59,521 nucleotides of DNA, taken from the NCBI GenBank assembly GCA_020853135.1, contig JADYZO010000029.1:1-59521 (forward strand), read 5' to 3'. Of this stretch, positions 1 through 59,521 are shown piece after piece (the stretch's first letter is position 1; each line of letters opens with the position of its first letter). Source of the stretch: Gammaproteobacteria bacterium (GTDB lineage: Bacteria; Pseudomonadota; Gammaproteobacteria; Steroidobacterales; GCA-2729495). The translations under genes were made by a program, and so were the position numbers. Below the pieces are notes generated by a model. It saw only the letters and a list, made by a program, of their open reading frames with translations. It was not told where the DNA came from and searched no databases.

Positions 1-104
1 AGGTGCTGGACCGCCTCGCCCCGGAGGATTACCAAGATGCCGAGCTGCTGACGCCCGGCTGCTTGGGGCTACTGGTCGCCCTGTTCCTGGAGCCGGCACC
101 GTGA
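1..104 (+). CDS. 3' end of an unidentified protein (partial)
   Basis: An open frame entering from the left edge reads from base 3 to a TGA at 102-104. It gives a 33-residue tail with an acidic start (DRLAPEDYQDAELL) and a hydrophobic end (GLLVALFLEPAP). The codons are GC-rich at third positions like the neighbouring genes, which supports coding. No family can be assigned from so short a piece. It runs toward the minus-strand gene at 400-987, so the two converge. Confidence 0.45.
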   Translation, partial: VLDRLAPEDYQDAELLTPGCLGLLVALFLEPAP

Positions 105-399
105 CCGGCTGTGCACCCAGGGGGGGGTAGTCGTCGGTGGAAAAGGCGACGTCCTCCGGAAATCGCGCCCCCTCTCCGACACAGGTTTTTTTCCCTAAAA
201 GAAGGGGGGGGCGGCCTGAACAAGCCAAAGGCAAGCGGCCTGTTTATGGGGGCAAGATAAGGGGCACGCTCGATACCGCGATAAGCGCTTACAGCGTATT
301 TTTCGATGTTTCAGCGGTACTTTCGAGTCCTCTCCTGGCACCACCCCCCGAATTCAGCCGCTCATCCGCACCGGCGGGTGAAGGTGCTCCAGAGGCCGT
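105..399. other. Non-coding convergent intergenic region with homopolymer runs
   Basis: About 295 bases without a believable gene lie between two convergent genes. It is visibly less GC-biased than its flanks. It contains G8 runs at 120-127 and 204-211, a T7 run near 186-192 and a 10-bp palindrome TAAGCGCTTA at 282-291. Open frames crossing it have no coding character and no ribosome site. I see no clear rho-independent terminator, although the T run may help stop transcription. Confidence 0.5.
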
Positions 400-987
400 T
401 CAGGAGCCCTGGCGCGGTTGCGCGACACCCGCCGCCATCTGCTCGGGCGCGAGCCCGGGAGGCGCCAGCCGGCCGATCGCCGCGAACGCGGCGGCCTCTG
501 CGTCGATGAATTCCTCGGTCGTGGCGACGATGCGCTGCCAGTCCGCATCGGTCAGGAGCGTCGATGTCAGGTGCCGCAGCGAGTGGCTGCGTGCACCGAG
601 CACATTGACCAGCACGTCGATGAAGCGTATCGCGGCCGCCTCGAAGTCGGCGCGTCCGGACTGGCCCGCCTGGCGGTAGCGCCCGGTCGCCTGCTGGAAT
701 TCCCCGAGTGACTTCGCCCCGATGTCGAGGCGCTCGCGCAACGCCTGCATGGCGCGGTGATCCTCCGCCTGGGCCGCAGGCACCCGCGGCGCGAGGATGT
801 CCACCAGCCGGCGGTCCTGGTCGATGAGCCGTTGCTGGCCATGCACCAGGTAATCGGCGCAGGCGAGGTAAAACGGCCCGGGCTCCCCGCCCTGCCCGCG
901 GAAATGGGCCAGCCCGGCATTGAAGGATTCGCGTACCTGCATTTTGCGCTGGCGTTCCCGGCGCAGGAGTTCAACGGCTGTGGCCAC
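400..987 (-). CDS. Small all-helical protein, hemerythrin-like fold possible
   Basis: A 195-residue protein with a GTG start; the frame upstream has no ATG before a TAA. It has no signal peptide or membrane segment. The sequence is strongly helical, with four or five amphipathic helices (about 4-28, 40-66, 73-102, 113-135, 147-172) and histidines at 28, 49, 77, 135 and 139. That layout recalls hemerythrin-like or other four-helix bundles, but the canonical His/Glu ligand set cannot be confirmed by eye, so no function is assigned. It is transcribed divergently from the Rieske oxygenase at 1077 and shares an 89-bp control region with it, which suggests co-regulation. The last 20 residues are probably disordered. 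Confidence 0.6.
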   Translation of the reverse strand: MATAVELLRRERQRKMQVRESFNAGLAHFRGQGGEPGPFYLACADYLVHGQQRLIDQDRRLVDILAPRVPAAQAEDHRAMQALRERLDIGAKSLGEFQQATGRYRQAGQSGRADFEAAAIRFIDVLVNVLGARSHSLRHLTSTLLTDADWQRIVATTEEFIDAEAAAFAAIGRLAPPGLAPEQMAAGVAQPRQGS

Positions 988-1034
988 GGTGGGGATGTCC
1001 TTCCGGTTGGCAATGATGATGGATCCGCCTGATT

Positions 1035-1050
1035 GTTATATTAGTATGAC
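1035..1050. promoter_or_regulatory. Operator-like palindrome between divergent genes
   Basis: GTTATATTAGTATGAC matches its own reverse complement at 12 of 16 positions (GTyATAyTArTATrAC). It is an AT-rich island in high-GC DNA, midway between the GTG of the helical protein and the ATG of the oxygenase. The shape resembles operators of FadR/VanR-type GntR repressors of aromatic catabolism (general knowledge). No regulator gene is next to it. It also holds -10-like hexamers on both strands. Confidence 0.45.
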
Positions 1051-1076
1051 CTTAGGACCACAAAGGCGGAAGCCCC

Positions 1077-3738
<2,662 letters not shown>

Positions 3739-3775
3739 GACCCCATGGCGACTCGTGCCGGCGCTGCCGCCAGCC

Positions 3776-4648
3776 TCAGTGCCCGCCGTCCGACTTGTTC
3801 AGGAACCGGAAGAACTGGCCCTTGGTGTCGAGGAGCATCAGGTCGTTGGGCTGCCCCAGGGAATGCTGGTACGCCGACAGGCTGCGGTAGAAGGCGAAGA
3901 ACTCCGGGTTCTTCCGGTAGGCATCGGCATAGATCTTCGTCGCCGCCGCGTCACCCTCACCGCGCTGGATCTCGGCATCGCGGTACGCGGTGGCGATGAT
4001 CACCGTGCGCTGGCGGTCGGCATCCGCCCGGATCTGCTCCGCCGACTCGGCGCCCTGTGCGCGCAGCTCGGCAGCCGTCCGGGCCCGCTCCTGCCGCATG
4101 CGGTTGAACACCGATTCGCTGACCTCGTCGGAGAACTCGATGCGCTTGACGCGCACGTCGACGATCTCGATGCCGAGCGAGGTGGCGTTCCCCCGCGCAC
4201 CGGAGAGCATCGCATCCAGCAGCTCGCGGCGCTCGGCGGCCACCACCTGTGGCACCGTGCGCTTGGCGAATTCCGCGCGGATGCCGTCCTTGAGGATCTC
4301 GATCAGGCGCTGCGAGGCCAGCGGCTCGCTGCCGCCGCTGGCGCGGTAGTACTCGCTGACATCGGTGATGCGCCACTTGACGAAGAAGTCCACCAGCAGG
4401 TTCTTCTTCTCCTTGGTCAGGAACTGTTCCTGCGGGTTGTTGATCGTCAGGATCTGGCGCGGGTACTTCTCCACGTTGTTGACGAACGGGATCATCATGT
4501 GGAGTCCGGGCCTGAAATCGCTCTCGACGATCTCGCCAAAGCGGAACTTCACGGCGAGGTCGCGCTCGTCCACCGTGAAGAAGGACATCGTGCCGAGGAT
4601 GACCAGCACGACCGCCGCCACCAGCATCCAGGGGGCGAATTTCTTCAT
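3776..4648 (-). CDS. hflC: HflC, SPFH/prohibitin partner of the FtsH protease
   Basis: With HflK it forms the membrane-anchored periplasmic complex that surrounds FtsH and modulates its proteolysis of membrane and regulatory proteins. The 290-residue protein has an N-terminal membrane anchor (about 6-24) followed by an SPFH domain opening with VDERDLAVKFRFGEIV. A long charged helical region (about 165-240) rich in Ala/Arg/Glu is typical of prohibitins. Its ATG overlaps the hflK stop by one base (TGATG), so translation is coupled and the two subunits are made together. Confidence 0.96.
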   Translation of the reverse strand: MKKFAPWMLVAAVVLVILGTMSFFTVDERDLAVKFRFGEIVESDFRPGLHMMIPFVNNVEKYPRQILTINNPQEQFLTKEKKNLLVDFFVKWRITDVSEYYRASGGSEPLASQRLIEILKDGIRAEFAKRTVPQVVAAERRELLDAMLSGARGNATSLGIEIVDVRVKRIEFSDEVSESVFNRMRQERARTAAELRAQGAESAEQIRADADRQRTVIIATAYRDAEIQRGEGDAAATKIYADAYRKNPEFFAFYRSLSAYQHSLGQPNDLMLLDTKGQFFRFLNKSDGGH

Positions 4649-5826
4649 CAGCGTGGCCCCCTGGTGCGCAGGTCCTCGCGGGAACGGGTCCCCGGGGCCG
4701 CAGCAGCGTCTGTCGCCGGCTCGGTGGGTGACACCGGCGTGGTGGTGCGGGCGCTGCCCACGCCGCTGGCCGCCGGTGTCGGGGTGCGGTTCTCGAGCAG
4801 CTTGTCGACCGGCAGGTAGAGCAGGTTGCCGCTGCCGGCCGTGTCCACGATCACCTTGCTGGACTTCGACAGCACGGCCTCGACCGCCTCGATGTACAGG
4901 CGCTCACGGGTGATGGCCGGTGCGGCCTCGTACTCCTTGAGCAGGGCGGTGAAGCGCGCCGCCTCGCCCTGGGCGTCGGCGATGACGCGTTCCTTGTACG
5001 CCTCGGCGTCCGCCGTGCGACGTGCCGCCTCGCCGCGCGCCCTGGGCAACACGTCGTTCGCGTAGGCCTGCGCCTCGAAGGACAGGCGCTCGCGGTCCTC
5101 GCGCGCCTTGATGGCATCCTGGACCGCGGCGTCGACCTGCTCCGGGAAGTTCACATCCTGCAGGTTGACCTTGGTCACCCGGATGCCGGTGCCGTACTCG
5201 TCGAGCGCCTCCTGGATCAGGTGCTGCGTGCGCAGCGCGATCTCGGTGCGGCCTTCGCCCAGCGCGAAGTCCATGGTGCTCTTGCCGATGACCTCGCGGA
5301 TCGCGCTCTCGCTCACGTCGGAGACGGTCCCGGAGGGATCGCGCACGTTGAAGAGATACTTCACCGGGTCGGCCTTCTGGTACTGCACGACGAGGTCCAC
5401 GTCGACGATGTTCTCGTCCGCCGTGAGCATGCGGGTCTGCTTGTTGAACGGACTGATCTCGGTGACGTTCACGAGCTCGACGTGCTCGGCCGGCCATGGC
5501 AGGTGCCAGCGCAGGCCGGGCAGCGTCGTGGCGACATACCGGCCAAAGCGCAGGACCACGCCCTGCTCGGCGGCATCCACGCGGTAGAGCCCGGTCAGCA
5601 GCCAGCCGGCCAGCAGCAGGCCGCCGAGGGCCACCAGCCCGGCACGGCCCGGGCCGCCGCCGCCCCCGGGAGCACCGGGATCGGGCCGCGGGCCGCCGCC
5701 GCGAAACAGGCCGCCCAGCTTCTTCTGCCAGTCCCGGACGATGCGGTCCAGATCAGGGGGACCCTGCCGGTTGCCGCCACCACGGCCCCACGGGTTGCGA
5801 CCGTTTCCGGATTCGTTCCATGCCAT
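4648..5826 (-). CDS. hflK: HflK, SPFH/prohibitin partner of the FtsH protease
   Basis: The larger subunit of the HflKC complex. Its 392 residues start with a Gly/Pro/Asn-rich cytoplasmic tail (1-60, including a WGRGGGN run), then one membrane helix (about 63-81) and an SPFH domain beginning AAEQGVVLRFGRYV. A coiled, charged segment (about 215-300) follows, and the C-terminal tail is Thr/Pro/Ala-rich. This architecture is characteristic of HflK rather than HflC. It lies 37 bases downstream of hflX. Confidence 0.96.
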   Translation of the reverse strand: MAWNESGNGRNPWGRGGGNRQGPPDLDRIVRDWQKKLGGLFRGGGPRPDPGAPGGGGGPGRAGLVALGGLLLAGWLLTGLYRVDAAEQGVVLRFGRYVATTLPGLRWHLPWPAEHVELVNVTEISPFNKQTRMLTADENIVDVDLVVQYQKADPVKYLFNVRDPSGTVSDVSESAIREVIGKSTMDFALGEGRTEIALRTQHLIQEALDEYGTGIRVTKVNLQDVNFPEQVDAAVQDAIKAREDRERLSFEAQAYANDVLPRARGEAARRTADAEAYKERVIADAQGEAARFTALLKEYEAAPAITRERLYIEAVEAVLSKSSKVIVDTAGSGNLLYLPVDKLLENRTPTPAASGVGSARTTTPVSPTEPATDAAAAPGTRSREDLRTRGPR

Positions 5827-5863
5827 GGCTAGTCAGTACCCCAGGAATTCCACCAAACGCCCA

Positions 5864-7168
5864 TCACTGCAGCATTGCCGGCGCTGCCGCCCCCGCAGTG
5901 GACAGCAGATGCAGTCCCTCGGACTTCTGCAACTCGAGGAAGTCCGCCCGGCCCATCTCGACGTCCATCTCCCAGCCGCCATCGTCCAGCGGCCGTTCGC
6001 CACGCACGCCGGAACGTTCGTACAGGCGTGCGCGCAGCCGCGCCTGGGAGGTGGCCAACCGGACCGTCCCGCGCACGACGTCGCGGTGCAGGTACTCGGC
6101 GATGGCATCCAGGAGGAGATCAACACCCGAGCCGGTGGCCGCCGACAGCCAGACGCGCGCCGGCATGCCGGTCGCGGACTTGTCCACCCTCGGCTCCCGG
6201 CCCAGTATATCAGCCTTGTTGAAGACCTGGATCACGGGCAGCTGCCCCGCGCCAATGGCCCGGAGCACCTCCTGCACCTGCTCGATGCGCTCGCCGTGCG
6301 CGGGGTCGGCCGCATCCACCACGTGCAGCAGCAGCCGGGCGTCCCGGGTCTCCTCCAGCGTGGACTCGAAGGCGGCCACCAGTTCGTGCGGCAGGTCGCG
6401 GATGAAGCCCACGGTATCGGCCAGCACCATGCGGCCCCCGTCGGGGAGTGGCACCGCCCGCAGCGTCGGATCCAGCGTCGCGAACAGCTGGTCGGCCACG
6501 AAGGCATCCGCACCGGCGAGGCGGTTGAAGAGGGTCGACTTGCCGGCGTTCGTATAGCCCACCAGCGAGACCACCGGCACCTCCTGGCGCCGGCGCTGGT
6601 GGCGCGAGAGGTCGCGGTGCCGGGCCACGCTGCGCAGCCGCTCCTGCAACTGGCGGATGCGCCGCGCCACCAGGCGGCGGTCGGTCTCGAGCTGGGTCTC
6701 GCCCGGCCCGCGCAGGCCGATGCCACCCTTCTGCCGCTCCAGGTGCGACCAGCCGCGCACCAGCCGGGTGGAGAGGTGCCTGAGCTGCGCGAGCTCGACC
6801 TGGAGCTTGCCTTCGTGGCTGCGCGCGCGTTGCGCGAAGATGTCGAGGATCAGGCTGGAGCGGTCCACGACCCGGCAGCCGAGCTCCTTTTCGAGGTTGC
6901 GCTCCTGGGCCGGCGACAGATAATGATCCACCAGGACGACGGCGGCGCGTGCCTCCGCGGCGAGCTGCCTGAGTTCCCCCAGCTTGCCGGTACCGATGAG
7001 CAGCCGCGGGTTGAGCGTGCGCAGCGGCGCATCAAGCGTGGCCGCCACCTCGGCATCAGCCGCCCGCGCCAGCGCGATGAACTCCTGCTTCTCCTCGGGC
7101 AACGGCGCACGCCCGGGACCGACGTGCACCAGCACCGCGCGTTCGCCACGCTCCGGGCGCTCGAACAA
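5864..7168 (-). CDS. hflX: HflX ribosome-associated GTPase
   Basis: A translational GTPase that binds 50S or 70S ribosomes and splits stalled ribosomes under stress. Of 434 residues, the N-terminal HflX domain (1-190) includes RGWSHLERQKGGIGLRGPGE, and the GTPase domain has G1 GYTNAGKST (204-212), G3 DTVGF (251-255) and G4 NKAD (317-320). The start is a TTG: the resulting MFERPERGERAVLVHV lines up with the known N-terminus of E. coli HflX. It sits 64 bases after hfq in the conserved hfq-hflX-hflK-hflC order. Confidence 0.96.
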   Translation of the reverse strand: MFERPERGERAVLVHVGPGRAPLPEEKQEFIALARAADAEVAATLDAPLRTLNPRLLIGTGKLGELRQLAAEARAAVVLVDHYLSPAQERNLEKELGCRVVDRSSLILDIFAQRARSHEGKLQVELAQLRHLSTRLVRGWSHLERQKGGIGLRGPGETQLETDRRLVARRIRQLQERLRSVARHRDLSRHQRRRQEVPVVSLVGYTNAGKSTLFNRLAGADAFVADQLFATLDPTLRAVPLPDGGRMVLADTVGFIRDLPHELVAAFESTLEETRDARLLLHVVDAADPAHGERIEQVQEVLRAIGAGQLPVIQVFNKADILGREPRVDKSATGMPARVWLSAATGSGVDLLLDAIAEYLHRDVVRGTVRLATSQARLRARLYERSGVRGERPLDDGGWEMDVEMGRADFLELQKSEGLHLLSTAGAAAPAMLQ

Positions 7169-7232
7169 TCAGCGCCCCCCCGGGCCTGGCGCAGGCACCG
7201 GCAGCCGCCCGCCGCCGGAGCGGACGCGACCG

Positions 7233-7478
7233 TCAGTCAGCGGCCTCTTCCTCATCACCATCACCGCCGATGCGCACATTGCGTGCCGGCACCACGGTCG
7301 AGATGGCGTGCTTGTAGACCATCTGGCTCACGCTGTTCTTGAGCAGCACGACGAACTGGTCGAAGGATTCGATCGTGCCCTGCAGCTTGATGCCGTTGAC
7401 GAGGTAGATCGACACCGGGATCTTCTCCTTGCGCAAGGCGTTGAGGAACGGGTCCTGCAGCATCTGTCCCCTGGTCAT
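7233..7478 (-). CDS. hfq: RNA chaperone Hfq
   Basis: The Sm-like hexameric chaperone that pairs small RNAs with mRNAs. The 81-residue product begins [20 protein letters not shown] and carries Sm1 ([20 protein letters not shown]) and Sm2 with the [10 protein letters not shown] signature, then a short acidic tail [10 protein letters not shown]. The frame is open 43 codons further upstream, but the ATG at 7478 is chosen: it has GGGAGG at good distance and matches the canonical Hfq N-terminus (QDPFLN forms the uridine-binding proximal face). The short acidic C-terminus is typical of Hfq in many gammaproteobacteria. Confidence 0.96.
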
Positions 7479-7596
7479 CCTGGCCTCCCGGTCCCGGTGT
7501 TGCTCTGGTTTTTCGGATTTCTCCGCGGGCGCATTCTTGGAAGGTAGAGAGAGTCTGCTCATGTCCCGAATTCCCGGTGTTCTGTCAGCGAAAGTA

Positions 7597-8547
7597 TCAT
7601 ATTGCATCGCCCGCCCGAGCGCGACACCCCCAGGCCTCGAGGACGGCCATGGCCCTTGCAGGACAATCTGCTGCCTGCGGGTCGAGGCTGAGGTCGGGCA
7701 CCTCCGCGCGCAGCCAGGTGAGCTGGCGCTTGGCCAGCCGGTGCGTGGCCACCATGGCCTGGCGCAGGGCCTCTTCGAGGGACACCTCGCCCGCGAGGTG
7801 CGCCCGGATCTGGCGGTAGCCCACCGCGCGCAGGGCCGGGCTGGCTGCTGACATAAGGGGGAAGGACAGCAGCCTGCGCACCTCGGCCACCAGCCCTGCG
7901 TCCACCATGGCCCGCAGCCGCTCGTCGAGCTGCCGGTACAGCCTGGCGCGATCGGCAGGCACCAGCGCCAGGCGGCACAGCGCCAACGCTGCCCCGCCTG
8001 GTTGCCCCTGCAGCGCCGACAGCGGCTGCCCGGTCAGCGTGAACACCTCGAGCGCCCGCTGGATGCGCTGGCGGTCACCTGGCCTGATGCGCGCCGCCGC
8101 CGCTGGATCGACGCGCGCGAGCCGCGCGTGCAGGGCCGGCCAGCCGACGCGGGCGGCATCCGCTTCGAGCTGCGCGCGCACGCGCGCATCGGCGCCGGGC
8201 AGCGCGGCGAGGCCCTGCCCGAGCGCGCGGAAGTACAGCAGCGTGCCCCCCACCAGCAGCGGCACGCGGCCACGGGCCCTGATCGCACCGATGAGACGCA
8301 GGGCGTCGCTGCGAAACTCCCCCGCCGAGTAGCTCTCCCAGGGTTCGCGGATGTCGATCAGGTGATGCGCGACGGCGCGGCGTACCGCCGGCTCCGGCTT
8401 GGCGGTACCGATGTCCATGTGGCGGTACACCATGGCGGAATCCACGCTGACGATCTCGACGTCGAAACGCGCGGCCGCCTCCAGTGCCAGCGCGGTCTTG
8501 CCGGTCCCGGTCGGTCCCATGATGCAGACGACGGCGTCCCCGGACAT
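7597..8547 (-). CDS. miaA: tRNA dimethylallyltransferase
   Basis: Transfers dimethylallyl from DMAPP to A37 of tRNAs that read codons starting with U. The 316-residue protein has a P-loop GPTGTGKT at 11-18, the [16 protein letters not shown] tRNA/DMAPP-binding segment and RAVGYRQI near the C-terminus, as in the family. The frame stays open upstream into mutL, but the ATG at 8547 follows a GGGGGAG and gives the expected N-terminus. It starts 25 bases after the mutL stop, so the two form one unit with hfq downstream. Confidence 0.96.
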
Positions 8548-8572
8548 GGCGTGCAACTCCCCCGCGGGCGCC

Positions 8573-10333
8573 TCAGCGCCCGCGCAGGAACAGCCGGTCG
8601 AGCTCGGCCATCGACAACTCCACCCAGGTCGGGCGGCCGTGGCTGCACTGGTCGGCGCGATCGGTGGCCTCCATCGCTCGCAGCAGCGCATCCATTTCAG
8701 CCAGCGACAGCTGGCGGCTGGCCCGCACCGAGGCGTGGCAGGCCGCGGTGGCCAGCGCCTCGTCCATGCGCTGCGCGAGCCGGCTGCTGTGGCCGTCACG
8801 GCAGAGGTCGGCCAGCAGGTCACGCACCAGGCCGTCCACGCCGGCACCGGCCAGCGCCGCCGGGAGCGCGCGCACCACCACCGCCAGGGGCCCGGCGCGC
8901 TCGATCTGGAAACCGTAGCGCAGCAGCGCACTGCCCTGCTCCTCGATCCATGCGGCCTCGGCCGCGCTCACCGCCAGGCTGTGAGGCACCAGCAGGGGCT
9001 GGCTCGGCACGCCGGCACCGGCCGCCTGCGCCTTCAGCCGCTCGAAGGTCACGCGCTCATGCGCCGCGTGCATGTCGACGATGGCCAGCCCCCGGCTGGT
9101 CTGCGCGAGGACGTAGACGCCACCGAGTTGTGCCAGCGCATGGCCGAGCGGCGGGGGCTCGCCCGCCGGCACGGCCGCCAACGCCTCCGACGCGGGCGGC
9201 CCGGCGGCCAGGCTGGCATAGGCGGACATCGACTCGCGCAGCACCCCGGCCGGGGCGGCAAACAACCCGGCCACCGCCGGGCCCGGCAGCGGGGAAGCTG
9301 GCGCTGCCGCCGGCACGCGGGCAGCCGCACGGCCGGGGCTCGTGGCGGCCAGGGCCGACTCCACCGCACGGCGGATGAAATCGTGCATCGCGCCCGGCTC
9401 CCGGAAGCGCACCTCGGTCTTGGCGGGATGGGCATTGACGTCCACCAGGCCAGGGTCCATCTCGAGGAACAGGACGAAACCGGGAAACCGCCCGTGGTAG
9501 AGGACATCCTGGTAGGCCAGGCGCACCGCACTCGCCACCAGCTTGTCGCGCACCGCGCGGCCATTGACGTAGAAATGCTGCAGGTCCGGCTGGCTGCGCG
9601 CGAAGGTCGGGTGCGAAATCCAGCCCGTCAGACGCAACCCGCCCGCCTCACGCTCGATGTGCCGCAGGCTGGCCACGAACTCCTCGCCGGCGAGCAAGGC
9701 GATGCGCCGCTCCTGCAGGGCGCGGTCCGTCGCGGCCGGCAGGTCGAACACCTCCCGGCGGTCGTGCGTGAGCCTGAACGAGGTGGCGAAGCGGCCGAGC
9801 GCCATGCGCTCGGCCACCGCCCGCAGGTGCTGGAACTCGGTGCGCGCCGAGCGGAGGAACCGGCGCCGCGCAGGCGTGTTGAAGAACAGGTCGTGCACCT
9901 CGACGAGGGTGCCGGGCGGATGCGCCGCCGGGACCGGGCCGGCGATGCACCCGCCTTCGCAGGTCAGCGTGGCCGCCTGCTGTGCCTCGCGCGCGCGGGA
10001 AGTCAGCCGCAGGCGTGACACCGAGGCGATGCTCGGCAGCGCCTCGCCGCGAAAGCCCAGGGAGGCGATCCGCGAAAGGTCGTCGAGGCTCTCGATCTTG
10101 CTGGTCGCATGGCGGCCGAGCGCCAGCGCGAGTTCGGACCGGGGAATGCCGAGGCCGTCGTCGCGCACCCGCACCAGGCGGATGCCCCCCTCCTCGACGT
10201 CGATCTCGATGCGGGCCGCGCCCGCATCGAGGCTGTTCTCCAGCAGTTCCTTGGCGACCGCGGCCGGCCGCTCCACGACCTCACCCGCGGCGATCTGGTT
10301 GACGAGATGCGCGGGCAGTTCACGGATCGGCAT
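8573..10333 (-). CDS. mutL: DNA mismatch repair protein MutL with endonuclease-type motif
   Basis: Links MutS mismatch recognition to strand incision. The N-terminal GHKL ATPase starts at MPIRELPAHLVNQIAAGEVV, with E29 and N33 in KELLENSLDAGA and the DDGLGI motif. The 586-residue protein has a Pro/Ala linker and a dimerisation domain. There it carries DMHAAHERVTFE (420-431), fitting the DMHA(x)2E(x)4E endonuclease motif, and CSHGRP (563-568). Both motifs are lost in E. coli-type MutL, which uses MutH. This points to a MutH-independent, nicking MutL, as in Pseudomonas (family knowledge). The start is the ATG at 10333, the conserved N-terminus. Confidence 0.96.
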   Translation of the reverse strand: MPIRELPAHLVNQIAAGEVVERPAAVAKELLENSLDAGAARIEIDVEEGGIRLVRVRDDGLGIPRSELALALGRHATSKIESLDDLSRIASLGFRGEALPSIASVSRLRLTSRAREAQQAATLTCEGGCIAGPVPAAHPPGTLVEVHDLFFNTPARRRFLRSARTEFQHLRAVAERMALGRFATSFRLTHDRREVFDLPAATDRALQERRIALLAGEEFVASLRHIEREAGGLRLTGWISHPTFARSQPDLQHFYVNGRAVRDKLVASAVRLAYQDVLYHGRFPGFVLFLEMDPGLVDVNAHPAKTEVRFREPGAMHDFIRRAVESALAATSPGRAAARVPAAAPASPLPGPAVAGLFAAPAGVLRESMSAYASLAAGPPASEALAAVPAGEPPPLGHALAQLGGVYVLAQTSRGLAIVDMHAAHERVTFERLKAQAAGAGVPSQPLLVPHSLAVSAAEAAWIEEQGSALLRYGFQIERAGPLAVVVRALPAALAGAGVDGLVRDLLADLCRDGHSSRLAQRMDEALATAACHASVRASRQLSLAEMDALLRAMEATDRADQCSHGRPTWVELSMAELDRLFLRGR

Positions 10334-10397
10334 GCGCCGATTGTTCCAGACGGCCACGCCGCTGTCATGGGCGGCGCTGCCGCCCCCCCCCGGCGGA

Positions 10398-11897
10398 TCA
10401 GGTCTCCTGCGGGGCGGGGATGCGCAGCACCTGGCCGGGCGCCAGCCGGTCGGAGTGCAGCCGGTTGGCGTCACGGATGCGCCGGATGCTGACGTTGTAG
10501 CGCGAAGCCAGGTCACCGAGGGTCTCGCCGCGGCGGATCACGTGCTCCACGGACTCGGCGGGCTGCTGCCGCCCCAGGTCGGCGACCAGCGAGCCGCGCG
10601 GCGGATTGCGGTAGAAGTACTCGCGCACGCCGGTGAAGATCGCGGTGGCGAGCCGCCCGCGGTACTCGTTGCTGTCGAGGCGCCGCTCTTCCTCGGGGTT
10701 GGAGATGTAGGCGGTCTCGATGAGCACCGAGGGCACGTCAGGCGACTTCAGGACCATGAACGGCGCCTGCATGACCTGCGGCTTGCGCACGGTGCCGACG
10801 CGCGCCATCTGGCGCAGGATCTCGTCGGCAACCTCGATGCTGGAACTGAGCGCCGCATTCTGCGAGAGATCCATCAGCACCGAGGCCAGCACCGGGTCCT
10901 TCGTGCGCAGCGACACGCCGCCGATCAGGTCCGCGGCATTCTCGCGCGCGGCCAGGCGGCGGGCCGCCTCGTCGGTGGCACCCTTCTCATTGAGCACGTA
11001 CACCGAGCCGCCCTGCACCTCCCGGTTGTAGACGGCATCGGCATGCACCGAGATGAACAGGTCCGCCGACACGGCGCGCGCCCGCTCCATGCGCCCGCGC
11101 AGGGGGATGAACTCGTCGCGGTCACGGGTGAGCACCGCGCGCATGCCGGGCTCCGCATTGATCACCTCGGCGAGCTGGCGCGCGAGGCGCAGCGTCACGT
11201 CCTTCTCGAGCACGCCGTGCGGGCCATGCGCACCGGAATCCTTGCCACCGTGCCCGGCATCCACCGCCACGACGATGTCCCGGCCCTTCGCCGGCCGGTC
11301 GGGTCGTGCAGCAGGCGTACGCGGCGCCGACCCGGCCACCGGGGGGCGGGGCTCTTCGACCACCGGTGCCGGTGCCGGCAGCGCAGGAGCGGGGCTGGCG
11401 CTTGCAGCTGCGGCGGGCCCTGTCTGCGCGGCATCGGTGCCGGCCGGCGCAACGGGATCCGGATCGACACGCGCCACGGCGGGCGCCACAGTGCCTGCCC
11501 GCACCGTCAGGTCGATGAGCAGGCGGCTGCCCTTCCCGCGCGGGGCACGCTGCATGGCGCCGCGCGCCTCGACCGCTTCCGCGGTGTCCAGCACGATGCG
11601 CAGCGAACCATCGGGACGATTGGCGGCACGCACCTGGCGCACGGCACCGGCACCGGCGGGCAATGGCAGCGCCTGCCGGGTCAGGCGGGCGGCGAGGATG
11701 TCGATGACGATCCGTTCGGGATTCGACAGGGTGAAGAGCCGGTACTGGCTGGGTTCGCTCAGGTCAAGGGCCAGCGCCGCCTGTGGCCCGCTGCCCGTGA
11801 GCGCCATGGCATCGACCGTGGCCGGCCCGGCCCAGGCCGGCGCGAAGGCGAGCGCCATCGCGGCGAACACGGCCAACCGATACCAGGCATTGCGCAC
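10398..11897 (-). CDS. amiC: N-acetylmuramoyl-L-alanine amidase, AMIN + Amidase_3 + LysM
   Basis: A periplasmic zinc amidase that cleaves septal peptidoglycan for daughter-cell separation. Of 499 residues, 1-24 form a signal peptide and about 28-135 an AMIN septal-targeting domain. An Ala/Pro-rich linker spans 136-205. The Amidase_3 domain has zinc ligands H216 (DAGHGGKDSG), E231 and H285 (SVHAD), plus the catalytic Glu in VLIETAYISNP. A LysM repeat fills 452-494. AmiB/AmiC enzymes of this type are activated by EnvC/NlpD-like factors (general knowledge). It starts at a GTG with GGAGGGG upstream. It could equally be named amiB; this position next to mutL is held by amiB in E. coli. Confidence 0.93.
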   Translation of the reverse strand: MRNAWYRLAVFAAMALAFAPAWAGPATVDAMALTGSGPQAALALDLSEPSQYRLFTLSNPERIVIDILAARLTRQALPLPAGAGAVRQVRAANRPDGSLRIVLDTAEAVEARGAMQRAPRGKGSRLLIDLTVRAGTVAPAVARVDPDPVAPAGTDAAQTGPAAAASASPAPALPAPAPVVEEPRPPVAGSAPRTPAARPDRPAKGRDIVVAVDAGHGGKDSGAHGPHGVLEKDVTLRLARQLAEVINAEPGMRAVLTRDRDEFIPLRGRMERARAVSADLFISVHADAVYNREVQGGSVYVLNEKGATDEAARRLAARENAADLIGGVSLRTKDPVLASVLMDLSQNAALSSSIEVADEILRQMARVGTVRKPQVMQAPFMVLKSPDVPSVLIETAYISNPEEERRLDSNEYRGRLATAIFTGVREYFYRNPPRGSLVADLGRQQPAESVEHVIRRGETLGDLASRYNVSIRRIRDANRLHSDRLAPGQVLRIPAPQET

Positions 11898-11911
11898 GCT
11901 GCCACCCCCTC

Positions 11912-11933
11912 CTGCCAGTGGGTGGCAGTATAC
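11912..11933 (-). promoter_or_regulatory. Candidate amiC promoter with small dyad
   Basis: On the minus strand a TATACT hexamer (11933-11928) lies 30 bases before the amiC GTG, preceded at about 16 bases by TGTCAA, a weak -35. Immediately downstream is the dyad CTGCCA-N5-TGGCAG (11912-11928), which overlaps the expected transcription start and could be an operator or a leader hairpin. This sits in a 109-bp gap between tsaE and amiC that is clearly AT-richer than its flanks. Confidence 0.35.
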
Positions 11934-12006
11934 CCGGGGCCAGTGGATTTGACAGCACTTTCCCTTATCTAATTAGGCAGATATCCACTAAACATGCCTT
12001 GCAGGC

Positions 12007-12528
12007 TCACGCGCTGCCGGGCACCGGTGAAAGCGCAGGATCCCCGGGCACGGTGCGCGCCAGCTGGCGGCCCAGTGCCTCCCCCGCCGGACTGGCTGCC
12101 GCCCACGCCAGGCGCCGGCCTCCCCCGGCCATTTCCAGGCGCAGGTGCAGGTCGGCTCCCGGCAGCTGGCCCTCACCCTGGCCGGGCCACTCGATGAGGC
12201 CGATCGTCCCGTCACCCAGCTGCTCGAGCAGGCCGAGGTCCTCGACCTCGCGTGGATCACGCAGGCGATACAGGTCGACGTGCTGGACCCGATAGCCCGC
12301 CACCGCATAGGGCTCGACCAGCGTGTAGGTCGGGCTCGGCACCCGCCCGGTGTAGCCCAGGCCAGCCAGCAAGCCACGCACCAGGCTGGTCTTGCCGGCA
12401 CCGAGATCCCCTTCGAGGTAAACGACCAGGCGTGCGGGCCGCGCGGCCAGGAGTGCGGCCGCGCACTGGCGACCGAAGCGCTCGGTCGCAGCCACGTCGG
12501 GCAGGATCAGTTCGCCGGATTGAGCCAT
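12007..12528 (-). CDS. tsaE: TsaE, ATPase of the tRNA t6A37 synthesis complex
   Basis: Works with TsaB/TsaD to recycle the complex that installs threonylcarbamoyl-adenosine on ANN-decoding tRNAs. The 173-residue P-loop protein has EGDLGAGKTS at 39-48, PSPTYTLVEPY and the HVDLYRL motif, then LIEWP. All are typical of the YjeE/TsaE family (usually 150-170 residues). The start at MAQSGELILPD overlaps the 3' end of the NAD(P)HX repair gene by 22 bases, so translation is probably coupled. Confidence 0.95.
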   Translation of the reverse strand: MAQSGELILPDVAATERFGRQCAAALLAARPARLVVYLEGDLGAGKTSLVRGLLAGLGYTGRVPSPTYTLVEPYAVAGYRVQHVDLYRLRDPREVEDLGLLEQLGDGTIGLIEWPGQGEGQLPGADLHLRLEMAGGGRRLAWAAASPAGEALGRQLARTVPGDPALSPVPGSA

Positions 12529-13997
12529 CGGCGCAGGGGCCCGAAGAGATCGCCGGCCACGAGGCCACGCTCGCCCGCTCGCGCGGCCTCGTCGGCAGCG
12601 CTGGCGTGGACGAAAGCTGCACAGGCGGCAGCCCCCGGCAGGTCCGCAGGGCGGTGCTGGGCGGCGATGCCGGCGACCAGCCCCGTGAGGACGTCGCCCA
12701 TCCCGCCCGATGCCATGCCCGGATTGCCGGCATCGATCAGGTAGGGAAGGTCCCCCGCGCGGCCGATGAGACTGCCGCGGCCCTTCAGCAGGATGATGCC
12801 GCCAAAGCGCGCGCCCAGTTCTGCGGCCGCACGCACGCGGTCCTGCTGGACGGCCGCCGTGGTCGTGCCGAGCAGGCGCGCCGCCTCGCCGGGGTGCGGG
12901 GTCAGCACCCAGTCCTCGCGTTGCCGCGGCTGGCCGGCCAGCAGGTTGAGCGCATCGGCATCGACCACCAGCGGCTGGTGCTGGTCGAGCACGCGGGCCC
13001 ACAGCTGCCTCGCCCAGGCATCATGGCCGAGGCCTGGCCCCACCGCGATGAGCGTGGCACGCTCGAACAGGACATCGAGTTCCGCGGGATCGCTCACCCC
13101 GCGGCACATGAGTTCGGGCCGTCCGGCGAGGATGGCCGGCACGTTTTCCGGCCGCGTGACCACGCTGACCAGCCCGGCGCCGGCCCGCACCGCCGCCTCG
13201 CCGGCGAGGCGCGCCGCACCGCCCATGCCACTGTTGCCCCCGACCACCAGCACGTGGCCGAAATCCCCCTTGTGCGCGGTGCGCGAACGGCGCGGCAGCC
13301 AGCGCCGCTGGTCGTCGGCGTCGAACAGGCGCAACTGCGGCGTCACGTGCGCCACCCGCCCGGCGGGCACGCCCAGGTCCCCGAACACGATGTCGCCGGC
13401 GTGCTCCGGCCCGGCACCGAGGTACAGCCCCAGCTTGCGGCCGATGAACGTGACCGTGGCCCCGGCCCGCACCGCCACGCCGAGCGGCTGCCCGGTAGTC
13501 CCGTCCAGCCCGCTCGGCAGGTCGACCGCCACCACGGGCACTCCTGATTCGTTGACGGCCTGCACGGCATGCAGCCAGGCGCCTTCGAGCGGACGGGCGG
13601 CGCCCGTGCCGAGCAAGGCATCGATGATCAGGTCCGCCGCCGCACACAGGCCGGCGCTGAAGGGCAGCACCGCGCCACCGGAGCGCTGGTACTGCTCCCA
13701 GGCACGCGCGGCGTCCCCGCGCAGGCCATGCGGGTCGGCCAGCGCGGCGACCGTGACATCGACGCCGGCCGCCCGGGCCAGCGCCGCGACGATGTAGCCA
13801 TCGCCCGCGTTGTTGCCCGCGCCACAGAGCACCAGCCAGTGCCGCGCGGCCGGATGACGCGCGCGCGCCGTGTCCCAGACCAGCCGGCCCGCCCGGCTCA
13901 TCAGCTCGAAACCCGGGATGCCCACTTCCTCGATGGCGATGCGGTCGATCTCGCGCACCGCCGCGGGCGTGTACAGGAAGCTCGAGGGCCGCGACAT
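12507..13997 (-). CDS. nnr: Bifunctional NAD(P)H-hydrate epimerase / ADP-dependent dehydratase
   Basis: Repairs damaged NADHX/NADPHX. The N-terminal YjeF_N epimerase domain has GAGNNAGDGYIVA at 59-71. The C-terminal ribokinase-like dehydratase domain has GGNSGMGGAARL, TPHPGEAARLL and the anion-hole stretch GMASGGMGDVLTGLVAG. The length of 496 residues is normal for the fused enzyme. The ATG at 13997 gives MSRPSSFLYTPAAVREID, the conserved opening. A TATAAT -10 box lies only seven bases upstream, so the mRNA may be nearly leaderless. It heads the tsaE-amiC-mutL series and is divergent from queG. Confidence 0.94.
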   Translation of the reverse strand: MSRPSSFLYTPAAVREIDRIAIEEVGIPGFELMSRAGRLVWDTARARHPAARHWLVLCGAGNNAGDGYIVAALARAAGVDVTVAALADPHGLRGDAARAWEQYQRSGGAVLPFSAGLCAAADLIIDALLGTGAARPLEGAWLHAVQAVNESGVPVVAVDLPSGLDGTTGQPLGVAVRAGATVTFIGRKLGLYLGAGPEHAGDIVFGDLGVPAGRVAHVTPQLRLFDADDQRRWLPRRSRTAHKGDFGHVLVVGGNSGMGGAARLAGEAAVRAGAGLVSVVTRPENVPAILAGRPELMCRGVSDPAELDVLFERATLIAVGPGLGHDAWARQLWARVLDQHQPLVVDADALNLLAGQPRQREDWVLTPHPGEAARLLGTTTAAVQQDRVRAAAELGARFGGIILLKGRGSLIGRAGDLPYLIDAGNPGMASGGMGDVLTGLVAGIAAQHRPADLPGAAACAAFVHASAADEAARAGERGLVAGDLFGPLRRWLNPAN

Positions 13998-14004
13998 GGC
14001 GGCG

Positions 14005-14010
14005 ATTATA
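14005..14010 (-). promoter_or_regulatory. -10 box of nnr, seven bases from the start codon
   Basis: Reading the minus strand, TATAAT occupies 14010-14005 and the ATG begins at 13997, leaving only CGCCGCC between them. With a usual 6-7 base distance, transcription would start at or next to the ATG, so no Shine-Dalgarno is possible. No good -35 is visible. On the plus strand the same bases read TATACT and could serve queG. Confidence 0.4.
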
Positions 14011-14037
14011 CTGGAGGGTCCGCAACCGGACCGTCCC

Positions 14038-15102
14038 ATGGCATTGCCGACCGAGGAACTACGCGAACTCGCCGCGCGCATCCGCGCCTGGGCCGCTGAC
14101 CTCGGCTTCCAGCAGGTCGGCATCGCCACGCCCGCGCTGGGCCAGGCCGGCGCACGCCTGCGCGAGTGGCTGGCGCGCGGCCTGCATGCCGACATGCACT
14201 GGCTGCGTGAACGCGCGTCGCTCATCACCAACCCCGCCGCCGTCGTACCCGGCACGCTGCGGGTCATCTCGGCACGGATGGACTACTCGCGCGCGGACGC
14301 CTGGCCGGCGCAGCACATCGCCGCGCAACCCGACCGGGCCTGGGTGGCGCGCTATGCACTCGGGCGCGATTACCACCGCATCCTGCGCCCGCGGCTGCAG
14401 AAGCTCGCCACCCGCGTGAGCGAGGCCATCGGGCCGTTCGGCTACCGCGTCTTCGTCGACAGCGGGCCGGTGATGGAAAAGCCGCTGGCGGAACAGGCCG
14501 GGCTCGGCTGGATCGGCAAGCACACCAACCTGGTCAACACCACGGCCGGTTCCTGGTTCCTGCTGGGCGAGATCCTCACCGACCTGCCGCTGCCGGTCGA
14601 TGCGCCGGCCGGCAACCACTGCGGCAGCTGCAGCGCCTGCATCAGCGCCTGCCCCACGGGCGCCATCATCGCCCCCTACGTGCTCGACGCGGGGCGCTGC
14701 ATCTCCTACCTGACCATCGAGAACAAGGGCCCGATCCCCGAGGCACTGCGCCCCGCGCTCGGCAACCGCGTCTTCGGCTGCGACGACTGCCAGCTCGCCT
14801 GCCCCTGGAACAAGTTCGCGCAGTTCTCGGCGGAGGCGGACTTCGCCCCGCGCCAGGGCATGGACCGGCAATCGCTGGTGGATCTGTTCGGCTGGGATGA
14901 GGCCACCTGGCTCGAGTGCACGGCCGGCAGCCCGATCCGCCGCGCGGGATACGGCGGCTGGCTGCGCAACCTCGCCGTGGCGCTCGGCAATGCGCCCTCC
15001 TCACCCGGGGTCATCGCGGCGCTCGAGGCGCGTCGCGGGGATCCCTCCGCGCTGGTGCGCGAGCACGTGCTCTGGGCGCTGCGCCGCCACGGCCGCGCCT
15101 GA
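14038..15102 (+). CDS. queG: Epoxyqueuosine reductase
   Basis: Catalyses the last step of queuosine synthesis in tRNA, reducing epoxyqueuosine with cobalamin and two [4Fe-4S] clusters. The 354-residue protein shows D141 in VDSGPVMEK, the cluster motif C195-x2-C198-x2-C201-x3-C205 and a second set C248-x2-C251-x3-C255 (CDDCQLACPWN). C-terminal HEAT-like residues (RNLAVALGN) end the protein. The ATG at 14038 gives the normal N-terminus; an upstream in-frame ATG at 13996 is less likely because it overlaps the nnr promoter. Divergent from nnr, as yjeS/queG is from yjeF in enterics. Confidence 0.94.
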   Translation: MALPTEELRELAARIRAWAADLGFQQVGIATPALGQAGARLREWLARGLHADMHWLRERASLITNPAAVVPGTLRVISARMDYSRADAWPAQHIAAQPDRAWVARYALGRDYHRILRPRLQKLATRVSEAIGPFGYRVFVDSGPVMEKPLAEQAGLGWIGKHTNLVNTTAGSWFLLGEILTDLPLPVDAPAGNHCGSCSACISACPTGAIIAPYVLDAGRCISYLTIENKGPIPEALRPALGNRVFGCDDCQLACPWNKFAQFSAEADFAPRQGMDRQSLVDLFGWDEATWLECTAGSPIRRAGYGGWLRNLAVALGNAPSSPGVIAALEARRGDPSALVREHVLWALRRHGRA

Positions 15103-15114
15103 GGCGCGCCCGGC

Positions 15115-15966
15115 TCAGCGCAGGCGCACCGCCAGGTTGTCGATCAGGCGCGTGCCACCGAGCCGGGCCGCAGCCAGCACCCGCAGGCTCGTGCAGCCGG
15201 CCCCGGGCGGCGCCAGGTCCCGCGCCTCGCGGATCGCGACGTACTCCGGGTGCAGGCCTGCGGCCTCGATGCGCCGGCAGGCACGACGCTCGAGCGCAGC
15301 CCAGTCGCGCTTGCCGGCGAGCAGCTGCAGGCGGCACTCGCGCAGCGCCGCGTGCAGGGCGGGGGCCAGCCGCCGCCCGGCGGCATCCAGGTACTGGTTG
15401 CGCGAGCTCATGGCCAGCCCGTCGGCCTCGCGCACTGTCGGACCACCGATGATGCGGGTTTCCAGGTGCAGGTCACGGGCCATGCGCCGCAACAGCACCA
15501 GCTGCTGGTAATCCTTCTCGCCAAACACGGCCACCTCGGGCGTGAGGATGTTGAACAGCCGCAGCACGACCGAGGCGACGCCATCGAAGTGGCCCGGGCG
15601 ATGCGCCCCGCAGAGGTCGGTGGACAGGCCCGGCACGGACACCGTGGTGGAGGGCCCTCCGCCGCCGGGATACATCACGGCCACCGTCGGCACGAAGACC
15701 GCATCGGCGCCTGCGGCGCGCAGGCGTGCGGTGTCGGCCCGCAGCGTGCGCGGATAGCGCGCATAGTCCTCGCCGGGACCGAATTGCGTCGGGTTGACGA
15801 AGATGCTGGCCACGACCCGGTCCGCGTGCCGCCTGGCGATGTCGACCAGGCTCGCGTGCCCGGCATGCAGGTTGCCCATGGTGGGCACCAGGGCCACGGT
15901 CCCGCCCGCCGCCCGCCAGGCACGCACGGCACGCCGGGCCGCGGCGCTGGTACGCAGGATTTTCAT
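15115..15966 (-). CDS. panC: Pantothenate synthetase (pantoate--beta-alanine ligase)
   Basis: Joins pantoate and beta-alanine with ATP to give pantothenate. The 283-residue protein has the nucleotidyl-transferase HxGH-like motif PTMGNLHAGHASL (28-40, H34 and H37), FVNPTQFGPGEDYARYPR for pantoate binding, VFGEKDYQQL, and the KMSKS-like LAMSSRNQYL. The length is normal. It follows panB by nine bases, so panB-panC form an operon; panD is not in this window. Confidence 0.97.
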   Translation of the reverse strand: MKILRTSAAARRAVRAWRAAGGTVALVPTMGNLHAGHASLVDIARRHADRVVASIFVNPTQFGPGEDYARYPRTLRADTARLRAAGADAVFVPTVAVMYPGGGGPSTTVSVPGLSTDLCGAHRPGHFDGVASVVLRLFNILTPEVAVFGEKDYQQLVLLRRMARDLHLETRIIGGPTVREADGLAMSSRNQYLDAAGRRLAPALHAALRECRLQLLAGKRDWAALERRACRRIEAAGLHPEYVAIREARDLAPPGAGCTSLRVLAAARLGGTRLIDNLAVRLR

Positions 15967-15975
15967 GTCAGCCGC

Positions 15976-16809
15976 TCAGGAAAAGCAGTGCTCGGGAGCC
16001 GGGTAGCGGCGCTCCTTCACGGCGCGCACATAGGCCGCGCAGGCGGCCGGCACCGCGCCGGCCTCCGGCATGAAGTCGCACACGAAACGCGGCAGCCGGC
16101 CCTGGGTGATGCCCAGCATGTCGTAGAGCACGAGGATCTGGCCATCAACGCCGGGTCCTGCGCCGATGCCGATCACCGGCACGGCCACGGCATCCCTGAC
16201 GGCCCGCCCGAGTTCGCCCGGCACGCACTCGAGCAGGATGATGTCGGCCCCGGCCTGCTCCAGCGCCCGCGCCTCCTCCACCATGCGGGTGGCCTCGGCC
16301 TGTTGGCGGCCCTGCACGCGGAAGCCACCGAGCTTGTGCACGGACTGCGGCTTGAGGCCGATGTGGGCGCAGACCGGGATGTCGTGCTGCGCCAGGTGCT
16401 CGACGATGCGCAGCTGGCTGAGGCCACCCTCGAGCTTCACCATCATCGCCCCGCCCTCCTGCATCATGCGCACCGCATTGTCCAGCGCCTGCACGGGCGT
16501 GGTGTAGCTCATGAAGGGCATGTCCGCCATGAGGAAGGCGCGCTGGAGCCCGCGCGACACCGCGCGGCAGTGATAGATGATGTCGGCCACGGTGACCGGG
16601 ACCGTGGTGTCGTGCCCCTGGATCACCATGCCGAGGGAATCCCCCACCAGCACCACGTCGACGCCGGCTTCATCGACCAGGGCGGCAAAACTCGCGTCGT
16701 AGGCGGTCAGGCAGGCAATGGCCTCGGCCTCCGCCCGCATGTTGCGCAGCGAGGAGACCGTGACGGGTGGCTGCGCCATCCCGCGTTGCTGGAGCTGCTT
16801 GTAGGCCAA
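15976..16809 (-). CDS. panB: 3-methyl-2-oxobutanoate hydroxymethyltransferase
   Basis: Makes ketopantoate from 2-oxoisovalerate and methylene-tetrahydrofolate, the first pantothenate step. The 277-residue TIM-barrel protein shows LTAYDASFAALVDEAGVD, the metal-binding VGDSLGMVIQGHDTT, MVKLEGG and the IGIGAGPGVDGQILV signature. The start is a TTG with GGAGG six bases upstream; the ATG at 16779 has a much weaker ribosome site. It lies between a deoxynucleoside kinase and panC. Confidence 0.96.
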   Translation of the reverse strand: MAYKQLQQRGMAQPPVTVSSLRNMRAEAEAIACLTAYDASFAALVDEAGVDVVLVGDSLGMVIQGHDTTVPVTVADIIYHCRAVSRGLQRAFLMADMPFMSYTTPVQALDNAVRMMQEGGAMMVKLEGGLSQLRIVEHLAQHDIPVCAHIGLKPQSVHKLGGFRVQGRQQAEATRMVEEARALEQAGADIILLECVPGELGRAVRDAVAVPVIGIGAGPGVDGQILVLYDMLGITQGRLPRFVCDFMPEAGAVPAACAAYVRAVKERRYPAPEHCFS

Positions 16810-16839
16810 GATCGTCCTCCACCGGCCGGTGCTGCGGCT

Positions 16840-17487
16840 TCAGGCGAGTGCCGCCGCCATCGGGTTGAAGAAATGCCTGCCGCTGCGCACCCTGGCGATC
16901 TCCTCGCGCAGGATGCCAAAGTGCCCGTCATTATGGACCGGATCGAGGGTCGCGACATTCACGATCAGGAGCGGGGCCGCATCGTAGGCATGGAAGAACC
17001 GGGCGTAGCTCTCCGTCAGCCGTTCCAGATAGCGCCGGCTGATCTGCTGCTCGTGGCTGATGCCGCGGCGGGCGATCCGGAACAGCAGCGTGTCCACCGG
17101 CGCCTGCAGGTAGACCACCAGGTCCGGCACCGGCGGCTCGATGTCCAGTGAATCCCAGACCCTCTCGTAGAGCGGGAGCTCGTGCTGGTCGAGGTTGATC
17201 CCGGCAAAGAGCCGGTCCTTCTCGATCATGAAATCGGCGATGCGCAGCGCATTGAACAGCCCCGGCTGGTGCAACTGCTCGATCTGCCGTACCCGCTGGA
17301 ACAGGAAGAACAGCTGCGCTGGCAGTGCGGCAGCGCGCGGATCGCGGTAGAAGCGCTCCAGGAAGGGATTGGCCTGTGCCTCCTCGAGCATCAGCTCGCC
17401 GTCGAGGCTCGCGGCCAGCCGGCGTGCCAGGCTGGTCTTGCCGACGCCGATGGGTCCCTCGATGACGATGTGCCGTCGCTCGGCCAT
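16840..17487 (-). CDS. Deoxynucleoside kinase (deoxyadenosine/deoxycytidine kinase family)
   Basis: A cytoplasmic salvage kinase phosphorylating deoxynucleosides. The 215-residue protein has the P-loop IEGPIGVGKTSLARRLA with GPIGVGKTS at 11-19, EAQANPFLERFY, QLFFLFQR and a lid-like RRGISHEQQISRRYLERL, as in the dNK/dCK family. The substrate cannot be chosen from sequence. The ATG at 17487 is preferred over the GTG at 17496. Related kinases occupy the slot between folK and panB in many gammaproteobacteria, and the operon here runs pcnB-folK-dNK-panB-panC. Confidence 0.87.
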   Translation of the reverse strand: MAERRHIVIEGPIGVGKTSLARRLAASLDGELMLEEAQANPFLERFYRDPRAAALPAQLFFLFQRVRQIEQLHQPGLFNALRIADFMIEKDRLFAGINLDQHELPLYERVWDSLDIEPPVPDLVVYLQAPVDTLLFRIARRGISHEQQISRRYLERLTESYARFFHAYDAAPLLIVNVATLDPVHNDGHFGILREEIARVRSGRHFFNPMAAALA

Positions 17488-17544
17488 GCGTTCCACGCTG
17501 TGCTCTTGTTATTCTGTGCCGCCGGCAGGCGCCGCACGCGGCAG

Positions 17545-18045
17545 TCAGGCCAGCCGCTGCATGCCTGTCCCATCCGCGCACGCGGCCAGTGTGCTCACCT
17601 GGCCCAGCCCCGGCACGATCAGCCCCGGGGCAATCTCCGCCAGTGGCAACAATACAAAATTTCGCTCGCCAATGCCCGGATGGGGCAGCACGAGATCCGG
17701 CTGCGCGAGGCGCAGCCCGCCATACACCAGCAGGTCGAGGTCCAGGACGCGCGGCCCCCAGCGCGGCACGCACGACGGTTCCCGGCCATGGACGCGCTCG
17801 ATGTCCTTCAACGCCGCCAGCAATTCGCCGGGCGGCAGCCGGGTCAGCAGGCCGGCCACGGCGTTGAGGAAGTCCGGCTGCGCGACCGGTCCGAAGGGCG
17901 GGTTGAGGTACTGGCCCGAGAGGGCCACCAGCCGGGTGGCGGGCAGCCGCCCGAGCGCCGCAGCGGCCCGGTCGAGCTGGCGCGGCGGATCCTGCAGGTT
18001 GCTGCCCATCCCGACGTAGGCGGGAATCCAGGCGGGCGCGGTCAT
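17545..18045 (-). CDS. folK: 6-hydroxymethyl-7,8-dihydropterin pyrophosphokinase
   Basis: Transfers pyrophosphate from ATP to the pterin in folate synthesis. The 166-residue HPPK protein begins AYVGMGSNLQDP, contains YLNPPFGPVAQPDFLNAV, and the signature RWGPRVLDLDLLVYG holds the two catalytic Asp residues; LPHPGIGERNFVLLPL follows. Length and motifs are normal. It starts 29 bases after pcnB, the usual pairing. Confidence 0.96.
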   Translation of the reverse strand: MTAPAWIPAYVGMGSNLQDPPRQLDRAAAALGRLPATRLVALSGQYLNPPFGPVAQPDFLNAVAGLLTRLPPGELLAALKDIERVHGREPSCVPRWGPRVLDLDLLVYGGLRLAQPDLVLPHPGIGERNFVLLPLAEIAPGLIVPGLGQVSTLAACADGTGMQRLA

Positions 18046-18074
18046 GGCCGGTGCCGCGGCACGGGCGCAGCGGC

Positions 18075-19427
18075 TCAGGCCAGCGGCTGCTCACCGCGCG
18101 CATCGCCGGCGCGGCGTGCCGACCGGCCACCGCGCCCGGAACGACGCCGACCGGGGGCGCCCGCGCGCTGGAGCCCGAGCTCGCGGCGCTGCTCCTCGGG
18201 CGGCAGTGCCTGCAGCGTGCTCCACCAGTGCGCGAGGCCCGGATCGGCATTGCCGGCGCCGGCGCGCAGCATCAGCAGGTCGTAGGCCGCGCGGAACCGC
18301 GGGCTCTGCAGGAAGACCAGCGCCCGCGCGCCGCGGGTCTTGTCGAAGCGGATCTGCAGCTGGAGCATCTCGCGCATCGGGATGGAAAACCGCCGCGGGA
18401 CCGCGATCCGCTCGGTCTGCTCGCGGCTGAGCTCGGCGGCGGCGAGCGCCAGTGCCTGGAAGTCGGTCATGCCCTCCCCGGCAAGGGCGGCAGCCCGGTC
18501 AGCGACGGGCCCCCACAGGAAGGCGCCGAGCAGGAACATGGGCGTGACGGGGCGGTCCTCGGCCACGCGGGCATCGGTGTTGGCGAGCGCCGCCTCGAGG
18601 AACCGCCCGCGGGCATCGGTACCCGGCCCCAGCCATGCCGCGGTGGCCGGAAACAGATGGTCGAACAGGCCATGCCGGCGCAGCTCACGATAGCTTTCCA
18701 GCGCGTGACCCGCCTGGAACATCTTGAGGAATTCATCGAACAGCCGGGCCGGGGGGACGCCCCCGATCAGCTGTGCGAGTTGCGGGATGAGGCGTGCGGA
18801 TTCATCGTCCAGGTCGAAGCCGAGCTTGGCGGCAAAGCGTGCCGCCCGGAGCATGCGCACCGGATCCTCGCGGAAGCGCGCCTCCGGGTCGCCGATGATC
18901 CGCAGGCGCCGCGCCCGCACGTCGGCCACGCCCCCGGTGAAGTCCCAGATGGAAAAATCGGCAATGTTGTAGTAGAGGGAGTTCGCGGTGAAATCCCGGC
19001 GCCAGACGTCTTCCTCGATGCTCCCGTAGACGTTGTCACGCAGCAGGCGGCCGGTCTCGGCGGAGACCTCGCGGTCTGCGCCGGCCGACTCCTCGGTACC
19101 CAGGCCGCGGAAGGTCGCCACCTCGATGATCTCGCCGCCGAAGCGTACATGCGCGAGGCGGAAGCGCCGGCCGATGAGCCGGCAGTTGCCAAACAGCGCA
19201 CGCACCTCTTCCGGGTGCGCATCGGTGGCGACATCGAAGTCCTTGGGATGACGCCCCAGCAGCAGGTCGCGCACGCTGCCGCCGACGAGGAAGGCCTGAT
19301 AACCGGCATCCTTCAGCCGGTACAGCACCTTCAAGGCAGGCTTGGAAATGTCGGCCCGCGAGATGTTGTGGTCGGACCGCGGAATGATCTGGGGCGCTGG
19401 ATGATCGGTTTGTATGGAGTCAGTCAA
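18075..19427 (-). CDS. pcnB: Poly(A) polymerase I
   Basis: Adds 3' poly(A) tails that speed RNA decay. The nucleotidyltransferase head has VGGSVRDLLLGRHPKDFDVAT, the RNA-binding part includes RRDFTANSLYYNI and the domain joint RMLRAARFAAKLGF, and the C-terminus is basic and low-complexity (GRRRSGRGGRSARR). The frame is open to a GTG at 19487, but that stretch overlaps the tRNA-Glu promoter and has no Shine-Dalgarno. A TTG at 19427 gives about 450 residues, near E. coli size; the exact start is uncertain. It heads the pcnB-folK-dNK-panBC operon. Confidence 0.92.
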   Translation of the reverse strand: MTDSIQTDHPAPQIIPRSDHNISRADISKPALKVLYRLKDAGYQAFLVGGSVRDLLLGRHPKDFDVATDAHPEEVRALFGNCRLIGRRFRLAHVRFGGEIIEVATFRGLGTEESAGADREVSAETGRLLRDNVYGSIEEDVWRRDFTANSLYYNIADFSIWDFTGGVADVRARRLRIIGDPEARFREDPVRMLRAARFAAKLGFDLDDESARLIPQLAQLIGGVPPARLFDEFLKMFQAGHALESYRELRRHGLFDHLFPATAAWLGPGTDARGRFLEAALANTDARVAEDRPVTPMFLLGAFLWGPVADRAAALAGEGMTDFQALALAAAELSREQTERIAVPRRFSIPMREMLQLQIRFDKTRGARALVFLQSPRFRAAYDLLMLRAGAGNADPGLAHWWSTLQALPPEEQRRELGLQRAGAPGRRRSGRGGRSARRAGDARGEQPLA

Positions 19428-19440
19428 CAGGAAAACCGGC

Positions 19441-19468
19441 TTGTGGGATGGCCATGCATACCTATAAT
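19441..19468 (+). promoter_or_regulatory. Promoter of tRNA-Glu
   Basis: TTGTGG (19441-19446) and a perfect TATAAT (19463-19468) are spaced by 16 bases and point to the tRNA, whose 5' end is 40 bases on. The same bases read TATTAT on the minus strand and may also drive pcnB, making this a divergent promoter. Confidence 0.6.
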
Positions 19469-19508
19469 AGCAGCCCGCCCGAGCCACGGGCAGCGGAAGT
19501 GGCTGTCG

Positions 19509-19583
19509 GCTCCCTTCGTCTAGCGGTCAGGACGCGGCCCTCTCAAGGCTGAAACGCGGGTTCGATTCCCGCAGGGAGCGCCA
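19509..19583 (+). tRNA. tRNA-Glu, anticodon CTC
   Basis: A 75-base cloverleaf: the acceptor stem GCTCCCT pairs with AGGGAGC (19573-19579), the discriminator is G and CCA is encoded. The D arm is GTC...GAC, the anticodon stem CGGCC/GGCTG and the loop CTCTCAA has anticodon CTC at 19542-19544. The T arm is GCGGGTTCGATTCCCGC. The opening TTCGTCTAG and overall shape match bacterial tRNA-Glu. A CUC anticodon reads GAG, the dominant Glu codon in this GC-rich genome; a UUC isoacceptor should exist elsewhere. Confidence 0.97.
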
Positions 19584-19662
19584 ACGCAGCCGTGCCGTCC
19601 ACCGGTCCACGACCAGGCCGCCGTTGCTGACACAACCCCCGACCCCGCCCGCCCGGACCGCC

Positions 19663-20085
19663 ATGCTGCTGCGCCGGCTGGCTGCCGCCCTCTACGACTG
19701 GCTGATCGTCGGCGGACTCCTGGTCTTCACCTCGTTCATCCTCGTCGCCCTGCGCGGCGGTGCCGCCATCCCGCCCGGCGACCCGGCCTACCAGGCCTTC
19801 CTGATCGTGCAGGTCGCCGCCTTCTTCATCGGCTTCTGGTGGCACGGCGGGCAGACGCCCGGCATGCGCACCTGGCGGCTGCGCGTGATGCGCGAGGATG
19901 GCGGGTCACCCGGCCTGCGCGCGGCCTGCGCGCGCTTCGCCCTGGCGGCTGTCTCCACCGCCCTGCTGGGCTGCGGGTTCTGGTGGATCCTGCTCGATCC
20001 GCAGGGGCGTGCCTGGCACGACCGGCTGAGCGGTACGCGGCTGGTGCGCACGGAAGAGGCCGGCCGGGAGCGCGGGCAGTCCTAG
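19663..20085 (+). CDS. RDD-family integral membrane protein
   Basis: A 140-residue inner-membrane protein with the RDD pattern: RRLAAALYDWLIV in the first helix, WHGGQTPGMRTWRLRV between helices, and AWHDRLSGTRLVR at the end. Four hydrophobic segments are visible. RDD proteins are poorly characterised; some act in ion exchange or stress (family knowledge). The ATG at 19663 fits the family start; an upstream TTG at 19624 is possible. Its TAG stop overlaps the stop of convergent lptG within one CTAG. Confidence 0.87.
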   Translation: MLLRRLAAALYDWLIVGGLLVFTSFILVALRGGAAIPPGDPAYQAFLIVQVAAFFIGFWWHGGQTPGMRTWRLRVMREDGGSPGLRAACARFALAAVSTALLGCGFWWILLDPQGRAWHDRLSGTRLVRTEEAGRERGQS

Positions 20086-21149
20086 CGGATGCGCGCCAGC
20101 GCCACCGCCGTGATGAGCACGAGCAGCACGGTGGGCAGCCAGCCCACCAGCAGCGGATCGAGGTTGTAGACCTCGGCGCTGTCGGCGAGGCCGCGACTGA
20201 TGAGGAAATAGGCCAGGCCGATGACGACGCCGATGACCATGCGGGCGCCGGCGCCGGCACGCCGCATGACGCCGAAGGCGAACACCAGCGCCAGCACGCA
20301 CATCGGCGCCACCGCAATGGAGGAGGCGATGCGCCGCCAGAACTCCACCTCGAAGTGGCGCGCGTCGAGCCCGTTGCGGCGCAGATAACGCGTGTAGCGC
20401 CACAGCGTGAGGCCATCGAGCGCCTCGGCCCTCACCACCGTGAGGCTGAGCAGCTCCGGATTGAGTCCCGTCACCTCGGCGAAGCGCCGCTCGCGGCGCA
20501 CCGTCACCCCGGCATCACCGAAGCGCGACTCGGCGTAATTGTCGAGCGTCCACTCCTTGCCTGCCCCGATGCTCGCCGAATCCGCGCGGGCCACGCTGGC
20601 CAGCCGGCCGGGCGGCCCGAGCCTGAAGAGGTACACGCCACCGAACTGGGTGGGATCACCGAGCTGGCTCAGGTTCATGATCACGTCGCCATCGCGGACC
20701 CAGGCGGATTCCGCACTCGCGAGGCCGGATGGCCCCTGCATGGCGAAGGTGCGGTACTGGCGGGCGTAGCGCTCGAGCGGCGGGGCGACGTACAGGCCCA
20801 GGGCCAGCGCCAGCAGCACGAGGCCGGCGCCGGTGACGAGCACCGCCCGTGCCAGCGCCACGGGCGAGGCGCCCGCCGCCCGCAGCGCGATGATCTCGCT
20901 GCCGCTGGCCAGCGCACCGAGCCCCATGAGGCTGCCGAGCAGGACGGCCATCGGCAGGACGGTGAAGGCGAGGTCCGGCAGCTGCAGCAGCGTGTAGACG
21001 ATGGCCTGCGGGATGCCGAAGCCGCCGCTGCCCACCCCGTCGAGCTGGCCGATGAATTCGATGAAACCACCCAGGGCAAGCAGCACGCCGAGCACCAGCG
21101 CCGTGGCCGCCAGCACCGTGCCGGCGAGATAGCCGCGCACGACGCTCAT
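20082..21149 (-). CDS. lptG: LptG, permease subunit of the LPS exporter
   Basis: With LptF and ATPase LptB it extracts lipopolysaccharide from the inner membrane and feeds it to LptC/LptA. The 355-residue YjgP/YjgQ protein has six membrane helices split three and three around a periplasmic beta-jellyroll (about 120-265). GSEIIALRAAGASP in the cytoplasmic coupling segment is typical of the family. The ATG overlaps the lptF stop (ATGA), so both are made together. Confidence 0.94.
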   Translation of the reverse strand: MSVVRGYLAGTVLAATALVLGVLLALGGFIEFIGQLDGVGSGGFGIPQAIVYTLLQLPDLAFTVLPMAVLLGSLMGLGALASGSEIIALRAAGASPVALARAVLVTGAGLVLLALALGLYVAPPLERYARQYRTFAMQGPSGLASAESAWVRDGDVIMNLSQLGDPTQFGGVYLFRLGPPGRLASVARADSASIGAGKEWTLDNYAESRFGDAGVTVRRERRFAEVTGLNPELLSLTVVRAEALDGLTLWRYTRYLRRNGLDARHFEVEFWRRIASSIAVAPMCVLALVFAFGVMRRAGAGARMVIGVVIGLAYFLISRGLADSAEVYNLDPLLVGWLPTVLLVLITAVALARIR

Positions 21150-22249
21150 GCCGGACGTACCGCGCGGCGCCGCCAGAACCGCGCCAGGCCCGACCCGTAG
21201 CGCGTCGCCAGCAGGACCAGCGCAGCGGCGATGAACAGCCCGTGCACCCACCACAGGCCCAGCAGCACCGGCACCTTGCCACGCTCGACCCACACGCGGC
21301 AGGACCCGAGCAGGTTGGAATAGCTGATGTAGATGAGCAGCCCGATCACCAGTCCGGCATAGCGACCCTGGCGCGGCGAGGAGCGCCCCAGCGGCACGGC
21401 CAGGAACGCCAGCACCAGCACCATGACCGGCACCGAGACCCGCCACTGCAGCTCGGCCAGGTCCGCGAGGCTGCCGGACTCCAGCAACGCCGCCACGCTG
21501 CGGCCCTTTGGCCCGTAGTTCACCGGCACCTGGCCCGGCAGCGAATACGGGATCCCGTGCTCGGCGAAGTCGATGATCCTGAACCGGGCGGTACCCGGCT
21601 CGCCCTCGTAGCGCCGGCCGTTGGTGAAGACCAGCATTTTCACGTCGGGATCCGCCGTGTCCTGCTGGTACGCCTCGGCGGCGACTATCACCTCGGCGAG
21701 GTTGTCCCGGCGCCGCTGCACGAACACCCGGTGCAGGTGCCCCGCGGCATCGACCTCCTCGGCATAGACCACCGCGCCGGCCTGGCCGAACTTCACGAAG
21801 CGGCCTGCCTCCATGACCTGCAGGTCGGCACGCGCGCGCGCCTCCTGGCCGATGCGGCGCACCTCGCGGATGGCGGCAGGGGACACATCCAGCGCGAGCC
21901 AGCCCACGATGGCCGCCAGCACCAGGGCAAAGGCCAGCACCGGGCGGTAGAGCCGTGCCGGACCGACGCCGCAGGCCATGAGCGCGTACATCTCGCTGTC
22001 GCGGTACAGGCGGCCCAGCGCGAGCAGGATGGCCAGGAACAGCCCCACCGGGACCAGGATGGTCAGGTACTGCACGGAGGTGAGCCCCATCACCAGCAGC
22101 AGCGCATCGCGGGGTATCTTGTTGGTCGCCGCGTCACCGAGGACCTTGGCGAACTGGTTGGTGACGAGGATGACCATGAGCACGCCGGTCACCGCCAGCC
22201 AGACCTGGACGGTCTCGCGCAGGATGTAGCGTTCAGCGATGGCTGTCAT
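21146..22249 (-). CDS. lptF: LptF, permease subunit of the LPS exporter
   Basis: Partner of LptG. The 367-residue protein starts MTAIAERYILRETVQVW, has the cytoplasmic coupling region YRDSEMYALMACGVGP, a periplasmic jellyroll (about 125-265) and C-terminal helices with LGRSSPRQGRYAGLVIGL. First gene of lptFG and divergent from pepA, the same arrangement as in E. coli. The ATG at 22249 is chosen because it restores the family N-terminus. Confidence 0.95.
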   Translation of the reverse strand: MTAIAERYILRETVQVWLAVTGVLMVILVTNQFAKVLGDAATNKIPRDALLLVMGLTSVQYLTILVPVGLFLAILLALGRLYRDSEMYALMACGVGPARLYRPVLAFALVLAAIVGWLALDVSPAAIREVRRIGQEARARADLQVMEAGRFVKFGQAGAVVYAEEVDAAGHLHRVFVQRRRDNLAEVIVAAEAYQQDTADPDVKMLVFTNGRRYEGEPGTARFRIIDFAEHGIPYSLPGQVPVNYGPKGRSVAALLESGSLADLAELQWRVSVPVMVLVLAFLAVPLGRSSPRQGRYAGLVIGLLIYISYSNLLGSCRVWVERGKVPVLLGLWWVHGLFIAAALVLLATRYGSGLARFWRRRAVRPA

Positions 22250-22439
22250 GGCCTGCCCGAACGGCGCACCCGCGCGGCTTGCGCGGCTCTCGCCATCATC
22301 CGTTAGACTACCGCGGCAGATTCGCGGGGCAATGCGCCCGTAACGGCGCCCGGCAATCATCCGGCCCATCCCACGACCCGTCAAGAAGCATCCGGGATCC
22401 GCCAGGCGCTGGCCAGAGCATCCCGGTGTGGAGAAACGC

Positions 22440-23921
22440 ATGAAATTCCAGGTCAAGACCGGCCCGGCCTCGAGACAGCGCACCGGCTGCATCCTCCTGC
22501 CCGTGTATGCGGGCGGCGCGCTGCCGGCGGCAACCCAGGACGCCGATCGCGCCGCGCGCGGCCTGCTGCGCAAGCTCATCGCCGACGGCGACTTCCGTGG
22601 TGAAACGGGCCAGACGCTGTTGCTGCCGAAGGTGCCCGGGCTCGCCTGCCCCCGGGTGCTGCTGGTCGGCCTCGGCGAGCGCAAGCGCTACGACCGCAAG
22701 GCCTGCCGCAAGGCCACCCGCAGCGCGCTGGCCGCCCTCGGCCGCATGCCGGTCGCCGCGGCGGTCTCCTTCATCGGCACCGAGCCGGCACGGGGCACCG
22801 ATGCCTACCGCCGCGCCCGCCTCACCGTGGAGTGCTGGCACGAGACCAGCTACCGATTCAACCGGCACAAGACGCGCGACATCAGGAACCCCGCACCGAA
22901 GCTGCGCAGCCTCGGCCTGGCGACCGACGGCGAGGCGGCGGTGCTCCGCCGCGGCATCCGCCACGCCGATGCCATCGGCCGGGCCATGACGCTCGCCCGC
23001 GACCTCGGCAACGAACCGCCGAACATCTGCACGCCCGACTGGCTCGCCCGGCGCGCCCGCGAACTGGCGCGCCAGCATCGCAAACTGCGCGTGCAGGTGC
23101 TCGACGAGGCGCGGATGCGCCGCCTCGGCATGGGGGCACTGCTGGCGGTGACCGCGGGCAGCCGGCAACCCGCGCGCTTCATCGTCGTGCAGTACCGCGG
23201 CGCCGCCGCCGGCAAGGCACCGGTGGTGCTGGTCGGCAAGGGCATCACCTTCGACACCGGCGGCATCTCGCTCAAACCCGGCCCGCAGATGGACGAGATG
23301 AAGTACGACATGAGCGGCGCCGGCACCGTGCTGGCGGTGATGCAGGCGGTGGCCGAGCTCGCGCTGCCCGTCAACGTGGTGGGCCTGGTGCCCAGCTGCG
23401 AGAACATGCCCGGCGGCGGCGCCACGCGGCCGGGTGACATCGTGCGCTCCATGGCGGGCCAGACCATCGAGATCCTGAACACCGACGCCGAGGGGCGCCT
23501 GATCCTCTGCGATGCGCTGGCCTACGGGGCGCGCTTCAGGCCGGCAGCCATGATCGACATCGCCACCCTGACCGGCGCCTGCGTCATCGCGCTCGGCAAG
23601 CACCGCAGCGGGCTCATGGGCAACTCCGACCCGCTGGCGGGGGCGCTGCTCGCCGCCGGCGAGGCTGTCGACGACCCGGCCTGGCGCCTGCCGCTCGATG
23701 CCGAGTACATGGAACTGCTGAAGAGCCCGTTTGCGGATGTCGCCAACATCGGCGGCCGGGACGCCGGCACCATCACCGCGGCCGCCTTCCTCTCGCGCTT
23801 CGTCGGCGACATCCCCTGGGCGCACCTGGACGTGGCGGGGACCGCCTGGAGCACCGCGCCGCAAAAGGGCAGCACGGGGCGGCCGGTCGGGCTGCTGGTG
23901 GAATACCTGCTGGGACACTAG
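22440..23921 (+). CDS. pepA: Leucyl aminopeptidase (M17)
   Basis: A dimetal cytosolic aminopeptidase; homologues also act as DNA-binding accessory factors. The 493-residue protein has VGKGITFDTGGISLKPG and the NTDAEGRL metal-binding signature, with PGGGATRPGD between. The ATG at 22440 has TGGAG six bases upstream; a GTG at 22428 is the alternative. The intergenic region to lptF (190 bp) holds a TAGACT box at 22304-22309. holC starts four bases after the stop, so pepA-holC-small protein-valS look co-transcribed. Confidence 0.96.
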   Translation: MKFQVKTGPASRQRTGCILLPVYAGGALPAATQDADRAARGLLRKLIADGDFRGETGQTLLLPKVPGLACPRVLLVGLGERKRYDRKACRKATRSALAALGRMPVAAAVSFIGTEPARGTDAYRRARLTVECWHETSYRFNRHKTRDIRNPAPKLRSLGLATDGEAAVLRRGIRHADAIGRAMTLARDLGNEPPNICTPDWLARRARELARQHRKLRVQVLDEARMRRLGMGALLAVTAGSRQPARFIVVQYRGAAAGKAPVVLVGKGITFDTGGISLKPGPQMDEMKYDMSGAGTVLAVMQAVAELALPVNVVGLVPSCENMPGGGATRPGDIVRSMAGQTIEILNTDAEGRLILCDALAYGARFRPAAMIDIATLTGACVIALGKHRSGLMGNSDPLAGALLAAGEAVDDPAWRLPLDAEYMELLKSPFADVANIGGRDAGTITAAAFLSRFVGDIPWAHLDVAGTAWSTAPQKGSTGRPVGLLVEYLLGH

Positions 23922-23924
23922 ACC

Positions 23925-24371
23925 TTGCCCGAACCCGGTCGCGTGGATTTCTACGTCCTGGCGGCGGCGGATGCCACCGCCCGGCTGCGGTTCGCCTGCC
24001 GGCTGGCGGAGAAGGCCTACCGCCTCGGGCACCGCGTGCACCTGCACGCCGGCTCGCCCGGCCAGGCGGCGCAGCTCGATGAGCTGCTCTGGACCTTCCG
24101 CCAGGGCAGCTTCGTGCCCCACGAGCCAGCCGTGGCCGGCGCCACGGCCGGCTCGCCCGTCACCATCGGCCACGGGGAGACGGACCCACCCGGGTCGGAC
24201 CTGCTGGTCAACCTGGCCGGGGAGATGCCCGGGTTCCACGTCCGGTTCCCGCGGGTGGCGGAGATCGTCGAGGACTCCGACGCCGGGCGGGCCGCGGGCC
24301 GCGAACGCTTCCGCCAGTACCGCCAGGCGGGCCGCACGATCAGCAGCCACGACATCGGAGCAGGGGAATGA
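23925..24371 (+). CDS. holC: DNA polymerase III chi subunit
   Basis: The clamp-loader subunit that contacts single-strand binding protein. The 148-residue protein has the HolC pattern VDFYVL..., LAEKAYRLGHRVHLHAGSPG, LDELLWTFRQGSFVPHEP and a C-terminal ERFRQYRQAG. It is read from a TTG four bases after pepA; a GTG at 23943 would start right at the conserved strand, so the start is uncertain. It lies between pepA and valS as in E. coli, except for one extra small gene. Confidence 0.92.
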   Translation: MPEPGRVDFYVLAAADATARLRFACRLAEKAYRLGHRVHLHAGSPGQAAQLDELLWTFRQGSFVPHEPAVAGATAGSPVTIGHGETDPPGSDLLVNLAGEMPGFHVRFPRVAEIVEDSDAGRAAGRERFRQYRQAGRTISSHDIGAGE

Positions 24372-24652
24372 CGGAGAAGAAGATTCCGGTGCTGACGGAT
24401 TTCGTGGGCACGCCGGGCGGGCCGCCCCCGGCCGCTCCACCCCTGGTGGTGACCGCCGAGGAACTCGCCGAGCTGCAGGCGCGCATCGCCGCCGAGGGCT
24501 ACGCGCTCATGGAGCGCCTCCTGCATGAATCACTGCGCGAGATGGAAGCCAACCTGTTCGCCGACGTCATCGGCCGGCTGCGCACCGAGCTGCCCAGCCT
24601 GGTCGACGACCTGCTGCAGGAACACTTTGGCCCCGGGACGGGGCATCGCTGA
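24368..24652 (+). CDS. Small conserved-type protein between holC and valS
   Basis: A 94-residue cytoplasmic protein beginning [13 protein letters not shown], with a Pro-rich linker (17-27) and a long amphipathic helix (about 30-88) rich in Leu/Glu/Arg. The opening resembles small proteins grouped as DUF2486 in other proteobacteria, but this is a recollection of pattern only. It overlaps the holC stop by ATGA and ends 14 bases before valS, so it is translated with both. No function can be assigned; position suggests a link to HolC or the replisome. Confidence 0.72.
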
Positions 24653-24666
24653 GGGGATCACGCCGC

Positions 24667-27462
24667 GTGAGCATGGACAAGACCTACCACCCGGCCGCCA
24701 TCGAGCGGCGCCTGTACGAGGAATGGGAGCAGCGCGGCTGGTTCGCGCCAGCGGGTGCCGGGGCGCCCTACTGCATCATGATCCCGCCGCCCAACGTCAC
24801 CGGCACGCTGCACATGGGCCACGCCTTCCAGCACACGCTGATGGACGCACTCACCCGCTACCACCGCATGCGGGGCTGCCGGACGCTGTGGCAACCGGGC
24901 ACCGACCACGCGGGCATCGCCACGCAGATGGTGGTCGAGCGCCAGCTCAATGCCCAGGGCCAGCAGCGCAGCACCATCGGGCGCGAGGCCTTCGTGGCGC
25001 GGGTCTGGGAATGGAAGGAGCAGTCCGGCGGCACGATCTGCCGGCAGATGCGCCGTCTCGGCGATTCGGTGGACTGGTCGCGTGACCGCTTCACGATGGA
25101 CGAGGGCCTCTCGGCGGCGGTCACCGAGGTCTTCGTCGCGCTGTACGAGGAAGGGCTGATCTACCGCGGCAAGCGGCTGGTGAACTGGGACCCGGTGCTG
25201 CACACCGCCCTTTCCGACCTCGAGGTGATCGCCGAGCCCGAGCAGGGCCAGCTCTGGCACTTCCGCTACCCGCTGGCCGATGGCTCCGGGCACCTGGTCG
25301 TGGCCACGACACGCCCGGAGACGATGCTCGGCGACACCGCGGTGGCGGTGCACCCCACGGACGAGCGCTACCGCCACCTGGTGGGCAGGCAGGTCCGCCT
25401 GCCAGTCACCGGGCGGCTGGTGCCCGTCATCGCCGACGAGTACGTGGACCCGGCCTTCGGCTCGGGCTGCGTGAAGATCACCCCCGGGCACGATTTCAAC
25501 GACTACGAGATCGGCCGCCGCCACGGCCTGCCACTGATCAACGTGCTCGACCGCGATGCGCGCATCAGCGCCGGAGACTGCGCGGGCGAGGCACTCCCCG
25601 CCGGCGGGATCCCCGTGGAACTGGTTGGGCTCGACCGCTTCGCGGCGCGCCAGCGTGTGGTGGCGCTCCTGGAGGAGGCGGGCCTGCTGGAGAAGATCGA
25701 GCCGCACAGCCTGCCGGTGCCGCGCGGCGACCGCAGCAACGCGGTGCTCGAGCCCTGGCTCACCGACCAGTGGTACGTGAAGATCGCCCCGCTCGCCGCA
25801 CCCGCCATCCGGGCGGTCGAGGACGGCAGGATCCGCTTCGTGCCCGAGAACTGGGCGAAGACCTACTTCCAGTGGATGCACAACATCCAGGACTGGTGCA
25901 TCAGCCGCCAGCTCTGGTGGGGCCACCGCATCCCGGCCTGGTACGACGCGGCAGGCGCCGTCCACGTCGGACGCAGCGAGGCGGCGGTGCGCGCTGCCCA
26001 CGGGCTGGGCCCCGACGTCGTGCTGCGCCAGGACGAGGACGTGCTCGACACCTGGTTCTCCTCCGCGCTCTGGCCCTTCTCGACACTGGGCTGGCCGCAC
26101 AAGACGCCGGAGCTGGGGGTCTTCTACCCGACCAGCGTGCTGGTCACCGGCTTCGACATCATCTTCTTCTGGGTGGCCCGCATGATCATGATGGGCCTGA
26201 AATTCACCGGCGAGGTGCCGTTCCGCGAGGTCTACATCACCGGCCTCATCCGCGACGAGCACGGCGAGAAGATGTCGAAGTCCAAGGGCAACATCCTCGA
26301 CCCGCTGGACCTCATCGACGGCGTGGACCTCGAGACGCTGGTTGCCAAGCGCACCAGCGGGCTGATGCAGCCGCAGCTCAGGCCGCAGATCGAGAAGGCC
26401 ACGCGCCGGCAGTTCCCCGACGGCATCCCCGAGTTCGGCACCGACGCACTGCGCTTCACCTTCGCCGCACTGGCCAGCACCGGACGCGACATCCGCTTCG
26501 ACCTCAACCGCATCGAGGGCTACCGCAACTTCTGCAACAAGCTCTGGAACGCTACCCGCTACGTGCTGATGAACGTCGAGGGACAGGAACTCGCTCCTGC
26601 CGGCACGCTGCCCACCGCCCTCCCCGACCGCTGGATCCGCTCGCGCCTCGGCAAGGCGGTGGCCGGCGTGCACGAGCAGCTGGCGCTCTACCGCTTCGAC
26701 CTCGCCGCCCGCGCGCTCTACGAGTTCACCTGGAACGAGTACTGCGACTGGTACCTGGAGCTGACCAAGCCGCTGCTCCAGGGCGCGGACACCGCGCCGC
26801 AGGCACGCGCGGCCACGCGGCGCGCACTGGTCGAGGTGCTGGAAGCGCTGCTGCGCGCACTGCACCCGCTGATGCCCTTCATCACCGAGGAGCTCTGGCG
26901 CAAGGTGGCCGGAGTGGCCGGTACCAGCGGCGATACCGTGATGCTCCAGCCCTACCCCGCGGCGGAAGCCTTCCCGGCGGACGAGGCCGCCGAGGCCGAA
27001 CTCGCCTGGGTGCAGGGCTTCGTGCTCGGCATCCGGCAGATCCGCGGCGAGATGAACATCGCCCCGGGCCGGCCGCTGCCGGTGCTGCTCCAGGATGCCG
27101 GTGCCGGCGACCGGCACCGTGCCGGCACGCAGCTGCACTTCCTGCGCCAGCTGGCCCGGCTGGAATCCATCCGCGTGCTCGAGGCCGGCGAGGACGCCCC
27201 GGCCTGCGCCACGGCGCTGCTCGGCGGCATGAAGATCCTGGTGCCCATGGCGGGCCTGATCGATCTCGATGCCGAACGCGAGCGGCTCACCAGGGCCCTG
27301 GCGAAGGCCGAGGCCGAGCGCACACGCGTGGAGGCGAAACTCGCCAACCGCCAGTTCGCCGACAACGCCCCGCCGGCCGTGGTGGCCAGGGAGCAGGAGC
27401 GGCTGCGCGCCATCGGGCAGGAAATCAGCCAGCTCGGCGGGCAGCTGGCGCGGCTCGGCTGA
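24667..27462 (+). CDS. valS: Valyl-tRNA synthetase
   Basis: A class I synthetase that charges tRNA-Val and edits threonine. Of 931 residues, the HIGH-type motif HMGH is at 49-52 ([12 protein letters not shown]) and KMSKS at 535-539. The CP1 editing domain lies between, with [18 protein letters not shown] tRNA-binding anticodon domain with [16 protein letters not shown] and a C-terminal coiled coil (about 855-930) complete the usual ValS layout. The GTG at 24667 is preferred because GAGGGG sits eight bases upstream; the ATG two codons on is spaced too far. Confidence 0.97.
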
Positions 27463-27618
27463 GCCCGGACCCCACCCACCCCCGCACCCGGGTTGCCGCA
27501 CCCGGCGCAGAACAGCCGGCCTCGCCGGCAGGACTGTTCGCCGGCGCGCCGGCGCCGTAAACTGCCGGGTCGCCGGGCGGCAATCCCCGCACCCAGTAAG
27601 CCCGGCTGAAGGCTCCCG

Positions 27619-32244
<4,626 letters not shown>

Positions 32245-32246
32245 AC

Positions 32247-33731
32247 ATGGGCAAGCCAACCGGATTCATGGAATACCTGCGCGAGCTGCCGGTCGATCGC
32301 AGCCCGCAGGAGCGCGTCCACGACTGGGCCGAGTTCCACCTCCCGCTGGAGGAGAAGCGCCTGCGCCAGCAGGGCGCGCGCTGCATGGACTGCGGCGTGC
32401 CGTTCTGCCAGACCGGGCGCATCATCAATGGCGGCGCCGCCGGCTGCCCGGTCAACAACCTCATCCCCGAGTGGAACGACCTGGTCTACCGTGGCCTGTG
32501 GCGCGAGGCGCTCGAGCGCCTCCACCGCACCAACAACTTCCCGGAGTTCACCGGCCGCGTCTGCCCGGCGCCCTGCGAGGGTTCCTGCGTGCTCGGCATC
32601 AGCTCCCCGCCGGTGACCATCAAGAACATCGAGGAGACCATCAGCGAGCGCGGCTGGGAGGAAGGCTGGGTGTTCCCCGAGCCCCCGGCGGTACGCACGG
32701 GCAGGAAGGTGGTGGTCATCGGCTCCGGCCCGGCCGGCCTCGCCGCGGCAGCCCAGCTCAACAGGGCCGGGCACCAGGTGACCGTGCTCGAGCGCGGGGA
32801 CCGGCCCGGCGGACTGCTGATGTATGGCATCCCCAACATGAAGCTCGACAAGCGCGAGGTCGTGGAGCGGCGGGTGCGCCTGATGGAAGCCGAGGGCGTG
32901 AAGTTCATCTGCAACGCCGAGGTGGGCGAGAACGTCGAGGCCATGCTCCTGCTGAAGGACTTCGACGCGACGGTGATCTGCACCGGGGCGACGCGGCCCC
33001 GCGACCTCGCGGTGGAAGGCCGCGCGCTGCGGGGCGTGCACTTCGCCATGGACTACCTCACCGCCAGCACGCAGGCGCTGCTGGCCGGCGCCCCCGATGC
33101 CACGCCCATCCATGCCCGCGGCCGCGACGTCATCGTCCTCGGCGGCGGCGACACCGGCACGGACTGCGTCGGCACCGCGATGCGCCAGGGTTGCCGCACG
33201 CTGCGCCAGCTGGAGATCATGCCGCAGCCGCCAGCCGAACGCGCGGCGGACAATCCCTGGCCCGAGTGGCCGCGGGTGCAGCGCCTGGATTACGGCCAGG
33301 AAGAGGCGGCAGCCCGCTTCGGCACCGATCCGCGCGGCTACCTCACGACGGTCAAGCGCCTGGTGGGCGATGCCGGCGGTGCGGTCAGCGAAGTCGTGAC
33401 GGTGGAGGTCGCCTGGGAACGCAACGGGCAGGGGCAGCTGGTGGCGCGCGAGAAGCCCGGCAGCGAACAGGCGCACCCGGCCCAGCTGGTGCTGCTCGCC
33501 CTGGGCTTCCTCGGCCCCGAACAGCCGCTGCTGCGCGAGATGGGGGTCGAGGTGGATGCGCGCACGAACGTCCGGGCCGGGTACGGCCAGTACGCCACCA
33601 ACGTGAAGGGCGTATTCGCTGCCGGCGACTGCCGGCGCGGGCAGAGCCTGGTGGTCTGGGCCATCAACGAAGGCCGCGGCGTCGCCCGCGAGGTGGACCG
33701 CTTCCTCATGGGCAGCACGGACCTGCCCTGA
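32247..33731 (+). CDS. gltD: Glutamate synthase (NADPH), small subunit
   Basis: Feeds electrons from NADPH to GltB. The 494-residue protein has N-terminal [4Fe-4S] cysteines ([10 protein letters not shown] and [12 protein letters not shown]), an FAD site [15 protein letters not shown], the NADPH site [11 protein letters not shown] and the C-terminal FAD-closing [19 protein letters not shown]. Length and motifs are normal. It starts two bases after the gltB stop, a typical gltBD operon. The MoxR gene follows eight bases after the stop, so read-through into that cluster is likely. Confidence 0.97.
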
Positions 33732-33739
33732 CCCCCGGC

Positions 33740-34702
33740 ATGACGGACGGACCGGCGAGGGCAACGGCCACCACGCGACAGGACCGGGCACGCGCCCTGG
33801 CCGGGCAGGCCATCGGCGAGGTGGGACGTGTCATCCTCGGCAAGCAGGAGGAGATCCGCCTCGCCATCGCCTGCCTGCTGGCGCACGGCCATCTGCTCAT
33901 CGAGGACGTGCCCGGCGTCGGCAAGACGCTCCTCGCCCGCAGCCTCGCTGCCGTCCTCGGCCTGAGCTTCCGGCGCATCCAGTTCACCAGCGACCTGCTG
34001 CCCGCCGACATCATCGGCGCGCAGGTCTTCGACCGCGGCAGCGGACGCTTTGCGTTCCAGCCCGGCCCGCTGTTCGCCCAGGTGGTGCTGGCCGACGAGA
34101 TCAACCGTGCGCCACCCAAGGCCCAGAGCGCGCTGCTGGAGGCGATGGAGGAGCAGCAGGTGAGCGTCGATGGCGTCAGCCACGCCCTGCCGGCCCCGTT
34201 CTTCGTCATTGCCACCCAGAACCCGCTCCGGCAGGTGGGCACCTTCGCGCTGCCGGAAAGCCAGCTCGACCGCTTCCTGATGCGCATCGGGCTCGGCTAT
34301 CCGGCCGAGGCGCTGGAGCGCAAGCTGCTGCGGGGCGATGACCGCCGCCACCTGCTCGCGGACCTCAAGCCGCTGATGGGGTCCGCCGAACTGGCCGAAC
34401 TGCATGCCGCGGCCCGCGCGGTGCAGGTCACCGACGCGGTGCTCGACTACGTGCAGGCGCTGGTCCGCTACACACGCGAATCGCCGCGGCTTGAACTCGG
34501 CCTGTCCCCGCGCGCGGCAACGGACCTGGTGGCGGCGGCCCGCGGCTGGGCGATGATGGGCGGCCATGGCGGGGTGTACCCGGAGGACGTCCAGGCGGTA
34601 TTCGCCGCTGTCGCCGGGCACCGGCTGCACTGGCGCGACACGGCCGTGCCCGGGGACCGCGACCCGGCCGCAAGCGTGCTCGACGAGGTCGCCATCCCGT
34701 GA
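33740..34702 (+). CDS. MoxR-family AAA+ ATPase
   Basis: A chaperone-like AAA+ ATPase. The 320-residue protein has Walker [10 protein letters not shown] at 55-63, Walker [10 protein letters not shown] at 115-123, the MoxR-typical [10 protein letters not shown], sensor ATQNP and LPESQLDRF, and a C-terminal lid. MoxR proteins usually work with DUF58/vWA proteins in assembling or maturing envelope or metalloproteins (family knowledge). Here it precedes DUF58 and transglutaminase genes; the gap to gltD is eight bases. Confidence 0.93.
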
Positions 34703-34737
34703 ACCCTCCGGGCTGACACGGCCTGGCCGCCCACGCC

Positions 34738-35724
34738 ATGCACCCGGCCTGGCGCACCATCCGTGACCGCCTCGGCGCGCGTGCGCAGCGCTGGGCGCTG
34801 CGCCGGCAGGGCCGGGCCGCGACGCGGCTGCAGCTGGCCTCGCGGCGCATCTACATCCTCCCCACCCTGCCCGGCCTGCTGTATGCCGCGCTGCTGGCGA
34901 CGATGCTGGCCGGCGCGATGAACTACAACAACAACCTGGCCTTCGCCCTGGCCTTCCTGCTCGCCGGGTTCGGCATCGCCGGCACCTACCACTGCCACGG
35001 CATCCTCGCCGGCCTGCACCTGCACTGCCTGGGCGCCGAGCCGGTATTCGCCGGGGACACGCTGCAGGTGCGCTTCTCGCTGGGCGACGATGCCGGGGTG
35101 GCGCGCGAGGAGGTCTTCCTCGACTGGGCCGGCGGCGGGGCGGTGCCAGGCGGCGTGGCGGCCCACGCGACGCGCACGGTACGCGTGCCGCTGCCGACGC
35201 AGCGCCGGGGCCTGCTCGCCCTGCCCGCGCTGCGGCTGCAGACCCGCGCCCCGCTGGGCCTGCTGCGGGCCTGGACCTGGGTGCACATGGAACCACGGGC
35301 ACTGGTCTACCCGCGCCCGGCGGCCCGCGCCCCGGGCACCCCCCACCTGCCCGACGCCGAGCCAGGCAGCCGCCTGCACGGTCCTGGCGATGACGACTTT
35401 GCCGGCCTGCGCGCCTACCGGCCGGGCGACCCGCCGCGGCGGATCGCCTGGCGCCATTACGCGCGCAGGGGTGAATTCGCCGTGCGGGACTACCGCGGCG
35501 GCGATGCCGGGGAGCGCATCTGGTTCGACTGGGACGCCACCGCGGGCGATGCCGACACCCGCGCCGCGCGCCTCGCGCGCCTGGTACTCGATGCCGGTGC
35601 CGGCCAGGCCGCCTGGGGCCTGCGCCTGCCCGGTCTGAGCCTCGGTCCCGCCCGCGGCCACGCCCACCTGCACCGCTGCCTGGCGAGCCTCGCCATGGCC
35701 GCCACGCCGGCGGAGCCAGGCTGA
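34738..35724 (+). CDS. DUF58 membrane protein
   Basis: A 328-residue protein with two membrane helices (about 42-60 and 65-84), a beta-rich region, and the DUF58 core [23 protein letters not shown] followed by [17 protein letters not shown] (about 217-265). The core resembles part of a von Willebrand A fold. Proteins of this type partner with MoxR ATPases. The start is an ATG 35 bases after the MoxR stop; its stop overlaps the next ATG by one base (TGATG). Confidence 0.9.
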
Positions 35725-37733
35725 TGCCCGGCGCCGCGGCAATGCCCCGCGCCGCTGCCGACACGCCGCAACAAATCGCCTGGGCGGCCGCGGCGCTGTT
35801 CTTCGGCGGCCTGCCGCACCTGCTGGCGGTCGTGCCCTGGGTTGCGCTGCTGGTCGCCGCCGTCGCGGCCTGGCGCATCGCGGCCGCGGCCCGGGGCTGG
35901 CGCCTGCCCTCGCTGTGGATCCGCGTACCGGCGACGGTGCTCGGCTTCCTGGCCGTGGCCCTGAGCTACCGGAGCATCTCGGGCGTGGATGCCGGCTCCG
36001 CGCTCCTGCTGGTGATGGGCGCCATGAAGCTCCTCGAGACGCGCAACGAGCGCGACCGCATCCTCGTGGTGTTCATCGGCCTGTTCCTGCTGTTCGCGGT
36101 GTTCCTGCGCGAGCAGGCCATCTGGTCCTCGGCCTGGCTGGCCGTTGGCACGCTCGGGACCGGCACGGCGCTGGTGCAGAGCGCACGCCGCGAGCGCCTG
36201 CTGCCACCGGGCCGGGCGGTGCGTCTCGCGGGCCGGCTGCTCCTGCAGGGGCTGCCGCTCGCGGGCGCGCTGTTCGTGCTGTTCCCGCGCATCCCCGGGC
36301 CGTTCTGGTCCCTGCCCGAGGCACCGTCGGGCGGTCGCAGCGGGCTCGCCGAGGAAGTCCGGCCCGGCGACATCAGCGCGCTCGCGCTCTCCGATGAGAT
36401 CGCCCTGCGCGCACGCTTTCCGGCTGCGGTCCCACCGGCCGGGGAACTGTACTGGCGGGGCCCGGTGCTGGAGCAGTTCGACGGCCGGGGCTGGACGGCA
36501 GCGCAGCCGCCGCCGCCCGCGCCGGCACCGCCCATGCCGGGTGCCGGCGGCGGGCTGCAGTACGACTACGGGCTGGTGCTCGAGCCGCAGGGCAGGCGCT
36601 GGCTGCTGGCGCTGGAGACACCGCTGCGCTGGTCGGTGCCCGGGGCCACGCTCAGCCCCGCCATGCAACTGCTCAGCGCCACGCCCCTGCGCGACCGGCT
36701 GGCCTATCGCGCACGCTCGGTCCCCGACGGCATCGGGGCGGTGCGGGCCACGCCACAGGCGCTGGCGGCCAACCTGCGCCTGCCGCCGGACCGCAACCCG
36801 CGCACGCTCGCACTCGCCACGCGGCTGCGCGCGGAGGTGGCCAGCGACCGCGCCTTCCTGCAGCGCGTACTCGCGTTGTTCGGCGAGGAGCCGTTCCGCT
36901 ACACGCTCACCCCGCCGCTGCTTGGCCCGCAGGCGGTGGATGATTTCCTCTTCCGGACGCACGCGGGCTTCTGCGAGCACTACGCCTCGGCACTGGCGGT
37001 GCTCGCGCGCGCGGGCGGCATCCCGGCACGGGTCGTGGTCGGCTACCAGGGTGGCGAGCACAACCCCATCGGCGATTACTGGATCGTGCGCCAGGCCCAT
37101 GCACACGCCTGGGTCGAAGTCTGGCTCGAGGGCGCCTGGCGCCGGGTCGACCCCACCGCTGCGGTGGCGCCCGGGCGCATCGAGCAGGGCCCCGATGCCA
37201 GCCTGGCCGGGACGCCGGGGAGGACACGGCAGTTCTGGCGCGCGAACCCGCTCCTCGGCCGCATGGTGCTGTCCTGGGACGCGGCCAACGCGGCCTGGGA
37301 CCGCTGGGTCCTCGCCTTCGGGCCGGAGGCCCAGGACCGGTTGTTGCTCGCCCTGGGATTCCGGGTGCCGCAGACCGCCCAGCTCGCCGTGCTGGCCGGG
37401 GCGGCCGCCGCACTCTGCCTGCTGCTGCCCGGCCTGGTGTTGCGCCGGCGCGCATCGCGGCCCGGCGATCGCCCCGCCCGGCTCTACGCCACGCTCTGCC
37501 AGCGGCTGGCCGGCTGCGTGCGCGCGCGGCAGCCCGGGGAGAGTGCCGGGCACTATGCCGCGGCCATTGCGCTCGCGCGGCCCGACCTCGCCACGGAAGT
37601 GCGGGCCATGACTGACCTGTACCTGCGCCTGCGCTACGGCGGCAGCCGCGACCCCGCCGGCGAGGCCGAGTTCAGCCGCCGGCTGCGCGCCTTCCGCCCG
37701 GCACGCGGGCCAGCAGCACGAGGCCGGCGATGA
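35724..37733 (+). CDS. tgpA: TgpA-type transglutaminase-like membrane protein (DUF3488)
   Basis: Of 669 residues, the N-terminal part has several membrane helices (about 18-50, 65-150 and 168-190) forming DUF3488. A periplasmic transglutaminase-like domain carries C417 (AGFCEHYA), H461 (HAHAWVEV) and D476 (RRVDPTAA) as the catalytic triad. A further helix (about 552-574) precedes a DUF4129-like cytoplasmic tail. P. aeruginosa TgpA of this architecture is essential and has transglutaminase activity (known). The last of the MoxR-DUF58-TgpA trio; its 3' end overlaps the convergent transporter gene by 62 bases. Confidence 0.92.
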
Positions 37734-38937
37734 ACAGCAGCAGCAGCGAGATGATGCCCAGGCGCTGGCTGCCGCTGAGCAGGGCCACCACGCCGACCAG
37801 CACCGGCCCGATGATGGCCGCGAACTTCCCCAGCATGTTGTAGAAACCGAAGTACTCGCCGGTCTGCGCCGCGGGGATGAGCCGTGCGAAGAACGACCGG
37901 CTCAGGCTCTGCACGCCGCCCTGGACCATGCCGATGACCGCGGCGAGCGCATAAAACTGCCCCTCGGTGTGGAGAAAGCCGGCCGCCGCCGTCGCGGCCA
38001 GGTAGACCGCCAGCCCGAGGTAGATGCCGGCGCGGGTGCCGATGACACCGGCGATCCAGCCAAAGCCGAGCGCGGCCGGGAAGGCCACGAAGTTGGTCAG
38101 CAGGATCGCCTGGATCAGCGCCTGCTGCGGCAGCCCGAGGGCCAGGCCGTAGTCGACGGCCATCTTGATGATGGTGTAGACCGCATCGATGTACAGCCAG
38201 TAGGCCAGCAGGAAGCGGCGCAGCGCCACCTCGCCCCACAGCTTGCGCAGCGTGGCCGCCAGCTGGCGGAAGCCGGCCACCAGCGCGCCGGGGCCGCCTT
38301 CGCGCACGGGGTCATCGTGCACCCACCAGGCGACCGGCAGCGAGAACACGAGCCACCAGAGCGCCACCAGCAGGAAGGCCAGGCGGACGGCCTCGTCCGC
38401 CGAGGCGAGGCCGAAGGCCGCAGGCCGCGCCACCATGGCGACATTGAGCGTGAACAGCAGTGCACTGCCGAGGTAGCCCAGCCCATAGCCCCAGGCCGAG
38501 ACGCGGTCGTAGTCGTCGGGAGCCGCGACATCCACCAGCAGCGAGTCGTAGAGCGAATTGCCGACGGCGAAGGCGCCTGATGCGCCGACATAGAGCATCG
38601 CCGCGGCCAGCCACCTGCCGGCGGCGAGGAAGTACAGCGCCGCGGTCAGCGCACAGCCGAGCGCGGTGACCCACAGCAGCCAGGCCTTGCGCCGGCCGCT
38701 GCGGTCGGCCAGCGCGCCGATGAACGGCGTCAACAGCGCCACCAGCAGGCTCGACACGCCGTTGGCCATGCCGAGGCGGAAGGTGCCGACGCTCGATGGC
38801 GCGCCGTCGTTCCAGTACCCGGCCATCAGCACGGGCACGAAGGTGGTCATGACGCTGAGCGCGAAGGCCGAGTTGGCCCAGTCGTACAGCGCCCAGCCGA
38901 GCACCGGCGGCTGGCGCCAGAGGGGACGGTGCGACAT
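37672..38937 (-). CDS. Major facilitator transporter, UMF1/Atg22-like
   Basis: A 421-residue inner-membrane protein with about 12 hydrophobic helices. It starts MSHRPLWRQPPVLGWALYDWANSAFA; the GWALYDWANSAF signature and GALADRSGRRK in the 2-3 loop identify the UMF1 (Atg22-like) MFS family. The substrate is unknown; amino acids are exported by the yeast relative. The ATG overlaps the rimI stop by one base (TGATG). The C-terminal 62 bases overlap the tgpA 3' end on the other strand. Confidence 0.9.
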   Translation of the reverse strand: MSHRPLWRQPPVLGWALYDWANSAFALSVMTTFVPVLMAGYWNDGAPSSVGTFRLGMANGVSSLLVALLTPFIGALADRSGRRKAWLLWVTALGCALTAALYFLAAGRWLAAAMLYVGASGAFAVGNSLYDSLLVDVAAPDDYDRVSAWGYGLGYLGSALLFTLNVAMVARPAAFGLASADEAVRLAFLLVALWWLVFSLPVAWWVHDDPVREGGPGALVAGFRQLAATLRKLWGEVALRRFLLAYWLYIDAVYTIIKMAVDYGLALGLPQQALIQAILLTNFVAFPAALGFGWIAGVIGTRAGIYLGLAVYLAATAAAGFLHTEGQFYALAAVIGMVQGGVQSLSRSFFARLIPAAQTGEYFGFYNMLGKFAAIIGPVLVGVVALLSGSQRLGIISLLLLFIAGLVLLARVPGGRRAAGG

Positions 38938-39422
38938 CAGCGCCGGCGCGGCCGGCGCTCCAGCGCCCGCGCCAGCAGCACCGCGTCTTCGCTGCCGGTG
39001 CGGGCACGGTAGTAGCGCCGCCGGATGCCGATGCGCTCGAAGCCGCTCGCAAGGTAGAGCGCCAGGGCGGCATCGTTCGACGGGCGCACTTCCAGGTGCA
39101 TGCGCCCGGCCCCCGCGAGGCTGGCACGCTCCAGCACCGTCTCGAGCAGGCGGCGCCCGTGGCCCTCGCGGCGGCTGTCCACCGCCACGCACAGGTTCAG
39201 CAGGTGCGCCTCGCCGGCCGCCACCGACATGACGGCGTAGGCGCGGATCGCCCGGTGGTGCTCCAGCACCAGGCTCGTGTAGCCCGCCAGCAGGCAGTCC
39301 CGGAAGATGCCGGGCGTCCAGGGGAAATCGTAGGCCTCGCGCTCGAGCGCGGCGATGCAGGCCACGTCCGCCTGGCGCATGTCGCGGATGGCCGGCGCCA
39401 GGATGCCGGGGTTCGCACTCAC
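38937..39422 (-). CDS. rimI: RimI-like ribosomal protein S18 N-acetyltransferase
   Basis: A GNAT acetyltransferase of about 161 residues: IRDMRQADVACIAALEREAYDFPWTPGIFRDCL matches the RimI opening, and the acetyl-CoA loop is RREGHGRRLL, followed by HLEVRPSNDAALALYLASGFERIGIRRRYY. The GTG at 39422 overlaps the stop of the preceding glycosylase gene as GTGA, so it is preferred over an earlier in-frame start. RimI acetylates the N-terminus of S18; a tsaB gene, often adjacent, is not seen here. Confidence 0.92.
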   Translation of the reverse strand: MSANPGILAPAIRDMRQADVACIAALEREAYDFPWTPGIFRDCLLAGYTSLVLEHHRAIRAYAVMSVAAGEAHLLNLCVAVDSRREGHGRRLLETVLERASLAGAGRMHLEVRPSNDAALALYLASGFERIGIRRRYYRARTGSEDAVLLARALERRPRRR

Positions 39423-40129
39423 GTTGTACGCGGCGGCGCGATGGAGCACGCGAGCCGCAGATCGTCCCAGGCCTTGCGCTTCTCCGCCGGGGACCGCAGC
39501 AGATAGGCCGGGTGGTAGGTCACCACCAGCGGGATGCCCGTGGGCCCATGGACATGGACCCGGCCCCGCAGGCGGCCGAGCGGCGATTCCTCCCCGAGCA
39601 GCGCCTGCGCGGCGATGCGCCCCACGGCGAGGATCAGCCGGGGTGACAGCTGCCGGATCTGCGCTGCCAGGTGGTCGGCGCAGGCGCCCACTTCATCGGG
39701 CCGCGGATCGCGGTTGTCGGGCGGGCGGCACTTGAGGATGTTGGCGATGTAGACATCCTGGCGGCCGGCACCCACCGCGCGCAGCATCTCGTTGAGCAAC
39801 TGGCCGGCCGGGCCGACGAAGGGTTCGCCCTGGCGATCCTCCTCGGCGCCCGGCGCCTCGCCGATGATCATCCAGGACGCCGACTCGTTGCCCACGCCGA
39901 AGACGGCCTGGGTGCGTCCCTGGTGCAGGGCGCAGCGCCGGCAATCGCGCACGGCGGCGCGCAGTGAGGCCCAGTCGTGCGGCGTGGCATCGGCCCCCGG
40001 CTGCGCGGCTTCGCCGGGCCCGGCGGCCGGCTCTCCCGTCGCGGGGCAGCCGCGGCGGCGCCAGACCCCGATGCCGAGTTCGCCAAGGATGGCCTGCTGG
40101 CGGGCTGTCCAGGCTGCGCGCGCGTCCAT
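39419..40129 (-). CDS. Family 4 uracil-DNA glycosylase (iron-sulfur)
   Basis: Removes uracil from DNA. The 236-residue protein has four cluster cysteines C63, C66 (CRRC), C134 (ILKCRPPDNRDP) and C150. The active-site motif is GEAPGAEED (90-98) and the C-terminal motif HPAYLL (206-211). The Glu-Ala-Pro-Gly form and the 4Fe-4S cysteines put it in UDG family 4, or its type-5-like relatives. The N-terminal 50 residues are an Ala/Pro-rich, non-conserved tail. It lies between pssA and rimI, with coupled starts. Confidence 0.94.
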   Translation of the reverse strand: MDARAAWTARQQAILGELGIGVWRRRGCPATGEPAAGPGEAAQPGADATPHDWASLRAAVRDCRRCALHQGRTQAVFGVGNESASWMIIGEAPGAEEDRQGEPFVGPAGQLLNEMLRAVGAGRQDVYIANILKCRPPDNRDPRPDEVGACADHLAAQIRQLSPRLILAVGRIAAQALLGEESPLGRLRGRVHVHGPTGIPLVVTYHPAYLLRSPAEKRKAWDDLRLACSIAPPRTT

Positions 40130-40131
40130 GC

Positions 40132-40926
40132 TCAGCCCCCCGTCGGGCGCTCCTGCCGCGGCAGCCGCGGGTGGCGGCGGCGCTGCAGCCGCCACAGCCA
40201 GAGGACGGGGCCGGACAGGGCGTAGATGACACCGATGCTGAACAGGACGCTCGGCGGATCCAGGGCGATCAGCACGAACACCAGCGGCACGCTGATGACG
40301 TAGGCGAAGGAAATGCGGCCACGCGCGTGGACCTGCTTGAAACTGTAATAGGGAAACTGCGAGACCATGAGCAGCCCGGCCGTGAACGACACCACGAAGG
40401 CCAGGACCAGGGCGCCCACGCCGGTCCAGCCGAGGCGCGTGCCCAGCCAGACCATGCTCATCATCAGCCCGGCCGCCGAGGGACTCGGCAACCCCTCGAA
40501 GAAGCGCCGGTCGGTGCTGTGCACCCGCACGTTGAAGCGCGCCAGGCGCAGCGCGCCCGCCACGGCGTAGACGAATGCCGCAAGCCACCCCAGCTTGGCC
40601 CAGAGCCAGCCATACTCGGCCATGCGGATCAGGCCCCACTGGTAGACGATGACCGCCGGTGCCAGCCCGAAGGACACCATGTCCGAGAGGCTGTCGTACT
40701 GCGTGCCGAACGCCGATTCGGTCCCGGTCAGGCGCGCGAGGCGGCCATCGAGGCCATCGAGCACGCCGGCGATGATGATGGCGATGGCAGCCGGCTCGTA
40801 GCGCCCGTCGATGCTGGCGATGATGCCGTAGAAGCCGGCGAACAGGCTGCCGGTGGTCAGCAGGTTCGGCAGCAGGTAGATGCCACGGCGTCGGGGACGC
40901 GCAGTGGTCTCGCTGGGTTCATCCAT
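40132..40926 (-). CDS. pssA: Phosphatidylserine synthase (CDP-alcohol phosphatidyltransferase)
   Basis: Makes phosphatidylserine from CDP-diacylglycerol and serine in the inner membrane. The 264-residue multi-helix protein has the complete CDP-alcohol motif D57-x2-D60-G-x2-A64-R65-x8-G74-x3-D78-x3-D82 and the PssA-typical LPNLLTTGSLFAGFYGII. The ATG at 40926 has GGGGAG eight bases upstream; another ATG at 40941 lacks one. The name rests on the N-terminal pattern and neighbourhood; it could be another CDP-alcohol transferase. The glycosylase gene starts two bases after its stop. Confidence 0.89.
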   Translation of the reverse strand: MDEPSETTARPRRRGIYLLPNLLTTGSLFAGFYGIIASIDGRYEPAAIAIIIAGVLDGLDGRLARLTGTESAFGTQYDSLSDMVSFGLAPAVIVYQWGLIRMAEYGWLWAKLGWLAAFVYAVAGALRLARFNVRVHSTDRRFFEGLPSPSAAGLMMSMVWLGTRLGWTGVGALVLAFVVSFTAGLLMVSQFPYYSFKQVHARGRISFAYVISVPLVFVLIALDPPSVLFSIGVIYALSGPVLWLWRLQRRRHPRLPRQERPTGG

Positions 40927-41014
40927 CGGCGGGCTCCCCATGCGGCAAATTCTGCCACGGTTCGCCGCGCGCGGGGGATTGGCCGCACCATGCGACTTGG
41001 CGGGCCGTTGCCGC

Positions 41015-41020
41015 TAGAAT
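41015..41020 (+). promoter_or_regulatory. -10 box upstream of proS
   Basis: TAGAAT (41015-41020) within the context GCTAGAATGGCGC lies 34 bases before the chosen proS ATG. It overlaps an in-frame upstream ATG at 41019, which therefore cannot be the translation start of a transcript begun here. The -35 is weak. Confidence 0.4.
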
Positions 41021-41054
41021 GGCGCGCACTCCCGCAGCCCCGCCGACACCCCGC

Positions 41055-42776
41055 ATGCGCCTCAGCCAGTTACCGTGGACGACCCTGAAGGAAACCCCTG
41101 CCGAGGCGGAGGTCATCAGCCACCAGCTGCTGCTGCGCGCGGGCCTGATCCGGCGGCTGACTTCGGGCATTTTCACCTGGCTGCCGCTCGGCCTGCGTGT
41201 GCTCCGGCGGGTGGAGCAGGTCGTGCGCGAGGAGATGGACCGCGCCGGCGCGCTGGAGGTGCTGATGCCCGCGGTACAGCCCGCCGAACTCTGGCAGGAG
41301 ACCGGGCGCTGGGACCGCTACGGCGACCTGCTGCTGCGCATCCGCGACCGGCAGGAGCGCGACTACTGCTTCGGGCCGACCCATGAGGAGATCATCACCG
41401 ACCTCGCCCGGCGCGAGCTGCGCAGCTACCGCCAGCTGCCGGTGAACTACTACCAGATCCAGACCAAGTTCCGCGACGAGATCCGCCCGCGCTTCGGGCT
41501 GATGCGCGCGCGCGAATTCATCATGAAGGACGCCTACTCCTTCCACATGGACCAGGCCTCGCTCGAGGTCACCTACCAGGCCATGGCGCAGGCCTACGCG
41601 CGCATCTTCACGCGGCTGGGGCTGCGCTTCCGCACCGTGGAGGCCGACTCCGGCGAGATCGGCGGCTCGCGTTCGCAGGAATTCCACGTGCTCGCGGATT
41701 CCGGCGAGGACGCCATCGCGTTCTGTGACGCCGACCGCTTTGCCGCCAACGTCGAGGCCGCCCCGGCACTGCCGCCGCCCGGCGCCCGGCCCGCGCCGGG
41801 TGCGCCGCTGCAGGCCGTGGCCACGCCGCAGATGCGCAGCATCGAGGAAGTGAGCGCCTTCCTGAAGGTTCCGGCCACGCGCTGCCTCAAGCTGCTGCTG
41901 GTGGAAGGCAGCGACGGGGGCATCGTCGCGCTCGCGCTGCGCGGCGACCACGTCCTGAACACCGTCAAGGCCGGGCGCCTGGCGCAGGTGGCCAAGCCGC
42001 TGACGCTGGCCTCCCCCGAGCGCGTGCTCGCGCTCACCGGAGCACCCACCGGCTTCATCGGCCCGGTGGGACTGCGGATTGCGGTGATCGCCGACCACGC
42101 CGCGGCGGCGCTGGCCGACTTCGTCGCCGGCGGCAACCGCGAGGGCTTCCATCAGACCGGTGTCAACTGGGGGCGCGATGCCGCCGAGCCCGCCACCGCC
42201 GACCTGCGCAACGTGGTGGCCGGCGACCCGAGTCCCGGTGGCGGCGGCCCGCTCGCCATCGCGCGGGGCATCGAGGTCGGGCACATCTTCCAGCTTGGCG
42301 ACAAGTACAGCCAGGCGATGAAGGCCGTCGTGCTGGACCAGGACGGCCAGGAGCGGGTGATGACCATGGGCTGCTATGGCATCGGCGTCTCGCGCATCGT
42401 CGCCGCGGCCATCGAGCAGAACCACGATGAAGACGGCATCGTCTGGCCCGCGCCCATGAGCCCCTTCGACGTCGTGCTGCTGGTGCTCAACCCGAAAAAC
42501 TCCGAGGCCGTCACAGCCACGGCGGAGGCCATTTACCTAGAGTTGCGCCAGGCGGGCATGGAGGTCCTGCTCGATGACCGCGACGCCCGCCCCGGGGTCA
42601 AGTTCGCCGAGGCGGACCTGCTCGGCGTGCCGCACCGGCTGGTGCTGGGCGAGCGCAGCCTGAAGGACGCCGCGATCGAATACCGCCACCGCCGCAGCGG
42701 TGCCGAGGAGAAGGTGGCACTGGGTGATGTCCTGGAGTTCCTGCAACAGCGGCTGGCGGGCGCAGCGCCCGGCTGA
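41055..42776 (+). CDS. proS: Prolyl-tRNA synthetase (bacterial, with editing domain)
   Basis: A class II synthetase charging tRNA-Pro. The 573-residue protein opens MRLSQLPWTTLKETPAEAEVISHQLLLRAG, the conserved N-terminus. It has motif 2 FRDEIRPRFGLMRAREFIMKDAYSFH, an inserted YbaK-like editing domain (about 220-385) with CLKLLLVEG, motif 3 GCYGIGVSRIVAAAIEQ, and the C-terminal anticodon-binding domain. The frame is open 12 codons upstream, but that part overlaps the -10 box. Confidence 0.96.
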   Translation: MRLSQLPWTTLKETPAEAEVISHQLLLRAGLIRRLTSGIFTWLPLGLRVLRRVEQVVREEMDRAGALEVLMPAVQPAELWQETGRWDRYGDLLLRIRDRQERDYCFGPTHEEIITDLARRELRSYRQLPVNYYQIQTKFRDEIRPRFGLMRAREFIMKDAYSFHMDQASLEVTYQAMAQAYARIFTRLGLRFRTVEADSGEIGGSRSQEFHVLADSGEDAIAFCDADRFAANVEAAPALPPPGARPAPGAPLQAVATPQMRSIEEVSAFLKVPATRCLKLLLVEGSDGGIVALALRGDHVLNTVKAGRLAQVAKPLTLASPERVLALTGAPTGFIGPVGLRIAVIADHAAAALADFVAGGNREGFHQTGVNWGRDAAEPATADLRNVVAGDPSPGGGGPLAIARGIEVGHIFQLGDKYSQAMKAVVLDQDGQERVMTMGCYGIGVSRIVAAAIEQNHDEDGIVWPAPMSPFDVVLLVLNPKNSEAVTATAEAIYLELRQAGMEVLLDDRDARPGVKFAEADLLGVPHRLVLGERSLKDAAIEYRHRRSGAEEKVALGDVLEFLQQRLAGAAPG

Positions 42777-43332
42777 ACGCTGGCGCCCGCTGCTGGCGCT
42801 GGGGCTGCTGCTCGCGGCAGGCAGCGCGCTGGCCGGGCAGATCCCGACGCCGGAACTGCGGGCGCGGGTGCGCGCCGTCCTGGAGCAGGCCGACAGCTTC
42901 GAGGACCGCTTCGACGCGCAGGTCTGGCTGACCGACATGGCCGGCCGCCTCGGCAGCCAGGTCGAGGATCCCGGCACACGCCTGGAGATCCTCAAGCTCG
43001 CGCACCGCGAGGCCCGGCGCGCCAACCTGCCCCCCGAGATGGTGCTGGCGGTGATCGACGTCGAGAGCGCCTTCAACCCCTATGCGGTCTCCTCCGCCGG
43101 CGCACAGGGCCTCATGCAGGTCATGCCCTTCTGGCGCAAGGAACTCGGCCACCGGCGCCTGGTGGACATCGGCGACAACCTGCTGATGGGCTGCACCATC
43201 CTCAGGTACTACTACGACATGGAGAAGGGCGACTGGAACCGCGCGCTGGCACGCTACAACGGCAGCCTCGGCCGGCCCGATTACCCGCAGAAGGTGCTCG
43301 ACCGCCTGAGCCGGCGCTGGTTCCAGCAGTAG
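42727..43332 (+). CDS. Lytic transglycosylase, SLT type
   Basis: A periplasmic muramidase-like enzyme. With the ATG at 42727 it has 201 residues: an N-terminal basic stretch, a hydrophobic signal core PLLALGLLLAAGSALA (21-36) and an SLT domain with catalytic E113 in AVIDVESAFNPYAVSSAGAQG. GLMQVMP (128-134) and ARYNGS follow. No start codon lies closer to the signal core, so the gene must begin inside proS, overlapping it by 50 bases in another frame; a GTG at 42724 is possible. The long n-region makes lipoprotein or membrane-anchored alternatives hard to exclude. Confidence 0.85.
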   Translation: MSWSSCNSGWRAQRPAERWRPLLALGLLLAAGSALAGQIPTPELRARVRAVLEQADSFEDRFDAQVWLTDMAGRLGSQVEDPGTRLEILKLAHREARRANLPPEMVLAVIDVESAFNPYAVSSAGAQGLMQVMPFWRKELGHRRLVDIGDNLLMGCTILRYYYDMEKGDWNRALARYNGSLGRPDYPQKVLDRLSRRWFQQ

Positions 43333-43341
43333 CGGCCTGCC

Positions 43342-43623
43342 CTACCCGGTGCGGAAACCGTCGATGGCGCCCGGTTGCGCCACCGGTTCGCGCACCACCG
43401 CCTCCACCCGCGCCGCCGGCGGTCCCCGCTGCAACCAGCGGGCCAGCTCGTCCACGGCCGCTGCAGGGCCGATCGCCAGCACTTCCACGCGCCCGTCGGG
43501 CAGGTTGATGGCATGCCCGCGCAGGGCGAGCCGCGCGGCCTCGCGCGCCGTGCTGGCGCGGAAGAACACGCCCTGCACCCGGCCGGCGACGACAAAGCGC
43601 ACCGCGACCTCCCCTGTTGCCAT
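43342..43623 (-). CDS. acyP: Acylphosphatase
   Basis: A small hydrolase of acyl phosphates. The 93-residue protein contains the signature GRVQGVFFRAST with the catalytic Arg, and INLPDGRVEVLAIG with the catalytic Asn. The commoner GWVRN is GHAIN here, but the Asn is kept. The length is the usual 90 or so. The ATG at 43623 is preferred over a GTG two codons earlier. It is convergent with the transglycosylase gene, nine bases away. Confidence 0.93.
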   Translation of the reverse strand: MATGEVAVRFVVAGRVQGVFFRASTAREAARLALRGHAINLPDGRVEVLAIGPAAAVDELARWLQRGPPAARVEAVVREPVAQPGAIDGFRTG

Positions 43624-43687
43624 CTGCACCGTATCCCTGCTGCCGCACGCGTGAGCGCCGCACCGCCATGGGCGGCGGCGCGACCGC

Positions 43688-43693
43688 TAGAAT
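43688..43693 (+). promoter_or_regulatory. -10 box of the WrbA-like gene, eight bases from ATG
   Basis: TAGAAT, in the same GCTAGAAT context seen before proS, ends eight bases before the ATG at 43702. A transcript starting at the normal distance would have almost no leader. No convincing -35 is visible. Confidence 0.35.
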
Positions 43694-43701
43694 AGCCGGC
43701 C

Positions 43702-44310
43702 ATGAGCATCGAAGTGCTGGTCCTTTATTACTCGCGCCACGGATCGGTCGCGGCCCTCGCCGCCCAGGTGGCCCGCGGGGTGAATGCCGTCGCCGGTGCA
43801 GCCGCACGCCTGCGCACGGTGCCACCGGTGGCGGCCCAGGCCGGGGAACGCCTGCCTGCGGTTCCCGCCAGCGGGCCGCCCTACGCCACACTGCGTGACC
43901 TCGAAGAATGCGCGGGCCTGCTGCTCGGCAGCCCCACGCGCTTCGGCGGCATGGCCGCCCCGCTCCGGCACTTCCTCGAGGGCACCAGCACCCAGTGGCT
44001 CAATGGCAGCCTGAGCGGGAAACCCGCCGGCGTGTTCACCTCGGGCAGCTCGCTGCATGGCGGGCAGGAATCGACCCTGCTGTCCATGGCGCTGCCACTC
44101 CTGCACCACGGCATGCTGCTGGTCGGGGTGCCCTTCACCGAGGGTGCGCTGTCGACCACCCGGAGCGGTGGCGGCCCCTATGGTGCCTCGCATGTCGCGC
44201 CCGAGCCGGCACTCACGGCGCCGAGCGCCGAGGAGGCGCGCATCGCGCTGCACCTCGGACGGCGGGTGGCCGGGATCGCCGTGCGGCTGGCCGGCATGGA
44301 CCTGCGGTGA
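43702..44310 (+). CDS. wrbA: WrbA-like NAD(P)H:quinone oxidoreductase
   Basis: An FMN flavodoxin-like protein that reduces quinones by two electrons. The 202-residue protein opens MSIEVLVLYYSRHGSVAALA (FMN phosphate loop SRHGSV), has LLLGSPTRFGGMAAPLRHFLEGT, and FTSGSSLHGGQESTLLSMALPLLHHGM, the WrbA signature region. Its stop overlaps the next GTG (GTGA). A DUF2069 gene next to a WrbA-like gene is a common gammaproteobacterial pair. Confidence 0.92.
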   Translation: MSIEVLVLYYSRHGSVAALAAQVARGVNAVAGAAARLRTVPPVAAQAGERLPAVPASGPPYATLRDLEECAGLLLGSPTRFGGMAAPLRHFLEGTSTQWLNGSLSGKPAGVFTSGSSLHGGQESTLLSMALPLLHHGMLLVGVPFTEGALSTTRSGGGPYGASHVAPEPALTAPSAEEARIALHLGRRVAGIAVRLAGMDLR

Positions 44311-44609
44311 GCGGCGCGACATCGCGCCGGGTGGCGCTCGGGGCGCTGGTGGTGCTCATGCTGCTGACCGCCCTGCCCTTCACCGCCATGCGGGGGCTGA
44401 CGCTGCTGCCACTCGCGGCCGTTCTGGTGGCAGGCGCATGGCCATCGCGCACCTGGGCGGTGGCCACCGGCAGCGTCATGCTGGGGTACTTCAGCTGGGG
44501 CGTGATGGACATCCTCACCAACCCGGCTGGCCGGCTGCGCGCGGTGGCCTATGCGCTGCTGACGGTGACGGTGTTCTTCGGCGCGTTCGACTCGGTGCGC
44601 CGCCCCTGA
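44307..44609 (+). CDS. DUF2069 small membrane protein
   Basis: A 100-residue inner-membrane protein with three hydrophobic segments (about 8-26, 30-48 and 76-94). The PSRTWAVATGSVMLGYFSWGVMDI core and a C-terminal FFGAFDSVRR are the DUF2069 pattern. The function is unknown. The GTG start overlaps the stop of the WrbA-like gene, so the two are translationally coupled. Confidence 0.86.
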   Translation: MSGATSRRVALGALVVLMLLTALPFTAMRGLTLLPLAAVLVAGAWPSRTWAVATGSVMLGYFSWGVMDILTNPAGRLRAVAYALLTVTVFFGAFDSVRRP

Positions 44610-44613
44610 GTCC

Positions 44614-45309
44614 TCAGCCGCCCGACTGCAGGACCGAGCGCACGAACGGGATGGTGAGCCGCCGCTGCGCGACCAGCGCGGCCTGGTCCAGCCGGTCGAG
44701 CAGGCCGAACAGGCTGCCGGTGCCGCGGCCGACACGCGTCAGCAGGAAGTCCGCGGTCTCGTCGGGCAGGCTGAAGCCACGCCACTCGGCCCGTCGCTGC
44801 AACGCCTGCCGGCAGTCGGCCTCGGCCAGCGGCTCCATGCGGAACACGGCACCCGCGGCGAGCCGCGAGCGCAGGTCCGCCAGCACGATGCCGCTGGCCG
44901 CGGGCGGCGCGGCCGCGGCCACCAGCAACCGGCCACCACCGGCCATCAGCTGTTCGAACAGCTGGAGCAGGGCGCGCTCCCAGGCGTCCTTCCCGGCCAC
45001 TGCGCCGATGTCATCCAGCGCCAGCAGGCGCAATGCCCCCATCCCGCCGAGCACGGTGGGCGGCAGCTGTGCGAGGTTCGCCAGCGGCAGGTAGCCCGTG
45101 GGCCAGCCACGCTCATGCGCCAGCGCCACGGCGGCCTGCAGCAGGTGGCTCTTGCCGGTGTCAGCCTGTCCCCAGAGCCAGGCCGCGGCCGGCGGCTCGC
45201 CCCCGGCCATGGCGCGCACGGTGGCCACCGCCAGCTCGTTCCCGCCCGGGTGGAAATTGCCGAACACCGCATGGTCGGCCAGCCGGATGTCGAGTGCCAG
45301 TTGCCGCAT
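44614..45309 (-). CDS. hda: Hda, regulator of DnaA
   Basis: With the sliding clamp it stimulates hydrolysis of DnaA-ATP to prevent re-initiation. The 231-residue protein starts MRQLALDI, a clamp-binding QLxLxI motif. It has the P-loop GQADTGKS (47-54), Walker B LLALDDI, and the DnaA-like sensor/arginine region ADLRSRLAAGAVFRMEPL. The frame is open further upstream, but the ATG at 45309 restores the clamp motif at the N-terminus. It is convergent with the DUF2069 gene, four bases away. Confidence 0.94.
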   Translation of the reverse strand: MRQLALDIRLADHAVFGNFHPGGNELAVATVRAMAGGEPPAAAWLWGQADTGKSHLLQAAVALAHERGWPTGYLPLANLAQLPPTVLGGMGALRLLALDDIGAVAGKDAWERALLQLFEQLMAGGGRLLVAAAAPPAASGIVLADLRSRLAAGAVFRMEPLAEADCRQALQRRAEWRGFSLPDETADFLLTRVGRGTGSLFGLLDRLDQAALVAQRRLTIPFVRSVLQSGG

Positions 45310-45332
45310 GCCCTGCCCCACGCGCGCCGCGC

Positions 45333-45884
45333 TCAGGCCCGCGCCGCCAGCGCCTTCCGGCTCCAGCGGATCACGTAGTCGAGGCCGCTCACCACGGAGG
45401 TGACGAGCACCGCCGCACCGGCCACCGTCACCCACGGCGCCAGCGCCCAGCCGGTGGCGTGCGCCAGCAGCACGGTGGCGATGCAGGCGAGTTGCGCCAG
45501 CGTGTTGAGCTTGCTCGCCCCCGAGGGCTCGGGCTGGAGCGGACCGATCAGGCTGTTGTACGCCACGCCCCCGCTGACGATGACGAGATCGCGCCCGACC
45601 ACCACGGCGGCCAGCCAGGCCGGAAGCAGCGCCAGCACGGCCAGGGTCACGAACAGGGACACGAGCAGCAGTTTGTCGGCGAGCGGGTCGAGCAGGCCGC
45701 CCAGCCGGCTCTGCCAGCCGCAGTACCTGGCGAGCAGGCCGTCGAGGCCATCGGATGCGCCCGCGGCCGCCACCAGCACCAGCGCCAGCCCGATGCGGTC
45801 GGCCAGCAGCGCCCCGACGATGGGAACCACCAGCAGCATGCGCAGCACGCTGATCAGGTTGGGGATGTCCGCCGGCCGGAGCAT
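45333..45884 (-). CDS. CDP-alcohol phosphatidyltransferase family protein
   Basis: A 183-residue inner-membrane enzyme with about five helices and a perfect family motif D45-x2-D48-G-x2-A52-R53-x8-G62-x3-D66-x3-D70. The opening DIPNLISVLRMLLVVPI resembles PgsA-like proteins. It is a second family member besides pssA in this window; the product (phosphatidylglycerol phosphate, cardiolipin or other) cannot be told. It lies between DUF2066 and hda, as in many gammaproteobacteria. Confidence 0.88.
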   Translation of the reverse strand: MLRPADIPNLISVLRMLLVVPIVGALLADRIGLALVLVAAAGASDGLDGLLARYCGWQSRLGGLLDPLADKLLLVSLFVTLAVLALLPAWLAAVVVGRDLVIVSGGVAYNSLIGPLQPEPSGASKLNTLAQLACIATVLLAHATGWALAPWVTVAGAAVLVTSVVSGLDYVIRWSRKALAARA

Positions 45885-45899
45885 GGGTGTCGCGCGGGC

Positions 45900-46940
45900 C
45901 TAGGGTTGGCCCGCCAGCCGGTAGCGCAGCGTGGTCGTCCCCTCGTCAGCCGGTTCGGGCTGCAGCAGCCTGCCCAAGGCCAACGCCTGCTCGAAGCGCC
46001 CGCGTTCGGTGCGCAACCGCAGGTCGAGCCGCAGGCTGTCCCCGGCCAGGCCGGTGACGGCCACCGACTCCACGCTGTCCAGGCCACGCAGGTACGCCAG
46101 CAGCGCGCCATACTGGTCCAGCGTGCCGACCCCGCTCACCGCGAGCGCGATGCTGTCCGTGCCCGCCGGGCCCGACGCCAGACGCGCCGCCAGCCGCTCG
46201 GCGAGCCCTGCGGGACCCTCGGTGATGCCACCGCTCCACTCCTCGCGCTGCGCACCGGCCAGCAGCGTCCAGCGCACGTCGGCCGTCCCCGGTGGCGACA
46301 GCCGCGCGCGGCCCACGAGGATGACGTCGGCCGGGTAACGCGCCGACGCGCGGCGGATCGTGTCCATCGATCCGCCCCACGCATCGGCCGCGCCGACGGC
46401 AGCCAGATCCGGCGCATCGCGCAGCGGGAGCATCACCGGTACGCCGCGCGCTTCGGCCGCCTCCAGCAGTTGCTGGCGCAGCGCGCCGGCGGTCCCGCCC
46501 GTGGCGCTGCCGGAGACGAGGTCGATCTCCCCCGCGCCGCTGTCCCAGACCAGCCAGACGAGGGTCGTGGGGCGATCTTCGCCCCAGGCGGACAGGTTGG
46601 CGCGCGCCAGCCCGCGGCGCACCGCGGCCGGGTCGAATTGGGCCCAGAGGTTGCCGGCAGCGTCCCGGCGGAATTGCTGGACCAGTGCGGCCGGGTCGCC
46701 GAAGCTGGCGACCACGGCCTGCTCGCCGGCGGCCTGCCGTCCCGATACCTTCACGAGAACCTGGCGCAGGGCGGCGCCGAACGCCGCCGTGTTGCCGGCG
46801 GCCGGGCCATCAGGGGCGGGCGCCGAAGCCGCGTAGAGATCGGCCACCCGCGCCGCGGGCACCGCACCGGGCAGGCCAGCCAGCGCCAGGAGCAGCAGCA
46901 CGATGACGTGCCTTGCCCGGCGTCCGGAAATATGGATCAT
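45900..46940 (-). CDS. DUF2066 exported protein
   Basis: A 346-residue protein with a signal peptide (HVIVLLLLALAGLPGAVPA, cleavage near 29). A DUF2066 core follows: ALRQVLVKVSGRQA, FGDPAALVQQFRRD, LVWLVWDSGAG. Conserved next to purM on the opposite strand in gammaproteobacteria, with unknown function. The C-terminal part (about 255-346) looks like a ligand- or lipid-binding beta domain. The ATG has GGGAG seven bases upstream, and a perfect TATAAT lies 24 bases before it. Confidence 0.88.
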   Translation of the reverse strand: MIHISGRRARHVIVLLLLALAGLPGAVPAARVADLYAASAPAPDGPAAGNTAAFGAALRQVLVKVSGRQAAGEQAVVASFGDPAALVQQFRRDAAGNLWAQFDPAAVRRGLARANLSAWGEDRPTTLVWLVWDSGAGEIDLVSGSATGGTAGALRQQLLEAAEARGVPVMLPLRDAPDLAAVGAADAWGGSMDTIRRASARYPADVILVGRARLSPPGTADVRWTLLAGAQREEWSGGITEGPAGLAERLAARLASGPAGTDSIALAVSGVGTLDQYGALLAYLRGLDSVESVAVTGLAGDSLRLDLRLRTERGRFEQALALGRLLQPEPADEGTTTLRYRLAGQP

Positions 46941-46963
46941 GCGCCCGCTCCCATGCCTGCACT

Positions 46964-46969
46964 ATTATA
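46964..46969 (-). promoter_or_regulatory. -10 box of DUF2066 at the purM divergence
   Basis: TATAAT on the minus strand, followed by a GGGAG and the DUF2066 ATG at 46940. The 90-bp gap to purM must hold both promoters; none is obvious on the purM side. Confidence 0.5.
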
Positions 46970-47030
46970 GACATGCGCAGCGTGCCCGCCCCGCGGGCCA
47001 GCCGATGACCGCGCAGCCACAGAGAAGCCC

Positions 47031-48068
47031 ATGAGTGCCGATTCACCCCTGACCTACAAGGATGCCGGCGTCGACATCGACGCGGGCGACGCCCTCGTCG
47101 AACGGATCAAGCCGCTGGCGCGTCGCACGGCCCGGCCCGGCCTGCTCGGCGGGATCGGCGTCTTCGGCGGCCTGTTCGAGATCGACACGGTGCGCTTTCC
47201 CCGCCCGGTGCTGGTCGCGGGCACCGACGGGGTGGGCACCAAGCTGCGCCTGGCCATCGACCTGCAGTGCTTTGACACCATCGGCATCGACCTCGTGGCC
47301 ATGTGCGTCAACGACGTGGTCGTCCAGGGCGCCGAGCCGCTGTTCTTCCTGGACTACTACGCCACCGGCCAGCTCGCGCTCGATCAGGCCGAGGCGGTGA
47401 TCCGCGGGATCGCCGCCGGCTGCGAGCAGAGCGGCTGCGCGCTCCTCGGTGGCGAGACCGCGGAAATGCCGGGCATGTACGCACCGGGGGACATCGACCT
47501 CGCGGGCTTCGCGGTGGGCATCGTCAACCGCGACCGCATCATCGACGGCAGCCGGATCATCCCCGGCGATGTGGTGCTCGGCCTCGCCTCCTCGGGGCCG
47601 CATTCCAACGGCTACTCGCTCATCCGCCGCATCCTCGCACTCGACCCGGCCGCCGCCGGGCGCAGCTGGGAGGGCGGGGAGACCCTCGCCCGGCACCTGC
47701 TCACCCCCACGCGCCTCTACGTGCGCAGCCTGCTCGCGCTCATCGCCGGCTGCGAGGTGAAGGGCCTCGCGCACATCACCGGCGGCGGGCTGCCCGGCAA
47801 CCTTTCGCGCGTCCTGCCCGCCGGCGTCGATGCCCGCATCAGCACCACGGCCTGGCGGCGCCCCACGGTGTTCGACTGGCTGGCGAAGACCGGCCGGGTG
47901 GCCGACGCGGAAATGCTGCGCACCTTCAACTGCGGCATCGGCATGACGGTCGTCGTCGCCCGCACGGCGGCCGAGAGCGCCATGGCGTTGCTCCGCGCGG
48001 CCGGCGAGACCGTGCAGGCCATCGGCACGATCGAGGCCGGCACCGGCCAGGTGCGCATCGATCGATGA
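47031..48068 (+). CDS. purM: Phosphoribosylformylglycinamidine cyclo-ligase
   Basis: Makes aminoimidazole ribonucleotide in purine synthesis. The 345-residue protein starts [23 protein letters not shown], has [26 protein letters not shown], the ATP-binding [20 protein letters not shown] and [11 protein letters not shown], all characteristic. Its stop overlaps the purN ATG as ATGA, so the two successive-pathway enzymes are coupled. Divergent from DUF2066, the usual gammaproteobacterial arrangement. Confidence 0.97.
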
Positions 48069-48727
48069 GTCCGCGCCCCGCCCTGCGCATCGCGGTGCTC
48101 GTCTCGGGCAGCGGTTCCAACCTCCAGGCCATCATCGACGCCGCGCGCACCGGGACGCTCGACGCGCAGGTCATCGGCGTCATCAGCGACCGCCCCGGCG
48201 TGCTGGCGCTCGAGCGGGCGTGCCAGGCGGGCATCCCGGCCATCACCGTCGATTACAAGGCCTGCGGCAGCCGCGAGGCCTTCGGCACCAGGCTGCTGGA
48301 TGAGCTGCGGCGCCTGGATCCGCAACTCGTGGTGCTGGCCGGCTTCATGCGCATCCTGCCGGCGGCGGTGGTGGACGGCTTCCGCGGCCGGATGCTCAAC
48401 GTGCACCCTTCGCTGCTGCCCCGGTACCCGGGGCTCGACACCTACCGGCGTGCCCTGGCCGCCGGGGATGCCTGGCATGGCAGCAGCGTGCACTTCGTCA
48501 TCCCCGAGCTCGACGCCGGTCCGGTGATCCTCCAGTACCGCATACCGGTGCGCGCGGGTGACAGCGAGGACTCGCTGCGCGCACGGGTGCAGGCGGGCGA
48601 ACACCGCATCTACCCGCGTGCCATCCAGCTGGTCGCCGAGGGCCGCATCGAATATCGCGACGGCCGTGCCTGGCGTGATGGCCAGCCAGTGACCGTCCCG
48701 GAGATCACCGAGGAGGACGCCGGCTGA
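48065..48727 (+). CDS. purN: Phosphoribosylglycinamide formyltransferase
   Basis: Formylates GAR using 10-formyl-tetrahydrofolate. The 220-residue protein has the opening [18 protein letters not shown], catalytic N112 and H114 in [18 protein letters not shown], and D150 in [10 protein letters not shown]. The ATG at 48065 shares four bases with the purM stop. A 14-bp palindrome GCCGCGGCCGCGGC lies just after the gene (48758-48771), without a T run, so it is not a clear terminator. Confidence 0.97.
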
Positions 48728-48819
48728 GGTTCGGCCGCCGGCTCCGGCAGGATGATGGCCGCGGCCGCGGCGCTGGTGTTGCATGACAGCTTGCGGTCGA
48801 GTTACAGTGAAACCGTCAG

Positions 48820-48830
48820 TCGATCATCGA
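48820..48830. promoter_or_regulatory. Palindrome upstream of the PEP-CTERM-type gene
   Basis: TCGATCATCGA is a perfect 11-base palindrome 36 bases before the ATG at 48867, in an AT-rich stretch that also holds ATTACATAAT (48831-48840), a plausible -10 region. A -24/-12 sigma-54 promoter, common for exosortase substrates, was looked for and not found. Confidence 0.3.
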
Positions 48831-48866
48831 ATTACATAATCTCGACTTGATGCGGGGGGAAGCACG

Positions 48867-49718
48867 ATGATCATCACTCTGGGAATCCGCTCCCTGCGCC
48901 GCACGGCGGCCGTTGCCGCCATCGTCTGCAGCGCATGGATGCCCGGCCAGGCATCGGCCGCCTATATCGGCGCACTGAGCTTCCTCGATCCGGCCGGGAC
49001 CGTGGGGCCGACGGACACCGTGCCGATCCGCCTGCGCCTGACACTCGATGCCGGTTCCGACCCGCTGGTGCTGTCCGCGGATGGGTCCGCCACGCCTCCC
49101 TTCGGTGTGCCGCTGACAAGCTACCCGACATTTGCCTCGAGCAGCGAACTGCAGAACGAAGGGATCAATTTCTACCAGTTGGTCAGCTATGACTCGGTAA
49201 CGAACATCGGCCTCAGCGGGTCCTTCAGCTGCAATGACACGTTCACGGCCGGCACCTGTTCCGGAGGACCCTACAGTTTCGAATTTGATTTCGATTCACC
49301 GGATTCCCCTTTCAATACGGGGTTCGTGGATCCGGTCCTGACCGTCCTCACGGGCGACTCCATCGACTTCTCCTTCGGCAGCTTCGTACCCAACGGACCG
49401 GTTGCGGGCGGCACTTACCATGCCTATGGAGCCATGCTGAGCCTCGGATTCGCCGGCACCGCCACCTTCCGCATCCAGGCAACAGACGGCAATGGCAACC
49501 CGGTGTTCGACGAACTCTACCAGCCGGTCTGGCTGCCGGACCTGCGGATCGCCCAGGCCGAGTCAGATTTGGTGCTGGCCTCCACACCCTGCATCAGCAA
49601 CCCGGACCCCGGTTGCGCCGGAGCGTTCAGCCGCACGGTCGTGCCACTGCCGGGTGCCGCATGGCTGCTCGGCACGGCATTGGGCATGCTGGGCTGGCGC
49701 CAGCGCAACCGCCGCTGA
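48867..49718 (+). CDS. Exported protein with PEP-CTERM-type (VPLPG) sorting tail
   Basis: A 283-residue surface-type protein. It has a signal peptide (about 1-32, ending QASAA), a beta-rich, Asp/Ser/Thr-rich body with one Cys pair (SCNDTFTAGTC), and a C-terminal tripartite tail: VPLPGAAWLL (from 259), a short hydrophobic helix and RQRNRR. That is the PEP-CTERM/VPLPA pattern cut by exosortase, usually in exopolysaccharide-producing bacteria (family knowledge). No exosortase is in the window. Base composition is clearly less GC-rich than neighbours, with more T/A third positions. GGGGGGAA precedes the ATG. The function of the body is unknown. Confidence 0.82.
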   Translation: MIITLGIRSLRRTAAVAAIVCSAWMPGQASAAYIGALSFLDPAGTVGPTDTVPIRLRLTLDAGSDPLVLSADGSATPPFGVPLTSYPTFASSSELQNEGINFYQLVSYDSVTNIGLSGSFSCNDTFTAGTCSGGPYSFEFDFDSPDSPFNTGFVDPVLTVLTGDSIDFSFGSFVPNGPVAGGTYHAYGAMLSLGFAGTATFRIQATDGNGNPVFDELYQPVWLPDLRIAQAESDLVLASTPCISNPDPGCAGAFSRTVVPLPGAAWLLGTALGMLGWRQRNRR

Positions 49719-49735
49719 TCCGCACGCCCAATAAA

Positions 49736-49778
49736 GGTGCCTGACTTATTTTCCCTTCAAAAAAATAAGTCAGGCACC
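49736..49778. repeat. Perfect 17-bp inverted repeat, REP/RAYT-type candidate
   Basis: GGTGCCTGACTTATTTT (49736-49752) and its exact complement (49762-49778) flank a 9-base loop. The outer part is GC-mixed and the part next to the loop is AT-rich, the reverse of a normal rho-independent terminator, and no T run follows. Similar GGTGCCTGAC-type palindromes are known as REP elements moved by Y1/RAYT transposases in other proteobacteria (recollection). It follows the PEP-CTERM-type gene by 17 bases. Confidence 0.7.
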
Positions 49779-49827
49779 AATTCCGCGTTCGGCATAGTGT
49801 GCGCTGCGGGACAGGGATCAGGCACGT

Positions 49828-50838
49828 ATGTCGGGCATCATCCTGGCGGGCAGCATCGTCATCCTGGCCGTCGCATTGGCCGTCGCCTGGACCCTTGCCA
49901 GGCGGCGGCGCAAGCGCCGGCAGTCAAGCAAGGCTTGTCAGTGGTCGATCGGCATCCTGTCAGGGCGCGACCCCCTGGCCCTGCAAGAGCACCCGGATCA
50001 TCCCAACCCGCGCTTCACGGTGGCGGACATCCCGGGCAACCAGTACCTGATGGTGGCCGATCCCTTCCTCGTCCAGGACGAGGGGCGCTGGCTGCTGTTT
50101 TTCGAGATGCTCAACCGCGGGAGCCGGCTCGGCGAGATCGGCGTCGCCACGAGCAGCGATGGCTGGCACTGGTCCCATGCGGGCACGGCGTTGCGGGAAC
50201 CCTTCCATCTCTCGTACCCGCAGGTGTTCCGGCACGCGGGCGGGTATTTCATGATCCCGGAGTCGCGCAAGGCCCGCGAGGTACGCCTGTATCGCGCACT
50301 GGACTTCCCGCTGCGCTGGACGCTCGACCGCGTGCTGTTCACCGGCAACTACAGCGACCCGACGATACTCTCCTGGCAGGACCGGTGGTGGATTTTCGCG
50401 ACCCGGCACCCGCGCGGCATGGAGATCTGGTCCGCCGATGAACTGCGGGGCGAATGGCGGCCACATCCCGGCAATCCCGTTTACCGCTACCACAAGAGCG
50501 CCGCGCGCAATGGCGGCCGGCCGGTGGTGGCCGATGGCCGGATCCTGCGGTTTGCGCAGGATGCGAGGGGCGGCTATGGCAACGCGCTGCGTGCCTTTGC
50601 CATCGATGTGCTCGATGAAGCGCGGTTCAGGGAACACCCGCTCGAACCCGATCCGTTCCTCGCCCCGCATGGCAACGGCTGGGCCTGCGCAGCCATGCAC
50701 CACTGTTCGCCGGTCCTGACCGCCTCGGGAACCTGGCTGGCCGCCGTCGACGGCTGCGGGCTGTGGGATCGGGCGGCGCAGGCCGGCGATGCGGCCGCGC
50801 TCAGCGCGTCCGGGCACCGGAGCGATACGCCTGGCTGA
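49828..50838 (+). CDS. Membrane-anchored beta-propeller protein, GH43/GINT1-like
   Basis: A 336-residue protein with an N-terminal membrane anchor (about 3-23) and a basic stop-transfer RRRRKRR. A repetitive five-bladed-propeller-like body follows: VADPFLVQDEGRWLLFFEM, IGVATSSDGWHWSH, SYPQVFRHAGGYFMIPES, YSDPTILSWQDRWWIFAT. The ADPFL...LFFE repeats are typical of proteins related to GH43-like and GINT1-type glycan enzymes found in polysaccharide loci (family knowledge). Whether it is a hydrolase, transferase or binding protein is unknown. Its end overlaps the convergent urea transporter by 38 bases, and the last 20 residues look non-conserved. Confidence 0.75.
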   Translation: MSGIILAGSIVILAVALAVAWTLARRRRKRRQSSKACQWSIGILSGRDPLALQEHPDHPNPRFTVADIPGNQYLMVADPFLVQDEGRWLLFFEMLNRGSRLGEIGVATSSDGWHWSHAGTALREPFHLSYPQVFRHAGGYFMIPESRKAREVRLYRALDFPLRWTLDRVLFTGNYSDPTILSWQDRWWIFATRHPRGMEIWSADELRGEWRPHPGNPVYRYHKSAARNGGRPVVADGRILRFAQDARGGYGNALRAFAIDVLDEARFREHPLEPDPFLAPHGNGWACAAMHHCSPVLTASGTWLAAVDGCGLWDRAAQAGDAAALSASGHRSDTPG

Positions 50839-51655
50839 CCACCCAGGTCGACAGGACAAAGGGTGCGGTGAGGGCCGGGAACCCGGCCAGCTGAAACGCA
50901 CGGACGAGCAGCGTCGAGAGCACGATTCCCGCGAGCGGTGCCGCGACATTGCCACGGTACCGGTCACCGAGCGCGATGCCGGCCAGTGCGCCGTTGAAGC
51001 CATGGATGCCCGCCCCGGACAGGTGTTCCGGAAAGCCCAGGCTGCGCGCGGTCACCAGCCCGAGCGCGGAGCCGATCAGCGCCCAGGCCGCCGCCTGGCG
51101 GGAATGCAGCGCGAGGCCGATCGTGAACAGCAGCCCCGCCAGCCAGCTGTCCTGGAACATCACCTGCCCGATGCCACGCAGGACCGCCGGCAGTTCCCCT
51201 GCCGGCAGCGGTGCCCCCGCAGCGGCAGCGGGCGGCAGGCCGGCAACCCCGGCAATCGCCAGCATCACCCAGCCAGTCAGCACGAATGGCGCGGTATAGG
51301 GTGGCAGCGCCGGCACCCGGCGACGCATCGCTTCCATGAGCAGGGTGGAGGCCGCACCGCCCAGCACGATGAGCCCGATGGACAGCAGCCCGGGCGGATG
51401 GAACGCCAGCATGGCGATCCCCACGAGGGCCGCGTTGAAGCCGTGGAGCCCGCGCGCGGTGCCATCTGCGGACAGGCCCGCCAGGCGGGCCGCCACCACG
51501 CCCGCCGCCGCGCCGAGGATGGCGCCCGAGGCCATCGCAACCGAACCGGCGAACAGCCCGGCGAGGAACAGCACGCCGGTGGGCGCGCTCTCCTGCAGCA
51601 TGACCTGGCCGAATCCGCGCAGGAAAGAGATCAGTTGCTGTTTCGCTGCAGGCAT
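50801..51655 (-). CDS. Urea transporter (UT family)
   Basis: A 284-residue inner-membrane protein with two homologous halves, each starting with a GxGQVM motif (GFGQVMLQESAPTGVLF and GIGQVMFQDSWLAGLLF) and later a HGFNAALVGIA / HGFNGALAGIA signature. This is the pseudo-twofold UT channel of vertebrate UT and bacterial Yut types. It would let urea pass down its gradient. No urease or urea carboxylase genes are nearby. The ATG at 51655 places the first motif near the N-terminus. It ends inside the 3' end of the beta-propeller gene. Confidence 0.87.
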   Translation of the reverse strand: MPAAKQQLISFLRGFGQVMLQESAPTGVLFLAGLFAGSVAMASGAILGAAAGVVAARLAGLSADGTARGLHGFNAALVGIAMLAFHPPGLLSIGLIVLGGAASTLLMEAMRRRVPALPPYTAPFVLTGWVMLAIAGVAGLPPAAAAGAPLPAGELPAVLRGIGQVMFQDSWLAGLLFTIGLALHSRQAAAWALIGSALGLVTARSLGFPEHLSGAGIHGFNGALAGIALGDRYRGNVAAPLAGIVLSTLLVRAFQLAGFPALTAPFVLSTWVVSQAYRSGARTR

Positions 51656-51696
51656 CGGGCTGCGCTGCCGGGCCTGCCGCCCGGCACCCGCGGGTC

Positions 51697-52263
51697 TCAG
51701 GTCCGCGGCAGGGTGACGCCGCGCTGGCCCTGGTACTTGCCGCCGCGGTCCTTGTAGGAGGTCTCGCAGGGCTCGTCGGACTCGAAGAAGATCATCTGCG
51801 CCACGCCCTCGTTGGCATAGATCCGGGCCGGCAGCGGCGTGGTGTTGGAGAACTCCAGCGTCACGTGGCCCTCCCACTCGGGCTCCAGCGGCGTCACGTT
51901 GACGATGATCCCGCAGCGCGCGTAGGTGGACTTGCCGAGGCAGATGGTGAGCACGTTGCGCGGGATGCGGAAGTACTCCACCGTGGCGGCGAGCGCGAAG
52001 GAATTCGGCGGGATGATGCACACCGCGCCCTCCATGTCGACGAAGCTCGAGGGATCGAAGGCCTTCGGGTCGACGATGGTGGAGTTGATGTTGGTGAACA
52101 CCTTGAAGTGGCTGCCGCAACGGACGTCGTAGCCGTAGCTCGAGGTGCCGTAGGAGATCACCCGCTGGCCGCCCACCTCGCGCACCTGGCCGGCCTCGAA
52201 CGGCTCGATCATGCCGTGTTGCCCCGCCATGCGGCGGATCCAGCGGTCGGAGCGGATGGTCAT
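51697..52263 (-). CDS. dcd: dCTP deaminase
   Basis: Converts dCTP to dUTP for thymidylate synthesis. The 188-residue trimeric enzyme has [19 protein letters not shown] (110-128) and the catalytic Glu E137 in [13 protein letters not shown] tail QRGVTLPRT folds over the active site. The length matches family members (about 188-193). Its ATG overlaps the mrp stop (ATGA), giving an mrp-dcd operon as in Pseudomonas. Confidence 0.96.
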
Positions 52264-53354
52264 CTGCGTTCTTCGACGATGGGCGGGAACCGGTGTGCCT
52301 GTCCCTGCGGCCGGCCCGCCAGCGCCGCAGCCGCACGCAGCGCGATCTCGCGATAGCGGCGCGCGACCGGCCCGTCCGGTTCGGCCACCAGGGGCGGACG
52401 CCCGGCATCGGTCTGCGCCCGGATGGCGCTGTTGAGCGGCACCCTGCCGAGCAACGGCACCCCGCAGCTGGCCGCGAGCTGCTCGCCGCCACCCTCGCCG
52501 AAGAGGGACTCCTCGTGGCCGCACTTCGGGCAGATGAAGCTGCTCATGTTCTCGATGACGCCCAGTACCGGCACCCCGACCTTCTCGAACATCTTCAGGC
52601 CGCGCTGCGCCACTTCGGTCGCCAGTTGCTGCGGCGTCGTCACGATGAGCACACCGGCCAGCGGCACCTTCTGGCTCAGCGTGAGCTGGGTGTCGCCGGT
52701 GCCCGGCGGCAGGTCCACCAGCAGGTAGTCGAGGTCGTGCCAGTTGGTCTGGAAACCGAGCTGGGTGATCGCCTGCGTCACCATGGGACCACGCCAGATG
52801 ACCGGCGAGGCCTGATCGACAAGAAAACCGATGGAGATGACCTCCAGGCCGTGGGCCACGAGCGGCTCGAAGGTCTTGCCGTCGCGGCTCTCCGGCTTCT
52901 GTCCCAGCAGACCCAGCATCCGCGGCTGGCTGGGCCCGTAGACATCCGCGTCCAGGATGCCGACGCGCGCACCCTCGGCTGCCAGCGCCAGCGCCAGGTT
53001 CACCGTGACCGTGGACTTGCCGACGCCGCCCTTGCCGGAGGCCACGGCAATGACGTTGCGGACCTTCTGCATGGAGGGCAGGTTGCCCTGCGGCCGGTGG
53101 GCGATGATGGCCGTCTCCACGCTGGCGCTCACCCGCGCGCCGGCATCGAGGGCATGCACCGCCTCCCCGATGGCGCGTGCCAGGGCTTCGCGCAGGCTGT
53201 CCACGGGAAGATCCAGGCGGAGGCGGACCGAAACGGCACCGCCATCGGCGGTGGCTTCCACCCGCGCGCCAAGCGACGCCAGATCAGCACCCAGTACGGG
53301 CAAGGCAATGGCTGCTACGGCCCGCTCGATGGCGGGTACGGTCAGATCCGGCAT
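52260..53354 (-). CDS. mrp: Mrp/ApbC iron-sulfur cluster carrier ATPase
   Basis: A P-loop NTPase that carries Fe-S clusters to apoproteins. The 364-residue protein has an N-terminal MIP18/DUF59-like domain (1-90), then the deviant Walker [11 protein letters not shown] (106-115), [21 protein letters not shown] and the cluster-binding CPKC (275-278). Length and order are normal. In E. coli and Pseudomonas mrp stands divergently next to metG; here a 4.6-kb module separates them. Confidence 0.95.
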
Positions 53355-53523
53355 GATTCGTGACGTTGTTAACAGTATGTGGCGGATTCAGCGGCGACAT
53401 TGTAGCCCATTGGCGCGGGTGCGTCCGGCGGGGACCGTGGGCCAGGCCGGATCCAGACAGCGGGCAGGCGTGTGGCATAATGCCCCACGCGCAGGTCTGC
53501 CTGGCGTATCCTCGTTGACATAA

Positions 53524-53547
53524 CCGGTGGCTGTGCGCAGCCACCGG
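53524..53547. other. Perfect 10-bp hairpin in the kinase-gene leader
   Basis: CCGGTGGCTG, a TGCG loop, and the exact complement CAGCCACCGG. It ends 38 bases before the kinase ATG at 53586 and follows a TTGACA at 53515-53520. No T run follows, so it is not a terminator. It could be an mRNA leader structure or an operator. CATAAT at 53476-53481 is a possible upstream -10. Confidence 0.5.
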
Positions 53548-53585
53548 GTCGCTGCACGCGTGGAGAGGGGCGTCTTCCCGGGGCC

Positions 53586-55964
53586 ATGAAGTTCATCAGC
53601 ACGTTGAAAGCCGAGCGCTCCATCGCCCAGCTGCTGGCCGAGCGCGACATGGCCGCGCCCATGGCACGCAAGGCGATGGACAGCCTGCGCCGGATCGGCC
53701 CCACCGCCATCCCGAAGCTGATCGAGGCCTTCGCCACCGCCGACCGGGAGCACGTGCCGGCCCTCGTGCAGTCGCTGGCAGCGCACGTCAGCGAGCGCAC
53801 CCTCAAGGAGGTCGCCGCCGGGCTCGCCAACGGCAACGCACGCTGCGTCTCCGGCGTCGCCGCCGCGCTGGCCGCCGCCACGGGCTACGACCCCAACGCG
53901 CTGCTGGCCTACCTTGGCCGTGACGACATCGCCGTCTCCGCCCTGATCGAGGTGCTGCGCGCCACCCGCCAGCGGCTCAATGCCCGGGAACTGCTGCGCC
54001 GGGCCTACGACCTCGAGCCGCGCGAGAAGGCCGCGGTGTTCAGGCTCATCGGCGAGATCGCCACCCCCGACCTGGTGCCCGAACTGCTCAACCGCCTCGA
54101 GGGCAAGGATCCCTCCGCGCGGGTGCACATCATCGAAGTGCTCTCGCGCTTCAACACCCCGGAGGTCGGGCGCGCCCTGGAAGGGCAGCTCAAGGACCGG
54201 AACAAGGCGGTCCGCAAGGCCGCCCTGCTCGCCATCGAGAACATGCCCGGCGAGCGCAACGTGGCCCTGCTCTGCGCCATGCTCCAGGACGCGGACCTCG
54301 AGACCCGCGGCAGGGCCATCGACCTCGTGGTCAGGGCCCAGCACCCGGACACGATGAAGCACCTGGTCGACGTCCTGCGCCATGAGTCCGAGGATGCGCG
54401 CCGCGCCGCCGTCGAGGTCCTCAACGGCATCGCCGATGCGGCGACCATCAAGTACCTGCTCGCCGCCCTCGAGGACAGCGACTGGTGGGTGCGCTCGCGC
54501 GCCGCCGACGCGCTCGGCAAGATCGGCGGGCCGAAGGTGATGGATGCGGTCCTGCAGCTGGTGCGCGACCCGAACGAGAACATCCGCCGGGCCGCCATCG
54601 AGATCCTCAACCAGACGAAGGACCAGCGTGCGGTGGAGCACCTCATGGCGGCCACCGAGGACAAGGACTGGTGGGTGCGCGAGCGCGCCGCCGACGCGCT
54701 CGCCGAGATCGGCAGCACGCGGGCGCTGCCCGCACTGGTGAAGATGCTCGGTGGTGACGTGCGCTCGGCGCCCGCCGCGGTGCGGGCGCTCGGCCGTCTG
54801 GGTGACTCGCAGGTCATGGCGACGCTGATGCCGCTGCTCGACCATGTCGACAAGGCCATCCGGCTCGAGGCGGTGGCCGCCGTGTCCCGCCTGGCCGACC
54901 ACCACAGCGCCGCCACGGTGAAGGCCCGGCTGCAGCCCTTCATGGCGGGCGCCGACGAAACCATCGCCAGGGCAGCCGCCGATGCCGTCGCCAAGCTGGA
55001 CAACCGCTTCTCCACCACCGCGGTGGAGGCCGCCGACCGTCAGGAGCGCAATGCCTCGCCCGCCCACACCCTGCTGGTGGAACCCGCCGAGGTGGAGCGC
55101 ATCGTGCGCGAGGCCGAAGGCGCGCAGAGACTCGACATCAGCCTGCTCAACCAGGGCGACATGATCGAGAGCCGCTACCGCTACATCCAGAAGATCGGCA
55201 AGGGCGCATTCGGCACCGTGGTCCTGGTGGAGGACATGGTGGTGGACGAGCGGCTCATCCTCAAGTTCCTCAACCCCAACGTCAGCCAGGACGAGGAGAT
55301 GATGAAGCGCTTCGTCCACGAGCTGCGGTACTCGCGCAAGATCACGCACAACAACGTGATCCGCATCTACGACTTCCTCAACCTGGGCGGCAACTACGCC
55401 ATCTCGATGGAGTATTTCCCCTCGCACACCCTGGGCGCGGAAATCAGCAAGACGAAACCACTGCCCTTCGACAAGACGCGCGGCTGGTCGATCGACATCG
55501 CCACCGGCATGGCCGTGGCCCACCAGGTGGGCATCGTGCACCGGGACCTCAAGCCCGCGAACATCCTCATCAACGACGAGGGCCTGCTGAAGATCGTGGA
55601 CTTCGGCGTGGCCGCCGTCGCCTCGCACGCCGACACGCAGCTCACCAAGACCGGCTACGTGATCGGCTCGCCGAAGTACATGGCGCCCGAGCAGATCCTC
55701 GGCAAGAAAGTCGATCACCGCGCCGACATCTACAGCCTCGGCGTGATCATGTACGAGATGCTGGCGGGCGTGCCGCCCTACTCCAAGGGTGACCACATGT
55801 CCGTCATGTACCAGCATGTGCAGGGCAAGTGCCGGCCCTGCGAGGAAATCAACCCGGAGATCCCGGCGGGACTGGCCGCCGTGGTGCGCAAGGCCATGGA
55901 GATCGACAAGATGAAGCGCCACGAGTCCATGGATGAACTGCGCGCCGCCGTGCAGGCGGCCTAG
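53586..55964 (+). CDS. HEAT-repeat / Ser-Thr protein kinase fusion
   Basis: A 792-residue cytoplasmic protein with no signal or membrane segment. Residues about 25-475 are tandem HEAT/PBS-lyase-like repeats; two are nearly identical around DSDWWVRSRAADALGKIG (297-314) and DKDWWVRERAADALAEIG (359-376). A linker (475-528) leads to a full eukaryotic-type kinase: glycine loop G538-K-G-A-F-G543, Lys K560, helix-C E579, HRDLKPAN (652-659), DFG (672-674) and APE (700-702). All catalytic residues are present, so it should be active. HEAT arrays usually bind partners. pilT-like genes follow 14 bases later, pointing to control of pilus motors (inference). Confidence 0.9.
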   Translation: MKFISTLKAERSIAQLLAERDMAAPMARKAMDSLRRIGPTAIPKLIEAFATADREHVPALVQSLAAHVSERTLKEVAAGLANGNARCVSGVAAALAAATGYDPNALLAYLGRDDIAVSALIEVLRATRQRLNARELLRRAYDLEPREKAAVFRLIGEIATPDLVPELLNRLEGKDPSARVHIIEVLSRFNTPEVGRALEGQLKDRNKAVRKAALLAIENMPGERNVALLCAMLQDADLETRGRAIDLVVRAQHPDTMKHLVDVLRHESEDARRAAVEVLNGIADAATIKYLLAALEDSDWWVRSRAADALGKIGGPKVMDAVLQLVRDPNENIRRAAIEILNQTKDQRAVEHLMAATEDKDWWVRERAADALAEIGSTRALPALVKMLGGDVRSAPAAVRALGRLGDSQVMATLMPLLDHVDKAIRLEAVAAVSRLADHHSAATVKARLQPFMAGADETIARAAADAVAKLDNRFSTTAVEAADRQERNASPAHTLLVEPAEVERIVREAEGAQRLDISLLNQGDMIESRYRYIQKIGKGAFGTVVLVEDMVVDERLILKFLNPNVSQDEEMMKRFVHELRYSRKITHNNVIRIYDFLNLGGNYAISMEYFPSHTLGAEISKTKPLPFDKTRGWSIDIATGMAVAHQVGIVHRDLKPANILINDEGLLKIVDFGVAAVASHADTQLTKTGYVIGSPKYMAPEQILGKKVDHRADIYSLGVIMYEMLAGVPPYSKGDHMSVMYQHVQGKCRPCEEINPEIPAGLAAVVRKAMEIDKMKRHESMDELRAAVQAA

Positions 55965-55978
55965 CCGGACCCGCTGCC

Positions 55979-57070
55979 GTGGCCCGCATCGATGCCTTCC
56001 TCAAGCTCGGCCTTGCCCAGGGCTGCTCCGACGTGCACCTGGCCGTCGGCGTGCCGCCCATGCTGCGCGTGCATGGCGACCTGATGCCCATCAAGTTCCG
56101 CGACCTCGGCGCCGCCGAGCTCGATGGCTATGTCGGCGAGATCCTCACGCCCGGCCAGCGGGAGCGCTTCGGCGCAGGCCGCGACGTGGACTTCTCCTAC
56201 GTGACCGAGGACGGCGGACGCTTCCGCGTCAACGTCTTCCGCAAGGAGACCGGTGTCGGCGCCACCTTCCGCTTCATCCCCGGCGACATTCCCCGGCTGG
56301 ACAAGCTGCACCTGCCGAAGGTTCTCCAGAAGCTCTGCGACCACCACCAGGGCATGATCCTGGTCACCGGCTCCACCGGTGCCGGCAAGTCCACCACGCT
56401 CGCGGCGATGATCGACCACCTCAACGGCACGCAGAACCTCAACATCATCAGCCTCGAGGACCCCATCGAGTTCCTGCACAAGAGCAAGCGCTCGCAGGTC
56501 GTGCAGCGCGAGCTCGGCACCCACCTGCCGAGCTTCGCCGAGGGCATCCGTGCGGCGCTGCGCCAGGACCCGGACGTCATCCTGGTCGGCGAGATGCGTG
56601 ATGCCGAGACCATCTCCATGGCGATGACCGCGGCGGAGACCGGCCACCTGGTGCTGGGCACGCTGCACACCACCGGCGCGGTCAAGACCATCGACCGCAT
56701 CATCGATGCCCTGCCCGGCGAGATGCGCGAGCAGACCAAGAGCTTCCTGTCGCAGAGCCTGCTGGCCGTCATCAGCCAGGTGCTGGTGAAGACACCCGAC
56801 AACCGCAGCCGGCGCGCCATCGTCGAGATCATGGTCATGAACCGCGCCATCGCCAAGCTCATCATGACCGACCAGACGCACCAGATCCCCTCGCAGCTGC
56901 AGATGGGCCGCGACCAGAGCATGCAGCTCATGGACCAGGCGCTGCTCGATGCCATCCAGCGCAAGGAAGTCGACCCGGACGACGCCTTCCGCTACGCCAC
57001 CGACAAGGGCCTGTTCACCCGCTTCGTAACCGACACGGCCATCCTGCCGAAATCCGATGTCACAGCCTGA
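55979..57070 (+). CDS. PilT-family pilus retraction ATPase (paralog 1)
   Basis: A hexameric motor ATPase of type IV pili. The 363-residue protein has an N-terminal PAS-like domain with SDVHLAVGVPPMLRVHG, Walker A GSTGAGKS (131-138), the Asp box LEDPIEF, Walker B VGEMRD (203-208) and the His box HTTGAVKTIDR (230-240). The C-terminal region that in PilT reads AIRNLIRE is RAIAKLIM here, so retraction function may be altered, as in PilU-like proteins. GTG start, no strong Shine-Dalgarno. Its end overlaps the next gene by 14 bases. It could be called PilU by position, but it is not clearly either. Confidence 0.88.
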   Translation: MARIDAFLKLGLAQGCSDVHLAVGVPPMLRVHGDLMPIKFRDLGAAELDGYVGEILTPGQRERFGAGRDVDFSYVTEDGGRFRVNVFRKETGVGATFRFIPGDIPRLDKLHLPKVLQKLCDHHQGMILVTGSTGAGKSTTLAAMIDHLNGTQNLNIISLEDPIEFLHKSKRSQVVQRELGTHLPSFAEGIRAALRQDPDVILVGEMRDAETISMAMTAAETGHLVLGTLHTTGAVKTIDRIIDALPGEMREQTKSFLSQSLLAVISQVLVKTPDNRSRRAIVEIMVMNRAIAKLIMTDQTHQIPSQLQMGRDQSMQLMDQALLDAIQRKEVDPDDAFRYATDKGLFTRFVTDTAILPKSDVTA

Positions 57071-58157
57071 CGCCACCGCCGGGCGGCCGGCGGCCAATGC
57101 CATCGACGGGTACCTGCGTGCAGTCACGGAGCGACGCGGCTCGGACCTGCACTTCATGGCCGGCGAACCCCCGCGCATGCGCCTGTACGGCGAACTGCAG
57201 CCGCTCGCCAATGAGCCGCTGGGCGTCGCCCGGGCCGAGGAGGTGCTGCTGCAGATCATGACGGCAGGCGCCCGGGCGGATTTCGCGAAGCGGGACTCCA
57301 CCGACTTCGCCTACAGCGTCGAGGGCGTGGCGCGCTTCCGGGTGAACATCTTCCGGCATGTCGGCGGCATGGGCGGGGTGTTCCGCACCATCCCCTCGCA
57401 GGCGAAGACGCTGAAGGACCTGGACCTGCCGCCCGTGCTGGCCACGCTGGCCCGCCAGCCGCAGGGCATGATCCTGGTCACCGGCAAGACCGGCTCGGGC
57501 AAGTCCACCACGCTCGCCGCCATCATCGACGAGATCAACAACCGCGAGGCGGGGCACATCCTCACCATCGAGGATCCCATCGAGTTCGTCCACCGCCGCA
57601 AGAAGTGCCTGATCAGCCAGCGCGAAGTGGGCCACCACACGCCGAGCTTCGCCGCTGCACTGACCTCGGCACTGCGCGAGGATCCCGACGTCATCCTGGT
57701 GGGCGAGATGCGCGACCTCGAGACCATCAGCATCGCGGTGACGGCCGCGGAAATGGGCATCCTGGTCATGGGCACCCTGCACACCAACGGGGCCGCGCAG
57801 ACGGTGGACCGGATCGTCAACTCCTTCCCGACCGACAAGCAGAACCACGTGCGCACCATGCTCTCCACCTCGCTGCGCGGGGTGATCTCCCAGCAGCTGG
57901 TGGCGCGCAGGGGCGAACCCGGGCTGGTGGCCGCGCTGGAGATCCTGGTCAACACGCCCGCCGTGGCCAACCTGATCCGCCAGGGCAAGCTCGACCAGCT
58001 GGAGAATGCCATGCAGGGCGGCCGGGCGGCCGGCATGAAGACCATGGACAGCTCGCTGCGCGAACTCTTCGACCGCGGCACCGTCACCGGACGCGCGGCC
58101 TACGAGTGCGCGCTCGACAAGAAGAAGTTCGAGGACGTGAAGGACCTCGCCAGCTGA
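57057..58157 (+). CDS. PilT-family pilus retraction ATPase (paralog 2)
   Basis: A 366-residue relative of the preceding gene. It carries SDLHFMAGEPPRMRLYG, Walker A GKTGSGKS (143-150), IEDPIEFVH, Walker B VGEMRD (215-220), His box HTNGAAQTVDR (242-252) and AVANLIRQ (302-309), close to the PilT AIRNLIRE motif. It is more PilT-like than paralog 1. The two could form hetero-hexamers or a PilT/PilU-type pair. The start overlaps the previous gene's 3' end by 14 bases, so the stoichiometry is coupled. No pilin or other pilus assembly genes are in the window. Confidence 0.9.
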   Translation: MSQPDATAGRPAANAIDGYLRAVTERRGSDLHFMAGEPPRMRLYGELQPLANEPLGVARAEEVLLQIMTAGARADFAKRDSTDFAYSVEGVARFRVNIFRHVGGMGGVFRTIPSQAKTLKDLDLPPVLATLARQPQGMILVTGKTGSGKSTTLAAIIDEINNREAGHILTIEDPIEFVHRRKKCLISQREVGHHTPSFAAALTSALREDPDVILVGEMRDLETISIAVTAAEMGILVMGTLHTNGAAQTVDRIVNSFPTDKQNHVRTMLSTSLRGVISQQLVARRGEPGLVAALEILVNTPAVANLIRQGKLDQLENAMQGGRAAGMKTMDSSLRELFDRGTVTGRAAYECALDKKKFEDVKDLAS

Positions 58158-58203
58158 CGTCCGCAGGCGGCCCCGCTGCCTACACGCCCCCGGGCATCGC
58201 TGC

Positions 58204-58209
58204 TAGCAT
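58204..58209 (+). promoter_or_regulatory. Extended -10 promoter of metG
   Basis: TGCTAGCAT (58201-58209) is a TGn-extended -10 (TAGCAT) lying 41 bases before the metG ATG, in the 93-bp gap after the second PilT gene. It resembles the GCTAGAAT boxes before proS and the WrbA-like gene. Confidence 0.45.
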
Positions 58210-58250
58210 AGGCTCCCCGCTGCCAGAGCCACCCGAGCACCGCCCCGCCG

Positions 58251-59521
58251 ATGTCCACCGCCCCCAGAAAGATCTTGGTCACCAGCGCCCTGCCCTACGC
58301 CAACAACTCCATCCACATGGGGCACCTGGTGGAGTACATCCAGACCGACATCTGGGTGCGGTTCCAGAAGCTCACGGGCAACAGCTGCCTGTACCTCTGC
58401 GCCAGCGACGCCCACGGCACGCCCATCATGCTCAAGGCGCAGGAACTCGGCGTGACGCCCGAGGCGCTGGTGGAGCGGTTCCGCGCGGAGCACCTGCGCG
58501 ACTTCCAGCGCTTCCACATCGAGTTCGACAACTACCACACCACGCATTCGGCGGAGAACCGGGCGCTGGTGGAGGCCCTCTACGCACGCCTGCGCGAGCG
58601 CGGCCTCGTCACCTGGCGCAGCATCCGCCAGGCCTACGACGCGCAGGCCAACCTGTTCCTGCCCGACCGCTTCATCCGCGGCACCTGCCCGGTGTGCGGG
58701 GCGCAGGACCAGTACGGCGACAGCTGCGAGGCCTGCGGCGCCACCTACTCGCCGACGGACCTCATCGACGCACGCTCGGTGGTCACGGGCACCGCACCCG
58801 TGCAGCGCGATTCCGAGCACCTGTTCTTCCGCCTCGGCCAGTTCGAGGACTCGCTGCGCCGCTGGACGGCGGGCGGCCACCTCGACCCGAGCGTGACCCG
58901 CAAGCTGGAGGAGTGGTTCGCCGCCGGCCTGAAGGACTGGGACATCTCCCGCGACGCCCCGTACTTCGGCTTTCGCATCCCGGACACCGCGGACAAGTAC
59001 TTCTATGTCTGGCTGGATGCCCCGGTGGGCTACATGGCGAGCTTCCTGAACCTGCAGGAGAAGCGCAAAAATTCACCACAAGAAATTGATTTTCAACAGT
59101 ATTGGTCTGAAGGCAGCACGGCGGAGCTGTATCACTTCATCGGCAAGGACATCGCCTACTTCCACACGCTGTTCTGGCCGGCCGTGCTGGAGGGTGGTGG
59201 CTACCGCAAGCCGAGCGGCGTGTTCGTCCACGGCTTCCTCACGGTCAACGGCCAGAAGATGTCGAAGTCCCGCGGCACGTTCATTTCCGCGGCGGCCTAC
59301 CTCGAACACCTGGATCCCGAGTACCTGCGCTACTACTACGCCTGCAAGCTCGGCCCGGGCACCGAGGACATCGACCTCAACCTCGAGGACTTCATCGCCC
59401 GCGTGAACGCCGACCTGGTCGGCAAGTTCGCCAACATCGCCAGCCGCTGCGCGGGCTTCATCAGCCGCCTGTCGGGCGGGAAGCTCGCCGCTGCGCTCGG
59501 CAACAGCAGCCTGTTCGCCGA
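58251..59521 (+). CDS. metG: Methionyl-tRNA synthetase (partial, 3' end outside)
   Basis: A class I synthetase charging initiator and elongator tRNA-Met. The window holds about 423 residues. HIGH-type HMGH is at 22-25 ([13 protein letters not shown]), the zinc knuckle uses C146, C149, C159 and C162, and KMSKS is at 336-340. The long form with four cysteines is the E. coli-like type. Codons for residues 273-287 (59067-59111) are strikingly AT-rich against the rest of the gene, though the frame is intact and the region is a variable loop in the family. The C-terminal domains lie beyond the window. Confidence 0.96.

Follow-up and report, generated by a model that had tools for sequence, protein, structure and literature searches.

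A HEAT-repeat Ser/Thr kinase gene co-inherited with two accessory PilT-family ATPase genes

RESULTS

A kinase gene and two PilT-family genes between mrp and metG

The stretch of DNA analysed (59,521 nucleotides of a gammaproteobacterial contig; hereafter the window) carries three genes on one strand that are bracketed by mrp and metG:

52260..53354, − strand: mrp, context, outside the module
53586..55964, + strand: KIN, a HEAT-repeat/PknB-type (Hanks-type Ser/Thr) kinase of 792 aa (ORF check, Pfam, profile search)
54276..54755, + strand: best-conserved part of the HEAT array, KIN residues 231-390, a candidate docking surface
55161..55961, + strand: protein kinase domain, KIN residues 526-792, including activation-loop residues T687 and T689
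55979..57070, + strand: PilT1, a PilT-family ATPase of 363 aa with a GTG start (ORF check, TIGR01420)
57008..57067, + strand: PilT1 C-terminal tail, residues 344-363, of the RFVTD..LLP type
57057..58157, + strand: PilT2, a second PilT-family ATPase, of 366 aa (ORF check, TIGR01420)
58251..59519, + strand: metG, context, outside the module; continues past the window end

The kinase stop is 14 bases from the PilT1 start, and PilT1 and PilT2 overlap by 14 bases. The gene set, strand, coordinates, gap and overlap are all as the initial annotation gave them.

The same annotation described the module as a 4.6-kb block inserted at a junction where, in Escherichia coli, mrp and metG are divergent neighbours. 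They are so placed in E. coli K-12. Among 33 loci of named relatives, mrp lies upstream of the module in 30 and metG downstream in 25, contig ends explaining every absence except that at locus L038, and the bracket is present in all three genomes from the window's order in the class sample described below (G000, G017 and G167). The named relatives with the bracket include some that bear Chromatiales, Lysobacterales or Nevskiales in their titles. Since the bracket is kept in the window's own order and in the closer named relatives, the module is not well described as having been inserted recently at this site. In the other 24 genomes with fetched regions, no metG, dcd or close mrp was found (several of these regions end at contig ends); in these more distant genomes the module sits away from mrp-metG, so that this site is not its general location. 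Because the bracket is conserved within the order and closer relatives while the module lies elsewhere in distant genomes, insertion is not established as an event.

Distribution and co-inheritance

Within the window's class, 274 genomes were searched for the kinase and PilT1. PilT1 was found in 32/32 kinase-positive genomes. Three further PilT1-positive genomes (G035, G197 and G209) appeared at the search cut-off to have PilT1 without the kinase, but the fetched regions overturned this: in each of them the kinase immediately precedes PilT1, with the G209 copy split into two ORFs. The module is thus carried by 35 genomes of the class sample, in 23 families; in a phylum sample it was present in 1/299 genomes, the window's own. 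KIN and PilT1 are adjacent in 28 of the 29 named loci with downstream sequence and in 33 of the 34 class genomes where adjacency can be judged. The named carriers include a cultured strain, Povalibacter uvarum DSM 26723 (L022). There are two exceptions: in G163 the kinase and PilT parts are both present but apart, and L038, on a MAG contig, has a kinase without adjacent pilT genes. The initial annotation had staked its functional link on the genes co-occurring in more than a few genomes and on the kinase not often being found without pilT; put to the genomes, the link survived.

Trees of KIN, PilT1 and PilT2 built on 48 loci are congruent (Mantel r 0.91-0.94; 31-33 of 45 splits in common; no conflicts at support of at least 0.95), which argues for vertical inheritance of the module. 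At the module locus, dN/dS against five relatives is 0.10-0.24, and the module is under purifying selection. The three genes are an old, co-inherited unit; the cluster is not a local oddity but is passed on together in many little-studied bacteria. G163 and L038 show that the linkage can break, as might be expected if the kinase and two duplicated pilT genes just shared an operon with no functional link. That explanation is quite improbable in view of the co-retention across so many families and at differing chromosomal sites, even in G163 where the genes have separated, and of the tree congruence and purifying selection.

The kinase

Pfam finds five HEAT_2 stretches in KIN, followed by Pkinase at residues 531-780. 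In an alignment of 48 kinases, K560, E579, the HRD at 652-654, K656, N659, D672, G674, E702 and the activation-loop T687 are invariant; position 689 carries Thr in 43 sequences and Ser in the other 5. The residues expected of a Hanks-type Ser/Thr kinase (Lys, Glu, HRD, the D and G of DFG and the E of APE) are present in 48/48, bearing out the claim that all catalytic residues are there, whilst the Ala of APE is found in 44/48 and the third Gly of the glycine loop in 46/48.

The HEAT residues 231-390 are as well conserved as the kinase domain (mean pairwise identity 61% and 62%, against 31-39% for the other HEAT segments) and contain two invariant Trp-Trp pairs, at 300-301 and 362-363. Docking on a partner through the HEAT array, as first proposed, is therefore plausible, with 231-390 as the candidate site. 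The predicted structure (pTM 0.48) is usable for domain layout alone.

The kinase domain is closest to PknB, and in structure comparison its best fold match is PknB crystallised with its substrate, which we take to be GarA, an FHA protein. PknB-type Hanks kinases have FHA substrates (GarA, OdhI), and Stp1-type PP2C and FHA neighbours accompany the module kinase in many relatives. It differs from PknB-type kinases in its N-terminal HEAT array, in having PilT ATPases as its constant partners, and in what accompanies the kinase domain: no membrane span was detected by hydropathy (maximum 1.33 over 19 residues), no PASTA domain in the Pfam search, and the profile of the PASTA kinase PknB/Stk1 (NF033483) scored 265 bits against a curated cut-off of 450, matching the kinase domain alone.

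PADLOC kinase models, PD-T4-6 among them, also match the kinase domain, which raises the idea of an anti-phage kinase, with the PilTs guarding the pilus as a phage receptor. The best 25 of 35 PADLOC matches, however, fall on the kinase domain and linker and none on the HEAT array, so that among them no full-length match to PD-T4-6 or a MADS defence protein was found. No defence-like gene is present among the annotated recurrent neighbours, and the tree congruence points to vertical inheritance; a defence role is scarcely credible.

Two accessory PilT subfamilies

Both ATPases exceed the curated cut-off of the PilT/PilU family TIGR01420 (319.1 bits), PilT1 with 412.5 and PilT2 with 444 bits. 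The Walker A Lys, Walker B Glu, Asp box and both His-box histidines are kept in 37/37 PilT1s. PilT2 has Ile or Val in place of the first His of the His box in 36/36, with the other ATPase motif residues kept. The AIRNLIRE motif, present in 11/11 canonical PilTs, is found in 0/37 PilT1s and 0/36 PilT2s. PilT1 has in addition a C-terminal tail that is missing from 11/11 canonical PilTs and is modelled with pLDDT under 50. Residue 351 of the tail is Thr in 29, Ser in 5, Ala in 2 and Asn in 1 of 37 sequences, and T351 is our best guess at a candidate phosphosite.

In the tree, PilT1 and PilT2 each form a monophyletic clade (support 0.855 and 0.996, respectively), both apart from canonical pilT/pilU. 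The initial annotation placed canonical pilT/pilU beside yggS, and the window genome agrees: its contig C5 carries canonical pilT and pilU and a third PilU-like gene adjoining yggS. In E. coli K-12, the PilT-like yggR likewise adjoins yggS. Canonical pilT is retained in 7/7 module genomes examined. PilT1 and PilT2 are thus not orthologues of canonical PilT, grouping outside the yggS-locus PilT and lacking AIRNLIRE, nor of canonical PilU, since they do not group with the PilU adjoining canonical pilT. Their own clades and the separate canonical genes rule out relocated pilT/pilU. They are two accessory PilT subfamilies, extra to canonical PilT/PilU.

Phospho-signalling genes near the module

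The neighbourhood was surveyed in 26 module genomes. Components of a kinase-PP2C-FHA pathway lie near the module in a proportion of them, FHA in 12/26 and PP2C (Stp1-type) in 7/26, and FHA-HD-GYP and cyclase-FHA proteins are encoded nearby in 6 and 5. The module FHA proteins carry an EPTMF motif with an invariant Thr in 14/14 cases. In the window genome the module has neither FHA nor PP2C beside it, and the genome's best FHA relative is on contig C146 with another kinase and a PP2C. Upstream of the module in 20/26 genomes is a small DUF6812-like protein, for which a solved-structure search gave no credible match.

Because FHA, PP2C and cyclic-nucleotide genes recur near the module, gene content supports reading the cluster as a putative Ser/Thr phospho-signalling module centred on accessory PilT motors. 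The initial annotation gains from these neighbours in the signalling part of its proposed phospho-switch; its motors are not the cell's sole PilT/PilU genes.

Type IV pili and type II secretion

PilB or PilM is present in 34/35 module genomes and 26/35 others, PilM being found in 31/35 module genomes, including G044. For PilB alone the figures are 28/32 versus 174/242 when kinase-positive genomes are counted (P 0.085) and 29/35 versus 173/239 for all 35 carriers (P 0.22, enrichment not significant), and these P values are optimistic because close relatives are not independent. GspE, of type II secretion, is found in 29/35 module genomes versus 19/35 others and so co-occurs about as well as PilM. 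Co-occurrence thus fails to favour type IV pili over type II secretion, and the specific tie to pili and twitching drawn earlier is not upheld by it.

The module might then serve another machine with the same ATPase fold (type II secretion or an MSHA-like pilus) rather than the type IVa pilus. Besides the GspE counts, this is favoured by G044, which has the module and GspE with no PilB at the cut-off and, in the 20 kb downstream of the module, type II secretion genes, and by G126, where GspE lies within 15 kb. In most module genomes, however, GspE is far from the module or on another contig, PilM is widespread, G044 included, and we know of no PilT in type II secretion systems. We consider another machine improbable.

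DISCUSSION

The shared inheritance of the three genes, often next to further phosphorylation genes, points to a switch by which pilus motors would be controlled or read. The best explanation as a whole, to which we give slightly less than an even chance, is a Ser/Thr phospho-signalling unit centred on two accessory PilT-type motors. A soluble kinase would be positioned by HEAT residues 231-390 on a PilT hexamer or a partner in the pilus machine, and would be activated by phosphorylating its own activation loop at T687/T689. It may then phosphorylate PilT1, for which the disordered tail near T351 is the best candidate site, and also the invariant EPTMF threonine of the FHA protein in genomes that have one. 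FHA domains would read the phospho-mark and PP2C would remove it, while HD-GYP and cyclase enzymes with FHA domains could carry the signal on to c-di-GMP or cAMP. As the outcome, the two accessory motors would engage with or support canonical PilT differently, much as PilU assists PilT, with changed retraction or surface sensing as a consequence.

The flow might instead be reversed, with PilT1 and PilT2 as sensors, the HEAT array reading motor load or nucleotide state, and the kinase passing surface or load information through FHA to the c-di-GMP/cAMP enzymes. PilT1 and PilT2 are additional to canonical PilT/PilU and, lacking AIRNLIRE and, in PilT2, one His-box His, may be less than full motors; the adjoining FHA-linked HD-GYP and cyclase genes would provide the output. 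PilT1, however, retains the full set of Walker, Asp-box and His-box residues, and the output enzymes occur in a minority of the 26 loci, which makes reversed flow rather unlikely.

Kinase, PP2C and FHA proteins also act on an envelope machine in the type VI secretion threonine phosphorylation pathway (PpkA, PppA, Fha1), which is a different machine from a PilT-based one and is not known to have a HEAT array or PilT. Another likeness is the regulatory network of the Sulfolobus archaellum, a pilus-like motility machine, in which kinases, a phosphatase and an FHA protein (ArnA, ArnB, ArnC, ArnD, PP2A) control archaellum components and expression (PMC7472852, PMC5300886, in excerpt); this network is archaeal, and the excerpts do not mention pairing with retraction ATPases. 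A kinase-FHA-PP2C relay with its own PilT-type pair could tentatively be seen as an additional gear through which type IV pili retract or sense load, coupled to c-di-GMP and cAMP, and as a bacterial counterpart of the archaellum phosphorylation network acting directly on the motor. If so, type IV pilus motors join the machines under Ser/Thr kinase control. How bacteria decide on pilus retraction, and how the state of a motor is turned into a signal, are largely open questions, which a fixed kinase and motor operon makes testable with a few purified proteins and deletions.

In the titles and abstract openings of the papers listed by literature searches, no description was found of a kinase-PilT1-PilT2 system or of PilT paralogues with kinases. 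PilT-type ATPases additional to a principal one are known elsewhere, for example Neisseria PilT2 and Geobacter PilT1-4, for which the excerpted text mentions no kinase partner (PMC6762196, PMC5065972). The module pair resembles PilT/PilU in its family scores, its ATPase motifs and its tandem genes, pilTU being two ATPase genes in tandem (PMC6762196, in excerpt). It is set apart by its separate clades, by adjoining a kinase rather than yggS, by the extra PilT1 tail and by the altered PilT2 His box and missing AIRNLIRE, and so defines two PilT subfamilies that TIGR01420 does not separate from PilT and PilU.

Layout of the module

The three reading frames proposed in the initial annotation were all borne out on the window sequence, in which the module lies between mrp and metG; flanks and spacing are likewise as described, with 14 bases between the first and second frames and a 14-base overlap between the second and third:

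53586-55964, + strand, HEAT-repeat/Ser-Thr kinase
55979-57070, + strand, PilT1
57057-58157, + strand, PilT2

In the kinase protein, a HEAT solenoid spans residues 1 to ~475 and is joined through a low-confidence linker to a Hanks-type kinase domain (~528-790); hydropathy gave no membrane span. Sequence and fold searches both place PknB-type kinases nearest to the kinase domain, and the catalytic residues are invariant over 48 relatives, except for small changes at the APE alanine and at one glycine of the glycine loop. PilT1 and PilT2 are both PilT/PilU-family ATPases. In comparisons with five relatives the three genes have dN/dS values of 0.10-0.24, consistent with all of them being under purifying selection.

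The window belongs to a draft genome (2.56 Mb, 160 contigs, 94% complete) in which canonical pilT and pilU adjoin yggS together with a third, PilU-like gene. This genome also encodes PilB, PilM and the type II GspE; thus, the module ATPases are extra. On contig C5 of this genome (L078, 4922-8383), canonical pilT and pilU lie by yggS and are followed on the same strand by the third gene. Three tandem PilT-family genes are also found at the canonical locus in genomes G044, G056, G127, G167 and G263.

Distribution and descent of the module

A scan with the kinase protein matched 33 named loci, whose best segments are 49-87% identical to it. Most lie in metagenome-assembled genomes titled Gammaproteobacteria, Proteobacteria, Steroidobacteraceae, Chromatiales, Nevskiales or Lysobacterales; Povalibacter uvarum DSM 26723 is the sole named isolate. 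PilT1 directly follows the kinase in 28 of the 29 named loci with sequence beyond the kinase (one PilT1 being cut by a contig end), and PilT2 follows PilT1 wherever this is visible (27/27). The exception has other genes across the 3.1 kb after the kinase. At this locus (L038, 3703-6828) the kinase is beside mrp as usual, and NUDIX-like and ferredoxin-like genes, named by eye, replace the pilT genes.

Among 274 genomes of the window's class (by its named relatives, Gammaproteobacteria), some of which may also be represented in the named loci, the kinase profile is positive in 32 and the PilT1 profile in 35, including all 32 with the kinase; in the three further genomes, fetched regions place the kinase directly upstream. 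These 35 genomes carry 23 different family labels. In 33 of 34 judgeable genomes the kinase gene directly adjoins PilT1 on the same strand, G186 being left out because its kinase runs into a contig end. The one exception is G163, where the two are on separate contigs, each amid other ORFs. Though split, G163 keeps both the kinase and the PilT1-PilT2 pair (L096, 3949-6330 and L108, 8002-10166). In G209 (L107, 4836-6325) the kinase frame is split into two ORFs, whether by decay or by assembly error, and both pilT genes are open. A phylum-wide sample was positive in 1 of 299 genomes, with no carrier beyond the window's own genome.

The kinase, PilT1 and PilT2 trees of 48 loci are concordant (Mantel r 0.925, 0.942 and 0.908; 0 of 2000 permutations as high), with no conflicting splits at support ≥0.95. 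A further tree took in 31 sequences of canonical PilT and PilU-like proteins, drawn from the window genome and ten others; in it the PilT1s (n=37) form one clade (support 0.855), as do the PilT2s (n=36; support 0.996). Judged by these trees, the module is one old unit. Members of the window's order share the mrp-metG site with the named relatives. In the other 24 genomes with fetched regions the module lies elsewhere, beside different genes; in G044, for example, a rib-nusB-thiL-pgpA run precedes it and gltX follows.

No description of a kinase-PilT operon was found in the literature searched. The closest parallels are the threonine phosphorylation pathway of type VI secretion and the archaellum network, with its FHA protein, kinases and phosphatase. 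Thus, the module appears to combine known parts and a known style of control, but its pairing with dedicated PilT subfamilies is apparently undescribed.

Motor features and the machine served

The ATPase motifs are kept in all 37 PilT1s. PilT1 carries a conserved C-terminal tail, which all 11 canonical PilTs lack; it is unstructured in the predicted model (overall pLDDT 71), and at its position 351, 29 of the 37 proteins have Thr, five have Ser, two Ala and one Asn. The AIRNLIRE motif is present in 11/11 canonical PilTs versus 0/37 PilT1s, 0/36 PilT2s and 0/20 PilU-like proteins, and the first histidine of the PilT2 His box is replaced by Ile or Val in 36/36. According to Adams et al. (PMC6762196), a pair of His-box histidines is required, and PilU functions only together with PilT. 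By analogy, PilT1 and PilT2 may be helpers, not stand-alone motors.

The pilus is the favoured machine, a reading that rests on what PilT proteins do and not on the marker counts. With kinship ignored throughout, PilB (cut-off 1e-180) is present in 28/32 kinase-positive genomes versus 174/242 others (P 0.085), or in 29/35 of all carriers versus 173/239 (P 0.22). Compared with 35 other genomes picked by hand, roughly one handle in three between G001 and G114, module genomes more often have PilM (31/35 versus 23/35, P 0.044), PilB or PilM (34/35 versus 26/35, P 0.013) and the type II secretion marker GspE (29/35 versus 19/35, P 0.019). G044, a single contig (L111, 4771-9579; L094, 7350-11939), has the module, canonical pilT/pilU and PilM, but only a GspE, no PilB reaching the cut-off.

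Neighbouring genes

Neighbours were counted by profile in 26 module genomes, the window's own excluded; the regions extended to at most 20 kb, and some were truncated at contig ends. A protein of ~155 residues, weakly DUF6812-like, is encoded directly upstream of the kinase on the same strand in 20 of the 26; it was found in 10/16 module genomes versus 0/9 others, and is absent from the window genome. An FHA protein follows PilT2 in 12/26. Near the module there are also PP2C (7/26; the one scanned exceeds the Stp1 cut-off), FHA-GAF-HD-GYP (6/26), adenylate cyclase-FHA (5/26) and PAS-GGDEF-EAL proteins (>60 bits; 7/26, two being weak part matches). Across 25 genomes searched, FHA proteins scoring >330 bits are confined to the module neighbourhood, and weaker relatives, including that of the window genome, occur also where the module is absent. 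EPTMF is found in each of the 14 module FHA proteins, and we take it to resemble the motif that is phosphorylated in GarA and OdhI.

On contig C146 of the window genome (L160, 1-4612), genes for a CHASE2 sensor-kinase, an Stp1-type PP2C and an FHA protein lie end to end on one strand; this second phospho-cassette could be a source of phosphatase and reader for the module. In G055 (L104, 14457-16250) the gene after the FHA gene encodes a distant Mrp relative (29% identity over 238 residues). Within the window, a reading frame adjoining dcd (50801-51700, - strand) presumably encodes a urea-transporter-type membrane protein, having by eye two similar halves.
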